Below the pieces are notes generated by a model. It searched no databases, was not told the origin of the DNA, and worked only from the letters and a program-made list of their open reading frames with translations. A stretch of DNA of 64,000 nucleotides from Bacteroidota bacterium (lineage in GTDB: Bacteria; Bacteroidota; Ignavibacteria; Kapaibacteriales; UBA2268), in contig JAJXYC010000012.1 in the NCBI GenBank assembly GCA_021780815.1, forward strand, positions 87,001-151,000, given 5' to 3'. Both the position numbers and the translations under genes were made by a program. This document shows, piece after piece, positions 1 through 64,000 of this stretch (position 1 is the stretch's first letter; every line of letters begins with the position of its first letter).

Positions 1-1812
1 ATCATTACCTTGCTTGATAATACGAGCTTTTCCAAAAGGAAGGAGGAAGTTTTCGTCAGGTTCGTAAGTAGAAGAATAAGGCAAACGGTAAAGCCCTTTA
101 TGTTCGAGAAATATAACGGGGTCTTGCAATCTACAAGCAGTTTTAAGCAACCCTTTGGCTTCTGCGGCAGTGCTTGGATACGCAATTAAAAGACCTGGTA
201 TATGAGCAAAGAAACTTTCAATATTTTGAGAATGGTAAAGACCGCCGTGTATATAGCCACCTACTGCAACACGAATTACAATAGGTGCAGACCAATGTCC
301 GTCTGACCGGTACCTTAAAGTTGCAAGTTCATCTCTAATTTGCATAAACGCAGGCCAGATATAATCGCCAAATTGAATTTCGACAACGGGTTTATAACCT
401 TTTACAGCCATACCTATTGCAGTTCCGATAATAGAAGCTTCGGCAAGAGGAGAATTAAAAACACGTTGTTTCCCAAATTTATTTGTTAATCCTTTCGTTG
501 CAGTAAAAACGCCTCCTTTGGGGTCAGCAATATCTTCTCCATATATTACCATTTTAGGATTAAATTGCATCTCTTCATGTAAAGCATGGTTAATTGCATC
601 TACCATTACAACTTTATTTTCTGTGTCTTGGATAACAAATTCAGAATAATTTAAATTTTGAGTTTCCGAAGGTGCAAATATATGTTTTGTGGAATCCATA
701 GGGTTCGGTGAAGGGCGGGTAATTGCCCAATCTGCTGCACTATTGATTTCAACAACAATTTTTTGATGCAAATTATTAATTTCTTCTTGCGAGACAATTT
801 TATTTTCTAATAGATATTGAGATAAATTTTTTATTGGATCTTTTGTTCCAAAGGCTTTTTCTAATTCTTCTTTGGAACGATATTTTTTCTGGTCATCGCT
901 TGAAGAATGGGCAATTAAGCGTTCTACTTTGGAATGCAACAAAGCAGGTCCGTTGCCACTTCGGATATAATCAACAGCTTTTTTAGCGGCGAGATAACTT
1001 TCAAAGAAGTTTGAGCCGTCATAAGTAATCATTTTTAAATTTGAATATGCACAAAAAGAATGAGTAACATTACTGCCACTTGATTGTATTTCTCTTGGTA
1101 CAGAAATTGCATAGCCATTATCTTGAATATGGAATAGAACAGACAATTTTTCACGAGATGCCCAATTTACCGCTTCATAAAATTCACCTTGTGAGGTAGT
1201 GCCTTCACCAGATGAAACATAAGTAATTTCGTCTGTCCCATCTTTTTTTGTGGCTAAGGCTGTGCCTACTGCATTTAAATATTGAGTGCCAGTGGGTGAT
1301 GATTGTGTAGGTAAATTTAAATCTTTATGTCCATAATGACCGGGCATTTGCCGACCGCCAGTTGCCGGGTCTTCGGGTTTACCAAAAGTAAGTAAAAAAT
1401 AATCCTTTGGTGTATAACCTAATGTGTAAACAAAAGCTAAATCACGATAGTAAGTCCACCCCCAGTCTTTTTTAGGGATTAAATTCATTGCAATTGCAAC
1501 TTGTGTCCCTTCATGACCACTACCTCCGATATGAAAAAACGATTTACCTTGCTTAACTAACATCAAATGTTTCTCATCTGTATAACGTGCTTGCATCATC
1601 ATCTTTAAAGCATAAAGCATCTGTTCTTTGGTTAAATTAAGCTCGTTATGAATTAAATTATTTTTGGAATTTGGAGTAATTTGTATATTTTCTACCGAGA
1701 CTCCTTTGCCTATAATTTCTTCAAATTTATTAGTATCTGCTCCTTCTTCAATGTTATTTAGAATTTCCTTTTTAGATTTATTTTCAAAATTAGTGCTAAT
1801 TGATTTTGTCAT
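1..1812 (-). CDS. 2-oxoacid dehydrogenase E1, fused alpha and beta subunits (3' end outside window)
   Basis: Thiamine-diphosphate E1 component of a branched-chain 2-oxoacid dehydrogenase type complex, which decarboxylates the 2-oxoacid and acylates the E2 lipoyl group. I translated the reverse strand from the ATG at 1812; the frame stays open for 604 codons to the window edge. Residues about 60-390 are E1-alpha-like: HIGGSGHEGTQVA, RDLAFVYTLGYTP, then a TPP motif SSGEGTTSQG ending in NGYAIS. From about residue 394 the beta half follows: MVIYGEDIADPKGGVF, SPLAEASIIGTAIGMA, QFGDYIWPAF, HSQNIESFFAHIPGL. The fused form is common in Bacteroidota and relatives. The TPP motif has GEG where GDG is usual. 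The neighbour holB is divergent across about 136 bases. The exact substrate (branched-chain or other) cannot be read from sequence alone. Confidence 0.9.
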   Translation of the reverse strand, partial: MTKSISTNFENKSKKEILNNIEEGADTNKFEEIIGKGVSVENIQITPNSKNNLIHNELNLTKEQMLYALKMMMQARYTDEKHLMLVKQGKSFFHIGGSGHEGTQVAIAMNLIPKKDWGWTYYRDLAFVYTLGYTPKDYFLLTFGKPEDPATGGRQMPGHYGHKDLNLPTQSSPTGTQYLNAVGTALATKKDGTDEITYVSSGEGTTSQGEFYEAVNWASREKLSVLFHIQDNGYAISVPREIQSSGSNVTHSFCAYSNLKMITYDGSNFFESYLAAKKAVDYIRSGNGPALLHSKVERLIAHSSSDDQKKYRSKEELEKAFGTKDPIKNLSQYLLENKIVSQEEINNLHQKIVVEINSAADWAITRPSPNPMDSTKHIFAPSETQNLNYSEFVIQDTENKVVMVDAINHALHEEMQFNPKMVIYGEDIADPKGGVFTATKGLTNKFGKQRVFNSPLAEASIIGTAIGMAVKGYKPVVEIQFGDYIWPAFMQIRDELATLRYRSDGHWSAPIVIRVAVGGYIHGGLYHSQNIESFFAHIPGLLIAYPSTAAEAKGLLKTACRLQDPVIFLEHKGLYRLPYSSTYEPDENFLLPFGKARIIKQGND

Positions 1813-1948
1813 AATATTACTTATTTATATTTTTGAATTTGTTAAAATATAAAAACATTAAACGTTTATTTTTAGTTTTTATTAAAAAATTATTTTACTT
1901 TGCATAAAACAGTATTTGCAGTTAATTATTAAAGGATTTAAAGAGAAA

Positions 1949-3100
1949 ATGAGCTGGGAATCAATTGTTGGTTTAGAACGGGAAAAGAAATTGTTGCAAC
2001 GAGCAATAATAAATAATCGTGTCCATAATTCATACTTATTTATAGGTAATAATGGAATTGGGAAAAGAGCGTTAGCATTTGAATTTGCAAAGGTATTAAA
2101 TTGTACAAATCCCATTGTTACAGTTGATGAATACATTGCATGTGATAAATGTAGTAGTTGTAAACAAATAGAATTATTGAAGCATCCAAATTTGCATTTA
2201 GTCTTTTCTTATCCAACAGGAAAGTCATCAGAAAACAAATCGGATAACCCGTTATCAAAATTGACTGACCAGCAAGTTGAAGATATACAAAATCAATTAG
2301 CCCAATTTGCTTCTAATCCATATCACACAATTACACTACAATCTGCTAATTATATAAAAATAGAACAAATTCGTGAAGTTAAACGTATTATATCAATGAA
2401 TGCAACAAATATTGGCAAAAATGTGGTGATAATAATGAATGCAGAAGAAATGACCAATGAAGCGGCAAATGCTTTTTTAAAAACATTAGAAGAACCTTCT
2501 GAAAATTCTGTGATTATTTTAACAACATCTCGCAAAGAATCTCTTTTACAAACTATTTTGTCTCGTACCCAACAATTGTTTGTTAATCAATTAAATAACG
2601 ATGAAATCGCCGAAGGTTTAGTTAAGAAATTTAATATAGAAGAAGGGAAAGCCAAATTAATTGCCAACCTTTCTAATGGTTCTTTTGCCGAAGCTATTGA
2701 TTATTCTTCTAATGATTTTACTGATTTAAGGATTGCTTTTGTTGATTTGTTTAGAACGGTGCTGAAAAAAAGAAATTATAGAATTGAAATGTTAAGTAAG
2801 ATTGAAGAAATAACAAAAAACTATGACCAAAAGAAAATTATTAATGGTTTATCGCTTTTTGAAATTTGGATAAGAGATGCATTTGTTTATTCTAAATTGC
2901 AACAAAAATTAAAAATTATTAATAAAGACCAATTAGAAGTTATAGAAAAATTTGTTGTAAATTTTAATAATTTCAACTATTTATCTGCTTTTGAAAAAAT
3001 TGATAAATCAATTTTTTTGATTAGAAAAAGTGTGAATATTCAATTAATTTTAGTAAATTTATTTTTGGGAATTAGACAAAATGAATATAACTTTTATTAG
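1949..3100 (+). CDS. holB: DNA polymerase III subunit delta' (clamp loader)
   Basis: AAA+ subunit of the clamp loader that places the beta sliding clamp on DNA. The 383-residue product starts at MSWESIVGLE; an in-frame upstream non-ATG codon at 1916 would add 11 residues, but the ATG at 1949 gives the normal family N-terminus. A Walker A motif GNNGIGKR lies at residues 33-40. A zinc module of four cysteines (C52, C65, C68, C71) follows, and a central block EMTNEAANAFLKTLEEP is typical of delta'/gamma proteins. The ricT gene follows 26 bases downstream, the same order as holB-yaaT in Bacillus and in many Bacteroidota. Delta' is favoured over gamma/tau by length and by the ricT neighbour. Confidence 0.9.
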   Translation: MSWESIVGLEREKKLLQRAIINNRVHNSYLFIGNNGIGKRALAFEFAKVLNCTNPIVTVDEYIACDKCSSCKQIELLKHPNLHLVFSYPTGKSSENKSDNPLSKLTDQQVEDIQNQLAQFASNPYHTITLQSANYIKIEQIREVKRIISMNATNIGKNVVIIMNAEEMTNEAANAFLKTLEEPSENSVIILTTSRKESLLQTILSRTQQLFVNQLNNDEIAEGLVKKFNIEEGKAKLIANLSNGSFAEAIDYSSNDFTDLRIAFVDLFRTVLKKRNYRIEMLSKIEEITKNYDQKKIINGLSLFEIWIRDAFVYSKLQQKLKIINKDQLEVIEKFVVNFNNFNYLSAFEKIDKSIFLIRKSVNIQLILVNLFLGIRQNEYNFY

Positions 3101-3126
3101 AAGCGACTAATAAATACTTTAGTTTT

Positions 3127-4287
3127 ATGGTAATCAATAATAATTATATAGACGTATACCCAACTTTAAAAGAAAATATTAGTTTACTTTTAGGGGAGGA
3201 GAACATCCAACAGAAAAGCGAAGATATTGAGTTTAGCAATACAGAACTTGCAGAGCAACGTAGAGAAAACAAATTTGCTGAGAGAACGGCAAGTGAAAAT
3301 GGTTCAAAAAACGAAGCACATAGAGTTATTCGTCCATTAGAAAACAAAGCAAGTTTTTTGAATAAGGAGAATATTGCAGAAATTTCTTTCCAAGGAAATA
3401 GGAAAGAAATTTATTTCAATCCTTTACAAAATCGGTTAGATCTCAATGATTGGGTTATCGTTGAAACGGAAAATGGATGTGATTTGGGTAAAATTACAAA
3501 GTTAGGTGAATGTATATATTCAAGGTGGTTGAAAGATGAACGAAATGAAAATTTGCCTGTTCATTCTATTAAATATAAAGCCAACCCGAAAGACATTGAA
3601 AAGTATAAGGAAAACTTAAAAGAGCAAAAAGTAATTGTAGAAAAAGTTAAGAAGATGTCTGAAAAATACAAATTAGAGATGCGTGTTACAGAAGCAGAGT
3701 GGCAATTTGATAAGCGCCGTCTTACAATTTACTTTTTGTCTCCACAAAGAGTTGATTTTCGTGAGTTAGTTAAAGATTTAGCTAAGGAATACAAAACTCG
3801 TATTGAACTAAGACAAATTACTCATAGAGAACGTGCTAAACGTATTAGTAATTGGGTTGGCGTTTGTGGCAGACCTATTTGTTGCGGTTCTTTCTTAGAC
3901 CAAACTAAATCTATCTCAATAGAACATACCAAAGTGCAACAACTTTCAGCCAATGTTACTAAATTAAGTGGATATTGTGGTAGATTGAAATGTTGTTTGC
4001 TCTTCGAATACGATTACTATTTAGAAGAATCTAAACGATTCCCTAAATTAGGTTCAAAACTTGAGCTAAATGAAGGTTACTTTACTTTAATTAAATTTGA
4101 TATTTTTAAAGAAAATTTAACCTTTTACAATAATGAAGCCCATAATTTTAGAACTTTTTCGTTAGAAGAAATTAAACAATTTGCGGCTCAAAATAAAATT
4201 ATTGAACCAAAAGATACCGATGCTTGCATTGTGTGCAATAAATTAAACGACGAAGATTTATCTGAATTACTGGAAATTTCGGAATAA
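3127..4287 (+). CDS. ricT: RicT/YaaT-type PSP1 domain protein
   Basis: PSP1-domain protein of the YaaT/RicT family. In Bacillus, RicT acts with RicA and RicF in RNA maturation and development and binds iron-sulfur clusters; its role in Bacteroidota is little known. The 386-residue product has a poorly conserved N-terminal 90 residues, then a PSP1 core with LNDWVIVETENGCDLGKIT and RQITHRERAKRI. Two signature cysteine clusters, CGRPICC near residue 246 and CGRLKCC near residue 283, are both present. A further CIVC pair lies near the C-terminus. It follows holB in the same direction and probably shares its transcript. A strong hairpin with a T-run follows at 4310. Confidence 0.88.
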   Translation: MVINNNYIDVYPTLKENISLLLGEENIQQKSEDIEFSNTELAEQRRENKFAERTASENGSKNEAHRVIRPLENKASFLNKENIAEISFQGNRKEIYFNPLQNRLDLNDWVIVETENGCDLGKITKLGECIYSRWLKDERNENLPVHSIKYKANPKDIEKYKENLKEQKVIVEKVKKMSEKYKLEMRVTEAEWQFDKRRLTIYFLSPQRVDFRELVKDLAKEYKTRIELRQITHRERAKRISNWVGVCGRPICCGSFLDQTKSISIEHTKVQQLSANVTKLSGYCGRLKCCLLFEYDYYLEESKRFPKLGSKLELNEGYFTLIKFDIFKENLTFYNNEAHNFRTFSLEEIKQFAAQNKIIEPKDTDACIVCNKLNDEDLSELLEISE

Positions 4288-4309
4288 CAAAACGTGAATT
4301 GAGAATATT

Positions 4310-4345
4310 AAAAAGGGAAGATAGAATATCTTTCCTTTTTATTTT
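4310..4345. terminator. Bidirectional terminator hairpin between ricT and the M16 peptidase gene
   Basis: A 14-base-pair stem with one G-T pair (4310-4323 with 4327-4340) closes on a three-base loop. The arms begin with an A-run and end with a T-run, so it can act on both strands. It lies between the convergent ricT (+) and peptidase (-) genes. Confidence 0.8.
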
Positions 4346-4372
4346 GATATTTTTGGGTTGTAATTTGAACTT

Positions 4373-5608
4373 TTAGCGCTGTAGTATTTCTACTTTTGAC
4401 CAGCTATTTTCGGAAATTATTGCTTTGGAAAATTCAAGAAATTCTTCAAAATTTATTAATTTCAATTTAGATATAAAATTATCATTCAATGGGTATTTCT
4501 CATTCAATTGAATTGAACGCAAAGTATTCATCATTTTTTCAAAAGGCAATTCAATTTTATAAATATGTTGAGCGACCATAGCATTTTTTGAGATATTGAA
4601 AAGGTCTTTTGAAATTTTTCTATTTTGAATCTTATTGAAAATCTCATCAATAATTTCAAAGCTTTTATCTAATTTATTTTTATCAGTTGCAAAATAAATT
4701 TGTAATACGTTAGTATCTATATATTGCTCTAAATTAGTAAAAGAATTATAAACCAGAGCAGATTTTTCACGCAATTGGTTGTAAATCATTGAACTTGGAC
4801 TTTCACCAAGAAAATAAGAAAGTAATTTCAACTTTAAAATCAAATCGGGTTCAATACTATCAATTCTTTTAAGCATTAAAATATGGGATTGCTCAATAGA
4901 TTTTTTTAATATTTTAGTTTTTGGTGTGCAATTTGGCAGTTTCTCTATTTTTTTTGGTATTGCGGCAGAAGGAAAATCAGAGAAAATTTTTGATGATAAT
5001 TCGGAAAATTGTTCAAAAGGTATATTCCCAATAAATGAAATTAAAATATTTGTTGATGTGTAATATTGATTAAAGAATTGTTTTATATCTTGCAAAGTTA
5101 TATTTTCTAATGTTTTCTCTGTGCCAGTAATTAATCTCCCCAAAGAATGCTTCGGATATATTATTTCATTACCTAAATCAAAAATAAGTTCCTCTGGGTC
5201 ATCATAATAAGATTTAATTTCTTCAAGTATGATTTTTTTCTCTTTTTCAAAATCTTTTTCGTTGAACACAGGTTTAACAAAAAAATCGGAAAGTAAAGTG
5301 TAAACTTTTGTAAAGTTTTCATTCAAAGATTTTAAGTAAAAAACTGTGATTTCGTGTTCTGTAAAAGCATTATACAAAGTTCCAGTTCTTTCGAATTCCT
5401 TTGCAATTTGAGTATTAGTATAATTTTCGTTTCTTCTAAAAAGTTGATGTTCTACAAAATGAGCAAGTCCTTCTTTTTTATTTGGGTCTTGACGAGAGCC
5501 AGCAAAGACGCTTATACTTAAAATAAACGATTTATAATTTGGCAAATGTTCATAAAGCAAACGTAATCCATTTGGCAAAACCACAAGTTTTTGATTAGAA
5601 TCTTCCAA
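4373..5608 (-). CDS. M16 family zinc metallopeptidase (insulinase/processing peptidase type)
   Basis: Zinc peptidase of family M16, 411 residues, one half-unit type. The inverted zinc motif HFVEH is at residues 50-54 (H50, E53, H54). The distal zinc ligand is probably E130 in LEEIKSYYDDP, at the usual 76-residue spacing. The later RQLREKSALVYNSF-like segment (QLREKSALVYNSFTNL) is the conserved substrate-side motif of the C-terminal lobe. No signal peptide is visible, so it is probably cytoplasmic, as for YmxG-like proteins. The start is a TTG at 5608 that places the family N-terminus (VVLPNGLRLLYE) correctly. It converges with ricT and ends beyond a shared terminator. The substrate is unknown. 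Confidence 0.88.
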   Translation of the reverse strand: MEDSNQKLVVLPNGLRLLYEHLPNYKSFILSISVFAGSRQDPNKKEGLAHFVEHQLFRRNENYTNTQIAKEFERTGTLYNAFTEHEITVFYLKSLNENFTKVYTLLSDFFVKPVFNEKDFEKEKKIILEEIKSYYDDPEELIFDLGNEIIYPKHSLGRLITGTEKTLENITLQDIKQFFNQYYTSTNILISFIGNIPFEQFSELSSKIFSDFPSAAIPKKIEKLPNCTPKTKILKKSIEQSHILMLKRIDSIEPDLILKLKLLSYFLGESPSSMIYNQLREKSALVYNSFTNLEQYIDTNVLQIYFATDKNKLDKSFEIIDEIFNKIQNRKISKDLFNISKNAMVAQHIYKIELPFEKMMNTLRSIQLNEKYPLNDNFISKLKLINFEEFLEFSKAIISENSWSKVEILQR

Positions 5609-5874
5609 TTTAAATCTCTAAAAAATACAAAATTACGAACTTCTGCCCTCCCACCCTTCCTTAATTCAAAATTTCTTGTGTCGAGTATTTTTTCTTATCG
5701 CTCAACGGGCATCACCTCCTTCCATTCGAGAAAATATTACATATTTAAATGAAAGTAATATATTTAAGTTTTAATAAGTTAAATACTTGCAAAATTACAA
5801 CAATTTATTTTCATATTTTTTATAGAAAGAAAATGCAAAGATAGATAGCATATATATATAATTCAATTTTAGAT

Positions 5875-6723
5875 TTATCTAAGTATATATTTCTCACCTG
5901 CTTGGATTACTTCGTAACCATTTGCATTATCAGTAACAATTGCAACGATACGAATCCATTTGGGTCTCCAATCAGCAGTTGGAGGAATTTGCTTAGAATA
6001 ATTTGAAGTCATAATTGAATTTGCGGCAATATCATTTTCTGAGATTTGTTCACCCCAAGTTGAAGTTAGAGCATCACGGATTATACCATTATGGACATAG
6101 TCATAAATATCAACAGGATTTTTTCTGTAATCTATTTGGTATTGAACGATTGAATCTTCGACAACGTAAAGTGCTAAATGATACGAAGATGGACAATTAT
6201 CATTAAACGTAAGTTTTGTTGAGCAACTAATTGTTTTTGTGGTGGAATCATAAGAAGGAGTTAAGTCGATTTTTACTTTTGCTTTTTGTTTCATTCTGGC
6301 AACAGCTGCGGCTTCCCATTGCCCTTGGTTTAAAACTAATTGATTTTCGTAATTAGTTCTATCTATTAATCCATTAGGTGTGCCAATTCCCCAACCTATA
6401 TTGAAGTAATTTTCTAAATCTTTCATCACTTGTGAAACAAAGTTATATGAATGTTCTTTCGTTGGCTTTGCGTAAACTCCTGCATGAACTTCAATTACAA
6501 CGATATTGTTAGGGTATTTTTCTTTTATACTATGTGCAACTTCAGATGCTGCCGGACAATTTCCACAAAGGAACCCTGTATAATCTTCTAATAACACTAC
6601 TTTTTGTGTGGTATCTGTTATTACTGTTGAGTGTTCTTCGTAAGGTGGCTTAACATCATCGCAAGAAATAAATAATGCTATGAAGAATGTTGTGATGATA
6701 ATGAGTTTGATATTGCGTGCCAT
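5875..6723 (-). CDS. Omp28-like lipoprotein with thioredoxin-like fold
   Basis: Secreted lipoprotein of 282 residues. The N-terminus is a hydrophobic signal ending in a lipobox, FISC, with C21 as the lipidated residue. Residues about 40-130 look like the thioredoxin-like part of Omp28-related outer-membrane proteins: KVVLLEDYTGFLCGNC with a CxxC pair (C53, C56), then IVVIEVHAG. The rest is probably an Ig-like domain (SCSTKLTFNDNCP). In Bacteroidota such proteins sit on the outer membrane; redox function is inferred from the CxxC pair, not shown. It stands alone, divergent from the next gene, with about 266 bases of featureless AT-rich DNA on its downstream side up to the peptidase gene. Confidence 0.8.
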   Translation of the reverse strand: MARNIKLIIITTFFIALFISCDDVKPPYEEHSTVITDTTQKVVLLEDYTGFLCGNCPAASEVAHSIKEKYPNNIVVIEVHAGVYAKPTKEHSYNFVSQVMKDLENYFNIGWGIGTPNGLIDRTNYENQLVLNQGQWEAAAVARMKQKAKVKIDLTPSYDSTTKTISCSTKLTFNDNCPSSYHLALYVVEDSIVQYQIDYRKNPVDIYDYVHNGIIRDALTSTWGEQISENDIAANSIMTSNYSKQIPPTADWRPKWIRIVAIVTDNANGYEVIQAGEKYILR

Positions 6724-6848
6724 TTTAAGTTTTCTTCTAGTTTTTAGTCAAAATTATAATAATTAGTATATAAAACGTATTCTTTTAAATAATATTAGTT
6801 TTTAACTATCAATTTTTTAACAAATATAATTGAAAGAATTATTTTTCT

Positions 6849-6856
6849 TAATTTTG
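6849..6856 (+). promoter_or_regulatory. Possible -7 element (TAnnTTTG)
   Basis: TAATTTTG matches the Bacteroidota -7 consensus about 55 bases before the TTG start at 6911. No good -33 TTTG is found at the normal distance, so support is weak. Confidence 0.35.
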
Positions 6857-6910
6857 TTTTGTATTAAAATTCAAATTCAAATTTGATAGTCAATTCTGAG
6901 GCAAGAAAAA

Positions 6911-7678
6911 TTGAAATATAAATTCTTTTTTATTGTAATTTTAATAATGGCAATAATAAATTTACCTGTAAAGGTTTGGTCAGGAAGTGCTGGTACCTCG
7001 TATTTATATGAAACACAATATATTGTCAATAAGCCCACGGCAGGTTTGATACCGATTAAATCTCAAATATTTAGTTTAAATTTTGGGGGTAGTGCAAGTT
7101 TTTGGTTAAATTGCGAATATTCGCCGATAAATAATTTAGCATTAGGTCTTGCTTTTGGTGGGACAAATATTTTTGGTTCTGAAAATATAAAATTCCAACC
7201 ATATCCGGGAATATTAGCAAAATATAGGTTTGTTAATGAAAATAAATATGTACCAGCAATCGCAGTTGGTTTTAATTCGCAGGGGTTAGGAGTATATAAT
7301 TCAAAGGCAAATGAGTTTGAGATTAATTCACCTGGTCTTTTCCTTGCATTTTCAAAATCATTTAAATGGAAATATGGTTATTTGGGGTTGCATCTTGGGA
7401 CAAATTATTCTTTTGAACCAGTTGCATCAAAAAGAAGAATCAATCCATATTTTGGTTTTGAACAATCTCTTAGTAGCCGCTCTTCATTAGATTTGGAATA
7501 TGATTTGCAAACTCCATATAACCCAAATTTTGTATTTAATAAAGGGCTTTTAAATTTTGATTTAAGGTATTCTATTGATAATAGTACAACTTTGGAGTTG
7601 AAATTTATTGATGTTTTTAACACTAATGCACAAATTTACAAGTTGTTAAAGGTTGAATTCGTCGGATATTATTTTTAG
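6911..7678 (+). CDS. Predicted outer-membrane/envelope beta-barrel protein, function unknown
   Basis: 255-residue exported protein that I do not recognise at family level. It has a short hydrophobic signal peptide (about residues 5-25, ending near VKVWSG). Alternating aromatic and polar strands follow, such as FGGSASFWLNCEYSP, LALGLAFGGTNIFG and SSRSSLDLEYDLQTP, and the chain ends on an aromatic residue (GYYF). This is the pattern of small beta-barrels. The start is a TTG at 6911, chosen because GAGG lies 6-10 bases upstream and the reading begins directly with the signal peptide. It precedes a glycosyltransferase gene by 62 bases in the same direction, so co-transcription is possible. Outer-membrane location is an inference. 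Confidence 0.6.
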   Translation: MKYKFFFIVILIMAIINLPVKVWSGSAGTSYLYETQYIVNKPTAGLIPIKSQIFSLNFGGSASFWLNCEYSPINNLALGLAFGGTNIFGSENIKFQPYPGILAKYRFVNENKYVPAIAVGFNSQGLGVYNSKANEFEINSPGLFLAFSKSFKWKYGYLGLHLGTNYSFEPVASKRRINPYFGFEQSLSSRSSLDLEYDLQTPYNPNFVFNKGLLNFDLRYSIDNSTTLELKFIDVFNTNAQIYKLLKVEFVGYYF

Positions 7679-7740
7679 TTTCTGAATATAACAAAATAAT
7701 TGTAATAGTTTGTAAAATTATTTAATTCAAAGCAATACAG

Positions 7741-8964
7741 ATGAAAGTATTAATTATCACAATAAAAAATCCTTTTCTTGCAAAAGACGGCGGCTCACTG
7801 GCAATTTTAAATATATTAGAAGGATATCGAAATTTAGGCTACGATATTACTTTACTTATGATGAATACCTTACGGCATTATATCCCAAGAGAAAAATTTC
7901 AAGGAAAAATTAATCAATATAATATTAAAGTAATTGATTTTACATTTGATAATAATATAAAAATTATAAATGCACTTAAAAATTTGCTCTTATCAAAAAT
8001 GCCTTATAATTTAGAGAGATTTTACAGTGAAGACTTTGAAAAGGAAATTGCAAAAATTTTAAGTGAAGAAAAATTTGATTTTATTCAACTTGAAAGTAGT
8101 TTTTCGGGTTTGTACTTAGATATTATTAAACAAAATACACAGGCACCGATTTTTTTGCGTTCCCATAATGTAGAGTATGAGATTTGGGAAAGAAACGCAT
8201 CAGTTCAAAGTAATTTTTTAAAAAAAATATATTTTGGAATACTTGCAAAAAGATTTAAAAAATGGGAAGAAGGGACATTTCCTAAATATGATGCTATTTT
8301 TCCAATGACATTAAGAGATAAAGCAAAGATTCAAAAAGTTTATCAAAAATCAAATTTTTACTTTACTTTACCATATACAATCAATATTAAGGAATATCCA
8401 TTTGAGGAAATTACTTTGACCGACCTTTCTATTGCATATTTGGGAGTATTGGATTGGATACCTAATCAAGAAGGGCTTCTTTGGTTTTTAAAAAATGTAT
8501 GGTCGAGAATATATAACTATTATCCAGGTTTAAAGTTTTATATAGCAGGGAGGAATGCTCCTGATTGGTTAATAAAGCGAATAAAAAGCTATAAAGTAGA
8601 GTTCCTTGGCGAAGTTCCCAGCGCACGTGAATTTATTTTGCAACATCCTATTTTTGTTGTTCCATTACTTTCTGGCAGTGGAATGCGGATTAAAATCATA
8701 GAACAAATGGCTTTGGGACGTGTGGTAATTTCAACTCCAATTGGTGCCGAAGGTATTGACATTTCTTCTATGGAAAATGGCATTTTGGCTGAGCAACCGA
8801 ATGATTTTATAAGCAATATTGATTATTTGTTTAGAAATCCTGATGGAATTCGTTATATTTCCAAAAATGCAAGATTAACAATTGAAAATTTGTTCGATTC
8901 TTCTGAAATTTTTTATGATTTAAACGAATTTATTTTGAAAATTTTAAATAACAGACAAAACTAA
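7741..8964 (+). CDS. Glycosyltransferase, GT4 family (GT-B fold)
   Basis: Sugar transferase of 407 residues, likely acting on cell-surface glycans with a nucleotide-sugar donor. The N-terminal Rossmann-like half begins MKVLIITIKNPFLAKDGGS. It carries RSHNVEYEIWE, seen in the group whose members start with a glycine-rich donor or acceptor loop. The C-terminal donor-binding half has YLGVLDWIPNQEGLLWFL, FYIAGRNAP and the GT4 E-x7-E-like segment VPLLSGSGMRIKIIEQMALG followed by STPIGAEGI. No signal peptide or membrane span is seen. It ends seven bases before the convergent small membrane-protein gene. Acceptor and sugar cannot be assigned. Confidence 0.85.
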   Translation: MKVLIITIKNPFLAKDGGSLAILNILEGYRNLGYDITLLMMNTLRHYIPREKFQGKINQYNIKVIDFTFDNNIKIINALKNLLLSKMPYNLERFYSEDFEKEIAKILSEEKFDFIQLESSFSGLYLDIIKQNTQAPIFLRSHNVEYEIWERNASVQSNFLKKIYFGILAKRFKKWEEGTFPKYDAIFPMTLRDKAKIQKVYQKSNFYFTLPYTINIKEYPFEEITLTDLSIAYLGVLDWIPNQEGLLWFLKNVWSRIYNYYPGLKFYIAGRNAPDWLIKRIKSYKVEFLGEVPSAREFILQHPIFVVPLLSGSGMRIKIIEQMALGRVVISTPIGAEGIDISSMENGILAEQPNDFISNIDYLFRNPDGIRYISKNARLTIENLFDSSEIFYDLNEFILKILNNRQN

Positions 8965-8971
8965 TTTGCTG

Positions 8972-9367
8972 TTATTTTGGTTCCCAAGAATCGCCACCAC
9001 AAGGGATATAATCTTCTGTGATATGTTCATCATAAATTGTACATAATTGACTTGTTTGGTCAAAGTATCGACATTTCCCGCAAAGCGTATTTTCCAAAAT
9101 ATCGTTAGATGTATTATTGAATTCTTTATACTTGTTGTATGCAGGAAAGGCAACAAGAAACCAAAGAATAAGTGCGACGAACCACCAATTTGAGCGTAAA
9201 TCAAAATAGTCACTTAAACTTAATGATAAAATTATAATTATTGCTGTCCGAAAAAGTATGCCTGTAATAATTGAACCTGTTGTAATTACTGTTTTCTCGT
9301 TAGAATAAATTTCACTATCTGTTGAAAAATTCAGTAATTTGTATAATTTTATAAAAAATTTTTCCAT
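8972..9367 (-). CDS. Small membrane protein with a four-cysteine C-terminal tail
   Basis: 131-residue protein, family not recognised. Two membrane spans are clear (about residues 30-52 and 61-78), followed by a soluble tail with CGKC (C96, C99), C109 and C123, ending in CGGDSWEPK. Four spaced cysteines in a short tail suggest a bound metal such as zinc or iron, or redox chemistry. The spacing C-x2-C-x9-C-x13-C also resembles ferredoxin-thioredoxin-like or high-potential patterns only loosely. Start ATG at 9367. The gene converges with the glycosyltransferase gene (seven bases between stops). The overlapping antisense-frame ORF at 8944-9213 is rejected. Confidence 0.7.
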   Translation of the reverse strand: MEKFFIKLYKLLNFSTDSEIYSNEKTVITTGSIITGILFRTAIIIILSLSLSDYFDLRSNWWFVALILWFLVAFPAYNKYKEFNNTSNDILENTLCGKCRYFDQTSQLCTIYDEHITEDYIPCGGDSWEPK

Positions 9368-9453
9368 TAATTAAACTTAAAAATAAAAGTAAAGAATTAA
9401 TTGTAAAATCGTAATCGTCAGGTTTCTATTGTATATATAATAAGATTATTTTA

Positions 9454-10779
9454 TTACGAAGAAAATTCTGTATCTTGTTCAGGCATCTTTAAAAAAGTTA
9501 GTTTGATTTTTTCAATTTGCCGAGTAGTCCTACTTAAAATTTCAAATTTATAGTTGCCTAAAATAAACTTTTCTCCTAAATTAGGTATTCTACCTAAATT
9601 TGTTAAGATGTAACCACCGATTGTTTCGTAATCATCACTTTCAGGGATTGGTTGTGGCAAATTATCGTTTAAATCGTTAATAGGAATGATGGCGAGTAAA
9701 ATAAAATTGTTCTCGTCTTGTATTTCTAAAGAAGGAGTTTCTTCGTCGTATTCATCTTGAATTTCTCCTACTAATTCTTCCAAAATATCTTCTAACGAGA
9801 CAATTCCGGCTGTACCACCGAATTCATCTAAAACGATTGCTTGGTGAATTTTGTTCATTTGCATCTTTTTTAAAGTAAAATTAATTTTTTCGTTTTCTTG
9901 TACGAAAAAAGGTTCTCTTAAAAAATCTTTTAAATTTTTTGAATGATTTTTGGCAAATATAGCTAAAATGTCTTTCGCATATATTTCGCCAATAATATTA
10001 TCAATAGTACCTTCATATACTGGCATTCTTGAATAACCTTCTTCAATAAAATATTGTAAAATATCTTTGATTGGCAAATTCTTTTCTATTGCAACAATTT
10101 TATTTCTTGGTACCATTACTTGTTTAATTGGTGTATCGGCGAATTCAAATACGTTTTCAATTAACTCTTGCTCTTGTGCTTTAATCATTCCTTTGTTAGA
10201 ACTTTCCTGTAAAATAATTTTGAACTCATCGGGAGTATGGGCTGAATTTTGCTCTGATGATATACTCTCAATACCAAGCGATTTAATTAAAAGATTTGCA
10301 AAACTGTTCAACAACCATATTATTGGCATAAAAATAAATGCAAAAATGCGTAAGGGTAAAGAAACAGTGTAAGTAATTTTTTCTGGATATTGGATTGCTA
10401 AATTTTTTGGTGCTAATTCTCCAAAGACAATATGCAAAAAAGTAATTAATGCAAATGCAATTGGGAATGAAATTTTTTGTGCTAATTCTATTGAAATATT
10501 TAAATTTAATAAATCAAGAAGCCCTAAAATAATTTTTGCGACTACGTCTTCTCCAACCCAACCTAATGCTAAACTGGCAATTGTAATACCAAGTTGAGTG
10601 GCAGATAAATATTGGTCTAAATGTGTTATAATGCTTTTAGAAAATTGTGCAAATTTATTGCCTGAACGAGCCGATATTTCAACAGATGAAGAACGCACTT
10701 TAACAATTGCAAATTCTGCTGCTACGAAAAAGGCATTTAAAAAAACAAAAAATATAGTTAATAAAATATGTAAAAGCAT
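9454..10779 (-). CDS. CNNM/CorC (HlyC)-type membrane protein with CBS pair
   Basis: Hemolysin-family transporter-like protein of 441 residues, related to CNNM/MpfA/CorC ion-transport proteins (magnesium or sodium transport). Order: a DUF21 membrane domain with about four spans (residues 1-190, including FGELAPKNLAIQYPEK), two CBS domains (about 205-330, with VMVPRNKIVAIEKN and EGYSRMPVYEGT), and a C-terminal CorC_HlyC domain with IGGYILTNLGRIPNLGEKF. The motif DEFGGTAGIVSLEDILEELV is the family's best signature. It begins immediately after the recO stop codon with no spacer, so the two are probably one transcript and translationally linked. Confidence 0.9.
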   Translation of the reverse strand: MLLHILLTIFFVFLNAFFVAAEFAIVKVRSSSVEISARSGNKFAQFSKSIITHLDQYLSATQLGITIASLALGWVGEDVVAKIILGLLDLLNLNISIELAQKISFPIAFALITFLHIVFGELAPKNLAIQYPEKITYTVSLPLRIFAFIFMPIIWLLNSFANLLIKSLGIESISSEQNSAHTPDEFKIILQESSNKGMIKAQEQELIENVFEFADTPIKQVMVPRNKIVAIEKNLPIKDILQYFIEEGYSRMPVYEGTIDNIIGEIYAKDILAIFAKNHSKNLKDFLREPFFVQENEKINFTLKKMQMNKIHQAIVLDEFGGTAGIVSLEDILEELVGEIQDEYDEETPSLEIQDENNFILLAIIPINDLNDNLPQPIPESDDYETIGGYILTNLGRIPNLGEKFILGNYKFEILSRTTRQIEKIKLTFLKMPEQDTEFSS

Positions 10780-11532
10780 CTAATTGATAAATTTTAGTGA
10801 ATCTAAAAATAAATTTTTATCTGTATGGTAATGTATATATTTTCGCAATAAATTGATTGTTTTATAAATTTCTGATTTTGAAAATTCAATCTCGTTTATT
10901 TCATTAAAATTTTTTTTGCTTACATCCTTTATTTTTTTGAAAAGTGTTGTAGGAACTTGTAATTCATCTGAATTTTTAAAGATATTATTAGTCAAATAAA
11001 ATTGACCATTTTCTAAATCTAAATTTATAATAAAATCCTGCTTTTTTAAATCTAATATTTCTTGGTTGTCCAGAACAAAATTAATTTCAAATCCAAGATT
11101 AGCAACAAAAATAATTAAAAATTTTAAAAAAGCAATAAATGAAGATTTTAGCCCATCATTTATTGCAACAAGAGATGAAACTGCATTAATGAATATATTT
11201 TCATTTACATAATATTCTTCTAATATTTTATTTATAGTTTCAATGATTGTAAAAGCAAAAGTAAGTTGTTCAAGAGATGAGCGAATATTCCAGAAATTGA
11301 CGATTATTTCGGCATCAGAAAGTAGTTGCAATTGTCCAGTCGGCTTTTTATAGTAAGTAATTGAAATATAGTTCAAAGGTTCTAATGATGCGCCAAATTT
11401 GCTTTTTGCTTTTGCCGCTCCTTTAACTATTAAATTAATTTTCCCAGATTTACGTGAAAACACAGTTACTATTTTACTGGTTTCGCTATATTTCCTAGAA
11501 TTTAAAACTATTGCTTCGGTTGTTTCAAGCAT
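10780..11532 (-). CDS. recO: DNA repair protein RecO
   Basis: RecO helps load RecA on single-stranded gaps (RecFOR pathway). The 250-residue protein has the N-terminal OB fold (LETTEAIVLNSRKYSETSKI, then VFSRKSGKINLIVKGAAKAKSKFG), the most conserved part. The helical C-terminal half is divergent. There is not a single cysteine, so the zinc site present in many RecO proteins is absent here. Its stop (10780-10782) directly abuts the start of the CNNM/CorC gene. Start ATG at 11530-11532. recA, recN and recJ are also in this window but not in the same operon. Confidence 0.88.
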   Translation of the reverse strand: MLETTEAIVLNSRKYSETSKIVTVFSRKSGKINLIVKGAAKAKSKFGASLEPLNYISITYYKKPTGQLQLLSDAEIIVNFWNIRSSLEQLTFAFTIIETINKILEEYYVNENIFINAVSSLVAINDGLKSSFIAFLKFLIIFVANLGFEINFVLDNQEILDLKKQDFIINLDLENGQFYLTNNIFKNSDELQVPTTLFKKIKDVSKKNFNEINEIEFSKSEIYKTINLLRKYIHYHTDKNLFLDSLKFIN

Positions 11533-11607
11533 TTTAAATTAAAAAAAAGCAAATTAATGAATATTTTCAAAATTTTGCTTAATTTTCTTTTTTAATTTTC
11601 TCCGATA

Positions 11608-13179
11608 ATGATTTTTAAAAATTTAAAAATACACATACAAAAAAATAGGTTAGTTAAAATTGAAAACATTAACAATGGAATAGAAATTGTAATTAATAGG
11701 GAAAAATATAAATTCCATAATTCAATTTTAATGCCGAGTTTAATTGATTCACATCTTCATTTTTTTGGGGTAGGGGAATCTGGATTAATGTCTGATTTAC
11801 GCTTTTGTAAAAATGAAGATGAAATGATTGATTTGTTGAAGGGAAATCCATTGCATCGGGGAAGTTGGTTGATTGGTTTTGGTTGGAATCAAGAAAATTT
11901 TAAAAACAAGAAATTTCCAAATAAAAAGAAATTTGATTTAGCCTTTCCTGATACTCCTATTTTTATTAGAAGAGTTGATGGACATACCGCCCTTGTTAAT
12001 TCTTCTGCCCTAAAATTGGTGAATATTAATAAATATACTTTAGACCCACTTGGTGGAGTGATATTAAAAGATGGGAATGATGAACCAACTGGGATTTTAA
12101 TTGATAATGCTCTCGGTTTAATTTTTCAAAAATTGCCTGTTTACGACGATTCTCAAATTTTTGAAATTTTTAATTTTGCTCAATCCTTCTTAATCAAAGC
12201 AGGATTATCACAAGTGATAGATATGGATTTAGACCCGTATCTTTTTGACAAATTAAAGCAATATGATACAGATGGTAAGTTGTCAATTAAAGTTCATTCA
12301 TTTATTAAAGCACAAAATGATGATTTTGTTGGATTTATTGATAAGCCGTACTTTGGTAAAAATTATTCAGTTATAGGGACAAAGTATTATAGCGATGGGG
12401 CGCTTGGTTCAAGAGGGGCATCTTTATATGCTCCTTATTTTGATGCAGATAAGGAAGTTGGTCTTTTGCTTTTTAATGAAAACGATTTTTTACAAAAAAT
12501 TTCTAAATCAATTAATTTAGGATTTCAAGTTGCTGTTCATTCTATTGGTGATGCCGCAAATGGATTTGTTATAGATGTGTTCGATAAATTAATTTCTCGG
12601 AACTTTGATTTAATAAAAGATTTTAAACAAAAAGGAACTTTCCCTTTTCGGATAGAACACTGCCAAATGATTCAAGATAACGATTTGCAAAAACTTGCAT
12701 CTATCAATGATAAAGTGCAAATTATCAATTCTATTCAACCTATCCATTTTGTGAGTGATACTTTAAATAATATGGCTCAGTCACGAGTTGGGGAAAAAAG
12801 AATGAAAAGTTCTTACCGTTGGAAGACTTTACTTAAAAGCAATTCTCTTGTTGTGGCCGGGTCCGATGCTCCTATTGAATCGCCTAATCCTTTCCTTGGA
12901 ATTTCTTCTTTAACTTCTTCTAAGAATCAACACGAATTGTTGGATTTTGATACAGCATTAACGATGTATACTAAAAATGCTTTCAAATCTATAAATCAAA
13001 GTTTTCAAGAAAATTATTTGCAAATTGGGACAGAGCCTAATTTTAATGTAGTTGATGAAAATATCTTGGTTGCGTCTAATGATTTTATTGCCTCTTATCC
13101 TGGCAGTTCAATTTTTTCAAAATCAATTCAAGATTTGAACGTCAAAGCAACAATAATTAATGGAAATTTATTTATTTAA
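11608..13179 (+). CDS. Amidohydrolase family 3 (YtcJ-like) metal-dependent hydrolase
   Basis: Metal-dependent hydrolase of 523 residues with a TIM-barrel amidohydrolase fold, family 3 (YtcJ/LAF3-like). Metal-site motifs are in order: DSHLHFFG (HxH near residue 50), RVDGHTALVNS, VHSIGDAAN, RIEHCQMI and GSDAPIESPNPF. Family members hydrolyse N-acyl or amide bonds; the substrate is unknown. There is no signal peptide. Its last codons overlap the non-ATG upstream extension of the next gene, whose real ATG is 16 bases downstream, so the two are likely co-transcribed. Confidence 0.85.
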   Translation: MIFKNLKIHIQKNRLVKIENINNGIEIVINREKYKFHNSILMPSLIDSHLHFFGVGESGLMSDLRFCKNEDEMIDLLKGNPLHRGSWLIGFGWNQENFKNKKFPNKKKFDLAFPDTPIFIRRVDGHTALVNSSALKLVNINKYTLDPLGGVILKDGNDEPTGILIDNALGLIFQKLPVYDDSQIFEIFNFAQSFLIKAGLSQVIDMDLDPYLFDKLKQYDTDGKLSIKVHSFIKAQNDDFVGFIDKPYFGKNYSVIGTKYYSDGALGSRGASLYAPYFDADKEVGLLLFNENDFLQKISKSINLGFQVAVHSIGDAANGFVIDVFDKLISRNFDLIKDFKQKGTFPFRIEHCQMIQDNDLQKLASINDKVQIINSIQPIHFVSDTLNNMAQSRVGEKRMKSSYRWKTLLKSNSLVVAGSDAPIESPNPFLGISSLTSSKNQHELLDFDTALTMYTKNAFKSINQSFQENYLQIGTEPNFNVVDENILVASNDFIASYPGSSIFSKSIQDLNVKATIINGNLFI

Positions 13180-13195
13180 TAAACGGGAGAAAAAT

Positions 13196-13966
13196 ATGTT
13201 TAAAATTTTAAATGTCGTATTTGTAATTTTATTTTCATTTTCACTTTTGTATTCGCAAGATGATAAAATGAAGGACTTTCAATTTCAAACAGAAGATGTG
13301 CAAACTGAATCAACTTCATATTTTGCAATAGGAGTTGGTTATACTGCAACATTTCATCTTATCAATATGGACGATATGAATACGCTAGCGAATCAATTTG
13401 GAGTTGGCAATTTGAAATCAAATGTTTATCTTAATGGTATTGAAATTTCAACTGGTACTGTTCTGTTTAAAAATGTAAATATAGGTTTTTTCAATCAATC
13501 GGGCAATACTTCTTCTTCGGGAATTGTTAATTCACTGAACCGTAATATTAATTACGCATTTCAAAATACAGGCTTTTTAATTGATTATGGAATTGTTCCT
13601 TTTAAATCATTTGCAATTTTGCCGGGTGTTCAAGTTGGTTTTGCTAAATCAACAATTAATGTTTCACAAACGGACAAAGATATAAATTGGAATGAAATTC
13701 AACCTAACCAATTAGCAAATAATTATTATTATAAATTAGAAAAATCCTTTTTAGACATTGAACCTAAGGTAAGTATCCAATATGCTGTTACAAACTTTAT
13801 TGCGTTTAGATTAAATGCAAGTTATAGTATATCAATGAGTAATCCATTTACAAATTCGAACTGGACATTTAATGATAACGTTAAAGTTAATAACGTCCCG
13901 TCAACAGTAAATCAATCAGGAGTAAAGCTCCAATTTGGAGTTTTTGTTGGATTAATGAACTTCTAA
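13196..13966 (+). CDS. Predicted outer-membrane beta-barrel protein, function unknown
   Basis: 256-residue exported protein with a clean signal peptide (MFKILNVVFVILFSFSLLYS, cleavage before QDD). The rest is strand-rich: STSYFAIGVGYTATFHL, KNVNIGFFNQSGN, VKLQFGVFVGLMNF. The C-terminal phenylalanine fits a barrel inserted by BamA. The start at 13196 is preferred over 13160 because GGGAG lies just upstream and the signal peptide begins there. No family is recognised. It follows the amidohydrolase gene at once; a shared transcript is likely but a shared function is not evident. Confidence 0.65.
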   Translation: MFKILNVVFVILFSFSLLYSQDDKMKDFQFQTEDVQTESTSYFAIGVGYTATFHLINMDDMNTLANQFGVGNLKSNVYLNGIEISTGTVLFKNVNIGFFNQSGNTSSSGIVNSLNRNINYAFQNTGFLIDYGIVPFKSFAILPGVQVGFAKSTINVSQTDKDINWNEIQPNQLANNYYYKLEKSFLDIEPKVSIQYAVTNFIAFRLNASYSISMSNPFTNSNWTFNDNVKVNNVPSTVNQSGVKLQFGVFVGLMNF

Positions 13967-14024
13967 AAGCTAAGAGAATTTATTTTCAATTGTTATAAAT
14001 AATTTTACGAGAAAAGGTGAAATT

Positions 14025-14339
14025 TTGGTTAATCCACTTGATACGAAAAAGAAAGCTAATTTATTCATCGTTTTGATGGTATTAGTGATAGTATTAGCGT
14101 ATATTATATTCTCACCAAGTGGTTTAATAAATAGAGTAATTCTTACTCAAAGGCGAAATGAATTGCAAAAGAAGATAGAATTTGAGAAGCAAGTAGAGGA
14201 TAGTTTAAATAAATCTATAATACAAATCCAGAAGGATACAACAGAAATAGAAAGGATTGCAAGGGAAAAATTTGGTATGAAACGTCCAAATGAAAAGATT
14301 TATATAGTTCCTTTGGGTAAATCAGATAAAGAAAAATAA
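14025..14339 (+). CDS. DivIC/FtsB-like septum formation initiator
   Basis: Small bitopic division protein, 104 residues. One membrane span (about residues 12-32, IVLMVLVIVLAYIIF) is followed by a coiled coil rich in K, E and Q (about 40-75), then IAREKFGMKRPNEKIYIV, the ending typical of DivIC/FtsB proteins, which join the FtsL-FtsQ/DivIB complex at the septum. The start is a TTG at 14025, with GGTGA a few bases upstream. It stands alone just before the tRNA cluster. Confidence 0.8.
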   Translation: MVNPLDTKKKANLFIVLMVLVIVLAYIIFSPSGLINRVILTQRRNELQKKIEFEKQVEDSLNKSIIQIQKDTTEIERIAREKFGMKRPNEKIYIVPLGKSDKEK

Positions 14340-14358
14340 TAAAAAAAGTAAAAAAAAT

Positions 14359-14389
14359 ATTGTTATTTAAAAAATATTCCATAATTTTG
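14359..14389 (+). promoter_or_regulatory. Promoter of the tRNA-Tyr operon
   Basis: TAATTTTG at 14382-14389 matches the -7 consensus TAnnTTTG exactly. ATTG at 14359-14362, 19 bases upstream, matches three of four bases of TTTG. tRNA-Tyr starts 17 bases after the -7 box, as expected for a tRNA transcript with a short leader. Confidence 0.65.
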
Positions 14390-14406
14390 TATTCTCTAAA
14401 AATGAT

Positions 14407-14490
14407 GGGTAGGTACCGAAGCGGTTAAACGGGACAGACTGTAAATCTGTTAGGCTACGCCTTACGGAGGTTCGAATCCTTCCCTGCCCA
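14407..14490 (+). tRNA. tRNA-Tyr (GTA)
   Basis: Full cloverleaf with a long class II variable arm. Acceptor GGGTAGG pairs with CCTGCCC, the anticodon loop is CTGTAAA (GTA), and the T loop TTCGAAT is present. The 3' CCA is not encoded. First gene of a tRNA cluster leading into secE. Confidence 0.95.
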
Positions 14491-14508
14491 CAAATAAGGA
14501 ACAAATAA

Positions 14509-14580
14509 GCGGGAGTAGCTCAATGGTAGAGCATCAGCCTTCCAAGCTGAGGGTTGCGGGTTCGAGTCTCGTCTCCCGCT
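14509..14580 (+). tRNA. tRNA-Gly (TCC)
   Basis: Acceptor GCGGGAG pairs with CTCCCGC; the anticodon loop CTTCCAA gives TCC. CCA is not encoded. A six-base-pair hairpin (14578-14583 with 14590-14595) starts inside its 3' end and may mark processing. Confidence 0.95.
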
Positions 14581-14628
14581 CCGAGCTAACGGAGCTTAAT
14601 AAAAATAAGCTCAAAACATAAAAAACAT

Positions 14629-14648
14629 AATAAGAATCCGTTCTTATT
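14629..14648 (+). other. Perfect 8-bp hairpin between the two tRNA-Gly genes
   Basis: AATAAGAA (14629-14636) pairs with TTCTTATT (14641-14648) around a TCCG loop. It lies in the 130-base spacer between tRNA-Gly(TCC) and tRNA-Gly(CCC). There is no T-run right after it, so a processing or pausing element is more likely than a terminator. Confidence 0.4.
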
Positions 14649-14710
14649 ATCCGTTCTTCTAATATATAGAAAGTGGGAGGAAGCGTCCGATAGAATAACA
14701 AAGAATTTCT

Positions 14711-14783
14711 GCGGGAATAGCTCAGTTGGTAGAGCATCAGCTTCCCAAGCTGAGGGTCACGGGTTCGAATCCCGCTTCCCGCT
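14711..14783 (+). tRNA. tRNA-Gly (CCC)
   Basis: Acceptor GCGGGAA pairs with TTCCCGC; anticodon loop TTCCCAA gives CCC; T loop TTCGAAT. CCA is not encoded. The body is close to the preceding Gly(TCC) gene, which suggests an old tandem duplication with an anticodon change. Confidence 0.95.
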
Positions 14784-14788
14784 CTAAT

Positions 14789-14861
<73 letters not shown>

Positions 14862-14875
14862 CTTAGCGTTACCAC

Positions 14876-14948
14876 ACGGGTGTAGCTCAATTGGCAGAGT
14901 GGCGGTCTCCAAAACCGTAGGCTGTGGGTTCGACTCCTACCACCCGTG
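14876..14948 (+). tRNA. tRNA-Trp (CCA)
   Basis: Acceptor ACGGGTG pairs with CACCCGT; anticodon loop CTCCAAA gives CCA. The 3' CCA end is not encoded. secE follows 24 bases later, the usual order in this phylum. Confidence 0.95.
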
Positions 14949-14972
14949 CGACATTTATTATTAGTATCTTAT

Positions 14973-15155
14973 ATGATTGGTAAAATTAAATCATTTACGA
15001 ATGATGTTGTGATTGAGATGAAAAAGGTCTCTTGGCCTACGAAAGAACAACTTTCTGAATCTACTAAAGTTGTTATTTCTACTACTCTTATAATTACAGC
15101 ATTTATCTTTGCTGTTGATCAGATTGTTACTTGGTTATATTCAGTTTTATTTTAA
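14973..15155 (+). CDS. secE: Preprotein translocase subunit SecE
   Basis: Single-span clamp of the SecYEG channel, 60 residues. The cytoplasmic part has VIEMKKVSWPTKEQL, the SecE signature. One membrane span follows (about residues 34-56). The ATG at 14973 is chosen because the longer frame starts inside tRNA-Trp. It is followed by nusG after 13 bases, as in most bacteria. Confidence 0.95.
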   Translation: MIGKIKSFTNDVVIEMKKVSWPTKEQLSESTKVVISTTLIITAFIFAVDQIVTWLYSVLF

Positions 15156-15168
15156 TTTGGATTTGAAA

Positions 15169-15744
15169 ATGGAAGATTTCCAAAAAGAAAATATTAATCA
15201 AGAAACAGTTGAGTTTAAATGGTATGCTTTGCGTACATATACTGGGCATGAAAATAAAGTAAAAACACAAGTTTTTGCTGAAATGAAGCGCTTGGGTATG
15301 GAAGATTTTGTTCAAGAAATTCTAATTCCTGAAGAAACTGTTTTTGAAGTTAAAGGCGGAAAACGCAAGACAAAAATTAAGAATTTCCTTCCCGGCTACA
15401 TTATGATAAAGTGCCGATTGAACAAAAAACTGAAAGATATTATTATATCTTTACCTTCTGTTGTAGCGTTTGTCGGAAGACGTAACGAACCAACTCCACT
15501 CCAAAAAGATGAAGTCGATAGAATTTTAGGTCGCGTTGAAGAAAGAAAGGATGTTTCTACTATTGAACATACTTTTGAAATTGGCGATCCAGTCAAAGTT
15601 ATTGATGGACCATTTTCTACATTTTTAGGGACAGTAAAGGAAATTAACTTTGAAAAGCAGAAATTAAAAGTTGAAGTTGGGATATTGGGACGCAAAACAC
15701 CTGTTGAATTAGATTTTGCCCAAGTTGAATTAGAGAATCATTAA
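15169..15744 (+). CDS. nusG: Transcription termination/antitermination protein NusG
   Basis: Transcription elongation factor, 191 residues. The NGN domain begins KWYALRTYTGHENKV, with FLPGYIMIKC and VVAFVGRR. The KOW domain (about residues 135-185) contains FEIGDPVKVIDGPF. It binds the clamp of RNA polymerase, and couples with Rho or ribosomes in model species. The ATG at 15169 is preferred to upstream codons because it gives the family N-terminus. Part of the secE-nusG-ribosomal protein operon. Confidence 0.95.
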   Translation: MEDFQKENINQETVEFKWYALRTYTGHENKVKTQVFAEMKRLGMEDFVQEILIPEETVFEVKGGKRKTKIKNFLPGYIMIKCRLNKKLKDIIISLPSVVAFVGRRNEPTPLQKDEVDRILGRVEERKDVSTIEHTFEIGDPVKVIDGPFSTFLGTVKEINFEKQKLKVEVGILGRKTPVELDFAQVELENH

Positions 15745-15797
15745 TCATAGATAAAACAAGTTATAACAAAAGAAAAATAATATATTGAGTATATAAA

Positions 15798-16226
15798 ATG
15801 GCAAAAAAATTATTAGGTACATTTAAACTACAGCTAAATGCAGGTCAAGCTACGATGGCTCCACCTGTAGGTCCAGCTTTTGGACAACGTGGTTTAAATG
15901 GTATGGAGTTTGTAAAGCAATTTAATGCTAAAACTCAAAAGCAAGCAGGGACAATATTGCCTGTTGTCGTGTCTTTTTTCTCGGATAAAAGTTTTACATT
16001 TATTGTAAAATCACCACCGGCGGCAGTTTTGTTGAAAAAAGCTGCTAATTTACAGTCAGGTTCAGCAGAACCTAATAAGAAAAAAGTTGGGAAAGTTACA
16101 GTTAATCAATGCAAAGAAATCGCAGAATTAAAAATGCAAGACTTGAACGCACTAACAATGGATTCTGCCATTAGTATGATAAAAGGTACAGCCCGTTCAT
16201 TGGGTATTGAAGTTGTTGAAGGTTAA
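15798..16226 (+). CDS. rplK: 50S ribosomal protein L11
   Basis: L11 of the GTPase-associated centre, 142 residues, normal length. The N-terminal block [20 protein letters not shown] is the family hallmark, followed by [17 protein letters not shown] and the C-terminal rRNA-binding part ([13 protein letters not shown]). Sits 53 bases after nusG and 15 bases before rplA. Confidence 0.97.
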
Positions 16227-16241
16227 TGAGAAAGAGAAAAT

Positions 16242-16946
16242 ATGAGATGTTTAAGCAAAAGATTTAAAGAAGTAAGTAAGAACGTTAATCAAAAAAGTAA
16301 TTATGACGTTCACGATGCAATTGCATTAGTTAAAAAGAATGCAACTGCCAAATTTGATGAATCGTTTGAAATAGCAATTCGATTAGGTGTGGACCCTCGT
16401 AAAGCTGACCAAATGGTTCGTGGAACTGTGTCATTGCCTCATGGAACAGGGAAAACAGTACGTGTCCTTGTACTTACAAAAACACCAAAAGATCAGGAAG
16501 CTTTAAATGCAGGTGCCGATTATGCTGGGCTAGATGAATATATTGAAAAAATCAAAAGCGGCTGGACCGAAGTTGATGTTATTATTGCTACACCTGATGT
16601 TATGGGTGAAGTTGGTAAACTCGGACGTATTTTAGGTCCTCGTGGATTAATGCCTAATCCAAAAGTTGGAACTGTTACTTTTGATGTTGATAAAGCTGTT
16701 CGTGAAGTTAAAGCTGGTAAAATTGAATACCGTGTTGATAAAACAGGTAATGTACATGCCGCTATCGGAAAATGTTCTTTTGATGAAAGTAAACTTTTCG
16801 AAAATTTAGTTGCATTTTACAACAACATTTTGAGGGCTAAGCCATCAACAGCAAAAGGTAAATATGTAAAACACGTTAGTCTAAGCTCTACTATGGGACC
16901 AGGAGTAAACTTAAATGAATCTTCTATCCCGGCTGAATCGGCTTAG
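16242..16946 (+). CDS. rplA: 50S ribosomal protein L1
   Basis: L1 stalk protein, 234 residues. Signature motifs include [32 protein letters not shown] and [21 protein letters not shown]1 often represses its own operon by binding its mRNA; no such site was identified here. Start ATG at 16242, with GAGAAAG upstream. Confidence 0.97.
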
Positions 16947-16982
16947 TATTATATTAATTAACAATTTTGGCTATTACGCTAT

Positions 16983-17026
16983 GTGGCATGCTTCTCGTAT
17001 TTTATTTTATTAAAATATGTTGCCAC
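16983..17026 (+). promoter_or_regulatory. Hairpin in the rplJ leader (possible L10 leader)
   Basis: GTGGCA (16983-16988) pairs with TGCCAC (17021-17026). Inside lies a second AT-rich stem (TATTTTA with TAAAATA). It ends 13 bases before the rplJ ATG. Many bacteria control rplJL by L10 binding a leader RNA here. The kink-turn of the known L10 leader family was not clearly seen, so this is a positional inference. Confidence 0.45.
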
Positions 17027-17039
17027 AAATAATAAATAA

Positions 17040-17579
17040 ATGGATAGTTCTATGAATAATAATCTTGAACAAAAGCAAAAAGTCGTAGGAGAATTAACCG
17101 AAAAATTCCGTAAATCAAATGGAAGTTATTTCTTAAATTTTACTTCAATGACTGTTGCCGCTACTAACAAATTAAGACACTTATTCCATGAAAAAGGTGT
17201 TGAATATAAAGTAGCTAAAAATACAATGATTTGGAGAGCAATTCAAGAAGTTGGTTATCAAGGAATTGATGAAAGTCAATTGAAAGGTAATACAGGTATC
17301 GTTTTTGGCTATGATGACCCACTAGTACCCGCAAAAATTTTAAAACCAATTTTAGAGAAAGAAGAAACTCCAAAATTTAAGGGTGCTATTGTTGAAGGTG
17401 TATTTTATGATGCAAGCCAGTTTAAAACTTTGGCGAATTTACCTTCAAAATCTGAACTTATTGCTGGAATATTGGGTAGTTTAAATGCCCCTGTAAGTGG
17501 AATTGTTGGTTCTCTTAACGCTGTAATGCGTGATTTAGCATCTGTTATTGAAGAAGTTGCTAAAAAACAAAATAACTAA
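17040..17579 (+). CDS. rplJ: 50S ribosomal protein L10
   Basis: Base of the L7/L12 stalk, 179 residues. Typical motifs are EKFRKSNGSYFLNFTSMTV, RHLFHEKGVEYKVAKNTM and FKGAIVEGVFYD, with a C-terminal helix for binding L7/L12 dimers. The start could also be ATG 17052 (MNNNLEQKQ), which has GGA seven bases upstream; the longer form is listed. rplL follows. Confidence 0.96.
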   Translation: MDSSMNNNLEQKQKVVGELTEKFRKSNGSYFLNFTSMTVAATNKLRHLFHEKGVEYKVAKNTMIWRAIQEVGYQGIDESQLKGNTGIVFGYDDPLVPAKILKPILEKEETPKFKGAIVEGVFYDASQFKTLANLPSKSELIAGILGSLNAPVSGIVGSLNAVMRDLASVIEEVAKKQNN

Positions 17580-17662
17580 TTTATTGCTTATATTATTAAG
17601 CAAGTATTAATTAAATAAAATTTTAAAATTAAAATTAAAAACAATTTTTTGGAGAAATAAAA

Positions 17663-18046
17663 ATGTCAGAAAAAGTAGAAAAATTAGTTGAAGAGATTTC
17701 TTCTTTAACATTAGTTGAAGCTTCCGAATTAAAAAAAGCATTAGAAGACAAATTTGGTGTTACGGCAGCTGCTCCTATGATGATGGGCGGAATGATGCCC
17801 GCTGCTGCAGAAGCTGCTCCTGTTGCTGAAGAAAAGACTGAATTTGATGTTGAATTAACTGATATTGGAGCTAATAAAATTAACGTTATTAAAGTTATCC
17901 GTGAAATTACTGGATTAGGATTAAAAGATGCTAAAGATTTAGTTGAAGCTGCTCCTAAAGTAGTTAAAGAAAGTGCTTCAAAAGCTGAAGCAGAGGATAT
18001 GAAGAAGAAAATTGAAGAAGCTGGCGCTAAAGTTACTTTAAAGTAA
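17663..18046 (+). CDS. rplL: 50S ribosomal protein L7/L12
   Basis: Stalk protein that recruits translational GTPases, 127 residues. The N-terminal dimer domain ([20 protein letters not shown]) is followed by an Ala/Met-rich hinge ([16 protein letters not shown]) and the C-terminal domain with [18 protein letters not shown] and [25 protein letters not shown] precedes the ATG at normal distance. Confidence 0.97.
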
Positions 18047-18067
18047 ATCGCTATTTTATTTAAACTT

Positions 18068-18116
18068 ACCTCCCTTTTATCCTTTTTTAAAAAGGACAAG
18101 CGGGAGGTTATACTTT
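18068..18116 (+). terminator. Nested hairpin after rplL (attenuator or processing site)
   Basis: ACCTCCC (18068-18074) pairs with GGGAGGT (18102-18108), enclosing a second stem TCCTTTTT with AAAAAGGA. The following bases are only loosely T-rich (TATACTTTATT). In other bacteria an attenuator and an RNase III site lie between rplL and rpoB; this is the equivalent place. Confidence 0.55.
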
Positions 18117-18296
18117 ATTAGAATTATTTATTTAAAATAGTAATAAAATTCTTAAATACAATAAAATACTTTTTAATCGTTGAAACATCATTTTAGAAGT
18201 TATTTTATTATTAAGTTCTTTTGAAGTAAATTATTTACAATTTATATAAAAGTATAAAAGCAAATTTTGGAAAAATTAATTAATAAATTCGGGATT

Positions 18297-18339
18297 TTTG
18301 ATGTTCAATTAAACAATTGTACATCAAAGGTCCTTTTTT
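18297..18339 (+). terminator. Terminator-like hairpin in the rpoB leader
   Basis: TTTGATGT (18297-18304) pairs perfectly with ACATCAAA (18321-18328). After one mismatch, CAATT pairs with AATTG around an AAAC loop. GGTCC and then seven T's (18334-18339 region) follow. This is an intrinsic-terminator shape, yet it lies only 12 bases before the Shine-Dalgarno of rpoB. The rest of the 316-base rplL-rpoB gap is plain AT-rich DNA. Confidence 0.6.
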
Positions 18340-18362
18340 AATATAACTTAAAGGAGGTCTGA

Positions 18363-21300
18363 GTGGGAACAAATAATGTAAATAGCAATATTTCTAATAT
18401 TGACTATTTGTTGAACACCTACAAGCAAGCAACCTACGACAAAGATGCAGATTTGAAATTGCTGGAAAGTGATTCGGGCATTATAAGGCTTCGGAAAAGA
18501 ATAGACTTTTCTCGCTTTGGGAAAACAGATTTATATCCAGATTTATTAAACGTTCAAATTGATTCGTTTGATGAATTTTTACAGGAAAATGTTCCGCCTT
18601 CAAAGCGTTTGCCAATAGGTTTGCAAAAAGTATTTCAAAGTAATTTCCCTATTGAAGATGCTTCGTCAGTATTTCAATTGGAATTCATTGAATATAGTAT
18701 TGAACGACCAAAATACTCTGAACAAGAATGTAGAGAAAGAGAATTAACGTTTTCAAAGCCTTTGAAAGCAAAATTAAGACTTTCAAGTAAGGCTGACAAA
18801 GATTCAGAAGATTACATTGATTCTATTGAACAAGAAGTATATTTGGGTAATATCCCTGCAATGACTAATAGGGGAACATTCATTATCAATGGTGCTGAAA
18901 GAATTATTGTAAGTCAAATTCATCGTTCTCCAGGTGTATTTTTCGATGATACTATGCACCCAAATGGTATGAGAATTTATTCGGCAAGAATAATTCCACT
19001 ACGTGGTTCTTGGGTTGAATTTACTACCGATATTCACGATGTTTTATATTGTTATGTAGATAGAAAAAAGAAATTCCCCGCTACAACTTTATTACGGGCT
19101 TTGGGCTTTTCGTCTGATGAAGAAATTTTAAATTTATTCCAATTATCAGAAGAAGTTTTACCTGCAAATTTAAATGAAACTTATATCGGTCGCCGTGTTG
19201 CTTCTGATGTTATTGATTTAAACACAGGTGAAATTATTGCATCAAGAGATGCTGTATTTACTGAAAAGCTTTTTAATGCAATTAAGACAACGGAAGTTCT
19301 ACCAATGAAATTTTATGTGGAATATGATGTTGCCGAAGAGCCAGTAATTGCCAAAACTTTACAAAAAGATACTACTCGTAGTCGTGAAGAAGCTCTTGAA
19401 ACTATTTATAGGACTATTAGAACAACCGAACCACCTGATAAAGAAACGGCAGCTGCTTTATTAGAAAAATTATTCTTTAGCAATCAGAGATATGACCTTG
19501 GTTTGGTTGGTAGATTTAAAATTAGAGATGTCCTTCATGTTGAGATTCCAGAAGACCATACAGTATTAACAATTACGGACTTTGTTGAAGTTATAAGGCA
19601 TTTACTTTATCTTCACGACAACAAATTAACCGGAGATGATATTGACCACTTAGGCAATAGAAGAGTCAGAACTGTTGGAGAACAACTTGCCAACCAATTT
19701 AATATTGGTCTTGCTCGTATGGGCAGAACTATAAAAGAAAAATTAGGATTGAAAGACAATCAATCATTATCGCCTTCTGAATTGGTTAATGCCAGAACAA
19801 TTACATCTGTAATAAATCAATTCTTTGGCACAAACCAACTTTCTCAATTTATGGACCAAACAAATCCATTAGCAGAATTGACACATAAGAGGAGGGTTTC
19901 TGCATTAGGACCTGGTGGTTTGAGTAGAGAAAGAGCAGGCTTTGAAGTACGTGATGTTCACTATACCCATTATGGAAGGTTATGCCCTATTGAAACACCA
20001 GAAGGACCAAATATCGGTCTAATTTCTTCACTTGCAATTCATTCAATTGTAAATGAATTAGGATTTATTGAATCTCCATATTATAAGGTCAAAGATGGTA
20101 TTGTAACAGAAGAAGTTGTATATTTAACAGCAGATGAAGAAGATGGTTTTATAATGATTCCTGCTTCTACAAGAATAGATGATAATAGAAAAATAATAGA
20201 ATCAAAATTAAGAGCAAGAAAATCAGGAGATTTTGTTCTTGTCTCACCGCAAGAAGTTGATTTTATGGATATTTCAACAGACCAAATCACTTCGGCGGCT
20301 TCTGCTCTAATTCCATTTTTGGAGCATGACGATGCAAACCGAGCTTTGATGGGTTCTAATATGCAACGTCAATCAGTTCCATTGTTACGTCCTGTTGCTC
20401 CTGTTGTAGGGACAGGGATGGAAGCTCGTATTGCCAAAGATTCCCGTTCATTAATTTTTGCAAGAGGCAATGGTGTTGTGGACTATGTTGCCGCCGATAG
20501 AGTTATTGTGCGATATGATGACGAAAGAAACGAAAAAGAACAATTTATTAATTGGGGTTACGAAAATGTAATTACGTATGATTTGAAAAAATTTGAACGT
20601 ACAAACCAAGACACCACAATTAATCAAAGACCAATTGTTAAGAAAGGTCAGAAATTAGTTAAAGGAATGCCCCTTGTAGATAATTCTTCAACAGAAAAAG
20701 GTGAACTTGCATTAGGTAAAAATGTTTTTGCCGCTTTTATGCCTTGGCGTGGATATAATTTTGAAGATGCTATTATTATTTCTCAAAAATTAGTTGCCGA
20801 AGATGTGTTTACTTCTGTGCATATAGAAGAATTTACTTTGCAAGTGCGTGATACAAAACGTGGTGAAGAAGAATTTACTCGTGAAATACCCAATGTAAGT
20901 GAAGAAGCAGTTAAAGATCTAGATGAAACAGGAATTGTAAGAATTGGTGCAAAAGTTAAAGAAGGGGATATATTAATTGGTAAAATTACTCCCAAAGGTG
21001 AAACTGACCCAACTCCCGAAGAAAAACTTTTACGAGCAATTTTTGGTGATAAAGCCGGCGATGTAAAAGATGTTTCATTAAAGGCTACTCCTGGTTTGAA
21101 AGGTGTAGTAATGAATACTAAACTTTTCTCTCGTCGTCAGATAACTTCCGATAAAACTGCCAGAGATAAAGATAAAAAAATTCAAGAACAATTAAATAAA
21201 CGTGAAAAAGAAGTCCTTCTCACATTAGATCAAGAATGTGTAAACCGTTTATCTAAAATGTTAAATGGTGAAGTTTCTCTTGGAATAAAATTGAAGAATG

Positions 21301-22265
21301 GAGTTCAAGTATTTCGCAGTGGAGTTAAATTAACAGAAGAAAAAGTCCAAGAATCGTATAAGAAAGGTTTATTGAAACCTGAATATCTTGATTATGACGA
21401 TGATTATATAAAAGACGAAACCAAAAATGATCTCATTAAAGAAATGTTGATGAACTTTATAATCTATCGGACAGACCAAAAAAATATGTTCCGTTCAGAG
21501 AAAAATAAAATAGCATCAGGCGATGAATTACCACCGGGTATTTTGGAGATGGCAAAAGTATATGTTGCTAAAAAGCGTAAATTACAAGTTGGGGATAAAA
21601 TGGCGGGACGACATGGCAATAAAGGTATTGTATCTAAAATCGTGCCGATAGAAGATATGCCATTCTTACCAGACGGAAGTCCTGTTGATATTGTATTGAA
21701 CCCACTTGGTGTACCTTCTCGTATGAACTTAGGACAATTATATGAAACAGCACTTGGGTGGGCAGGTTATAAATTAGGTGTTCATTTTTCAACACCAATA
21801 TTTGATGGAGCAACTTGGGAACAAGTAGGAGATTTCCTTGAAAAAGCAGGCTTACCAAGAGATGGTAAAACAGTTCTTTATGATGGTAGAACAGGTGAAC
21901 GTTTCTCAGAAAAAGTTACCGTAGGTATAATTTATATGTTGAAACTTGCTCATATGGTTGATGATAAGATGCACGCACGTTCAATTGGACCATATTCTTT
22001 AATTACACAACAACCACTTGGTGGTAAAGCACAATTTGGTGGTCAAAGATTAGGAGAAATGGAAGTTTGGGCGCTTGAAGCTTATGGTGCTTCCAATGTA
22101 TTGCAAGAAATGTTAACAGTGAAATCTGATGATGTTCCCGGACGGTCTAAAATGTATGAATCAATAGTGAAAGGTGATAATGCACCTGATCCAAACGTTC
22201 CTGAATCGTTTAAAGTTCTTGTTAGAGAGCTTCAAGGTTTAGCTTTGGATATTGTTTATAAATAA
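18363..22265 (+). CDS. rpoB: RNA polymerase beta subunit
   Basis: 1300 residues, a normal length for this phylum. The rifampicin pocket LSQFMDQTNPLAELTHKRR, then SALGPGGLSRERAGF, carries the susceptible-type D, H and S residues. GDKMAGRHGNKGIV forms part of the catalytic centre and LRELQGLALD-like residues end the chain (VRELQGLALDIVYK). The start is a GTG at 18363, five bases after a near-perfect AAGGAGGT, unusual strength in a genome where many genes lack such a site. rpoC follows after 103 bases. Confidence 0.98.
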   Translation: MGTNNVNSNISNIDYLLNTYKQATYDKDADLKLLESDSGIIRLRKRIDFSRFGKTDLYPDLLNVQIDSFDEFLQENVPPSKRLPIGLQKVFQSNFPIEDASSVFQLEFIEYSIERPKYSEQECRERELTFSKPLKAKLRLSSKADKDSEDYIDSIEQEVYLGNIPAMTNRGTFIINGAERIIVSQIHRSPGVFFDDTMHPNGMRIYSARIIPLRGSWVEFTTDIHDVLYCYVDRKKKFPATTLLRALGFSSDEEILNLFQLSEEVLPANLNETYIGRRVASDVIDLNTGEIIASRDAVFTEKLFNAIKTTEVLPMKFYVEYDVAEEPVIAKTLQKDTTRSREEALETIYRTIRTTEPPDKETAAALLEKLFFSNQRYDLGLVGRFKIRDVLHVEIPEDHTVLTITDFVEVIRHLLYLHDNKLTGDDIDHLGNRRVRTVGEQLANQFNIGLARMGRTIKEKLGLKDNQSLSPSELVNARTITSVINQFFGTNQLSQFMDQTNPLAELTHKRRVSALGPGGLSRERAGFEVRDVHYTHYGRLCPIETPEGPNIGLISSLAIHSIVNELGFIESPYYKVKDGIVTEEVVYLTADEEDGFIMIPASTRIDDNRKIIESKLRARKSGDFVLVSPQEVDFMDISTDQITSAASALIPFLEHDDANRALMGSNMQRQSVPLLRPVAPVVGTGMEARIAKDSRSLIFARGNGVVDYVAADRVIVRYDDERNEKEQFINWGYENVITYDLKKFERTNQDTTINQRPIVKKGQKLVKGMPLVDNSSTEKGELALGKNVFAAFMPWRGYNFEDAIIISQKLVAEDVFTSVHIEEFTLQVRDTKRGEEEFTREIPNVSEEAVKDLDETGIVRIGAKVKEGDILIGKITPKGETDPTPEEKLLRAIFGDKAGDVKDVSLKATPGLKGVVMNTKLFSRRQITSDKTARDKDKKIQEQLNKREKEVLLTLDQECVNRLSKMLNGEVSLGIKLKNGVQVFRSGVKLTEEKVQESYKKGLLKPEYLDYDDDYIKDETKNDLIKEMLMNFIIYRTDQKNMFRSEKNKIASGDELPPGILEMAKVYVAKKRKLQVGDKMAGRHGNKGIVSKIVPIEDMPFLPDGSPVDIVLNPLGVPSRMNLGQLYETALGWAGYKLGVHFSTPIFDGATWEQVGDFLEKAGLPRDGKTVLYDGRTGERFSEKVTVGIIYMLKLAHMVDDKMHARSIGPYSLITQQPLGGKAQFGGQRLGEMEVWALEAYGASNVLQEMLTVKSDDVPGRSKMYESIVKGDNAPDPNVPESFKVLVRELQGLALDIVYK

Positions 22266-22368
22266 TAAAGTAATAAGTTAAACTTAAATAATTTATTACT
22301 TGTGTTAATAAAGTTTATAGGTATAAACTACATTATTTAAAAAAAAGAAAAAGATTGAGAGGCGATAA

Positions 22369-25300
22369 ATGCAATCAATATCAATGCCAAAAGGCGGTTT
22401 CAAAGAATTAATTATTAAACTTGCTTCACCTGATGAAATTTTAAATCGCTCAAGTGGAGAAGTTACTAAGCCAGAAACGATTAATTATCGTTCCTTCCGT
22501 CCTGAAAAAGACGGTTTGTTTTGTGAAAAAATCTTTGGACCAATTAAAGATTGGGAATGTGCTTGTGGTAAATATAAAAGGATCCGTTACAAAGGAATTG
22601 TTTGTGACCGTTGTGGAGTAGAAGTTACAAGTAAAAGTGTAAGAAGAGAACGTTTAGGGCATATTATGTTAGCAGTTCCTATTGTTCATATCTGGTTTAT
22701 GCGTTCTTTACCCGGCAAAATCAGTGCTGTGCTTGGATTACACGCAAAAGATGTTGAAAGAATTGTATATTATGAATCTTATGTTGTTATTCAACCAGGA
22801 AGTACAAGCCTAAGTGCAAAAGATTTAATGACAGAAGAAGAATATTTAAAAACCTTATCCCAATTACCACCAGAAGAGCGTGAATTAGATGATGAAGACC
22901 CGAATAAATTTATTGCTTTAATCGGTGGAGAAGCCATCAAAGAATTATTAAAGCGTGTAGATGCTGACAGAGAATATGCATATGCAAAAGAAGAATTAAA
23001 AACCGAAACTTCGCAAGTTAAAAAAGCTGAATTGCTTAAAAGACTCCGTGTGCTTGATGCTTTCAGGAAAAAAGAAAACAATGAATTTCTAAATGAGCCG
23101 AGTTGGATGGTACTAGATGTGGTACCTGTCATTCCTCCTGATTTGCGACCACTAATTCCGCTTGATGGCGGTCGTTTTGCTACTTCTGATTTGAATGATT
23201 TGTATAGAAGAGTTATCATACGTAACAATAGATTAAAACGATTAATCGACATAAAAGCACCGGAAGTAATTTTGCGCAATGAAAAAAGGATGTTGCAAGA
23301 AAGTTGTGATGCTTTGTTCGATAGTACTAAAAAAGCTAATAAAATTGACAATGCTCGGACGCTTAAATCCCTTGCTGATACATTGAAAGGAAAACAAGGT
23401 CGTTTTCGTCAAAATTTACTTGGTAAACGTGTTGATTATTCAGGTCGTTCTGTTATTGTTGTTGGTCCTGAATTAAGATTACATGAATGTGGATTGCCAA
23501 AAGATATGGCGGTTGAGTTATTCAAACCTTTTATCATTAGAAAATTGATTGAAAAAGGATTTGTGAAAACTGTAAAAAGTGCTAAAAAGCTTGTTGAAAG
23601 AAAAACCAATGAAGTATGGGATATATTAGAGCAAGTTATTGAAGGGCATCCTGTAATGCTTAACCGTGCTCCTACTTTGCATAGATTAGGGATTCAAGCA
23701 TTTCAACCAAGATTAATTGAAGGGAAAGCAATTCAATTACACCCACTTGTTTGTACTGCCTTCAATGCGGACTTTGACGGCGACCAAATGGCTGTTCACG
23801 TTCCTTTAAGTCATGAAGCTCAATTAGAAGCTTTACTTTTGATGCTTGCTCCTAATAATATTATGCACACTCAAAATGGAGACCCTATCGCTGTACCTTC
23901 ACAAGATATGGTGCTTGGTCTTTATTTTCTTACTAAAATGAAAACTGGTGCTATTGGTGAAAATAGGTCTTACAGCTCCATTGAGGAAGTTATTATAGCA
24001 ATGAATTCTAATAAATTAGAGATTGGTGCTAAAATTAACGTAAGATTAAATGGCAAGTTAATAGAAACTACTGCTGGGAAAATACTTTTTAATCAAATTG
24101 TTCCAGTTGAATTAGGATATATTAATGAATTATTGACTAAAAAGAAATTGCGTTCTTTAATTGGGCTAAGTTTTAGAAGAGTAGGATTAGCAAGAACTGT
24201 TGATTTCCTTGATGATATGAAAAATCTTGGCTATGAAATGGCAACTCGTGGTGGCTTAACTGTAAGTATCGCTGATGTTGTTGTTCCATTAGAAAAAAGA
24301 GAAATTATTGAAAGAACTCAAGCGAAAATTGATGGTTACGAACAAGCATTTAGAATGGGTGTATTGTCCAGTGGTGAAAGATATAATAAAATTATTGACG
24401 ATTGGTCTCGTGCGACAAGTACAGTTGCCGATAAATTATATAATGAAATTCAAAAAGATAAACAAGGTTTCAATACTTTCTTTATGATGCTTGATTCACA
24501 AGCAAGAGGTTCGAAAGAACAAATTCGTCAATTAGCAGGAATGAGAGGTTTAATGGCTAAACCTAAAAAATCAGTTTCTGGTTCTACTGGTGAATTAATT
24601 GAAAACCCAATTATTGCTAATTTTAAAGAAGGTTTGTCAATTTTAGAGTATTTCATTTCTACTCACGGAGCAAGAAAAGGTTTGGCAGACACCGCATTAA
24701 AGACCGCCGATGCAGGTTATTTAACACGTCGTTTGCATGATGTTGCGCAAGATATGATTATTACAGAAGTTGATTGCGGAACTATACGTGGTGTTGATAT
24801 GACCGCTTTGAAAGATGGCGAAGAAATTAAAGAAACTTTGAAAGAAAGAATTCTTGGTCGTGTTGCATTAGTTGATATTGTTGACCCAATTACAGAAAAA
24901 GTAATTTGTAAGGCTGGTGAAGTAATTGATGAAGATATTGCTAATGAAATTGAGATATCTCCAATTGAAACAGTGAAAATTCGTTCTGTGCTGACTTGTC
25001 AATCTAAGCGTGGAACTTGTGCAAAATGTTACGGACGTAATCTTTCTTCAGGGAAACTTGCCGATGTTGGGGAAGCAGTTGGAACAATTGCCGCCCAATC
25101 AATTGGTGAACCTGGTACTCAGCTGACTTTACGTACATTCCACACAGGTGGTGCGGCTATGTTGAATGTTTCGCAATCTTCTATTACAGCCAAATTTGAT
25201 GGTAAAATTGAATTTGAAAATCTCCGCTATATTACTTATGAATCTGACGAAGGTCCAGTAATTGTGTCAATTGGTCATAGTGGCATTATTAAAATTATGG

Positions 25301-26670
25301 ACGAAGCAAACAATAGAGAACTTACTAAATACGATGTTACTTACGGTTCTGAAATCAAAGTCCAAGATGGCGATTTCATTAAAAAAGGACAAATCCTTTA
25401 TGAATGGGATCCTTACAATTCTACTATTATTTCAGAATTTTCTGGTCGTGTTCGCTACCGTGATTTAGAATTAAATATTACTTATCGTGAATTAAATGAT
25501 GAACAAACAGGGCATATCTCTAAAATAGTTTTTGACTCCAAGGATAAAACTAAAATTCCAATGATTGATATTCTCGATGACAACGGACATATTTTGAAAT
25601 CTTATAATATTCCGTCCAAGGCACAATTACGTGTAGACGATAATGATTTAATTGGAATTGGAACTCACCTTGCAAAAATACCACGTGATTACGGAAGAAC
25701 AAGAGATATTACAGGTGGTTTGCCAAGAGTTACTGAGCTTTTTGAAGCTCGTGCTCCACAAAATCCTGCTGTTGTTGCTGAAATTGATGGTGTTGTTTCC
25801 TTTGGTAAGATGAAGAGAGGACAAAGAACAGTTATTGTAACATCACACGACGGTTTAACTCAGCTTGAATTTAGTGTTCCATCAGGGCGATATATTTTAG
25901 TTCAAGATGGTGATTATGTGAAAGCCGGTGATAGAGTAACCGAAGGTGCTATTAATCCTCACGATATTTTAAGAATTAAAGGTCCTTTTGCTGTTCAAGA
26001 ATATTTGGTTAATGAAATTCAAGATGTTTATAGAATGCAAGGTGTAAAAATTAGCGATAAGCATATTGAAACAATTGTTCGCCAAATGATGCAAAAAGTA
26101 AAAATTGTAGAATCTGGTGATTCTGAATTTTTAGAAAATGACTTAGTTGACCGTATTCGTTTTGATGAAGAAAACCAAGAATTAAAGAATATGGTAGTAA
26201 TAACTGAAACAGGGGACACTAACTTTTCAGAAGGACAATTAGTGTCTAAAAAACGTTTCCGTGAAGTTAATTCAATGATGCGTAAGAAAGAAGTAAAACT
26301 TGCAGAAGCACGTCAAGCTGAAAATGCTATCGCCGAACCTATTTTATTAGGAATTACACAAGTTTCTTTGCAAACAGATAGTTGGCTTTCTGCGGCATCA
26401 TTCCAAGAAACAACACGTGTTCTTTCTGATGCGGCAATTCATGCACGTTCTGATAAATTCCTAGGTTTGAAGGAAAATATTATTGTTGGACAACCAATTC
26501 CTGCTGGAACTGGTTTACGCCGTTATCAAAAAATGATGATTGATAGTGATATAGGCGATATTTTTGGTAGAAAGAATAGAACTATAAAGTCCAGTCAATA
26601 CGAAGAAAAAGCTGAATATGATGATACTTTGGAAGCTATTAAAGACGAAATAATACCATCGGAAGAATAG
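22369..26670 (+). CDS. rpoC: RNA polymerase beta' subunit
   Basis: 1433 residues. The N-terminal zinc finger is CACGKYKRIRYKGIVCDRC. The catalytic NADFDGDQMAVH holds the Mg-binding aspartates. The second zinc site is CQSKRGTCAKCYGRN. The trigger-loop region has LRTFHTGGAAM. The C-terminal block GRKNRTIKSSQ is normal. No large insertion or break was noticed. A strong terminator follows at 26703. Confidence 0.98.
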   Translation: MQSISMPKGGFKELIIKLASPDEILNRSSGEVTKPETINYRSFRPEKDGLFCEKIFGPIKDWECACGKYKRIRYKGIVCDRCGVEVTSKSVRRERLGHIMLAVPIVHIWFMRSLPGKISAVLGLHAKDVERIVYYESYVVIQPGSTSLSAKDLMTEEEYLKTLSQLPPEERELDDEDPNKFIALIGGEAIKELLKRVDADREYAYAKEELKTETSQVKKAELLKRLRVLDAFRKKENNEFLNEPSWMVLDVVPVIPPDLRPLIPLDGGRFATSDLNDLYRRVIIRNNRLKRLIDIKAPEVILRNEKRMLQESCDALFDSTKKANKIDNARTLKSLADTLKGKQGRFRQNLLGKRVDYSGRSVIVVGPELRLHECGLPKDMAVELFKPFIIRKLIEKGFVKTVKSAKKLVERKTNEVWDILEQVIEGHPVMLNRAPTLHRLGIQAFQPRLIEGKAIQLHPLVCTAFNADFDGDQMAVHVPLSHEAQLEALLLMLAPNNIMHTQNGDPIAVPSQDMVLGLYFLTKMKTGAIGENRSYSSIEEVIIAMNSNKLEIGAKINVRLNGKLIETTAGKILFNQIVPVELGYINELLTKKKLRSLIGLSFRRVGLARTVDFLDDMKNLGYEMATRGGLTVSIADVVVPLEKREIIERTQAKIDGYEQAFRMGVLSSGERYNKIIDDWSRATSTVADKLYNEIQKDKQGFNTFFMMLDSQARGSKEQIRQLAGMRGLMAKPKKSVSGSTGELIENPIIANFKEGLSILEYFISTHGARKGLADTALKTADAGYLTRRLHDVAQDMIITEVDCGTIRGVDMTALKDGEEIKETLKERILGRVALVDIVDPITEKVICKAGEVIDEDIANEIEISPIETVKIRSVLTCQSKRGTCAKCYGRNLSSGKLADVGEAVGTIAAQSIGEPGTQLTLRTFHTGGAAMLNVSQSSITAKFDGKIEFENLRYITYESDEGPVIVSIGHSGIIKIMDEANNRELTKYDVTYGSEIKVQDGDFIKKGQILYEWDPYNSTIISEFSGRVRYRDLELNITYRELNDEQTGHISKIVFDSKDKTKIPMIDILDDNGHILKSYNIPSKAQLRVDDNDLIGIGTHLAKIPRDYGRTRDITGGLPRVTELFEARAPQNPAVVAEIDGVVSFGKMKRGQRTVIVTSHDGLTQLEFSVPSGRYILVQDGDYVKAGDRVTEGAINPHDILRIKGPFAVQEYLVNEIQDVYRMQGVKISDKHIETIVRQMMQKVKIVESGDSEFLENDLVDRIRFDEENQELKNMVVITETGDTNFSEGQLVSKKRFREVNSMMRKKEVKLAEARQAENAIAEPILLGITQVSLQTDSWLSAASFQETTRVLSDAAIHARSDKFLGLKENIIVGQPIPAGTGLRRYQKMMIDSDIGDIFGRKNRTIKSSQYEEKAEYDDTLEAIKDEIIPSEE

Positions 26671-26702
26671 TATTATCTCGTTTTAAATTTGTTTTCGTAA
26701 AT

Positions 26703-26745
26703 AAAAACACCCTTGCTTTACATAAAGTAAAGTTGGGGTGTTTTA
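26703..26745. terminator. Terminator after rpoC
   Basis: AAAACACCC-type arm (from 26703) pairs with GGGGTGTTTT (about 26735-26744), with an inner CTTTAC/GTAAAG stem. A T-rich tail follows on each strand. It separates rpoC from the convergent SDR gene. Confidence 0.85.
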
Positions 26746-26765
26746 CTTTAATAAGCAGGTTATAG

Positions 26766-27536
26766 TTATAATTCTTTATGCACAATAGTTGCATTTGCTT
26801 GTGCCGTTGGAGTTACAAAGATTTCTTGAATTTGCACATGCTTTGGTCGTGTTACCGCAAATAACGCTATATCAGCAATATCTTCAGCAGTCAAAGGTTC
26901 ATAACCTTTGTAAACATTTTCTGCTCGTGTTTCATCGCCATGAAACCTAACAATAGAAAATTCTGTTTCAACTAAGCCCGGGTCAATATTTGTAACACGG
27001 ACATCAGTTCCATTTAAATCAATAATCATCCCTTTGGAAATCGCTCTAACAAAAGATTTCGTACCACAATAAACATTTCCAGCGGGATATACTTCGTGTC
27101 CTGCCAAACTACCAATGTTGATTATATGTCCAAATTTTCTTGCTACCATATTTGGTAATATTAATCTTGAGATGTAAAGCAAGCCTTTAATATTTGTATC
27201 AATCATTTCTTCCCAATCATTCAAATCGCCATCTTGGATTTTGCTTAAGCCAAGTGCTTTCCCTGCATTATTAACTAATATATCAATATTTTGAATTTCT
27301 GTGGGAAAATGCTTTATAACATTTTCGCATTCCTTATAATTTCGTACATCTACTTGGAAAGTATAAACATTGACGGAATATTTTTCACGAATATCTTGTG
27401 CAATATTTTCTAATATCTCTTTTCGTCTTGCGAAAAGAATTAAATTGCAGCCTTCTTCTGCAAAACGATATGCACAACCTGCACCAATACCGGCAGATGC
27501 ACCTGTAATTAAAGCAGTTTTGCCTTTTAATTTCAT
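26766..27536 (-). CDS. Short-chain dehydrogenase/reductase (YdfG-like)
   Basis: NAD(P)-dependent oxidoreductase, 256 residues, classical SDR. Cofactor motif TGASAGIGAG, NNAG near residue 90, the catalytic serine in INIGSLAG, and YCGTK with the catalytic Tyr and Lys are all present. Overall it resembles YdfG/serine 3-dehydrogenase-like enzymes (GLVETEFSIVRFHGD). The substrate cannot be stated. Its ATG overlaps the TGA of the upstream TraB-like gene (ATGA), with GGAG just before, so the two are translationally coupled. Confidence 0.88.
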   Translation of the reverse strand: MKLKGKTALITGASAGIGAGCAYRFAEEGCNLILFARRKEILENIAQDIREKYSVNVYTFQVDVRNYKECENVIKHFPTEIQNIDILVNNAGKALGLSKIQDGDLNDWEEMIDTNIKGLLYISRLILPNMVARKFGHIINIGSLAGHEVYPAGNVYCGTKSFVRAISKGMIIDLNGTDVRVTNIDPGLVETEFSIVRFHGDETRAENVYKGYEPLTAEDIADIALFAVTRPKHVQIQEIFVTPTAQANATIVHKEL

Positions 27537-28417
27537 TTTATTCTCCTTACTTTTAAGTTATTTTCTTTATTTAAAAGATTAATAATACCATCTTCGCCGA
27601 CAAGGTGTCCTGCACCGACTATCACAAAGTATGTTTTATTATCTTGTAAATAATTATTTATTGTATCAACCATACGGATATTTCTGTCTTTTAAAATTTC
27701 ATCCGTTAAAGGTCCCATCCTTGGGTAATCCTTATAAGATTGATTAATTATTTGGTTTAGCTCTTGTGTGTTCCCATCTTCCCAAGCATCAATTAATTTT
27801 TCATCTTGATTTTTGTCGTCTTTATCGGTTTTAGTATCCATCTCAATCATATCATCAGCAAAATTATCAAATTTTTCTAAGTAACTCATTTGAGCAGAAT
27901 CTGTTTCAATCCCTTTAATTGGTAAATTCTTTTTGTTTGCCTTTCGAGTAAAATATACATCTACTCCATAGTTAGCATCTATATTTGATGAACTAAAATC
28001 AGAAAATTGCTCATACATTAGGGCAGCTGCCCAAGGACGAAGTTTATCTAAAAAATCTTCATTAAGTCCAGCCTTTGTAAAAACATCAAGTAATTTCTTG
28101 TAATTTTCAGGTTTGATTTTGTCCTTTAATTTTGTGCTATCTTCTATAAGCATCGTTTGCATAAATAAATTTACATCTATTTTATTTATATCAACTTCTG
28201 TAACTAAATAATCAGATTTATCAAAGGCAGTTTCAATGAATTGTGGCATAGGATACCATTCTTTTTTCCCTAAATGGACTGAACCTAAAAGGTAAACTGT
28301 TGCTGTTGGTGATTTTATTTCATAGAATAAATAGGGTTTATCTTTTGCATCTCCATTAAATGTAGCAATTAATATAGAAATAAGTATTATTGAATAAAAT
28401 ATAGTTCCCTTTTTCAT
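27533..28417 (-). CDS. TraB/GumN family protein, exported
   Basis: 294-residue protein of the TraB/GumN/PrgY family, some of whose members are thought to be metal-dependent peptidases. A signal peptide is visible (MKKGTIFYSIILISILIATF). The conserved family motifs are VYLLGSVHLGKKEW near the N-terminus and VGAGHLVGEDG near the C-terminus, each with the key Gly/His residues. The ATG at 28417 is chosen over a longer non-ATG frame. The stop overlaps the SDR start (ATGA). The reason for pairing a TraB-like protein with an SDR is unknown. Confidence 0.82.
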   Translation of the reverse strand: MKKGTIFYSIILISILIATFNGDAKDKPYLFYEIKSPTATVYLLGSVHLGKKEWYPMPQFIETAFDKSDYLVTEVDINKIDVNLFMQTMLIEDSTKLKDKIKPENYKKLLDVFTKAGLNEDFLDKLRPWAAALMYEQFSDFSSSNIDANYGVDVYFTRKANKKNLPIKGIETDSAQMSYLEKFDNFADDMIEMDTKTDKDDKNQDEKLIDAWEDGNTQELNQIINQSYKDYPRMGPLTDEILKDRNIRMVDTINNYLQDNKTYFVIVGAGHLVGEDGIINLLNKENNLKVRRIK

Positions 28418-28495
28418 TTTTGAAAAATTAAATAATACAAATTTACGCAATAAAATAAAAATAGAATTTATTTTAAAAAGGCACTGCTGAAATTA

Positions 28496-28978
28496 TCACA
28501 TCACAGATTGAATACCAAATTCATGGACTAATCTTGCACCTTGATGTGCTCCATTAATCATAAGGAGTAAAACTAATCCTGAATAAATTAGAAAGATAAG
28601 TTGTAAAAGAAAAACAAGAGACCGTTTAAATTTGTTCTTAACAAAAAAGTAGGTGAATACAGAGTAAAAAATCAAAAATATTACACTTAAATTTCTTACA
28701 CTGGTCATTGCTGTTTGATGAGCCAATAAAACAGGATTTATTTCAGCTGAGCGTTTAGCAATAGTCATAGCGGCTTCACCTGTTTCAACTGCAACAATCG
28801 CACCAATAGTTCCAAGAAAAAGTAAAATCAATGCTGAAATTGTAAAGTTTTTTTGTTGTTCTTTAAATATTATTGCAAGCAAAATGAATATCGGCGTTAC
28901 TGCTATCAATGCAATAGGGAAATGAATAACAAGTGGATGTAACCCTTCCCAAGGTGGTAAAGTAGGTAATTGGAACAT
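28496..28978 (-). CDS. DUF2231 family membrane protein
   Basis: 160-residue membrane protein with about four spans. It begins with the DUF2231 signature PPWEGLHPLVIHFPIALIAV, and a conserved His-Phe-Pro is typical of the family (its function is unknown; some members sit near cytochrome or redox genes). It lies 78 bases upstream of the TraB-like gene and in the same direction, so they may share a transcript. Confidence 0.8.
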   Translation of the reverse strand: MFQLPTLPPWEGLHPLVIHFPIALIAVTPIFILLAIIFKEQQKNFTISALILLFLGTIGAIVAVETGEAAMTIAKRSAEINPVLLAHQTAMTSVRNLSVIFLIFYSVFTYFFVKNKFKRSLVFLLQLIFLIYSGLVLLLMINGAHQGARLVHEFGIQSVM

Positions 28979-29091
28979 AAATTTCTCCTGTTTTTATTTA
29001 TTGATTTGTTTATTTAACTATTTTGCAGTTTCCTTTTAACCTTTAAATAATTTTTTATTTTCTATTTTTTTAAATTACGAATTTTTTTTAA

Positions 29092-29122
29092 TTTATAATC
29101 AAAAACAAAAAAAATATATTTG
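29092..29122 (+). promoter_or_regulatory. Candidate promoter of the S41 peptidase gene
   Basis: TATATTTG at 29115-29122 matches TAnnTTTG, with TTTA 19 bases upstream at 29092-29095 (three of four bases). The start codon is about 92 bases downstream. Confidence 0.5.
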
Positions 29123-29214
29123 TATATTAATTTATTTACCAATTCATTAGATTAAAAAAAAAATTCTTAAATTAAATATACGTCTAAAATAATTATTTAT
29201 AAAATTAAGATTTG

Positions 29215-30900
29215 ATGAAAAATATCGTTGTCCTGATAGCAATATTTTTTTTGTACATACAAACATCCTATACTCAAGAAAATTACAATCCTGACCAAGA
29301 ACGTAATTTCGTTAAGTTAAATGATGCTTTTAATTTATATTCAGATTTTTTGCGTAATGTATATTTCAATTATGCGGTGAAAATTGACCCAGAGAAATTG
29401 ACATATTATGCTATTCAAGGTGCTTTGAAGGATTTAGATCCTTTTTCTTTCATTTACAAAAAACAAAACAATAAATTTTTAGACGATATTTATTTAAAAG
29501 ATTTTTTTGGATATGGACTTAACTTTGATACGCTTAATAGTAAAGTTTATATAGTAAAAGTGATGCGGAATTCTTCGGCAATGAAAGCGGGAGTTCAAGT
29601 TGGCGATATAGTTAAGAAACTGAATGATAAAGAAATCAATGGTAATAAAAATTTTCTTTTACAAATTTTGGATTCAAACAAAACAAATGAAATTACTTTG
29701 GAAGTTTACCGTGGCTGCAATGATTCAACAATAGATTTTGCATTAAAGAAAAGCAAAGTGATAAATGAGCCAATATTGCTTACACAAATTCCGGATACAC
29801 ATATATTTTATCTGTCATTTGATACATTTTTCAATAATTTAACATTAGATTTGCAAAAGAAATTTAGTGAAATTGATACTACACAGATGAAATCTTTAAT
29901 CATTGATTTGCGGGGAAACCCTGGTGGTTTGATGAACGAAGCATTAGGAATGTTAAACTTATTTATTAGCGATAGCAAGCCTGTATGTAGTATCATTGGT
30001 CAGGAAAATGAAACCGTTGAAGAATTTAATTTGCCAGATAAGGCTATGTTTCCCAAACTTCCAATAATGATTCTAGTGGACAAAGAAACCGCCTCTTCAA
30101 GTGAAATATTTTCTGCAATTATGCAAGAATATGACCGTGCTGTTATTATTGGGGAACCAACTTTAGGCAAAGGATTAGTGCAAAATACTTTTCCATTGCG
30201 GAATAATTATGAAATGAGATTAACAACTGGAAGATATTTAACCTCAAATGGTAGATGGATACAACATTTTGCTTTTGCTGATCAATTTTATCAAGATAAA
30301 ACTGATTCTACGAAAATATTTTATTCTAAATCTGGGAAAGAATTACATCAAAAGAAAGCCATAGAACCGGATATTATAATGCCGACAAATGATTTTTCTC
30401 CTTTAATTCAAGATTTAGTGAATTCTAAAACATTTTTTTTATATTTAAATACTTTAAATTGCAATTATGTTAGCAACAATAATAATAATAGCAATAATAA
30501 TAGCAATGAATTGAAATATCCATTAGATTTCAACTTTTTTTTAAACTTTTTGGATAGCAATAACTATTACGATAATACTGATTTAATTAAGCGGTTAAAG
30601 AATTTACAAAATCTTCAAATGGAATACGGTGAAAATATAAATGATGTTGATAATAAACGTGATACTATTGGTGTTTACTTTGGGGCTGAATATGACAAAA
30701 TATTCAAGCAAGAGCAAAATCAAAAAACTGAATATATCAAATCCAAACTTATAGAAAATAAAGATTTAATTTCAGATTTAATTCATTTGTTTGCATTAAG
30801 TCGCAATGGGAATAAAAGTAATTTTATTGCAGAATTTTCAAAATACGATAATGTAATAAAAAAAGCAGTAGAATTACTCCAAAAACAAAATAAAAATTAG
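29215..30900 (+). CDS. S41 family C-terminal processing peptidase
   Basis: Periplasmic or outer-envelope serine peptidase of 561 residues with a signal peptide (KNIVVLIAIFFLYIQTSYTQ). A PDZ domain (about residues 90-180) includes SSAMKAGVQVGDIVKKL. The S41 core has LIIDLRGNPGGLMNEAL, the catalytic serine in ETASSSEIFSAIMQE near residue 291, and the catalytic lysine in PTLGKGLVQNTFPLR near residue 317. A low-complexity asparagine/serine stretch (NNNNNSNNNSN, nucleotides about 30474-30510) links to a divergent C-terminal part. The ATG at 29215 is preferred to the adjacent TTG. The substrate is unknown. Confidence 0.88.
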   Translation: MKNIVVLIAIFFLYIQTSYTQENYNPDQERNFVKLNDAFNLYSDFLRNVYFNYAVKIDPEKLTYYAIQGALKDLDPFSFIYKKQNNKFLDDIYLKDFFGYGLNFDTLNSKVYIVKVMRNSSAMKAGVQVGDIVKKLNDKEINGNKNFLLQILDSNKTNEITLEVYRGCNDSTIDFALKKSKVINEPILLTQIPDTHIFYLSFDTFFNNLTLDLQKKFSEIDTTQMKSLIIDLRGNPGGLMNEALGMLNLFISDSKPVCSIIGQENETVEEFNLPDKAMFPKLPIMILVDKETASSSEIFSAIMQEYDRAVIIGEPTLGKGLVQNTFPLRNNYEMRLTTGRYLTSNGRWIQHFAFADQFYQDKTDSTKIFYSKSGKELHQKKAIEPDIIMPTNDFSPLIQDLVNSKTFFLYLNTLNCNYVSNNNNNSNNNSNELKYPLDFNFFLNFLDSNNYYDNTDLIKRLKNLQNLQMEYGENINDVDNKRDTIGVYFGAEYDKIFKQEQNQKTEYIKSKLIENKDLISDLIHLFALSRNGNKSNFIAEFSKYDNVIKKAVELLQKQNKN

Positions 30901-31004
30901 ACTTAATAGTTTATATGCTAATAGTTTAAAATAAAAAATACATACAATTAATATAAACAACAATTTATCGTCAATAATATTCTTAAAATAAAATAAAATT
31001 CAAG

Positions 31005-31865
31005 ATGAGAATTACTAAACAATACACAAATCGTGAAAGTCAATCATTAGACAAGTATTTACAAGAGATTGGAAGAGTAGAATTATTAAATCAAGAAGAA
31101 GAAATTGAATTAGCAAAAAAAATACAACAAGATGCGCCGGATGCGGATTTAGCGTTAGAAAGATTGGTGAAAGCAAACTTGCGATTTGTTGTATCAGTTG
31201 CCAAACAATATCAAAATCAAGGATTATCTTTAGGTGATTTAATAAATGAGGGGAATTTGGGCTTAATTAAGGCAGCTCGGCGTTTTGATGTTAATCGTGG
31301 GTTTAAATTTATTTCTTATGCTGTTTGGTGGATTAGACAATCAATTTTGCAAGCTTTAGCTGAACAAGCACGCATTGTTCGTTTGCCTTTAAATAGAGTT
31401 GGAGCTTTAAACAAAATTAGTAAAAAGTTTAATGAATTAGAACAAGAATTTGAACGAGAGCCTACTCCGCAAGAGTTAGCAGAAGAACTTGAAATGACGC
31501 CAGAAGAAATTGCAGAAACAATGAGACTTGCAGGAAAGCACCTCTCCGTTGATGCTCCTTTGCAACAAGGCGAAGATAATAGATTGTTAGACATTATTCC
31601 AAATGACCAACAAACTCCTCCTGATAGCGATTTAATTCTTGAATCTCTTCGTCAAGAATTATTCTTTATATTAAGCTCTTTAACTGATAGAGAAGCAGAA
31701 GTTGTTCGCTTATATTTTGGACTTGATGGGCATACTCTTACTTTAGAAGAAATTGGCGAAAAATTCGGCTTAACTCGTGAAAGAGTAAGACAAATTAAAG
31801 AAAAAGCTATTCGCCGTTTAAGACACACTTCTCGTTCAAAAGCTTTGAAAGTATATCTAGGATAA
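31005..31865 (+). CDS. rpoD: Primary RNA polymerase sigma factor (RpoD/SigA)
   Basis: Group 1 sigma factor, 286 residues, lacking region 1.1 as in other Bacteroidota. Region 1.2 ([21 protein letters not shown]), region 2 ([33 protein letters not shown]), region 3, and region 4 ([20 protein letters not shown]) are complete. It recognises the TTTG/TAnnTTTG promoters seen in this window. It is a single-gene unit; the downstream 620 bases hold only weak features. Confidence 0.93.
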
Positions 31866-32170
31866 TCTTAATAATATCAAATAAATTTTAAAAGTAAAAA
31901 AACTCTTAGGTACAATGTGCTACGAGAAAATATAGTACTGAACCATATCTATATTTCAAGATTACAACTATGAAGATTCTACTGAAAATTTTATTTTTTG
32001 CTCACCCGAAATCATTGTAAATAAAATTGTATTTTGTATAACAGAAAAAATGTAAATTAAAAAATATTCTAAAAAAAACATAAATTTTGTAACATTTAAC
32101 ATCTCTTTTAGCTTATACTTTAAAGATTATCAATTTTTGGAATTTTGATTTATCAGGAGTATAAGTAGAA

Positions 32171-32365
32171 ATGAGAAATTACTGTTATCTATTATTTTTT
32201 CATCTTGTTTTTATACGTTCCTTATTCTCATCAGGAAAAGAGAAATCACGGTTTAGAAGGTGTGGTATATCTTCGCATTGTTTAGCAATAAATGGGAATA
32301 GCATCTCTGTGGAAACAGCAGTGACTGTTGTATCTTTGTATCCTCAGATAAGGGGAACACTTTAA
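32171..32365 (+). pseudogene. Possible decayed N-terminus of a receptor-like gene
   Basis: The only open frame in the 622-base gap after the sigma factor gene (31866-32487). It has ATG 32171 and AGGAG upstream, and begins with a signal-like hydrophobic stretch (YLLFFHLVFIRSLF). A +1 shift near 32225 reads HQEKRNHGLEGVVYLRI, and the original frame then reads INGNSISVETAVTVV. Together these look like the start of a carboxypeptidase-like plug-front domain common in TonB receptors. The frame breaks suggest a broken gene. A purely non-coding origin is possible. The remaining bases of the gap hold one weak hairpin near 31928 and nothing else recognised. Confidence 0.35.
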
Positions 32366-32487
32366 AACGATTCTATTATACAACCTACAAAAGATGTTGT
32401 TTGAAATTTCTTTATTTGCTAAATAATTGTTAATTTTGAAGTTTATATTTAATAAATTTAGTATTAGAGATTGAATTAAAGGCAATT

Positions 32488-33081
32488 TTGAAAAACTACT
32501 TTCAAATAAATATGACCGATACAAGATTAGGGAACAATTCTAATCTACAATCAAATGTATTTAAAAATGTAGTTTTGATTATGCTTATTTGTGCTTTTTC
32601 TTTTAATGGTGGTGGAAATATAATCCTTTTCAATGTTTTACTTCACGAAATTAAAAAAGAAGTTTTTGAAGAAAAAATTAAATTATTAAATAAGTCAGAT
32701 TTATTAGTATTTGACTTTAATAAAGATTTTCAATCTCAAATTAAATGGATTAAGGAAGGGAAAGAGTTTAAATACCAAGATGAGATGTATGATGTTTTTG
32801 AAATTGAAAAAAATGATAAATCAGTAAAATTATTCTGCTATAACGATAAAAAAGAAACAAATTTGCTTGATAAGTTTAATTATAACAATGAATTAAATAA
32901 AATAGTAACCAAAATTTTACAAAATATAAATTTGTTATTATACTTTGATTTGAAAAAAATGTTTTTGTGTAATCAATTTGAAATTACTTTTTATACAATT
33001 TTTGCTGAAAAGGTAATATCAAAAGTAATAGCAAAAGATTATCCGCCTCCAAAGTCCGCAATATTATTTTCTACATTTTAA
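32488..33081 (+). CDS. Small membrane-anchored protein upstream of a TonB receptor
   Basis: 197-residue protein, not named. One hydrophobic span (VVLIMLICAFSFNGGGNIILF, about residues 28-50) precedes a charged soluble region with IKWIKEGKEFKYQDEMYDVFEIE, and the chain ends KDYPPPKSAILFSTF. From memory, small proteins of this shape, with a WIxEGxEFxYxGxMYD-like segment and a final PPP motif, sit next to TonB receptors or metal-efflux genes in Bacteroidota. Start TTG at 32488 has AAAGG upstream; ATG 32512 is an alternative. The TonB receptor follows 196 bases later. A similar NPPK ending occurs in the small gene at 51049 before the metal-efflux operon. Confidence 0.6.
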   Translation: MKNYFQINMTDTRLGNNSNLQSNVFKNVVLIMLICAFSFNGGGNIILFNVLLHEIKKEVFEEKIKLLNKSDLLVFDFNKDFQSQIKWIKEGKEFKYQDEMYDVFEIEKNDKSVKLFCYNDKKETNLLDKFNYNNELNKIVTKILQNINLLLYFDLKKMFLCNQFEITFYTIFAEKVISKVIAKDYPPPKSAILFSTF

Positions 33082-33277
33082 GACTAATAATAGCTAAACA
33101 CAAGTAATATATGTGTGTTTGAGTGAAGAGCAATTCATTATTTAATTAAAGAATAAGTTTTTGACTTGTAAATTCTTATAAATTAATATTTAATTCAAAA
33201 TAATACTTATTTAAAAATATAGGAATAAGTAGTATTAAGTTTAACAATTTTTAATAACAATAAAAAAGAGTACTAAA

Positions 33278-35425
33278 ATGAAAAATAAAATTATATTAGC
33301 ACTGATTATGTTTAGTGCAACAATAACATTATTATCCGCAGCGAAAACAAACGATACAACAAGTATATTTTTAAGAGAAATAACAGTAACAGCAAACAAA
33401 GTTCCAATTCAATTAATATCAAATCCAAGTTCAATTTCTTTGGTAACACCAGATATGTTGTCAGTAATGCCTCGTTCGACAGCAGTAGATGAAGCATTAA
33501 GATTAGTGCCGGGCGTTAGAATAGACAATCAACATAATGGTGAAAGAGTTCATTTATCAATTCGTGGTCAAGGTATATTGACAGAAAGAGGTTTACGTGG
33601 TATAGGTGTCCTTTTAGATGGCATACCTATAAACGACCCATCAGGATTTGCTCCTGATTTGTATGATGTAGATTGGAGTGCAGTTGATAAAATTGAAGTT
33701 TTGCGTGGTTCAGTATCAGGCATATATGGAAGTGGAGCAGCTGCCGGTTTATTAAATATTACCACGAAAGATGGTGGTAGTAAGCCAATTGGTGGTGAAG
33801 TTGACCAAATTGTTGGTTCAAATGCTTATACAAAAAGTTTTTTACAAGTTAATGGCAAAACTAATGATTTTGACTATAGAGTAAGCTATTCACGCACAGA
33901 TGGTGATGGGTATCGCCAACATCAAGGCTTTTGGAGTAATAAATTTTACGAAAAAGTAAATTTTCAACCATTAGAAAATTTAAAAATAACACAAATTTTC
34001 TCTCATATTGATTATTTCCAACAAAATCCGGAAGGTCTAAGCTTATCACAACTTTCTGATCCTACACAAGCTAATCCTGATGCGATTCCTTTTAATGAAT
34101 ATCAAAAAACAAATCGTACAACCAATGCTTTACTTGGCACTTATACAATTAACGAAAATCAAGATTTGCAAGCTTATTATTTTTTAAGAACTTGGAACTA
34201 CAAAGAAACAAGTAATAAAGCTGCTGAATATAGAACTTACACAGACCCAGGTGCAAACTTACAATATAATTTGCATTTCAATACAAATGAAGTTACTCAC
34301 CGCTTTTCTATTGGTAGTGATGTAAAATGGCAAACAATTGGTATGTATAAATTACAAAGTGGGAGTAATCCAAACCGTGTTGATAGCAAAGATGAGACTA
34401 ACATAGAACTTGATACATTACTTGCTAATCAAACTATTACTCAAAGCAGTCTCGGAATTTATGCACTTTATAATTTAACTTATGGTAATTTAGACTTTAT
34501 GGCTAATTTCCGTTACGATGATATGCAAAATGATTTGCAAGATAAAATGCTCCCTATTGATTCGTCAAAAACATCAAAAGATTTTTCAAAAAGCTCAATT
34601 CGTTTGGGTGCAAGCTACAAAATTTATAATGAATTAAATGTTTTTACAGATTGGAGTCAAGGATTTTTACCGCCTTCAACAGAAGAATTAGCGAGCAATC
34701 CTTTGGGGTATAACGGTTTTAATACACATTTAGTTCCGGCAACATCTAATTGTTTTGAAATTGGTTTCCGTGGTGACGGTGGACAAAGTCTATATTACGA
34801 AATTACAGGATTTTATATGACAACTGATAATGACTTTTTCCGCTTTAAGCAACAAGACCGGGGCAATCAAGAAGTATTTTATGGGAATGCTGGGAATAGC
34901 CTAAGGAAAGGCATTGAAGCATATATATCTTATAATATATTAAGTAACTTAAAATTACAAGTTGCTTATACTTACTCGGATTTCACATATACATCGGCAA
35001 CAATAGACCCAATTTATACAGATACAAATTATGTATTGACAACACCACCTGCACCAGGTCAATGGTTACCTAATTGTCCAAGACACCAGTTGTATGCTGA
35101 ATTGAATTACAAATTATTCGATAAATTGTCTATTACTTTTGGAACATCAAGTCAATCACAATGGGCAATTTATACTGATGCTAATGTATATAGTGGAAAT
35201 GCTGATCCAACCATTTATCAAAATTGGCAAGATGGTTTTACTTTGTTTAATGCTTCGGTAAGTTATTTATGGAACATTTGGTCTTTGAATGGGGAAGTAA
35301 GCCTTTACGTGAAGAATTTAACTGACCAAACTTATATGGCATTTACTGAACCTGATCCTGATGGTAACTCTTATCAACCTGGTCCAAAACGAGAATTTTT
35401 TGGCACTGTTAAGATTAATTTTTAA
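33278..35425 (+). CDS. TonB-dependent outer-membrane receptor
   Basis: 715-residue receptor. A signal peptide (MKNKIILALIMFSATITLLS) is followed by a short TonB box-like LREITVTANKVPIQL. The plug has VDEALRLVPGVRIDNQ, LSIRGQG and EVLRGSVSGIYGSGAA with NITTKDGG. The barrel ends in KREFFGTVKINF, with a final phenylalanine. Ligands could be iron chelates, cobalamin or another metal complex; none is indicated by a riboswitch or an adjacent transporter here. The small protein gene just upstream may belong to the same unit. Confidence 0.9.
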   Translation: MKNKIILALIMFSATITLLSAAKTNDTTSIFLREITVTANKVPIQLISNPSSISLVTPDMLSVMPRSTAVDEALRLVPGVRIDNQHNGERVHLSIRGQGILTERGLRGIGVLLDGIPINDPSGFAPDLYDVDWSAVDKIEVLRGSVSGIYGSGAAAGLLNITTKDGGSKPIGGEVDQIVGSNAYTKSFLQVNGKTNDFDYRVSYSRTDGDGYRQHQGFWSNKFYEKVNFQPLENLKITQIFSHIDYFQQNPEGLSLSQLSDPTQANPDAIPFNEYQKTNRTTNALLGTYTINENQDLQAYYFLRTWNYKETSNKAAEYRTYTDPGANLQYNLHFNTNEVTHRFSIGSDVKWQTIGMYKLQSGSNPNRVDSKDETNIELDTLLANQTITQSSLGIYALYNLTYGNLDFMANFRYDDMQNDLQDKMLPIDSSKTSKDFSKSSIRLGASYKIYNELNVFTDWSQGFLPPSTEELASNPLGYNGFNTHLVPATSNCFEIGFRGDGGQSLYYEITGFYMTTDNDFFRFKQQDRGNQEVFYGNAGNSLRKGIEAYISYNILSNLKLQVAYTYSDFTYTSATIDPIYTDTNYVLTTPPAPGQWLPNCPRHQLYAELNYKLFDKLSITFGTSSQSQWAIYTDANVYSGNADPTIYQNWQDGFTLFNASVSYLWNIWSLNGEVSLYVKNLTDQTYMAFTEPDPDGNSYQPGPKREFFGTVKINF

Positions 35426-35442
35426 CAATTCATATTTCCAAC

Positions 35443-35480
35443 AACAAAAAAGGCTGTCTTATAAGACAGCCTTTTTTGTT
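35443..35480. terminator. Bidirectional terminator, perfect 18-bp stem
   Basis: Positions 35443-35460 are perfectly complementary to 35463-35480, with GGCTGTCTT at the core and A-run and T-run flanks. It serves both the TonB receptor gene and the convergent membrane-protein gene. Confidence 0.93.
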
Positions 35481-35495
35481 ATTAAAAAAATTAAA

Positions 35496-36848
35496 TTACT
35501 TGTTTTTCTTGTCAGCTTCTTCGTCAGATTCACGAAGTCCGAAAATAATTTTACGAGCAATTTCTTGTGCGATAACTTGTTGAACTTTATCACCGCTGCT
35601 CATATATTGTTCAATGGATTTTTCTACACGAGATTTAATAATTTCAGCAGTTTGTCCTACTAAAGCATTTGCAAGTTGATGAATATCAGTTTGTTGTCCA
35701 CGTAAAGCTTCTAATTGGGAACGATTAGCATCTTCCATTTTCTTTAACATCTTATCCATACGCTCTTCTTCTTCTGTGTACATTAAAGTAATAGCCAAAA
35801 GTGAAAGCATAGTAAATTCCAAGAATATAGCTAATAAGATGAAAGAAGGTTTTGCAGCTGGGATAAACTTAAGACCACGAATACCAACGGCAACGATTAA
35901 GAAAGCGGCACCACCATAAGCCATACCAGTAACAAAGTTTTGATATTTTTCAGTTATATGGTGAGACATATAAAGGCGTAATCCTTTCAATATTTGAGAA
36001 TGGTTGCGTCGCCAAAGTAAAGCACTTTTTGTATCTAAAATTTCTTTTACTAAAAAGTCTGAGAAGAATTCTTTAATTCTTGAATATAATGTAAAATTAC
36101 GGAAGCCTACGATATTAATATCATCGTGGAAAAATTCTTCAAATTTTACTTGTTTATAAGATTCTTCAATATCTTCTATCATTGTTCTGTTCCAAACTGT
36201 TCTAAAAGCTGCTTTGACTTCGTCAAAATCTTTTTCAGATAATTTATCATCAGGCAAAGTAAGTAAATCAACAATTTGGTCTGAAAAGCCAGTTTGCAAA
36301 CGAATTTTAGTTTTTGTATCATCAATTTGTCTATCAAAAAGTAATGATAGTAACCCTAATCTTGTTGGTAGTAAAATTGTTATTAGTACAGAAATAAGCA
36401 TTGCGATGTCAAGTGCAAGAATTGTAAACCCAATATACGGTTGAAGGATAATTGCATTTTCACCTAATATTTCAGAACGGACATAAAATTCATCTGAACC
36501 TTTTACATATCCATCTTTTTCCATTGTTCTGTTCTGGAATGTAAAATCAAAGATATAATCACGATTGATATAATCTTTTGATACAGGGACGTTTTTGCCT
36601 TGGATTAAAGCTTCTTTATCTTTTGTCGTAGAAGCCCAAACTAATCCCTGGAATTTCACAAAACCTACCTTTTGCAATTGCTCACCAGTTGGTTTAAACA
36701 AAGGGACAACAAATTGTGCCGTTCCCCAAGGAATCAAATTGAACATATTGTAAAGGAAGAAAACAACTAACAATACTAAAAATATGCTGAGATGTTGAAC
36801 ACCTACTTTGGTGCGTTGTTGCTTAATAATAGCATTATTCTTTACCAT
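35496..36848 (-). CDS. Unknown membrane protein, 450 residues
   Basis: Not recognised. There is a span near residues 18-40 (LSIFLVLLVVFFLYNMFNLI), a mixed segment of about 120 residues that is likely outside the cytoplasm (VGFVKFQGLVWASTTKD), a second span near 143-163, a large cytoplasmic helical region, then a hairpin pair of spans near 310-355. The C-terminal 95 residues (EEEERMDKMLKKMEDANRSQ onwards) are predicted coiled coil and charged, ending EADKKNK. There are no cysteines of note or recognisable catalytic motifs. It is isolated: a terminator follows and a 523-base gap precedes it. A sensor or scaffold role would be a guess. Confidence 0.7.
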   Translation of the reverse strand: MVKNNAIIKQQRTKVGVQHLSIFLVLLVVFFLYNMFNLIPWGTAQFVVPLFKPTGEQLQKVGFVKFQGLVWASTTKDKEALIQGKNVPVSKDYINRDYIFDFTFQNRTMEKDGYVKGSDEFYVRSEILGENAIILQPYIGFTILALDIAMLISVLITILLPTRLGLLSLLFDRQIDDTKTKIRLQTGFSDQIVDLLTLPDDKLSEKDFDEVKAAFRTVWNRTMIEDIEESYKQVKFEEFFHDDINIVGFRNFTLYSRIKEFFSDFLVKEILDTKSALLWRRNHSQILKGLRLYMSHHITEKYQNFVTGMAYGGAAFLIVAVGIRGLKFIPAAKPSFILLAIFLEFTMLSLLAITLMYTEEEERMDKMLKKMEDANRSQLEALRGQQTDIHQLANALVGQTAEIIKSRVEKSIEQYMSSGDKVQQVIAQEIARKIIFGLRESDEEADKKNK

Positions 36849-37059
36849 TTAAACTCCTAAAAATTTTATTTTCTTTTCTTAATATTTTATTTTTTCAAAT
36901 TTAATGTAAATTCAATAATTAAATATACTTTTTTTTTACAAAATTATCAATTTTTCTACTTTTGTTAGTTTTTTGTAAATAAATAAAATACATATTGTAG
37001 TAATAATTGCTACAATACAAATATACTTTATTAAAAAACATTATTTCATATTATTTTTG

Positions 37060-37160
37060 TAATTTTGCTATATGAGAATTGGAACACTTTGTGCAAATAG
37101 AAACTTAATTTCCCACGGTACTATTCGTGGTGGTTCTTTTTTGTCTGCAAAAAGTGTCTC
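37060..37160 (+). ncRNA. Candidate structured RNA in the 523-base gap before lat
   Basis: In the 36849-37371 gap, a -7-like TAATTTTG (37060-37067) precedes a region that can fold. ACACTTTGTGCA (37084-37095) pairs with TGCAAAAAGTGT (37146-37157) at 11 of 12 positions; AGAAAC (37099-37104) with GGTTCT at 5 of 6; and CCACG (37113-37117) perfectly with CGTGG (37126-37130). A six-T run follows at 37137. A 48-codon ORF from 37072 overlaps it but has no coding look. No known family is recognised. The rest of the gap shows nothing. Confidence 0.4.
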
Positions 37161-37371
37161 TTATTGCTTTATTTCTGCAATTATTTTCTCAAGCGCTTTT
37201 CCTTTTCCCTTTATATAATTCTTATATCTGAGTAAATTAAAGTAATAAACGAATTGAAAAATTAATAATTTTCTTTTTGAAAATTATTAATTTTTGTTGC
37301 GAAGTAATTAAAATTATTAATAATTACAAAATAAAAAACAAACAATAAATTAAATAAAAAAGGGGGCAGCA

Positions 37372-38724
37372 ATGTCTTTAATATCCAAATCAGGAGCAAA
37401 ACCCAAATATTATGTTCCAGCAGGTGATGTTTTGGGAACGCTTCGTAATTATATGTTAGTCGATGGATTTGATTTTGTTTTAGATTTAGAAAACAGTTGT
37501 GATTCGAAACTGATTGATACACGTAATGGCAAAGAATTCATTGACTTTTTCACTTGTTTTGCGTCTATTCCAATTGGAATAAATCACCCAGATCTTTTCA
37601 ATATAAATTTTATAGATTATATTGGGAAAGTGGCTTTAACAAAACCATCTAATTCTGATATATACACCGAAGAGATGGCAACGTTTGTCAAAACATTTTT
37701 TGAAATAGCGGTTCCAAAAAATTTCAAGCATGCCTTTTTCGTTGAAGGTGGCGCATTAGCAGTAGAAAATGCACTAAAAACCGCTTTTGATTGGAAAGTA
37801 AGAAAGAACTTATCCAAAAGTAAAGGCGAATTAGGTAGTAAAATAATACACTTTAAACAAGCTTTTCACGGACGAAGTGGCTATACAATGTCTTTGACTA
37901 ATACTGACCCCAATAAAGTTCTATATTATCCTAAATTTGATTGGCCTAGAATAATCAATCCTAAATTAAATTTTCCATTAACTGGTGAAAACATAGAAAA
38001 AACAATATTATTAGAACAACAAGCCATAGAAGAGATAAAGCAAGCTTTCAGAAAATTTACTGATGACATTGCCGCAATAATTATTGAGCCAATACAAGGC
38101 GAAGGTGGCGATAATCATTTTCGTCCGGAATTTTTACAAGATTTAAGAACTCTTGCAGATGAAAATGAGGCACTTTTAATTTTTGATGAAGTACAAACTG
38201 GCGGTGGACTTACTGGAACTTTTTGGGCATTTGAACAAATGGGCGTTATCCCTGATATTGTAGCTTTCGGCAAAAAATTGCAAACTTGCGGTATTATCGT
38301 CAATGAACGTATTGACGAAGTCCCTAATAATGTTTTCCATACCTCCAGCCGCATTAATTCTACTTGGGGTGGGAACCTTATTGATATGGTACGCTCAACA
38401 AAATATCTGGAAATCATTGACAAGGATAATTTACTTACAAATGCAAAAATTCAAGGTAAAGTACTTTACAACGAGATGCGAAAATTGCAAGGAGATTTCC
38501 CTGGATTAATTTCTAATGTGAGGCATAGAGGATTATTTGCTGCTTTTGATTTTCAAAATATTGATTTTAGACAAAAGTTTATAGCCCAATCTTATAAAAA
38601 TGGATTATTTATTCTACCTTGTGGCGAACGGTCTGTTCGTTTCCGTCCAGCTTTGGACATTAAAGCAGATAAAATTTTAACTGGTTTTGAAATAATCAAA
38701 AAATCAATTGAAGAAATTCATTGA
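37372..38724 (+). CDS. lat: L-lysine 6-transaminase
   Basis: PLP-dependent class III aminotransferase, 450 residues. It transfers the epsilon-amino group of lysine to 2-oxoglutarate, giving 2-aminoadipate semialdehyde (as piperideine-6-carboxylate) and glutamate. The N-terminus resembles the lysine 6-aminotransferase group (YYVPAGDVLGTLRNYMLVDG). ALFIEGG-like (AFFVEGGALAVENALKTAFDW), LLIFDEVQTGGGLTG and the PLP lysine in VAFGKKLQTCGI are present. This would open lysine breakdown; no aminoadipate dehydrogenase gene is next to it. GGGGGC precedes the ATG. It is followed by a perfect hairpin terminator. Confidence 0.85.
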   Translation: MSLISKSGAKPKYYVPAGDVLGTLRNYMLVDGFDFVLDLENSCDSKLIDTRNGKEFIDFFTCFASIPIGINHPDLFNINFIDYIGKVALTKPSNSDIYTEEMATFVKTFFEIAVPKNFKHAFFVEGGALAVENALKTAFDWKVRKNLSKSKGELGSKIIHFKQAFHGRSGYTMSLTNTDPNKVLYYPKFDWPRIINPKLNFPLTGENIEKTILLEQQAIEEIKQAFRKFTDDIAAIIIEPIQGEGGDNHFRPEFLQDLRTLADENEALLIFDEVQTGGGLTGTFWAFEQMGVIPDIVAFGKKLQTCGIIVNERIDEVPNNVFHTSSRINSTWGGNLIDMVRSTKYLEIIDKDNLLTNAKIQGKVLYNEMRKLQGDFPGLISNVRHRGLFAAFDFQNIDFRQKFIAQSYKNGLFILPCGERSVRFRPALDIKADKILTGFEIIKKSIEEIH

Positions 38725-38780
38725 TTTCTCTGTTTTCTAAGAAATTGTAAGTATAAGTAAAATTTGTTTTTTAATAAGAG

Positions 38781-38818
38781 CATCTATATTTTTCAAAATA
38801 AAATATAGATGTTTTTAA
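38781..38818 (+). terminator. Terminator after lat
   Basis: CATCTATATTTT (38781-38792) pairs perfectly with AAAATATAGATG (38800-38811), followed by five T's that run into the end of the convergent recN gene. Confidence 0.8.
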
Positions 38819-40548
38819 TTATTATTTTGACAGGAAGCAATTAACTCTTTTGCATTGATTATTGATGATTCGGTAATATTCGAACCAGAGAGAAATTTAG
38901 CAATTTCCATAATTTTTTCCTCTTCGCTTAAGCTTTTAGCAACCGAAGTTGTTCTATTTTCTTTAACAACCTTTTCAATGGCAACAATTTTTGTTCCGGA
39001 AGCTGCAACTTGTGGTGAATGGGTAATACAAATAATTTGATGGAATTTGGAAAGTTTAAGCATCTGTTTTCCAACTTTTTGAGCAATACGACCGCTAACT
39101 CCTGAATCAATTTCATCAAATACAAGAACTGGTAATTGAACATCATTTGCTGCCATACTTTTTAAAGCTAACATTATCCTTGAAATTTCACCACCCGAAG
39201 CAATCTTGATTAATTCTTTCGGCTCTTCACCTAAATTTGTTGAAATTAAAAATTCAATTGTATCAAGACCATTTTCATTTAAAAGATAATTCTGTCCGTC
39301 AATTTCAATTGATAATTCTTGACTTTGGTTAGCAAATGTTCTTTCCTGTTGAATTTTAAATTTAATATGGTTAAAGCCAAGTTCACTTAAAATTTTTGTA
39401 ATTTCAATTTGGAATGTATTTTTTACTTTTTCTCTTCTGTTCGATAATTCACTTGCAATTTGTTTAATTTCTATTTTAAATTTATTAATGGCGTTCAAAA
39501 ACTCATCTTGATTTAAAGAAGTGTTTCGGTAATTTTCCAATTTTTCCCAAATTTCTTCTTTGACTTTAATTATTTCTTCAATGTTACCGTATTTTCTTTT
39601 TAATTTATTTAAATTAAAAAGTCTTTGATTAATTAAATCGATTTTATCGGGACTAAAATTAAAATTTACTAAATAATCATTAATTGTATTAATGAAATCT
39701 TTAAGGAAAGAATTTATATTGTTAAGTTCTTCTAAAAAAGGTTCAAAGGTAGCATCGTATTTGGCAAGCAAATTTGTTTTTTTCTCAATAATACTTAATC
39801 TATCGTAAATTGCCGCATCATCTTTAAATAAATTTTGATACATCTCACTTAAATTTGAATGAATAATTTCAGAATTTTCTAAAATTTTTAGTTCATTTTC
39901 TAATTCAATATCTTCATTTAAAGAAGGATTTAAATTATTAATTTCTTCAAATTGGCTATTCAGTTCTTCAATTTGCTTTTGAATGAAGTGTTTATCATTT
40001 AAAAAAGACTTATATTGATTAATTGCTGTTTTTAATTTAGCAAAAGTAGATTTGTATTGTTTTACTAAATCAATATTCAAAGCAAAAGCATCTATAATAG
40101 CAATATGATTTTTAAGATTAAGTAAGGATTGGTGTGCATATTGCCCGTGGAAATCAATAATTAAATCACCAACTTGATTTAATAAATTAAAAGACACAGG
40201 AGAATCATTTATAAAGATGCGGGAATTACCAGAAATAGAAATTTCTCTGCGAATTATTGTTTGTAAATTTTCATTGTCGTTCTGGATTAATTCTATATCA
40301 TTTTCTTGCAAAATTTTAAAGACTATATGTTCATTTGGGAGGATAAAGACCCCTTCAATAACAGATTTCTTCTCACCGGTTCTGATATAACTAGATAAAG
40401 CTTTTTCTCCCAAAAGTACAGACAAGGAATCTATGATAATAGATTTGCCTGCTCCTGTTTCTCCTATTATTATGTTTAGACCTTTGTCAAACTCTATTTC
40501 GAGAGATTCTATAATCGCAAAATTCTTTATCGTTAAACTTTTCAACAT
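38815..40548 (-). CDS. recN: DNA repair protein RecN
   Basis: SMC-like ATPase of double-strand break repair, 577 residues. The N-terminal Walker A segment is IIGETGAGKSIIIDSLSVLL. A long coiled coil covers about residues 150-380. The C-terminal ABC signature GGEISRIMLALK and Walker B LPVLVFDEIDSGVSG complete the ATPase. Start ATG at 40546-40548. No LexA-type operator was recognised upstream. The next gene in the same direction begins more than 100 bases upstream. Confidence 0.94.
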   Translation of the reverse strand: MLKSLTIKNFAIIESLEIEFDKGLNIIIGETGAGKSIIIDSLSVLLGEKALSSYIRTGEKKSVIEGVFILPNEHIVFKILQENDIELIQNDNENLQTIIRREISISGNSRIFINDSPVSFNLLNQVGDLIIDFHGQYAHQSLLNLKNHIAIIDAFALNIDLVKQYKSTFAKLKTAINQYKSFLNDKHFIQKQIEELNSQFEEINNLNPSLNEDIELENELKILENSEIIHSNLSEMYQNLFKDDAAIYDRLSIIEKKTNLLAKYDATFEPFLEELNNINSFLKDFINTINDYLVNFNFSPDKIDLINQRLFNLNKLKRKYGNIEEIIKVKEEIWEKLENYRNTSLNQDEFLNAINKFKIEIKQIASELSNRREKVKNTFQIEITKILSELGFNHIKFKIQQERTFANQSQELSIEIDGQNYLLNENGLDTIEFLISTNLGEEPKELIKIASGGEISRIMLALKSMAANDVQLPVLVFDEIDSGVSGRIAQKVGKQMLKLSKFHQIICITHSPQVAASGTKIVAIEKVVKENRTTSVAKSLSEEEKIMEIAKFLSGSNITESSIINAKELIASCQNNN

Positions 40549-40662
40549 ATCAGATAAAAATTTATGGAAAGATAAATTTATAATAAAGCAAAATTAAAGA
40601 TTTTCTTTGAGCTAAAAGAGAAATATCTATCTTAAAAAGTAAAACATAAATCAGACTAATCT

Positions 40663-41721
40663 TTATTTTTGCTCAATTTGAGTATTTGTATCTTTGTCTT
40701 TAAAACTAATATTAAAAATATAATCCCAAGATTTATCTTTAAACACGAAATAGCCACCCACTAAAATTTGCAAAAGATAATTTACACCATGATTTACAGT
40801 GGCATAAGCTAATGCTTGTTCACCTGAAACTCCATAGAATTGAACTAAAATAATTTTAACAATCCAATGGAAAACACCAATAGAACCAGGTGTAGGTGCA
40901 ATTGAAAAGCTAATTCCTGATGCTACAACAAGCAAAACAGAATCCATAAAATTCATTCCTTGCGATGACAAATCAAAAGCAAAGAACATAATAAACAAAG
41001 GCAAAGAATAAAAGAACCAAATTATTAAAGATTCTGCTAATAATTTTAAATACATACTTGGCTTTGTCACTATCGCAAAACCTTTCCTAAACTTGTCAAA
41101 AACATCAACAATTTTCAGATAAAATTTATTTGAAATTGGCTTAACTAATTTAGATAAGAGGAAATGAAAAACAGGTGGATAAAAAGCAATAATAACGATT
41201 ACCATCAATAAGATTAGTAAAAATAGTAATTTCCCTAAATCAATTGATGGTGGGAGCAAGGACAATATTTTTTTACTATAAAAAATAAATGTTATACCAA
41301 AAAGCAATAACAAAGTAAAGACATCAATAATTCTTTCTAAAATTATAGTTGCAAACGTACTTGAAAAAGAAATCTTTTCTTGTTTGGCATAAATATAGGG
41401 TCTGACAATTTCTCCTCCACGAGGTAAAATGTTATTAACTGCATATCCTACCATTACAGCCGAAAACAACCTGAATACACTTGGACTTTCGTATATAGGT
41501 TTCAAGATCGTTTTCCATCTGATTGCCCTAACCCAGTGGGAAAGTAACATTATGGGTATTGGCAAGATAATATAAATGTAATTTGCTTGTAAAATATATT
41601 TGAAAAGCAAAGAAAAATTTACCCCACTAAACGCAAGATAAGTGGAAACAACTACAATTAAAGCAGTAATTGTGTTTTTAAGAACTTTGCTGCGTGATTT
41701 GCTATTAGTTCCTTTTTGCAT
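40663..41721 (-). CDS. Flippase-like membrane protein (LPG synthase TM/UPF0104 family)
   Basis: 352-residue membrane protein with about seven or eight spans. It belongs to the family of the membrane half of lysylphosphatidylglycerol synthase, also found alone as YbhN-like proteins. Family motifs are NNILPRGGEIVRPYIYAK and SIAPTPGSIGVFHWI. Free-standing members are thought to move or export lipids or glycoconjugates. The ATG at 41721 is used, though a TTG at 41745 gives eight more residues. It lies 35 bases downstream of rdgB in the same direction. Confidence 0.82.
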   Translation of the reverse strand: MQKGTNSKSRSKVLKNTITALIVVVSTYLAFSGVNFSLLFKYILQANYIYIILPIPIMLLSHWVRAIRWKTILKPIYESPSVFRLFSAVMVGYAVNNILPRGGEIVRPYIYAKQEKISFSSTFATIILERIIDVFTLLLLFGITFIFYSKKILSLLPPSIDLGKLLFLLILLMVIVIIAFYPPVFHFLLSKLVKPISNKFYLKIVDVFDKFRKGFAIVTKPSMYLKLLAESLIIWFFYSLPLFIMFFAFDLSSQGMNFMDSVLLVVASGISFSIAPTPGSIGVFHWIVKIILVQFYGVSGEQALAYATVNHGVNYLLQILVGGYFVFKDKSWDYIFNISFKDKDTNTQIEQK

Positions 41722-41756
41722 CGTATTATAATTTATTGAATTCAATAATCTTTCTG

Positions 41757-42362
41757 TTATTTATTAATAATATAATTTTCAAAAATAGTTAAAAAGTTTG
41801 TAAGAGCGTTTGCTCTATGAGAAATTTTATTTTTTTCTTCATCATTTAGTTGAGCAAAAGTATAAATAAAGCCATCTGGAATAAATAAAGAGTCATAGCC
41901 AAATCCATTATTACCACGTTCTTCCGTTATAATTATACCTTTACAAATTCCTTCTGCTTTCAAAATTAAATCTCCATCATAAAAACAAATACTTGTTTTA
42001 AATTGAGCAGGAGATTCATTTAAACCAAGTGATTGTAATTCATTAATTAACTTTTCCCGATTCATTCTATCCGTAGCCTCATCGCCGGCAAAACGAGAAG
42101 AATAAATACCTGGCTTTCCACCTAATGCAAGCACTTCTAATCCCGAATCATCACTAATCACAGGTAGATGAAAAATCTCAAAAAAAGCTTTTGCTTTAAT
42201 AATAGCATTTTCTTCAAAAGTATTGCCAGATTCAATTATTTCAAATTTTTGCGAAGAAATCTGATTTGGTAATGATAAATTTACATCAATTTTATGTAAA
42301 GCAAATATTTCCTTAATTTCTTTGAATTTATGTTGATTGTTACTACCAATTAAAATGTTCAT
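41757..42362 (-). CDS. rdgB: XTP/dITP diphosphatase (non-canonical purine NTPase)
   Basis: Housecleaning enzyme that hydrolyses ITP, dITP and XTP, 201 residues. Family motifs are IGSNNQHKFKEIKEIF, VISDDSGLEVLALGGKPG, YSSRFAG, GNNGFGYDSLFIPDG and EKNKISHRANAL. The ATG at 42362 gives the family N-terminus; the longer TTG start at 42386 is not needed. It precedes the flippase-like gene and is divergent from recJ. Confidence 0.93.
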   Translation of the reverse strand: MNILIGSNNQHKFKEIKEIFALHKIDVNLSLPNQISSQKFEIIESGNTFEENAIIKAKAFFEIFHLPVISDDSGLEVLALGGKPGIYSSRFAGDEATDRMNREKLINELQSLGLNESPAQFKTSICFYDGDLILKAEGICKGIIITEERGNNGFGYDSLFIPDGFIYTFAQLNDEEKNKISHRANALTNFLTIFENYIINK

Positions 42363-42480
42363 AAAGCATAATATTTTCTTTGCCAAAGACTTTTAAAAAG
42401 AAAAAAAATTGTTATTTCTAATAAAGTGTGGAATTTCTTACATAGTAATTTATAAAATGTAAATTTTTTTTTACATTTTT

Positions 42481-42511
42481 TTTGATATTACAAAAATAGT
42501 TTGTATTTTTG
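42481..42511 (+). promoter_or_regulatory. recJ promoter, exact Bacteroidota consensus
   Basis: TTTG at 42481-42484, 19 bases, then TATTTTTG at 42504-42511: an exact fit to TTTG/TAnnTTTG. The expected transcript start near 42517 gives a leader of about 22 bases. Confidence 0.8.
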
Positions 42512-42538
42512 TAATAATTAATGTAAACTGGATTTAAA

Positions 42539-44239
42539 TTGACCTTCAATTGGAGGATAAGTGAAAATTTTGATGATGTTACCGTACAAAACTTAGCAAA
42601 ATCTCTGAGAGTACCCAAAAGTCTTGTGAAAGTGCTGTTGTCAAGGGGTATAAGCGAATATGAAACTGCAAATAAATTTCTCAATCCATCATTAAAGGAT
42701 TCGTATGACCCTTTTATAATGGTACAAATGGAAAAAGCTGTTGACCGTATTCTAAAAGCAAGACAGAACAACGAGTTGATTTGGGTGCATGGAGATTATG
42801 ATGCTGACGGTACATCAAGTGTGGCAATGCTTACAGATTTTTTGCGTAGCATTGGCTGTAAAGTTGTATATTATATACCTGATAGATTTACAGAAGGTTT
42901 TGGCTTATCGGATACAAGCATAAATAAAGCTAAAATAGCAGGAGCAACTTTAATTATTTCTGTTGATGTAGGAATAACTGCTTATTTACCTTCCTTGCAT
43001 GCTCAAAGGTTAGATATAGATTTAATTATTTGCGACCATCACGAACCAAATGATAAATTGCCTGTTGCTCACAGCATTTTAGACCCTTTGATGCCCGGTT
43101 GTCCTTATCCATTTAAAAATTTATCGGCAAGCGGCGTTGCTTTTAAGTTAATACAAGCAATTGGAATTAAATTAAATCTTGGAGATAAAGTTTATTCTTA
43201 TTTAGATTTAGTAGCAATTGCTTCAATTTCTGATATGGTCCCGTTAATTGACGAAAATAGAATCTTTGTTCATTATGGAGTAAAACAAATAAATGAAAAT
43301 CCAAGACCGGGAATACGTGGATTATTGTATTGCACTGGATTAGAACGAGGCGAAGTCTTATCTACCAATATAGTATATGCAATGGCTCCACTTATAAATG
43401 CCGCTGGTCGTTTGGGTGATGCTAATCGCTCTGTTGATATGTTAATTCAAAAAGATGTTAATATGGCGTTTAGAATTGCGCAAGAACTTGAAGAAGAAAA
43501 TAGAAAACGCAGATTGTTAGACCAACAAGTTTTCGACGAAGCTATTCCGCTCGCTGAAGAATTTCTCCGCTTTGGTAAGCATAGGTCATTAGTTCTACAC
43601 AACAGTTCTTGGCACGCAGGCGTTATTGGAATTGTAGCGTCAAGATTAGTTGATAAATATAAAGTTCCTACTATTTTATTAACTACTATTGATGGTATGG
43701 CAAAAGGTTCTGCCCGAAGTATTAGCAATTTTGATATATATTCTGCTTTAAAAGAAAACGGAAATATGTTAATTGAGTTTGGTGGGCATAGGCATGCGGC
43801 TGGACTTACTTTACGTATTGAAGATTTACCTGAATTCCGAAATAAAATTGATGATATTGCCAGAGAGCAAATTACAGACCAGATGTTGCAACCTGAAATT
43901 GCAATTGACCTTGAATTATCTTTTAATGAACTTTCACCTTTGGTTCTGAATTCTTTAAATATGTTAGCTCCTTTTGGTTACTACAATGACCGTCCGCTTT
44001 TTGTTGCACGAGGTGTTAAGTCCATAAATGGCATTAAAATGATTAGCAATAACACTTTTAAATTCAGAGTAATGCAAAATAATTTTGTTATTGATGCTAT
44101 TGCTCCTTCACTTGCTAATAAATCACATATAGTAACTAACAGTAAGTCTTTCTCGGTAATTTATACTATTGATGGTATTGGTCAAGGAAATATTAAATTC
44201 CCTCAATTAAATATTAAAGATATTGCTTCTGATGATTAA
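42539..44239 (+). CDS. recJ: Single-stranded-DNA-specific exonuclease RecJ
   Basis: 5'-3' exonuclease of gap repair, 566 residues. DHH phosphoesterase motifs are in order: WVHGDYDADGTSS, SVDVGITAY, IICDHHEPND, and the DHHA1 motif EFGGHRHAAGLTL. The metal-binding Asp and His residues are intact. The start is a TTG at 42539, since the residues from there (MTFNWRISE) match the family N-terminus. The last eight bases overlap the next gene's ATG, so RecJ and the helicase are probably coupled. Confidence 0.93.
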   Translation: MTFNWRISENFDDVTVQNLAKSLRVPKSLVKVLLSRGISEYETANKFLNPSLKDSYDPFIMVQMEKAVDRILKARQNNELIWVHGDYDADGTSSVAMLTDFLRSIGCKVVYYIPDRFTEGFGLSDTSINKAKIAGATLIISVDVGITAYLPSLHAQRLDIDLIICDHHEPNDKLPVAHSILDPLMPGCPYPFKNLSASGVAFKLIQAIGIKLNLGDKVYSYLDLVAIASISDMVPLIDENRIFVHYGVKQINENPRPGIRGLLYCTGLERGEVLSTNIVYAMAPLINAAGRLGDANRSVDMLIQKDVNMAFRIAQELEEENRKRRLLDQQVFDEAIPLAEEFLRFGKHRSLVLHNSSWHAGVIGIVASRLVDKYKVPTILLTTIDGMAKGSARSISNFDIYSALKENGNMLIEFGGHRHAAGLTLRIEDLPEFRNKIDDIAREQITDQMLQPEIAIDLELSFNELSPLVLNSLNMLAPFGYYNDRPLFVARGVKSINGIKMISNNTFKFRVMQNNFVIDAIAPSLANKSHIVTNSKSFSVIYTIDGIGQGNIKFPQLNIKDIASDD

Positions 44240-47200
44240 GTCTTTCCCAGATTTTTTTTTAGACAATTTCTTAAATCAATTAAAAGAACTTTCTACTGGA
44301 ATTAATAATAATAATTTTCAGCCTCTCGTTGAAATTATTAATTTATTTTTGAAACTCATTTATTTTTTTACAAAACAAAGTAATCAAATTTTTTCATCTA
44401 ATTTTGCTCGTTGGGTCTTTTTAATTGAAAAATTTAATTTGCCCCAATCATCTGCAAACTTTATTAAAACTTTAAATTTGTATAAAAAAAGCATTAGAAA
44501 AAATTATACTTTATCAAAAGAAGAAATTGATGAAGTTATCAATCTTATTTTCTTTTATAGCAATATCTTAATTAAATCAACAGCAGAAAATCAATTTGAA
44601 GCAATTCAAAACAATACCTACGAAGATTTATTTTTAAATCTTCCACCAAAAGAAAAAAGAAAAAGAAAAAATTTTTATACAACTCTTATCAGCAAAAGCC
44701 AAAAAGACCAAATATATCCGCATAATTATTTTATTTGTGCAAATGATGAAATTGGTATCTTTATAATTTTATTTCCGAAAAACTTGTATGAGTATATTTA
44801 TGATTTTGCGGAAAATAATTCAAATTTGCACTTTATTAATATTGAATATAATGACCTTTTAAATGCTTATGAAGTAACGGCAAATAGTTATATAATCTAC
44901 GAACCGGATTATTTGTTGGATATAACCTCTATTGCAGAATGTTTCGGTTATGAACATACTGATTATTTAATATTCTTTATGAATCTTTTAACTCCTTCAA
45001 AAAATTCTATTGAACTGATTAAAGGGACAGTAATTAATTCAATGTTTGATGATTTAATGTCAGAACCGATTGTGGATTTTTTTGATTCATTCCATAAAGC
45101 AGTAAAAATTAAGCCATTAAAATTGATTGCATTAGATTCAAAAAAAATTGATTTTAAAGCTTTTAAAAACATTGTGCAAGAACATTTCAACAATCTTTCT
45201 TCGCACCTTGATTTATTTACTTCTTCTATAAAATTAATTGAGCCAAGTTTTATAACAAATGAATATGGTTTACAAGGTAGATTGGATTTGTTGAACATCT
45301 ATGGCAATGAATTCGAAAATAAAGATGTTGTTGAATTAAAATCAGGAAATCCACCTATAAATAATATTTTATTTAAAATAAAGAACAATGATTATTACAT
45401 AAACTCTTGGTCAAATCATACAGCACAAGCAACTGGTTACAATTTGCTTTTAGATTCAGTTTTTTCAAATAGAAAAGGGAATAGTTCAATTTTATATTCA
45501 GCCGATATTAATACCCCTTTACGCAATGTAATGAATATTCCTGAACTTAAAAATGAATTCCTTGATGTTCGGAACAAAATTATTATTGTTATAAAAAAAA
45601 TAATTAATAACAAAGTAAACATCTTTGACATTTTAGATAATCATTCTTTTAATAATAAATTTATTCGGAGCTATAAAGATATATTTTTTGATAGTTATTT
45701 AAAATTAAATAAAATAGAACAAGAATATTTCTTGTATGGATTGCAGTTTATCTTACGTGAAGATTATTTTGCAAAAATAGGTGATAACGATAGAACTTTG
45801 GGTCAATCTTCACTTTGGAATTTATCTATTGAAGATAAACTTGATAACTTTTCTGTTTTAAATAATTTAAGTTTTAATTCAGAAGAAAGCGATATTGATA
45901 AATTACATATAGTTTTCGATTTTAGTTCAGATAATGAAAATTACCATTATATGAGGAATGGTGACCAATGTTTAATTTATCCTATTGAATATTCAGAAAA
46001 TCCAATAAAATTTTATATAATTAAAGGTTTTATACGGGAAATTACAAAGGATAAAATCAAAATAAGTTTATTGAATAAAAATATTCATCAGCTTATTCTG
46101 CATCAATTTGATAAATGGGTTGTAGAACTTGATAAATCTGATTCATTAATCCGTAAACAACTTCACACATTTATCAATTTCATTTTTACAACAGGAGAAA
46201 AAAGGAAATTACTATTAGGAGAAGCCACTCCAACTTATACTCCAACAGAAGTTCCAAAGTATGATTACTTGAATGAAAATCAACAAATAGTTTTACGGTC
46301 AGCAATTTCTGCTAATGATTATTATTTGATTCAAGGACCACCTGGCACAGGCAAAACATCAAGAATGCTCAAGGCTATTGCAGAGTATTATTATAATTTA
46401 AGTCTTTCAAATCCTTTGAAAATATTGCTTTGTGCATATACCAATCGAGCAGTTGATGAAATTTGTGCGGCATTAGAAAGTATTGACCCAAAATTTCCTT
46501 ATATACGTATTGCTGGAAAAGAACTAACAAATTTCAAAGAGAAAAGCCTGCCTTACTTGTCAGATATTTTAACTCTTAATGCTTTGAAAGACAGGTTGCT
46601 AAAAACTAATTTCTATGTTTCTACCGTAAGTTCTTTACATACAAATCCTGAAATATTTTCTTTAATTAACTTTGATATTTGCATTTTAGATGAAGCTAGC
46701 CAAGTTTTAGAAACTCAAATTATAGGCATATTAGCAAAAGTTAATAAATTTATCTTAATTGGAGATGAAAAGCAATTGCCTGCAATTGTTTTGCAAAATA
46801 ATAATATTGATGCTAATTTATCTGAAAATTTAATGTTAGAATCTTTTGCAGACTCTTTATTCCATAGACTTTTAAAATTAGCGAAAAGAAATTCTTGGGA
46901 TTTTGCATATTCAACTTTAATTTATCAAGGGAGAATGCATGATAGTATTCAAAATTTAGCTAATACATTATTTTACAATAATATTTTGAAATCACTTGCT
47001 CATTCTTGGCAAAATCAAAATCCTTCAAAATATTTAGCAAATACTTCAAGCAAAATAAATCAATGCTTCCAATCAAGAGTAACTTTTATCAATACTCCTA
47101 AAGATCAATATATTAAGATGAATCAAAAGGAAGTAGAATTAGTGGTAAAAATTATTGAATACATTGCCCAAAATCCAAACATAGAAATAAATGAGAAGAC

Positions 47201-47561
47201 AATTGGAATAATTTCTCCATTCCGTTTGCAGTGCCGTGCTATTTCAAATAGTATTCCACAAAAATTTGGGAAAGACATCACATTAGATACAGTTGAGCGT
47301 TTTCAAGGTTCAGAGCGAGAAATAATAATTATTTCGTTAGCTTGCAATTACAATTACTTAATTGAGAACATCAGCAATGAAACTCAAATAGACGGGAAAA
47401 TTATTGATAGAAAATTTAACGTAGCTTTAACAAGAGCAAAAGAGCATATTATAATTATGGGGAACCAAGATGTACTTCAAAATTCTACTATATACTATGA
47501 TGTTATTGAATGGATTAAACAAAATGGGACATATATTAATTTTGAAGAGATAATGGTATAA
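44232..47561 (+). CDS. Dna2-like protein: PD-(D/E)XK nuclease region fused to a UPF1-like SF1 helicase
   Basis: 1109-residue protein. The C-terminal 430 residues form a superfamily 1 helicase of the UPF1/Dna2 kind: QGPPGTGKTSRMLKAI (Walker A, residue about 703), CILDEASQVLE, LIGDEKQLPAIVLQ, IYQGRMHDSI, VERFQGSEREIIIISLAC and FNVALTRAKEHIIIMG. In the middle, GLQGRLDLL (residue about 349) followed by VVELKSG and QATGYNLLL look like the active site of a Cas4/Dna2/RecB-type nuclease. The four cysteines of the Fe-S cluster in Dna2 and Cas4 were not seen, so the nuclease may lack it. The first 330 residues match nothing I know. Start ATG 44232 overlaps recJ. DNA repair or defence are both possible roles. 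Confidence 0.8.
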   Translation: MIKSFPDFFLDNFLNQLKELSTGINNNNFQPLVEIINLFLKLIYFFTKQSNQIFSSNFARWVFLIEKFNLPQSSANFIKTLNLYKKSIRKNYTLSKEEIDEVINLIFFYSNILIKSTAENQFEAIQNNTYEDLFLNLPPKEKRKRKNFYTTLISKSQKDQIYPHNYFICANDEIGIFIILFPKNLYEYIYDFAENNSNLHFINIEYNDLLNAYEVTANSYIIYEPDYLLDITSIAECFGYEHTDYLIFFMNLLTPSKNSIELIKGTVINSMFDDLMSEPIVDFFDSFHKAVKIKPLKLIALDSKKIDFKAFKNIVQEHFNNLSSHLDLFTSSIKLIEPSFITNEYGLQGRLDLLNIYGNEFENKDVVELKSGNPPINNILFKIKNNDYYINSWSNHTAQATGYNLLLDSVFSNRKGNSSILYSADINTPLRNVMNIPELKNEFLDVRNKIIIVIKKIINNKVNIFDILDNHSFNNKFIRSYKDIFFDSYLKLNKIEQEYFLYGLQFILREDYFAKIGDNDRTLGQSSLWNLSIEDKLDNFSVLNNLSFNSEESDIDKLHIVFDFSSDNENYHYMRNGDQCLIYPIEYSENPIKFYIIKGFIREITKDKIKISLLNKNIHQLILHQFDKWVVELDKSDSLIRKQLHTFINFIFTTGEKRKLLLGEATPTYTPTEVPKYDYLNENQQIVLRSAISANDYYLIQGPPGTGKTSRMLKAIAEYYYNLSLSNPLKILLCAYTNRAVDEICAALESIDPKFPYIRIAGKELTNFKEKSLPYLSDILTLNALKDRLLKTNFYVSTVSSLHTNPEIFSLINFDICILDEASQVLETQIIGILAKVNKFILIGDEKQLPAIVLQNNNIDANLSENLMLESFADSLFHRLLKLAKRNSWDFAYSTLIYQGRMHDSIQNLANTLFYNNILKSLAHSWQNQNPSKYLANTSSKINQCFQSRVTFINTPKDQYIKMNQKEVELVVKIIEYIAQNPNIEINEKTIGIISPFRLQCRAISNSIPQKFGKDITLDTVERFQGSEREIIIISLACNYNYLIENISNETQIDGKIIDRKFNVALTRAKEHIIIMGNQDVLQNSTIYYDVIEWIKQNGTYINFEEIMV

Positions 47562-47580
47562 AAATTTTTTCAAAAAAATA

Positions 47581-47611
47581 TTTGCTTATTTCAAAAAAAT
47601 TCGTAATTTTG
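47581..47611 (+). promoter_or_regulatory. tRNA-Asp promoter, exact Bacteroidota consensus
   Basis: TTTG at 47581-47584, 19 bases, then TAATTTTG at 47604-47611; tRNA-Asp starts 30 bases further. An exact fit to TTTG/TAnnTTTG. Confidence 0.8.
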
Positions 47612-47641
47612 TATTCTAAATTTTTGATGTTCTTTAAAAAC

Positions 47642-47715
47642 GGGGTCGTAGTTCAGCTGGTTAGAATGCCTGCCTGTCACGCAGGAGGTCGAGAGTTCGA
47701 GTCTCTTCGGCCCCG
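47642..47715 (+). tRNA. tRNA-Asp (GTC)
   Basis: Acceptor GGGGTCG pairs with CGGCCCC (one G-T pair); anticodon loop CTGTCAC gives GTC; T loop TTCGAGT. CCA is not encoded. T-rich sequence follows. The XRE regulator gene converges on it. Confidence 0.95.
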
Positions 47716-47798
47716 CTTTTCCCTTCAAATTCTTTCAAACTAAATATTTATTCCCTAATCTAAATCTAAATTTATTAAAAATAAAATTCAATTTTATT

Positions 47799-48197
47799 TT
47801 ATTTTTTTATTTTGCCTGCCGCTACTTTTATAACTTTTGTTTTGAAAGAAAAATCTTTTGGTTCTATTTTTAACTTTTTTATTTCGGAAATTAATGTAGG
47901 ATGAACTTCTGCTCTTTTATTAATTTTATCTTTGAACTCTTTGCCTGCTTTATTATTTGCAAATATTTCTCCTTCACCCGTCAAAAGAAATATTGGACTA
48001 ATGCCTCTATAATACAACGTTATAATTAATGTTAGCGGTACACTTGTACGACCTAACTCGTAATTTAATATTTTATCTGGTGTTTCACCCAATAAAAATC
48101 CAAATTGGTCGGCTGAAAGCTTGCCCCCTTCATTAAAAATTGACCTTACTATTCTTAACCTTTCGCCAATTTCCTTATTTAATTGATTATCAACCAT
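47799..48197 (-). CDS. XRE-type helix-turn-helix regulator
   Basis: 132-residue DNA-binding protein. The N-terminal 75 residues form a Cro/C1-type HTH: IGERLRIVRSIFNEGGKLSA, then QFGFLLGETPDKILNYELG and LTLIITLYYRGISPIFLLTG. The remaining C-terminal part is charged and lysine-rich, ending VAAGKIKK. It is transcribed away from the two small genes that start at 48341. Two perfect inverted repeats in the shared region (48239-48259, 48269-48297) are its likely operators. Whether it represses, activates or does both is not known. Confidence 0.8.
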   Translation of the reverse strand: MVDNQLNKEIGERLRIVRSIFNEGGKLSADQFGFLLGETPDKILNYELGRTSVPLTLIITLYYRGISPIFLLTGEGEIFANNKAGKEFKDKINKRAEVHPTLISEIKKLKIEPKDFSFKTKVIKVAAGKIKK

Positions 48198-48232
48198 AAC
48201 TAAAAATAATTTATATTTTCCGCATAATTTAC

Positions 48233-48263
48233 TTGTTAATTATGTAATTTTTACATAATTTTG
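48233..48263 (+). promoter_or_regulatory. Candidate promoter of the small-gene cassette
   Basis: TAATTTTG at 48256-48263 fits TAnnTTTG; TTG at 48233-48235 lies about 20 bases upstream. The expected start is near 48270, about 70 bases before the ATG at 48341. Confidence 0.55.
48239..48259. promoter_or_regulatory. Inverted repeat overlapping a -7 element (candidate operator 1)
   Basis: ATTATGTAA (48239-48247) and TTACATAAT (48251-48259) are perfect 9-base arms with a TTT spacer. The right arm overlaps the -7 element TAATTTTG at 48256-48263, so a bound regulator would block the promoter of the small genes. Confidence 0.6.
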
Positions 48264-48268
48264 CATTA

Positions 48269-48297
48269 AATTAATTCATTATTATTATGAATTAATT
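48269..48297. promoter_or_regulatory. Long inverted repeat (candidate operator 2)
   Basis: AATTAATTCAT (48269-48279) and ATGAATTAATT (48287-48297) are perfect 11-base arms with a seven-base AT spacer. It sits at or just after the expected transcript start of the cassette. Confidence 0.55.
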
Positions 48298-48340
48298 ACA
48301 AAATTAATAAAATCTTATAAATAAACAAAATGAGGTTGAT

Positions 48341-48634
48341 ATGAAAAACCAAATCATCGCAAAACCCAAAATAGCAGACTTTATAAGTTTCAAAATTGAG
48401 ATTCCTGCAAAGTATTTATCTGCCGATGGTGAATTGCATTATATCGTAGAAGAAGAGCAAAATGCGCTTTTCCAATATTTGCTAAATATTTTTTTTAGAA
48501 AAATTAAAAATCAAAAGTTTTTCAACAAAAATATTGTTGCTGAATTGGAATATCTTTGTGAGAGTTACTTTGATTTCAAATATAGTGAAAGTTTAGAAAG
48601 TCAAGATTTAATTGATGATTATGATAATTTTTAA
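48341..48634 (+). CDS. Small protein of the XRE/Mor cassette, unknown
   Basis: 97-residue acidic protein, family not recognised. The chain begins MKNQIIAKPKIADFISFKI. It has the segment IPAKYLSADGELHYIVEEEQ, a helical middle part, and an acidic tail (SLESQDLIDDYDNF). No membrane span or cysteine pattern is visible. GAGG sits just before the ATG. The next gene starts 15 bases downstream with its own strong site, so the two form one transcript under the palindromic control region. Confidence 0.6.
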   Translation: MKNQIIAKPKIADFISFKIEIPAKYLSADGELHYIVEEEQNALFQYLLNIFFRKIKNQKFFNKNIVAELEYLCESYFDFKYSESLESQDLIDDYDNF

Positions 48635-48649
48635 TTAATTGGAGGAAAG

Positions 48650-48949
48650 ATGAAAGATAAAATTAATTTAGTGCAGTATGAGGATTTAACGCCTGATTTG
48701 CAATTAATTGCAGATGCTTTTGATATGAATATTGTCCATTCTATGTTAAGAGAACTTTCGGGAATGTATTTGTATATTCCTAATTTATCTCGCTTGGAAA
48801 GTTTTATTTTGCGATATTTACAAGAAAACATTAACAGACCAGTTAAGCAAGTAGCATTAGAACTGGGTGTTAGCGCTCAATATCTTTGGAAACTAAAAAG
48901 AGAAAAACTAAACAAAAAAATACAATACGAAAAACGTCAAAAGAAATAA
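48650..48949 (+). CDS. Mor-like (Mu middle-operon regulator type) DNA-binding protein
   Basis: 99-residue protein. An N-terminal helical part (YEDLTPDLQLIADAFDMNIV) contains the ELSGMYLYIPNLSR block that aligns with the Mor/Martha domain of phage Mu activators. A C-terminal HTH follows: VKQVALELGVSAQYLWKLKR. The tail is strongly basic. GGAGGAAAG before the ATG is a strong binding site. Mor proteins activate phage middle promoters; here the family match is by eye. It points to phage or element origin of the cassette. Confidence 0.6.
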   Translation: MKDKINLVQYEDLTPDLQLIADAFDMNIVHSMLRELSGMYLYIPNLSRLESFILRYLQENINRPVKQVALELGVSAQYLWKLKREKLNKKIQYEKRQKK

Positions 48950-48955
48950 CTTTGC

Positions 48956-48963
48956 TAATTTTG
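48956..48963 (+). promoter_or_regulatory. -7 element before leuC
   Basis: TAATTTTG fits TAnnTTTG 26 bases before the leuC ATG. No TTTG is seen at the -33 distance, so read-through from the cassette is also possible. Confidence 0.45.
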
Positions 48964-48989
48964 TATTTTAGTTTAGATAAGGAAAACTT

Positions 48990-50288
48990 ATGGGTTTGAC
49001 TTTAGTACAAAAAATATTATCGAAAGCAAGTGGAGTAGAAACCGTAGCAGTAGGTTCGGTTATTGAACCAAGAGTAAGTTTAGCAATGTCGCACGAAAAT
49101 GCTGCACTGGTAATTAACCAATTTAATGAAATTTATAAAAACACGGGTCTGCCTACAAAAGTGTGGGATCCGACCAAGATAGCAATTATTTTTGACCATC
49201 GTATTCCCGCAGAAAGCAAAAAAACTGCGACAAATCAAAAATTAATTAGAGAATTTGTAAAAGAACAAGGAATAACAAAGTTTCATGATATTCGTGGTGA
49301 CGAAGGTGGGATATGCCATCAAGTCTTACCCGAAAATGGTTACGTTTTACCAAATACTGTTCTTGTTGGGACAGATAGTCATACTACTACTCACGGTGCA
49401 TTGGGCGCTTTTGCTTTTGGAATTGGGGCTACCGAGATGGCTTCTGTCTGGGCATTAGGGAGCGTTTTGAATGTAGAAGTTCCTGCTTCAATTAAAGTTA
49501 TTGTAAATGGTAAAATTCCAAAAGGGGTTTATGCGAAAGATATAATTTTATTCCTAATTGGTAAATTAACCAATCAAGGAGCAAATTACAAAGTCATTGA
49601 ATTTCACGGAGAAGCAATTAAATCAATGCCCACTTCTGGTCGTTTAACTTTGTCTAATATGGCAGTTGAAACTGGTGCTACTGCTGGAATTATACCACCC
49701 GATAAAGAAACTGTTCGATATCTAAGAACTATTGCTAATTATCAAGGTGAAATTGATATGCTTCAACCTGATGAAAATGCTGAATATGCAGATGTGATTG
49801 AATTTGATGTTTCCAATCTTTCTCCCCAAGTTGCTGCACCTAATTTTGTTGATAATGTTAAGCCAATTAAAGAAGTTGAAGGAACACCAATTGACCAAGT
49901 TGTCATTGGTTCTTGTACAAATGGAAGAATTGAAGATTTAAAAGAAGCGGCAGATATTATTCGTGGCAAAAAAGTTGCAAAAGAAACTCGTATGCTTGTT
50001 TTCCCTGCTTCTTATAGAGCTTATGAAGATGCTTTACATAAAGGTTATATTGAAGATTTTATAAAAGCTGGGGCTGTGGTTATGAATCCCGGGTGCGGTC
50101 CTTGTTTAGGTATTCATCAAGGAGCATTAGGCGATGGCGAACGTGCTTTTTCAACTACTAATCGAAATTTTAAAGGAAGAATGGGTAATCCTGATGCAGA
50201 AGTGTACCTCGGCTCACCGGCAGCTGCTGCCGCTACTGCTGTTTTTGGTGTAATAACTGACCCAAGAAAATTACAGGAGGGAAAATAA
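48990..50288 (+). CDS. leuC: 3-isopropylmalate dehydratase large subunit (LeuC/homoaconitase type)
   Basis: Aconitase-family enzyme of leucine synthesis, 432 residues, the shorter archaeal-type LeuC/HacA form. The [4Fe-4S] cysteines lie in VIGSCTNGR and NPGCGPCLG. The substrate-binding motifs are VGTDSHTTTHGALGAFAFG and GSPAAAAATA. Homoaconitase of lysine synthesis is a close relative, so leucine versus lysine use cannot be separated by sequence alone. AAGGA precedes the ATG. leuD follows immediately. Confidence 0.88.
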   Translation: MGLTLVQKILSKASGVETVAVGSVIEPRVSLAMSHENAALVINQFNEIYKNTGLPTKVWDPTKIAIIFDHRIPAESKKTATNQKLIREFVKEQGITKFHDIRGDEGGICHQVLPENGYVLPNTVLVGTDSHTTTHGALGAFAFGIGATEMASVWALGSVLNVEVPASIKVIVNGKIPKGVYAKDIILFLIGKLTNQGANYKVIEFHGEAIKSMPTSGRLTLSNMAVETGATAGIIPPDKETVRYLRTIANYQGEIDMLQPDENAEYADVIEFDVSNLSPQVAAPNFVDNVKPIKEVEGTPIDQVVIGSCTNGRIEDLKEAADIIRGKKVAKETRMLVFPASYRAYEDALHKGYIEDFIKAGAVVMNPGCGPCLGIHQGALGDGERAFSTTNRNFKGRMGNPDAEVYLGSPAAAAATAVFGVITDPRKLQEGK

Positions 50289-50780
50289 ATGAAAGTGATT
50301 TATAAGTTAGGAGACGATATCTCTACCGACCATATTTATCCCGGTCGTTATATGGCTACTGTTTTGCCTACTGAAACACCGCAATATGCTTTTAGCGATT
50401 TGCAAGATTTAAATACGATTTTAAATGAAGGCGACAAATCTCAAACTCGGATAATTGTTGCTGGTAGTAATTTCGGAACAGGTTCTTCTCGTGAACAAGC
50501 AGTTTCTACACTTGTTGGTCATAATTTATTGATTGTAGCTCGTAATTTTGCTCGTATATTTTTTCAAAATTCTATTAATTTAGGGTTGAAAACAATTATT
50601 TGTCCAACTATTGAGGCTAATGTAGGCGATAATTTAGATTTTTTCGATAATAAAATTGTAAATTCAACTTCTGGTAAAGAATTTCCTATTATACCAATCC
50701 CAGAAGCTCGTAAAGCAATTGTTGAAGCAGGTGGTTTAATTTCTTATACTCGCAAATTGGTTTTAGAAAGACAAAAATAA
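50289..50780 (+). CDS. leuD: 3-isopropylmalate dehydratase small subunit
   Basis: Swivel-domain subunit, 163 residues, that pairs with the large subunit. GDDISTDHIYPGRYMA and IVAGSNFGTGSSREQAV are the signature motifs; ARNFARIFFQNSINLGL is conserved. The ATG directly follows the leuC stop, and GGAGGG lies within leuC's last codons, so translation is coupled. A strong terminator follows at 50825. Confidence 0.9.
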   Translation: MKVIYKLGDDISTDHIYPGRYMATVLPTETPQYAFSDLQDLNTILNEGDKSQTRIIVAGSNFGTGSSREQAVSTLVGHNLLIVARNFARIFFQNSINLGLKTIICPTIEANVGDNLDFFDNKIVNSTSGKEFPIIPIPEARKAIVEAGGLISYTRKLVLERQK

Positions 50781-50824
50781 ATATTACAATATTGTGCAAT
50801 TATTTATTTACTCGAAAAATTTCA

Positions 50825-50862
50825 ACAGATATTATTTCCTAAAATAATATCTGTTTTTTTTC
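50825..50862 (+). terminator. Terminator after leuD
   Basis: A 13-base perfect stem (50825-50837 with 50842-50854), loop CCTA, then eight T's. It separates leuCD from the metal-efflux operon. Confidence 0.93.
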
Positions 50863-51007
50863 TATTTCTTTTTACAACAAATTATTATTTAATATTCGCA
50901 AGAACAGATATTTTGAAATATTGCTTGGGAACAATATTGTTTCCAAGTGTTTTTAAGGGATTGTTTGAATTAATTAAATATTTAAAAATATTATCAAAAA
51001 AAATCAT

Positions 51008-51015
51008 TAATTTTG
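51008..51015 (+). promoter_or_regulatory. -7 element before the metal-efflux operon
   Basis: TAATTTTG at 51008-51015 fits TAnnTTTG about 33 bases before the small-gene ATG at 51049. No -33 element at normal spacing. Confidence 0.4.
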
Positions 51016-51048
51016 TAATTATAACTAAATTAAAATATTAACTGAAGA

Positions 51049-51366
51049 ATGGAAAAAATAACAATAATAATATTATCAATATTCTCATTTTTATTTTTGC
51101 ATTCCGAATTGGGGTTATTGAAAAATTGCCCTGACCATCATAAAAATCATGATGTATGTGAAATCTTACGAGATTCCGATAATATTCGTACATTTGATTA
51201 TAATAATTTCTCCCAGAATTTGCATATGCTAATACCCACTTCATTTTATAAAGATGAAGGATATTTTGAGTTACCAAACATACAAATATATTATTTACTC
51301 AAATCTAATCAATATTTATCAAATCCACCTAAAATAATAATTTTACTCAAGACATTACTGATTTGA
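51049..51366 (+). CDS. Small exported His/Cys-rich protein heading the efflux operon
   Basis: 105-residue protein. A signal or anchor segment (ITIIILSIFSFLFLHSE) leads to a short motif CPDHHKNHDVC, with two cysteines and three histidines in 11 residues, a good soft-metal ligand set. The tail ends SNPPKIIILLKTLL, similar to the PPPK ending of the small protein at 32488. The family is unknown to me. It precedes the TolC-type gene by 73 bases. A metal-binding or sensing helper for the pump is likely from context, but this is inference. Confidence 0.6.
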   Translation: MEKITIIILSIFSFLFLHSELGLLKNCPDHHKNHDVCEILRDSDNIRTFDYNNFSQNLHMLIPTSFYKDEGYFELPNIQIYYLLKSNQYLSNPPKIIILLKTLLI

Positions 51367-51439
51367 CATTATCTTTCCATCTCAATAAGTCATTTCATAT
51401 AATTTAAATTAAAAAAATATTTTAATAAAGGAGAAAATA

Positions 51440-52705
51440 ATGAGAAAATCATATTTCTTGTTTTTTTCAATTTTTATTGTTTCACATATTATCAATCAAA
51501 ATGTGATTTTAGCACAAGATAAAATTGAAAATCTAACACTTAACGAAGCAATAAAAATTGGTTTAGAGAACAACCCTTCAATTCAATCAGCCAATGCAAA
51601 GGTATTAGCCTCAGAAGGGAGATTTTGGGACGAAATTTCTTTACCGAGACCTGAAATAAGTTACGAAAACCAATGGCTTCCTTCTGGCAATATATTTAAT
51701 GATTTTGGTGAAAAAACTTTTGCAATATCCCAACATATGGAATTTCCTTCAATTTACTTTTTAAAAGGAAGTAAATCAAAAAAAGAGGAAGGAAAAAGTA
51801 AAATTGAATATAATTTGAAGGAAATTGAATTAATAAGAAAAATCAAAACTGCATACTATAAAGCATTATATAACAAATTAATATTAACTTCTGCAGAAGA
51901 AAATCTTTCAATATCGCAAAATTTTTTAAAAAAAACTGAAATTAAAGCAAATATCGGTGAAGGTAGTAAATTAGAAACAATGACTGCCAAAGTTCAACTT
52001 TCTGAAGCCAACAGTAATTTGGGAATTTACAAAAATGAATATAGTAAATCGCTCGAAGAATTAATATTTTCTATGGGTTTAAAATCAAACACTCACAGTA
52101 ATTTCAATTTGACCGATTCACTTTCGTTTGTTAATTATGAAAATGTAATTCAAAACTATTGTTCAAATTTTTCATCAAATCTTCAAATAACATTAGATAA
52201 AAAGAACAAGGAAATATTGGAAGTAGAAGAAAGTCTAGCGTCTTCATCATTTTTACCAGATATTAATTTCAGTTATTACCTTCAATCAAGAGACAATAAT
52301 AATGGATATTATGGTGTATCGTTAGGCATCAGTGTTCCACTTTGGTTTATGTTCGAACAAAGAGGGAAAATCCAAGAAGCGAAAGCAAACTACAAAACTG
52401 CCGAATATAATTTAAAACAAACAATAAACCAAGAGAATTATAAAATTCAAAATTCTTTAAAAGATTTTGAAAATAATTTGGAGCAAGTCAATCTATATAC
52501 AGAAGAAATTATTCCGCAAGCAAATGAAATATTTAGGACAGCTTCCGAAAGTTACAATGCAGGCGAAGCAAATTACATAGAATTTCTACAAGCGAAACAA
52601 ACTTTATTAAATGCACAGAATAACTACAATAAAGCTTTGCTTAATTATTATCTTTCAATTTTTGAAATTGAAGAAATTATTGGTAAAAATATTATTTTAA
52701 ATTAA
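51440..52705 (+). CDS. Outer-membrane efflux protein (TolC/CusC family)
   Basis: Outer-membrane channel of a tripartite pump, 421 residues. A signal peptide (FLFFSIFIVSHIINQNVILA) precedes TolC repeats: LTLNEAIKIGLENNPSIQSA in the first half and ASESYNAGEANYIEFLQAKQ in the second. No lipobox cysteine is seen. AAAGGAG precedes the ATG. Together with the CusB- and CusA-type genes downstream it forms a channel through both membranes. Confidence 0.9.
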   Translation: MRKSYFLFFSIFIVSHIINQNVILAQDKIENLTLNEAIKIGLENNPSIQSANAKVLASEGRFWDEISLPRPEISYENQWLPSGNIFNDFGEKTFAISQHMEFPSIYFLKGSKSKKEEGKSKIEYNLKEIELIRKIKTAYYKALYNKLILTSAEENLSISQNFLKKTEIKANIGEGSKLETMTAKVQLSEANSNLGIYKNEYSKSLEELIFSMGLKSNTHSNFNLTDSLSFVNYENVIQNYCSNFSSNLQITLDKKNKEILEVEESLASSSFLPDINFSYYLQSRDNNNGYYGVSLGISVPLWFMFEQRGKIQEAKANYKTAEYNLKQTINQENYKIQNSLKDFENNLEQVNLYTEEIIPQANEIFRTASESYNAGEANYIEFLQAKQTLLNAQNNYNKALLNYYLSIFEIEEIIGKNIILN

Positions 52706-52719
52706 CATTAGGAATAAAC

Positions 52720-53931
52720 ATGAAACATCAAAATAATAAAAATACTTTCGTTGCAAATTTCTTTTTTAAATTTTTTCCCCTACTTTTTATCACTTCAATA
52801 TTGCTAAATAGTTGTAATAATAGGGGAAAATTGCCTGAAAATGCAAATAAAGAAAATACAAATTTAGGGAAGAACAGTCGGGTTACACTTTCTAAGGAAT
52901 CTGCACGACTAATTAATTTAGAAACCGCACCAGTCAAAATTGAAAAGATTACTGGTGAACTTACTATTCCTGCCACTGTTGAGCCAAATCAAGATTTGGA
53001 AGCAGAAGTTGGCTCATTAATTCAAGGAAGAGTTCAAAAGCTTTTCGTAAAAATTGGAGACTTCGTCAAATCAGGTCAAGTTCTTATGACACTTGAAGGT
53101 CTTGATATTGGGACAATTAAAGCAGATTACTTAAAGGCAAAAGCATCATTAGACTTTACAAAAAGTGCTTACGAGCGTCAGAAAAAACTATACGACAATC
53201 AAATAGGTTCACAAAAAACTCTTTTGGAAACTCAATCCGAGTATCAGAAAGCATTAGCAGAGTTCAACGCCGAAGATAAAAAGATTCACTCAATTGGTTT
53301 GACAGATAAAGATGTTTTGAACGAACAAAATAATTTAGACCATTCATCAGGCACATTGCAAATTAAATCACCAATAAGTGGATTTATAGTGGAAAGGAAT
53401 ATTGTTCTTGGGCAACTAATTGATGCAAATACAAACGCTTTTAAAATTGTTAATACAAATTCTGTTTGGATTGATGGACAAGCTTACGAAAAAGATTTAA
53501 ACAAAATTAGTAAGAAAACTTCGGCAATCTTTACAACTTCTGTTTATCCAACAGAAAAATTTCACGGCAATATAATTTATATAGGTCAAGCAATTGATGA
53601 AAAATCAAGGACATTGCTTATTCGCGGAGAATTTACAAATATTCAAAACAAATTAAAACCACAGATGTTTGGAGACTTAAAGATTCCAATCGGCGATAAT
53701 TCTTTCTCACTCACTGTCCCCGAAGAATCAGTTGTAAAGGAAGATGGGACAAATTATGTTTTCGTCCAGATTAACGATACAACTTTTGAACAGAGAAATG
53801 TGTTAATCGGTACAAATTTCAAAGATAAAATTGAAATTAAAGAAGGACTTAAAGAAGGAGATATAATTGTTTCAAAAGGTGTTTTCTATCTTAAAAGTGA
53901 ATTAAAGAAAGAAGATTTGGAGGGAGATTAA
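52720..53931 (+). CDS. RND efflux periplasmic adaptor (CusB/CzcB type), lipoprotein
   Basis: Membrane-fusion protein, 403 residues. The signal ends in the lipobox LLNSC, so it is lipid-anchored. Residues about 80-130 form the lipoyl-like half (LIQGRVQKLFVKIGDFVKSG), with a helical hairpin (KASLDFTKSAYERQKKLYDN) and then the second lipoyl half (IKSPISGFIVERNIVLGQLI). Beta-barrel and membrane-proximal domains complete it. It joins the outer channel to the pump. There is no separate N-terminal methionine/His-rich metal-binding tail, so metal specificity is not visible. Confidence 0.88.
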   Translation: MKHQNNKNTFVANFFFKFFPLLFITSILLNSCNNRGKLPENANKENTNLGKNSRVTLSKESARLINLETAPVKIEKITGELTIPATVEPNQDLEAEVGSLIQGRVQKLFVKIGDFVKSGQVLMTLEGLDIGTIKADYLKAKASLDFTKSAYERQKKLYDNQIGSQKTLLETQSEYQKALAEFNAEDKKIHSIGLTDKDVLNEQNNLDHSSGTLQIKSPISGFIVERNIVLGQLIDANTNAFKIVNTNSVWIDGQAYEKDLNKISKKTSAIFTTSVYPTEKFHGNIIYIGQAIDEKSRTLLIRGEFTNIQNKLKPQMFGDLKIPIGDNSFSLTVPEESVVKEDGTNYVFVQINDTTFEQRNVLIGTNFKDKIEIKEGLKEGDIIVSKGVFYLKSELKKEDLEGD

Positions 53932-53934
53932 ATT

Positions 53935-56900
53935 ATGCTTGAAAAAATCATAGATTTTACATTAAAGCAAAAAGGCTTAATTATTTTTATTGCGCTTTTA
54001 ATTGCCGTCTGTGGTATTTATGCTTATATTACCTTGCCAATTGATGCTTTTCCAGATGTTACTAATATTCAGGTGGAAATTATCAGTCATGCAGACGGTC
54101 TTTCTGCAATTGAAATTGAAAGAAACGTTACTTATCCTATTGAAATGGCATTGAAAGGTCTTCCGGATGTCGAACAAATGAGGTCTGTAACTAAATTCGG
54201 TTTATCTATCGTTACAATAATTTTTAAAGATAATGTTGATATTTATTTTGCGAGGCAATTAGTTTTTGAGCGATTGGGCGAAGCAAAAGAAAGTGTTCCT
54301 AAAGGTGTTGAAGTTGAAATGGGACCTATTGCCACTGTAATGGGAGAAATTTACCAATACACTCTTGAAGGAAAAATGCCAAAAGATTCATTAAAGCAAG
54401 TTGAATATCTAACTAAACTTCGCACTTTGCAAGAATGGACTATTACTCCATTACTCAAAAATATTCCAGGTGTCAATGAAATTAATTCTTTTGGTGGTTA
54501 TTTCAAACAATACCAAGTTATTATTTCACCTGAAAAACTATTAAAATATTCTCTTTCTGTTCAAGATGTTTTTTCTGCCATTGAAAATAATAATCAAAAT
54601 GTGGGTGGAAATATTCTTGAAAAAAATTCAGCACAATATATTATTCGCAGTGTTGGCTTAATCAAAAGTACTGATGATATTGGAAACATTGTCTTGGAAA
54701 CAACTCATGGAACACCAACTTATCTCAAAGATGTTGCTGAAGTTAAAATCGGTGAAGCGGTGAGAATGGGTGCTTCAATTGAAAATGGGACTAAGGAAAC
54801 TGTTGGCGGTATTGTTATGCTTCTCAGAGGTGCTAATAGTCGTGATGTTGTTCAAGAAGTTGAAAAAAAGATTAATGAAATTAATGAAAATAATATTCTC
54901 CCTGATGGGATAAAAATTGTACCATATTATGACCGTAGCGATATTATAAATTCAAGCGTAAATACGGTTAATGAAGCTTTACTTGAGGGTGCAATCCTTG
55001 TTCTTATTATCTTATATCTGCTTTTAAGAAGCTTTAGAGGTAGTATCGTCGTATTAATTGCACTTCCCCTTTCTTTACTTTCAACTTTTTTCATAATGAA
55101 ATTAGTTGGATTGAGTGCAAATTTAATGTCTCTTGGTGGATTAGCAATATCTATCGGTATGATTATAGATGCAACCATTATTCAAGTAGAAAATGTGCAA
55201 AGACATTTAAATGAAAGTAATGCTTCTCAAAATAAATTAAGGATAGTATTGAAAGCCATTTTAGAAGTTCGAAAGCCAAGTATATTTGGGGAATTAATTA
55301 TTGCGATTACATTTATTCCTATTCTTTCTCTGGAAGGAATTGAAGGAAAAATGTTTGCTCCTTTGGCTAAAACAGTTGCAATTGCTCTACTTTCTTCCTT
55401 GTTTCTTTCAATTTTTGTTATTCCTGCTCTTTGTTCATTTTTTCTGAAGCCTGAAGTTGAAAAAGAAAGCATTATAATGAAATTTGCTAAAAAAATGTAT
55501 ATCCCTATTTTACAATTTGTAATGAAAAATAAAATTGTTGTTTTAAGTATTAGTGGTGTTTTACTCATTTCCTCGCTTTTTGTTTTAACAAGATTAGGGA
55601 CAGAATTTATTCCAATTATGGATGAAGGTGCGTTTGATGCTGATGTTGCTTTATTGCCGGGTGTTTCCCTTGAGAAAGCATTAGAAATTAATGAATTGGT
55701 ATCAAAAACATTAAAAGAATTCCCTGAATTAGAAACTGTTGTTTGCAGAGTTGGGCAAACAGGAGTTGCTCTTGATGCAAGAGGAGTAGATAAAGCAGGT
55801 TATGTCGGCATTTTTAAACCAAAGAGCCAATGGAAAAGAAATCTTTCTCGTGAAGAGCTTACTAATGAGATGAGAGATTCTCTTGAAAAAATTCCAGGGA
55901 TCGCATTTAGTTTTAGTCAACCTATTCAATGTCGTATTGATGAATTAGTAGCAGGAACTAAAGCCCAATTAATTCTCAAAATCTTTGGTGAAAATATTGA
56001 TATTTTAAAAAAGAAATCTGATGCAATTGCAAAAGTACTTTCTTCTATTGATGGTGCAACCGATTTAATTACAGAAAAGATTTCTGGACAACCATATCTT
56101 ACAATAACAATTAATCGTGCTAAAATTGCAAGATACGGTTTAAACATTAGCGATATTCAAAATGTCATCGAAATTGCAGTTGCAGGGAAGGCTGCTTCTA
56201 CACTTTACGAAGAAGATAAAAGATTTGATATTACAGTTCGGTTACCTGAATCAAAAAGAAATTCAATAGAAGCAATTGAAAATATTTTTATTCCTACAAA
56301 AAATGGCACTAATATCCCGCTTGCCGAATTGGCTAATGTGTCTATGGTTGAAGGTCCGCTTCAAATTAGTCGTGAAGGCGGAATTCGTAGAATTGGAATT
56401 GAACTAAATATTTCAGGAAAAGATATTGGCTCTTTTGTTGCAGAAGCAAAACGTAAAATTAGAGAGAAAATTAAACTTCCCGACGGTTATTATATTACTT
56501 GGGGCGGTCAATTTGAGAATCAACAAAGAGCTATGGCTAAACTTATGATTATTGGACCTGTTGTTATTGGTTTAATCTTTCTTTTACTTTTCGTAACTTT
56601 CCGCTCAATTCGTTTAGCTTTATTAGTTATTTTCAATTTACCTTTTGCTTTAATTGGAGGTATTTTCTCTTTAAAGATTTCAAGTCTTTATCTTTCAGTA
56701 CCAGCTTCTGTTGGATTTATAGTCCTTTTTGGCGTCGCTGTATTAAATGGCGTTGTTTTAGTTTCACATATTACCCAATTACGAGAAGAAGGTCTTAACT
56801 TGCAAGATGCTGTTTTTAAAGGTAGTTTAAACAGATTAAGACCTGTTCTAATGACTGCTTCAATTGCAATCTTCAGTCTTATTCCTATGTTATTCGCAAC

Positions 56901-57039
56901 TGGAACTGGTTCGGAAATTCAAAAGCCATTAGCTACAGTTGTTGTAGGAGGACTGATAACTTCCACTCTTTTAACTTTACTTTTAATTCCTACTTTATAT
57001 GGTTGGTTCGAAAAAAGGGTAATCAAAGAAAGTATCTAA
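53935..57039 (+). CDS. Heavy-metal efflux RND pump (CusA/CzcA family)
   Basis: Inner-membrane proton-driven exporter of 1034 residues, near the family norm. Twelve spans are expected, with two large periplasmic loops. The transmembrane helix 4 motif IGMIIDATIIQVENVQRHL carries the Asp and Glu typical of heavy-metal RND pumps. Other family blocks are LPIDAFPDVTNIQVEI, GPIATVMGEIYQYTLEG and ISREGGIRRIGIELNISGKD. The ATG follows the adaptor gene by three bases, with GGAGGGAG as a strong site. Copper/silver versus zinc/cobalt cannot be separated here with certainty. Confidence 0.92.
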   Translation: MLEKIIDFTLKQKGLIIFIALLIAVCGIYAYITLPIDAFPDVTNIQVEIISHADGLSAIEIERNVTYPIEMALKGLPDVEQMRSVTKFGLSIVTIIFKDNVDIYFARQLVFERLGEAKESVPKGVEVEMGPIATVMGEIYQYTLEGKMPKDSLKQVEYLTKLRTLQEWTITPLLKNIPGVNEINSFGGYFKQYQVIISPEKLLKYSLSVQDVFSAIENNNQNVGGNILEKNSAQYIIRSVGLIKSTDDIGNIVLETTHGTPTYLKDVAEVKIGEAVRMGASIENGTKETVGGIVMLLRGANSRDVVQEVEKKINEINENNILPDGIKIVPYYDRSDIINSSVNTVNEALLEGAILVLIILYLLLRSFRGSIVVLIALPLSLLSTFFIMKLVGLSANLMSLGGLAISIGMIIDATIIQVENVQRHLNESNASQNKLRIVLKAILEVRKPSIFGELIIAITFIPILSLEGIEGKMFAPLAKTVAIALLSSLFLSIFVIPALCSFFLKPEVEKESIIMKFAKKMYIPILQFVMKNKIVVLSISGVLLISSLFVLTRLGTEFIPIMDEGAFDADVALLPGVSLEKALEINELVSKTLKEFPELETVVCRVGQTGVALDARGVDKAGYVGIFKPKSQWKRNLSREELTNEMRDSLEKIPGIAFSFSQPIQCRIDELVAGTKAQLILKIFGENIDILKKKSDAIAKVLSSIDGATDLITEKISGQPYLTITINRAKIARYGLNISDIQNVIEIAVAGKAASTLYEEDKRFDITVRLPESKRNSIEAIENIFIPTKNGTNIPLAELANVSMVEGPLQISREGGIRRIGIELNISGKDIGSFVAEAKRKIREKIKLPDGYYITWGGQFENQQRAMAKLMIIGPVVIGLIFLLLFVTFRSIRLALLVIFNLPFALIGGIFSLKISSLYLSVPASVGFIVLFGVAVLNGVVLVSHITQLREEGLNLQDAVFKGSLNRLRPVLMTASIAIFSLIPMLFATGTGSEIQKPLATVVVGGLITSTLLTLLLIPTLYGWFEKRVIKESI

Positions 57040-57112
57040 ATTGCATGAATTTTTAAATATACAATTAGAAAGGAATTACAAAGTTTAATTAAAATCACCC
57101 CTAATTTTAAAC

Positions 57113-57150
57113 ATAAAAAAAAGGTTGCCTAAAAGGCAACCTTTTTTTAT
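57113..57150. terminator. Bidirectional terminator between the pump and the giant secreted protein
   Basis: A-run plus GGTTGCC (57113-57129) pairs with GGCAACC plus T-run (57134-57150), loop TAAA. Both strands end in T-runs, as suits the two convergent genes. Confidence 0.9.
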
Positions 57151-57166
57151 GGGATAAGAACTTTTC

Positions 57167-60100
57167 TTATCTAACAACAGTGAATGTCTTAGTAATAACA
57201 ACATCACCGCTACGTAGGATTAAAGTATAAGTTCCTGACAATAAGTTCGAGACATTGATTGACAAATCTTGTGAATTATTTTGAATACCATTGAGGACAG
57301 TCATAACTTTGCGGCCGTCTAGATCGTAAACAGATAAGTCCACATTCATTGAACCAAATATATCAAGATGAACGTTTGCAGTAGATTGAGCTGGACTTGG
57401 AGTTACATCACTCATAGAAATAGTGCCATTGAGACCAGCAATAGTTACTTTCTTAATATTGCTATAAGAATAAGAACCATCTTTATCAACCATTTTCAAA
57501 CGATAAGCATAAGTATTACCAAATTGAACTTTGGAATCGCTAACAGGTCCGTAATTAACCACATCACCACTAACTCCAGCGGCTTTTATAGTAGCAATCT
57601 TGCTGAAATCAGCCATCGAGTTATTAGAAACATTAGCTCTTTCAACTTCAAATAAAGAAGTATTGTATTCTGATCCTGTAGCCCAGTTAATATCAACTCT
57701 ACTACCTGCTTGTTCTGCATTAAAGCTAAGTAAATTAACAGGCAAGATATTACCGTCATATTGTTGAGCAAAGTCAAGAATACCACGCATTGGGTTAGTT
57801 AAGCTTGCAAAATGTCTCCAATCAATTCCGAAGAATACAGTATTGTAATTAAATGTAGCAGTAACTACACCCATAATTCTATCAGTGTTTGGAGCGTCGG
57901 CAGGAGCAAAACTACCAAGTGTTTGATAAGTATATGCAATTTGTGCAAGACCGTCACTTGTAGTTATCATATTCAAGTATGCTGGTTTTGGATAATCATC
58001 AGTAGGATAATCAGTTGATTGAATAGTCTCAACTAAATTACGAGCAATTCCAAGACCTTTCACAGTATAACCATTGTAATTGCCATTAGCACCAAGCGGG
58101 TTAGACGGTGTTCTGTCAGTTACTCTGAAATAAGTAGCCAAAGTATTAGCTAAATCAGTTCCAACAGAAACTCTTGGATATTCTTGACTTGCGAGAATCA
58201 AGTTCTTTTTAGCCCCTGAAATACCTGAATTCAAGTAATTAGTAACAGCATTATTTTGATAACGGTCAAAAGGTTCCATAACAACTTCATTATCTCCATC
58301 AGACCAGAACATTGTTCTGAACATTGTATAATCAATTGCTCTTGGTTCCCAATCTAGCCTGTTGAAGTAGTCAAAATCAAATCTACTGCTATCTGGTACT
58401 TTTTCGAAACCTATTGTAGCCAAACCTTTTTGTAATGCTTGATAGTTTAATCTTGAAGCAATGTCATTTACATTTGGATTCGATGGCATTGGACTCAAAT
58501 CACTTGGGGTATTAACCATCATTGAGTAATTTGATTTCTTGATATAGAAACGAACGTATTTGATAGTAGTATTGTTATCGTTATTTAAGTCGTTATCAGC
58601 TTTTACAGTAATTCTGTAAATAGGAGTAACGTTTTCTTGCATTGCTTGGAATTGTTGAGGTACATTATAATTAAATCCTTGTTGATTTAATTCATAATAT
58701 GTTGCTGGAACAAAATCTTGTCCTTGACCTGATGCAGTAGCAAATGAGAAGTTTTGGAAGTCAAAAGATTCAATTCTATCAATATTTTTATCTTTAGCAA
58801 AGATTGTTTGATAACTTCCATCATCTTTTTGAACATCAATTGTTAAATGCATTGGCACACCAACTGCAAGCATACTACCTGGATTATGAATTCTAGCAAC
58901 TATATCAACAGGAGCTTCGGTCATATAATATTCTGCATCGCTGAATTGGCGTGGTGCAGTTTGTTCATAGTTCCCTGGGGTAACAATATATAATGGTTGT
59001 AAATCACGAACATACATTCTACCTTGGAATTCGTCAGCACCTATGTCATAAGGATAACCACCATCACCACGGATGTTTCCATCAATATCAGTCGTAACAG
59101 CATCAATTCGTAAACCACGATTGTTCAAAACTGAACCAAGAGGTGTTGGATTGCTTTTTACTCTTAAATATTGTGGTAAATCTGTATTCTTTGTTAAATC
59201 ATTAACAAAGTTAATTCCAGTGACAGAATTTGAATCGTTCTTTGTCCACATTTGCCATTGTAATAAGCTCTTGTATTGGTTGTTATACCCAACTTCTAAT
59301 GTTTGATCATTATTATATGATTCAACAAATCTGAAATGTGATAAGTTTGGATTTGTCCCTAACCAGAAAGCGTTGTGGTCAGAAACAAAAGTAGATGGAG
59401 ATGGGAAACGACCTTCATAAACTATTGCGGCATCATAATCACTGCTTGAATTATCAACTGCGTTGTCTGTTATTGCTATTGCATTATTGTATACTTGAAC
59501 GCCGTTGAAGTTCAAAATACAAATACCAGCTTGGTTTCCAGCATTGTTTATGCCATCATCTTCAAGTAAAACAGTGTTATTAGCAACTAAAAGGTTTTGA
59601 CCATAATAGTTTGAATATTTTGGATAGAAAGTTGAAGTTCTATCTGTGAAAATATTAATACCATAACGTGCTCCACTTACATCTGTATTCTTTATACCCC
59701 AAATTATATTATTATATACTTTGAAATTTTCATTAGTATTTGGGAAGAATTGATATCCACCTAAAGGTGATGGGAATTGTTGACCATTTTGTAATATGTT
59801 AATTCCACCCGCTTCTTTGGAATCTGCAACTCCGCTTATTTCGTTATTGATTATAGAAAGCCCTACGTTATTATAACCTAAACCATAAATCGTAGGATAA
59901 GCTCCTGCTTCAATTCCATAAGATTGGTCCGTAGATACAGATTTTACACTATATATTCTATTGTGCGATACTTTTGCATTTTCTTCATACCCTAAAAAGA
60001 TTCCTGCACGTTCTACATTGTAAATTAAGTTATCAGATATTTCATCATTAAGATTATAATATCTTTGGTACATTAATGTTGATGGATTAATTAAAACACC

Positions 60101-62911
60101 AATACCCATCGTTACAACACCATAACCAAATCCTGTAATTTCATTACCAATAAATTTATTGTTTGAGTTTTGAACTGTATCAATAAATAATGTTTTACTT
60201 TCGAACAAATCGCTTGTCAAGCTTCCACGATTTGCAATACCAGCAGAAAATCCATAAACAGCATCAGGTGTTACAATTGAATCCGCAGTATATGTAAATC
60301 CATCGGAAGGGCTCCATTTAGCGCTTGGTAAGGTAATATCACTAGATATGCTAGCTGTTGCATTTTCAATAATAACATTTTTAATTGAAATATCATGCGA
60401 CCCACGACCTAAGGAAAACGCTTGTCCTTGGTTATTGGTATATGAGTGTAGAACAAACTTCAATGATTTATTAGCGCCACCATCAAAGTAAATATAACCT
60501 GGTGTGTTAATAAATTGTTTCAAGATTGTATTGTTTGGAGCACTATAAACAGGTGCAAAAGGACTTGCAGGAGTACGATTTTGCCCAAACAAGACACCTT
60601 TACCAGACATTGTATATAAATTAATTACTACGCTTGCTTTTTGTGTAGCTTTCTGAGCACTTGGTTTAAACGTTAAATGATGATAAGTTTTTGTATTTTT
60701 ATCGTAACCTAATCCCATAATCCAGGATGATAAATCCCACGATGGTCCATTAAGGTCTTTTGCATACAAATTATAAACGTCATCTGTAAGTTCAACGTTC
60801 AAATCTCCGCTCAAACCTTGATTATACAACATATCGCCGAAAGTATTTAAATCGGGTACTGCTTGTCCTTGCCCAACTTTAATTGTACCACTCAGACCAC
60901 CTATTACTGTAAATGTCGAAGTTATTGTATTGTTAGTTAAGTTATAATCTCCCGGAGTAGAAATTGTTAGAGTTACTAAATAATTACCAGGTACATCAAA
61001 TATTGTCCCATTAAAATATGCAATTTGTTTATTGTAATATCCAGAAGGAACATCTTTCACAATTGTCGTAAGAGGTGGGAAAGTTGGTCCATTAGGTAAA
61101 AGTTTATATGTAAAAGTACAAGTAACATTTGAAACATCACTTACGCCTAAGTTTTCAAGTAAAGCCGACGGTTTAATTGCTTGTCCCGCATAAATAGTAG
61201 AAGCGTTAGCTGGATTCAGAATCTGTATAGCGGCTACTTCGGTTTCTGCTTGAACTTCAAAAATGTATGCAGAATCATTTTGTCTTGGTAAATCATTATT
61301 ATATGGTTCCAAATCTTGAGCACTTAATAATTGTGCTTCATAAACTAAACTGTATTTATCTAATGAATCCAAAGTAATTGCTCCAAAGTCCATTGTAACT
61401 GATTGTGTAGGTTGCAATACTTGATGTGCACCACCTGTTGTGTCAAACATTTGTGTGATTGTTTTAATTAAAACACCTTGTGAATTATAAATTTTAGCAA
61501 GTCCTTTGAACTTCGTGATATTCTTTAAACCAACATTTTGGAATGTTGCCATAAAAGGAATAGGAACTTGTGGTGGATATTTATAGAATCTTGGTGAGCC
61601 ATTCGTTTGTGGAGATAAAATACCAACAACTGCCAAATCATTCAACCAAGAAGCTGTAAATTTCTTTATAAGAACTTTTTCTTGTCCATTTGGTTTATGT
61701 ATTGTAATCCAAAGTTGATATTCACCACCTGAACTAATTTTTAAATCACCATTCCCATTGTTTGCAGCAGCACTACCTGATGCTTTGCTTATTGTAATCA
61801 TAGTTTGACCTGATGCATCAATATAAGGGCTGCTTGTTATAGGATCGTAACCTGTATAAACTACATTAGTTGATGGCATTGGTCCGTGAATTTCGTATTT
61901 GATGGAAGTTCCAGCAGCTTGTGGTGTTTTAAATTGTACGAAAGGTTTTTTGAAATAGTATTGATAAGGATCACCATCTTCTGTGTACATCGTACGTGTT
62001 TGATTATTATAAACTTCACCTGCAAATAAAATATTATCAGGTGCTTGGTCACTTGGGAATACTGCTTGTAATGGAAGTTGGAACTCTAAAACATAATCTT
62101 CTGTTTCACCATAAGCGTAAACGTAACTATATCCGTAATTGTAATAATCATAAGCATAAGCATCAACGCAAGGACTTTTCCCAGCATTATAAAATTTAGC
62201 CCAACCATAATCATAAATGCCGTTAACTTCGTAAGGATAGTAATAAGAAGTCATTACACGCATTCTTACTTTGGTAGCATCTACGTTATCAGGAATTTTA
62301 ACATTATAAGCGTATTCAAATAAGTTTGACGAACAATCAGGAGGTGCTGATTGGTTTGGGTTCCAGTGTGGATAATAACCACGCCATGACGGTGTTGGAT
62401 TTGCACCAGCAGGATCGTTTACCCATTCACCAGCATCTGTCCATACACCATTAGCATTCCAGTCAATGAACAAGCGCATTGTGTAATAAGTTGTAAAGCT
62501 ACTATAACAATAATAACTTGTAAATCCATAAACGTTTGCTACTCTAATTTTAAAGGTATAAGTATCACCTATATCTAATTGAGCGGCAGGTACTGTGTTA
62601 AAGAACTTAAAACAACTTGGGTCATCATAGGTAGCAGGGTTAGTGGTATTATTCCAAACCAATGAGCCGTTTGTTGTTTCAATTCTTACTTCCCCAATTC
62701 TCGTTGAATAGTAAGCAGGCCAACCATAATACTGTGCATAATAAGCAGGCCAGCAGTAGTAGTATGTAGGTGCTGTAAAACCCGTAGGGGATGTAGGGTT
62801 ACAGTAGTTTGTAGGTTGAGCTTCTGCTCTCCCAAAGAAAATCAACGCAAGAACAAACATTGTTGCCACTTTGCTTGCAGTGATTTTCAAAATCGTGTTT
62901 GTTTTTAACAT
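57167..62911 (-). CDS. Giant secreted protein with GEVED-like, parallel beta-helix and type IX (Por) sorting domains
   Basis: 1914 residues. A signal peptide (MLKTNTILKITASKVATMFVL, cut near AEAQ) leads into a region strikingly rich in Tyr and Trp (YYYCWPAYYAQYYGWPAYY) that forms the start of a GEVED-type domain, with LFIDWNANGVW and ending YGETEDYVLEF. CARDB-like repeats (about residues 420-700) and a right-handed beta-helix region with many NNxI turns (about 850-1290, e.g. NNKFIGNEITGFGYG) follow, then DIGADEFQG. A catalytic-like end domain of unknown kind follows, then a C-terminal domain of the type IX secretion kind (residues about 1830-1914, LSGTYTLILRSGDVVITKTF). It is likely attached to or released from the cell surface. 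The start at 62911 has AAAGGTG upstream. Confidence 0.82.
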   Translation of the reverse strand: MLKTNTILKITASKVATMFVLALIFFGRAEAQPTNYCNPTSPTGFTAPTYYYCWPAYYAQYYGWPAYYSTRIGEVRIETTNGSLVWNNTTNPATYDDPSCFKFFNTVPAAQLDIGDTYTFKIRVANVYGFTSYYCYSSFTTYYTMRLFIDWNANGVWTDAGEWVNDPAGANPTPSWRGYYPHWNPNQSAPPDCSSNLFEYAYNVKIPDNVDATKVRMRVMTSYYYPYEVNGIYDYGWAKFYNAGKSPCVDAYAYDYYNYGYSYVYAYGETEDYVLEFQLPLQAVFPSDQAPDNILFAGEVYNNQTRTMYTEDGDPYQYYFKKPFVQFKTPQAAGTSIKYEIHGPMPSTNVVYTGYDPITSSPYIDASGQTMITISKASGSAAANNGNGDLKISSGGEYQLWITIHKPNGQEKVLIKKFTASWLNDLAVVGILSPQTNGSPRFYKYPPQVPIPFMATFQNVGLKNITKFKGLAKIYNSQGVLIKTITQMFDTTGGAHQVLQPTQSVTMDFGAITLDSLDKYSLVYEAQLLSAQDLEPYNNDLPRQNDSAYIFEVQAETEVAAIQILNPANASTIYAGQAIKPSALLENLGVSDVSNVTCTFTYKLLPNGPTFPPLTTIVKDVPSGYYNKQIAYFNGTIFDVPGNYLVTLTISTPGDYNLTNNTITSTFTVIGGLSGTIKVGQGQAVPDLNTFGDMLYNQGLSGDLNVELTDDVYNLYAKDLNGPSWDLSSWIMGLGYDKNTKTYHHLTFKPSAQKATQKASVVINLYTMSGKGVLFGQNRTPASPFAPVYSAPNNTILKQFINTPGYIYFDGGANKSLKFVLHSYTNNQGQAFSLGRGSHDISIKNVIIENATASISSDITLPSAKWSPSDGFTYTADSIVTPDAVYGFSAGIANRGSLTSDLFESKTLFIDTVQNSNNKFIGNEITGFGYGVVTMGIGVLINPSTLMYQRYYNLNDEISDNLIYNVERAGIFLGYEENAKVSHNRIYSVKSVSTDQSYGIEAGAYPTIYGLGYNNVGLSIINNEISGVADSKEAGGINILQNGQQFPSPLGGYQFFPNTNENFKVYNNIIWGIKNTDVSGARYGINIFTDRTSTFYPKYSNYYGQNLLVANNTVLLEDDGINNAGNQAGICILNFNGVQVYNNAIAITDNAVDNSSSDYDAAIVYEGRFPSPSTFVSDHNAFWLGTNPNLSHFRFVESYNNDQTLEVGYNNQYKSLLQWQMWTKNDSNSVTGINFVNDLTKNTDLPQYLRVKSNPTPLGSVLNNRGLRIDAVTTDIDGNIRGDGGYPYDIGADEFQGRMYVRDLQPLYIVTPGNYEQTAPRQFSDAEYYMTEAPVDIVARIHNPGSMLAVGVPMHLTIDVQKDDGSYQTIFAKDKNIDRIESFDFQNFSFATASGQGQDFVPATYYELNQQGFNYNVPQQFQAMQENVTPIYRITVKADNDLNNDNNTTIKYVRFYIKKSNYSMMVNTPSDLSPMPSNPNVNDIASRLNYQALQKGLATIGFEKVPDSSRFDFDYFNRLDWEPRAIDYTMFRTMFWSDGDNEVVMEPFDRYQNNAVTNYLNSGISGAKKNLILASQEYPRVSVGTDLANTLATYFRVTDRTPSNPLGANGNYNGYTVKGLGIARNLVETIQSTDYPTDDYPKPAYLNMITTSDGLAQIAYTYQTLGSFAPADAPNTDRIMGVVTATFNYNTVFFGIDWRHFASLTNPMRGILDFAQQYDGNILPVNLLSFNAEQAGSRVDINWATGSEYNTSLFEVERANVSNNSMADFSKIATIKAAGVSGDVVNYGPVSDSKVQFGNTYAYRLKMVDKDGSYSYSNIKKVTIAGLNGTISMSDVTPSPAQSTANVHLDIFGSMNVDLSVYDLDGRKVMTVLNGIQNNSQDLSINVSNLLSGTYTLILRSGDVVITKTFTVVR

Positions 62912-63091
62912 TTCTACACCTTTTGTTTAAAAATAAATATATTTTTCAATTTTGTACTTTTCTAAACTGTTAAACAAAAAAAAACGATAATTGTTACAAA
63001 ATCACAAAAAAAATTTTTAAAAAGAACAAATTTCTTTTAAAAATTCGCTTTTTATGCTTCATAGAAAAGTTAAAATTACTAAAAAAAATCT
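62902..63091. repeat. Tandem repeat of the giant gene's start region, copy 1
   Basis: 190 bases that include the start codon and upstream region of the giant secreted protein gene. The first 110 bases are almost identical to the adjacent copy 2, with only a handful of substitutions. Confidence 0.9.
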
Positions 63092-63267
63092 TTTTTAACA
63101 TTTCTACACCTTTTGTTTAAAAATAAATACATTTTTCAATTTTGTATTTTTCTAAACTGTTAAACAAAAAAAAACGATAATTGTTACAAAACCACAAAAA
63201 AAATTTTAAAAAAACAAATTTCTTTTAAAAATTCGCTTTTTAGAAAAATTAAAATTACTAAAAAAAG
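63092..63267. repeat. Tandem repeat of the giant gene's start region, copy 2
   Basis: A second copy exactly 190 bases away, with small deletions (2 and about 10 bases) in its right half. It carries a duplicated ribosome site and ATG (63101, - strand), from which a 35-codon frame runs to about 62994 and stops. Together with copy 1 this fills most of the 467-base gap before recA; the rest is plain AT-rich DNA. Confidence 0.9.
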
Positions 63268-63352
63268 TTTTACAAACAAAATATTTACTACATATTTATT
63301 ATAAGAAATCATAAAAAAAACCAAAAAAAGACTTTCTATGGGAAATATTTCT

Positions 63353-63360
63353 TAAATTTG
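63353..63360 (+). promoter_or_regulatory. -7 element before recA
   Basis: TAAATTTG fits TAnnTTTG, ending 6 bases before the first in-frame ATG (63367) and 18 before the second (63379). A start at 63367 would be leaderless, so the second ATG is preferred. A -33 TTTG is not clear. Confidence 0.55.
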
Positions 63361-63378
63361 AAAAAAATGAAGATAAAA

Positions 63379-64000
63379 ATGTCAAAAACAAAAACAACCG
63401 AAATTGAAGAACAAATAAATTCAGTAATTGATAAGGAAAAAGACCGGGCTTTAAAATTAGCAATTGAGCAAATAGAGCGTCAGCATGGCAAAGGTTCAAT
63501 AATGCATTTGAACGATAGAGACGTAGTAAAAATTGATGCAATCCCAACAGGTTCAATATCCGTTGATACAGCAATTGGAATTGGTGGTATCCCACGTGGT
63601 CGTATGGTTGAAATATTTGGTCCGGAATCTTCGGGGAAAACAACATTATGTTTGCATATGATAGCCGAAGCACAAAAACTTGGAGGAATTGCCGCATTTA
63701 TTGATACTGAACATGCGTTAGATGTTAATTATGCACAACGTGTAGGAGTGGACTTAAATAATTTACTTCTCTCGCAGCCGGAATTTGGGGAACAAGCACT
63801 TGATATAGTAGAGACATTAGTTCGTAGTAATGCCATAGATATAATTATCATTGATTCGGTAGCCGCTTTAACTCCACGTGTTGAAGTAGAAGGTGAAATG
63901 GGCGATGCACAAATGGGTTCACAAGCCCGATTAATGTCCCAAGCAATGCGTAAATTAAATGCCGCAATTGGTAAAAGTAAAACTGCTGTTGTTTTTACTA
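63379..64000 (+). CDS. recA: Recombinase RecA (3' end outside window)
   Basis: DNA strand-exchange ATPase; the first 207 codons are in the window. N-terminal [19 protein letters not shown] is typical, then Walker [12 protein letters not shown], the region with [11 protein letters not shown], Walker B-like [15 protein letters not shown] and the L1 loop [20 protein letters not shown]. The ATG at 63379 is chosen; another four codons upstream (63367) would overlap the promoter-to-start distance. No LexA operator was recognised. The giant secreted protein gene is divergent. Confidence 0.97.

Follow-up and report, generated by a model that had tools for sequence, protein, structure and literature searches.

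A divergent XRE/Mor-like cassette in Kapabacteria as the probable switch for domesticated phage capsid genes, most likely those of a gene transfer agent

Introduction

What does a small phage-type switch control when it is found among the core genes of a bacterial chromosome? In the 64,000-nucleotide stretch of DNA analysed here (the window), a gene for an XRE regulator faces away from two small genes, the second of which resembles phage Mor activators, and a tRNA-Asp gene lies beside them. A preliminary description considered this arrangement a remnant or a minimal form of a lysogeny-type switch inside core genes, and pointed out that tRNA genes are common integration sites. A different context for such a switch is the gene transfer agent (GTA), which to our knowledge is known from only a few lineages. 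In Caulobacter crescentus the GTA activators gafYZ are repressed by the LexA-like RogA (PMC9632790, PMC11150451), whose single chain of 213 aa includes an S24-like domain devoid of key catalytic residues (PMC9632790).

Results

Layout of the cassette

The arrangement described earlier was borne out, with correct coordinates: XRE was encoded opposite ORF97 and the Mor-like gene, beside tRNA-Asp, and both perfect inverted repeats were confirmed between the divergent genes (Table 1). When the same 143 bp were resampled by a first-order Markov model, at least one comparable repeat was obtained in 5% and two in 0.4% of the resamples. The ORF97 family was fast-changing around a '(D/E)LxFL..(F/Y)' core and was missing from some genera. 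A toxin-antitoxin pair composed of XRE and ORF97 was considered and dropped, because profile searches gave no support for it.

Table 1. Features of the cassette and its neighbours (positions in the window)
Feature	Position	Strand	Description	Basis
tRNA-Asp(GTC)	47642..47716	+	neighbour, probably outside the system	
XRE (CI-type) repressor half	47799..48197	-	132 aa; helix-turn-helix domain and disordered tail; no S24 domain	
VAAG codons, residues 125-128 of XRE	47814..47825	-	LexA/CI Ala-Gly cleavage-site motif	sequence
Proposed ORF97-mor promoter	48228..48263	+	TTTACTTG (-33 side), 23 nt, TTTTG	inferred
Proposed XRE operator	48238..48260	.	AATTATGTAATTTTTACATAATT; perfect inverted repeat, 10-bp arms, 3-bp spacer	
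-7 box TAnnTTTG of the proposed ORF97-mor promoter	48256-48263	+	overlaps the proposed operator	
Second perfect inverted repeat	48269..48297	.	11-bp arms, 7-bp spacer	
ORF97	48341..48634	+	small acidic protein, 97 aa	ORF
Mor-like activator	48650..48949	+	99 aa; YIP motif and helix-turn-helix	family profile
leuC	starts 48990			

Distribution and chromosomal placement

A protein search recovered the Mor-like gene, mostly as one clear copy, from 34 of the 36 genomes of the window's family and from only 1 of 24 genomes of the same order outside it; both family genomes without the gene were members of genus g3. The named relatives were Candidatus Kapabacteria/Kapaibacterium and Ignavibacteria MAGs. 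At nearly all loci XRE was divergent from the Mor-like gene, usually with a small acidic ORF in between. Full-length matches of the XRE profile in a class-wide search were confined to the window's family, only weak matches of the helix-turn-helix type being obtained elsewhere, and XRE had no relatives among the IMG/VR contigs. Since 34 of the 36 family genomes have retained the cassette, under purifying selection, it was not a remnant inside core genes; the lysogeny-type switch of the earlier reading, in a domesticated form, remained the best interpretation.

The chromosomal neighbours of the cassette varied by genome, and leuC and a helicase gene adjoined it only in the window's genome. The preliminary description would have been contradicted by a cassette located at the same place in all relatives and by a failed Mor match; the cassette was near-universal and occupied different places, and the Mor match is dealt with below. 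In agreement with the earlier observation, neither an integrase nor an attachment repeat was seen: no integrase-size gene was present from tRNA-Asp to leuC, and no direct repeat of the tRNA-Asp 3' end was found in the region searched. The tRNA neighbour differed between genomes and was mostly absent, so that its position beside the cassette is most likely incidental. An integrated prophage or mobile island at tRNA-Asp was rejected given that there was no integrase, no attachment repeat and no constant target.

In four genomes the XRE(-S24) operon ended no more than about 150 bp from a tRNA gene (L029 Gln, L043 Val, L051 Gln and the window Asp), which was above rough expectation; tRNA type and orientation varied.

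Identity of the Mor-like protein

A profile check of the 99-residue protein against the Mor family gave a divided result. Taken alone, the window protein scored 16.4 bits, below the Pfam cut-off of 24.9 (PF08765), and no match of the Mor profile at E<=0.001 was obtained in the window's own genome. However, 17 of the 18 orthologous family members matched the profile, with a best E of 1.1e-8, and the best PDB match of the Mor-like family profile was Mu Mor (1rr7, E 0.0066). Because the orthologues matched both the Mor profile and the Mu Mor structure, it was concluded from these sequence comparisons that the Mor relationship of the second small gene is real. The protein had no relatives among the phage records searched. 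At L052, L053, L059 and L060, Mor-like proteins were encoded within prophage-like replication/packaging modules (primase/DnaB, VRR-NUC, TerL), and the domesticated Mor is likely to derive from such proteins.

XRE and a separate S24 protein

The window XRE was weak in Pfam and matched the phrog_8 regulator at 2.8e-5. In its AlphaFold2 model the DNA-binding domain was helical and well predicted, and the tail from about residue 110 was unstructured with pLDDT <50. The closest fold was the DNA-binding domain of the P22 C2 repressor, with a TM of 0.79 by target and an E of 0.054, which is below significance. Among relatives the XRE linker was variable and the tails converged on hPxxxVAAGx(I/P), for instance PVYKVAAGAP and FPILKVAAGKI; in the first family alignment the last Ala was invariant and the Gly was present in 24 of 25 proteins. 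The Ala-Gly motif was missing from the L093 XRE. In LexA, the cleavage-site region reads VAAGEP.

At none of the loci read was an S24 domain present on the XRE polypeptide. Instead, an S24 gene began at the XRE stop or a few bases from it in 15 of the 22 named loci, and the model of its product matched the UmuD' and LexA C-domains. The homologue in the window's genome was encoded on another contig (G000:C16:11231-11863, 210 aa, Pfam S24 7.7e-20), and its would-be cleavage region, IGAAKKNP, was without Ala-Gly. XRE and the separate S24 protein thus appear to constitute a split LexA/CI-type repressor, in which the S24 protein would bind the XRE tail and act by cleavage in trans or by docking.

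The Ser and Lys of the S24 dyad were retained in most S24 partners, including that of the window's genome. In the clade L089-L092 (e.g. L092:2062-2589) a Glu replaced the catalytic Ser, so cutting by S24 cannot be universal. The XRE tails of this clade kept AAG or VAG, and this retention, together with the missing catalytic residues of Caulobacter RogA (PMC9632790), argues for an S24 protein that serves purely as a docking co-repressor: with its tail in the S24 groove, XRE would be held in an active complex, and induction would occur by dissociation rather than by cleavage. Given that most lineages conserve Ser and Lys, docking as the sole function was regarded as a serious but lesser possibility.

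Other S24 genes were noticed in the window's genome. Two adjacent UmuD-like genes at L070:4277-4708 and 4798-5226 (G000:C16:318276-318707 and 318797-319225) look like a second enzyme/substrate split: the first kept an AG motif, VSAGIPLP, and had GDAK at the expected catalytic Ser, and the second had GESM and Lys without the AG motif. L069:3094-3417 encoded a stand-alone 107-aa S24 domain protein with no N-terminal part. At another locus, the XRE of L039 (G015:C493) extended beyond VAAGAP in a long tail built of AT-hook-like repeats of the RRRGRPRL type.

Operator and promoter of the cassette

The first inverted repeat was conserved, as a core TATGTAA-N3-TTACATA or a near match occurred in the intergenic regions of close relatives. 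There the palindrome immediately preceded a TTTTG consistent with the -7 box of the Bacteroidota promoter consensus, TAnnTTTG. The second repeat showed no obvious conservation in relatives. The window's genome contained one site for the full palindrome at 0 mismatch and no further site at 1, and at <=3 mismatches the palindrome had fewer sites than a reversed control pattern. Because the operator was unique in the genome, the main target of XRE is probably its own cassette, and the remaining genes would be reached via the Mor-like protein. A direct SOS regulon of XRE was ruled out by the single operator.

Dispersed capsid genes

The phage genes kept by the family in single copy were those for TerL, head protease, major head protein, cement protein, a CHAP protein and a Mu-type portal, the capsid genes being assigned by PHROG/Pfam profiles (phrog_976, phrog_1005, phrog_673 and Portal_Mu PF06074). 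TerL homologues, a few of them fragments or weaker matches, were detected in 21 of 22 family genomes in the first search and in 18 of 19 in a later one. TerL was missing from G006, only a 38% match of prophage-like grade was present in G030, and the draft G278 had XRE and no TerL match. The gene usually stood alone among core genes. Matches to the major head protein occurred in 19 of 22 genomes of the family; 14 genomes of other families gave none. In G002 the order was TerL, head protease, major head protein, cement protein, membrane protein, CHAP-like, spanin-like and Mu-type portal. The same head module, flanked by ordinary genes, was present on contig C17 of the window's genome (portal 1.3e-73, CHAP 0.001). 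A comparison of G001 with G002 gave dN/dS of 0.04-0.18 and no stops, indicating purifying selection. Packaging and head genes were therefore retained by the host lineage under selection, as is expected of a GTA.

The closest phage head protein shared 33% identity, and the head protein of the window's genome had no relatives in the IMG/VR contigs. On ORF inspection, no phage integration or replication genes were recognised near the capsid genes at the loci read, which also fits a GTA. It was judged very improbable that the capsid genes are prophage fragments, decayed or newly gained, which entered many lineages by separate insertions. Some genomes do also hold prophage-type TerL, head and Mor homologues, but these copies were clearly more distant, and the family genes were conserved single copies with a module order constant across genera, congruent distances, purifying selection and no integrase at the loci read.

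The sheath profile was negative in the window's own genome, and Phage-tail_3 and Baseplate_J were negative in relatives; with these profiles, neither a contractile nor an RcGTA-like tail was found. Undetected tail genes would suit a conserved capsid machinery with a use outside DNA transfer, for example as a tailless shell or as a lysis or anti-phage device. Such a use is quite unlikely: terminase and portal were conserved, which implies DNA packaging, and three profile searches may miss tail genes that are too divergent.

Linkage of the switch to the capsid genes

At L085 a single block held, in this order, MOR (minus strand), XRE, S24, protease, major head protein, cement, gp36-like, TM protein, CHAP and spanin-like genes. 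TerL started 7 bp after mor in L025 and its named copy L080, and lay about 7 kb from the cassette in L027. Both genomes of genus g3 were without mor, and one of them, G006, was also without TerL and the head protein, the other, G030, having only the 38% TerL match; this co-loss concerned a single genus, and the drafts varied in quality. Mor distances correlated with those of TerL, head and portal (r 0.48-0.62, Mantel p<=0.001), and XRE distances did not track capsid-gene distances in the Mantel test.

TerL and protease had a common box in their upstream regions; it approximated TTTnAAAATnn(A/C)TTTACTTT and preceded TTTTG by about 22 nt. Its likelihood ratio (LLR) was 162, against 88 in control upstream regions and 67-88 in shuffled sequences, and when one genome was left out at a time, no more than one of 31 controls outscored more than half of the 32 sites. 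Some of the Mor-operon promoters, which had not been used in training, scored high for the box (16.0, 12.9, 12.3, 11.3 and 10.8), and this hints at autoactivation. In the window's genome the scores were poor, at 4.3 bits for TerL and 1.2 bits for protease. As the box is in part a general -33 element and these two promoters scored poorly, it was treated as supportive evidence only. A non-capsid gene (200 aa) at L179:489 (G013) had a promoter box of 19.4 bits and is possibly a further member of the regulon.

A self-contained or SOS-type regulator of phage descent, with the capsid genes under other control, would account for the one strong operator in the genome, the mostly large distances between capsid genes and cassette, the weak promoter boxes of the window's genome and the negative XRE distance test. 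A single operator is, however, also expected if the repressor works through an activator, and the physical linkage at L085 and L025, the joint absence in genus g3 and the shared box with Mor co-variation make such a regulator unlikely.

Discussion

The cassette is fairly likely to govern, as its control switch, a phage capsid system that has been domesticated in Kapabacteria, and this system is most likely a GTA. The evidence was drawn from gene sets, motifs, linkage, co-loss, selection and the shared promoter box, all read at the sequence level; repression by XRE, trans cleavage or docking, binding of Mor to the box, particle production and DNA packaging are what the reading would predict. 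With no recognisable tail genes, a single co-loss and drafts of varied quality, GTA is a likely but not certain name, and 'domesticated capsid system' is the safer one. A fuller proposal, namely the first GTA of the Bacteroidota line, domesticated independently from a Mu-like phage, with dispersed genes and a LexA-type repressor divided between two proteins, a DNA-binding substrate and a trans-acting S24 peptidase, was held tentatively, at somewhat less than an even chance. In the open-licence literature, no paper was found on a Kapabacteria GTA, a Bacteroidota GTA or a split S24 repressor.

We proposed that XRE, bound to the palindromic operator over the -7 box, would keep the ORF97-mor operon off, with the S24 protein providing a peptidase-fold domain that binds the Ala-Gly tail of XRE. 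Where Ser and Lys are kept, S24 would possibly cleave this tail in trans in response to a signal, for instance DNA damage. Once XRE was lost, the Mor-like activator would accumulate and turn on the dispersed promoters of the terminase and head/lysis genes.

The closest functional parallel would be Caulobacter RogA/gafYZ, the Kapabacteria system being a separate domestication built from other parts. In both, a LexA-like repressor acts, here by proposal, on activators that switch on GTA promoters at separate loci, and both systems are domesticated and conserved in a bacterial group. Unlike in RogA, the S24 part is separate in Kapabacteria and the cleavage motif stays on XRE; the Mor-like activator is unrelated to the DnaA-IV-like GafY and to GafZ; and the capsid genes are dispersed, whereas the Caulobacter GTA has one main cluster.

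The Ala-Gly motif, the Ser-Lys S24 fold and the CI-type helix-turn-helix are shared with LexA, lambda CI and UmuD, but LexA and lambda CI are single chains and the Kapabacteria halves are on different polypeptides. The non-canonical LexA of Bacteroidetes (PMC8565304), from the same broad phylum, likewise has a CI-type DNA-binding domain, an S24 link and palindromic operators; it differs in being single-chain and in controlling DNA-repair genes. Two-protein S24-based repression is also described for Acinetobacter UmuDAb-DdrR (PMC11332147). In that pair it is the UmuD-type protein that represses, with DdrR as an unrelated corepressor. The activator has the YIP motif region and helix-turn-helix of Mu Mor and C (PF08765, 1rr7), which have a middle/late activator role, yet it is very divergent and apparently fixed in the chromosome. 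The protease, major head protein, cement protein and portal resemble those of Mu-like phage heads, but the genes are dispersed and no replication or integration genes were seen beside them.

If the proposal is true, a further independent GTA would be present in the largely uncultured Kapabacteria, which would point to a recurring pattern in which bacteria domesticate phage heads for DNA transfer and place them under LexA-like repressors. The location of cleavage site and peptidase on separate proteins would offer a natural system to test S24 action in trans, and the split repressor could show how dead S24 domains such as that of RogA still regulate.
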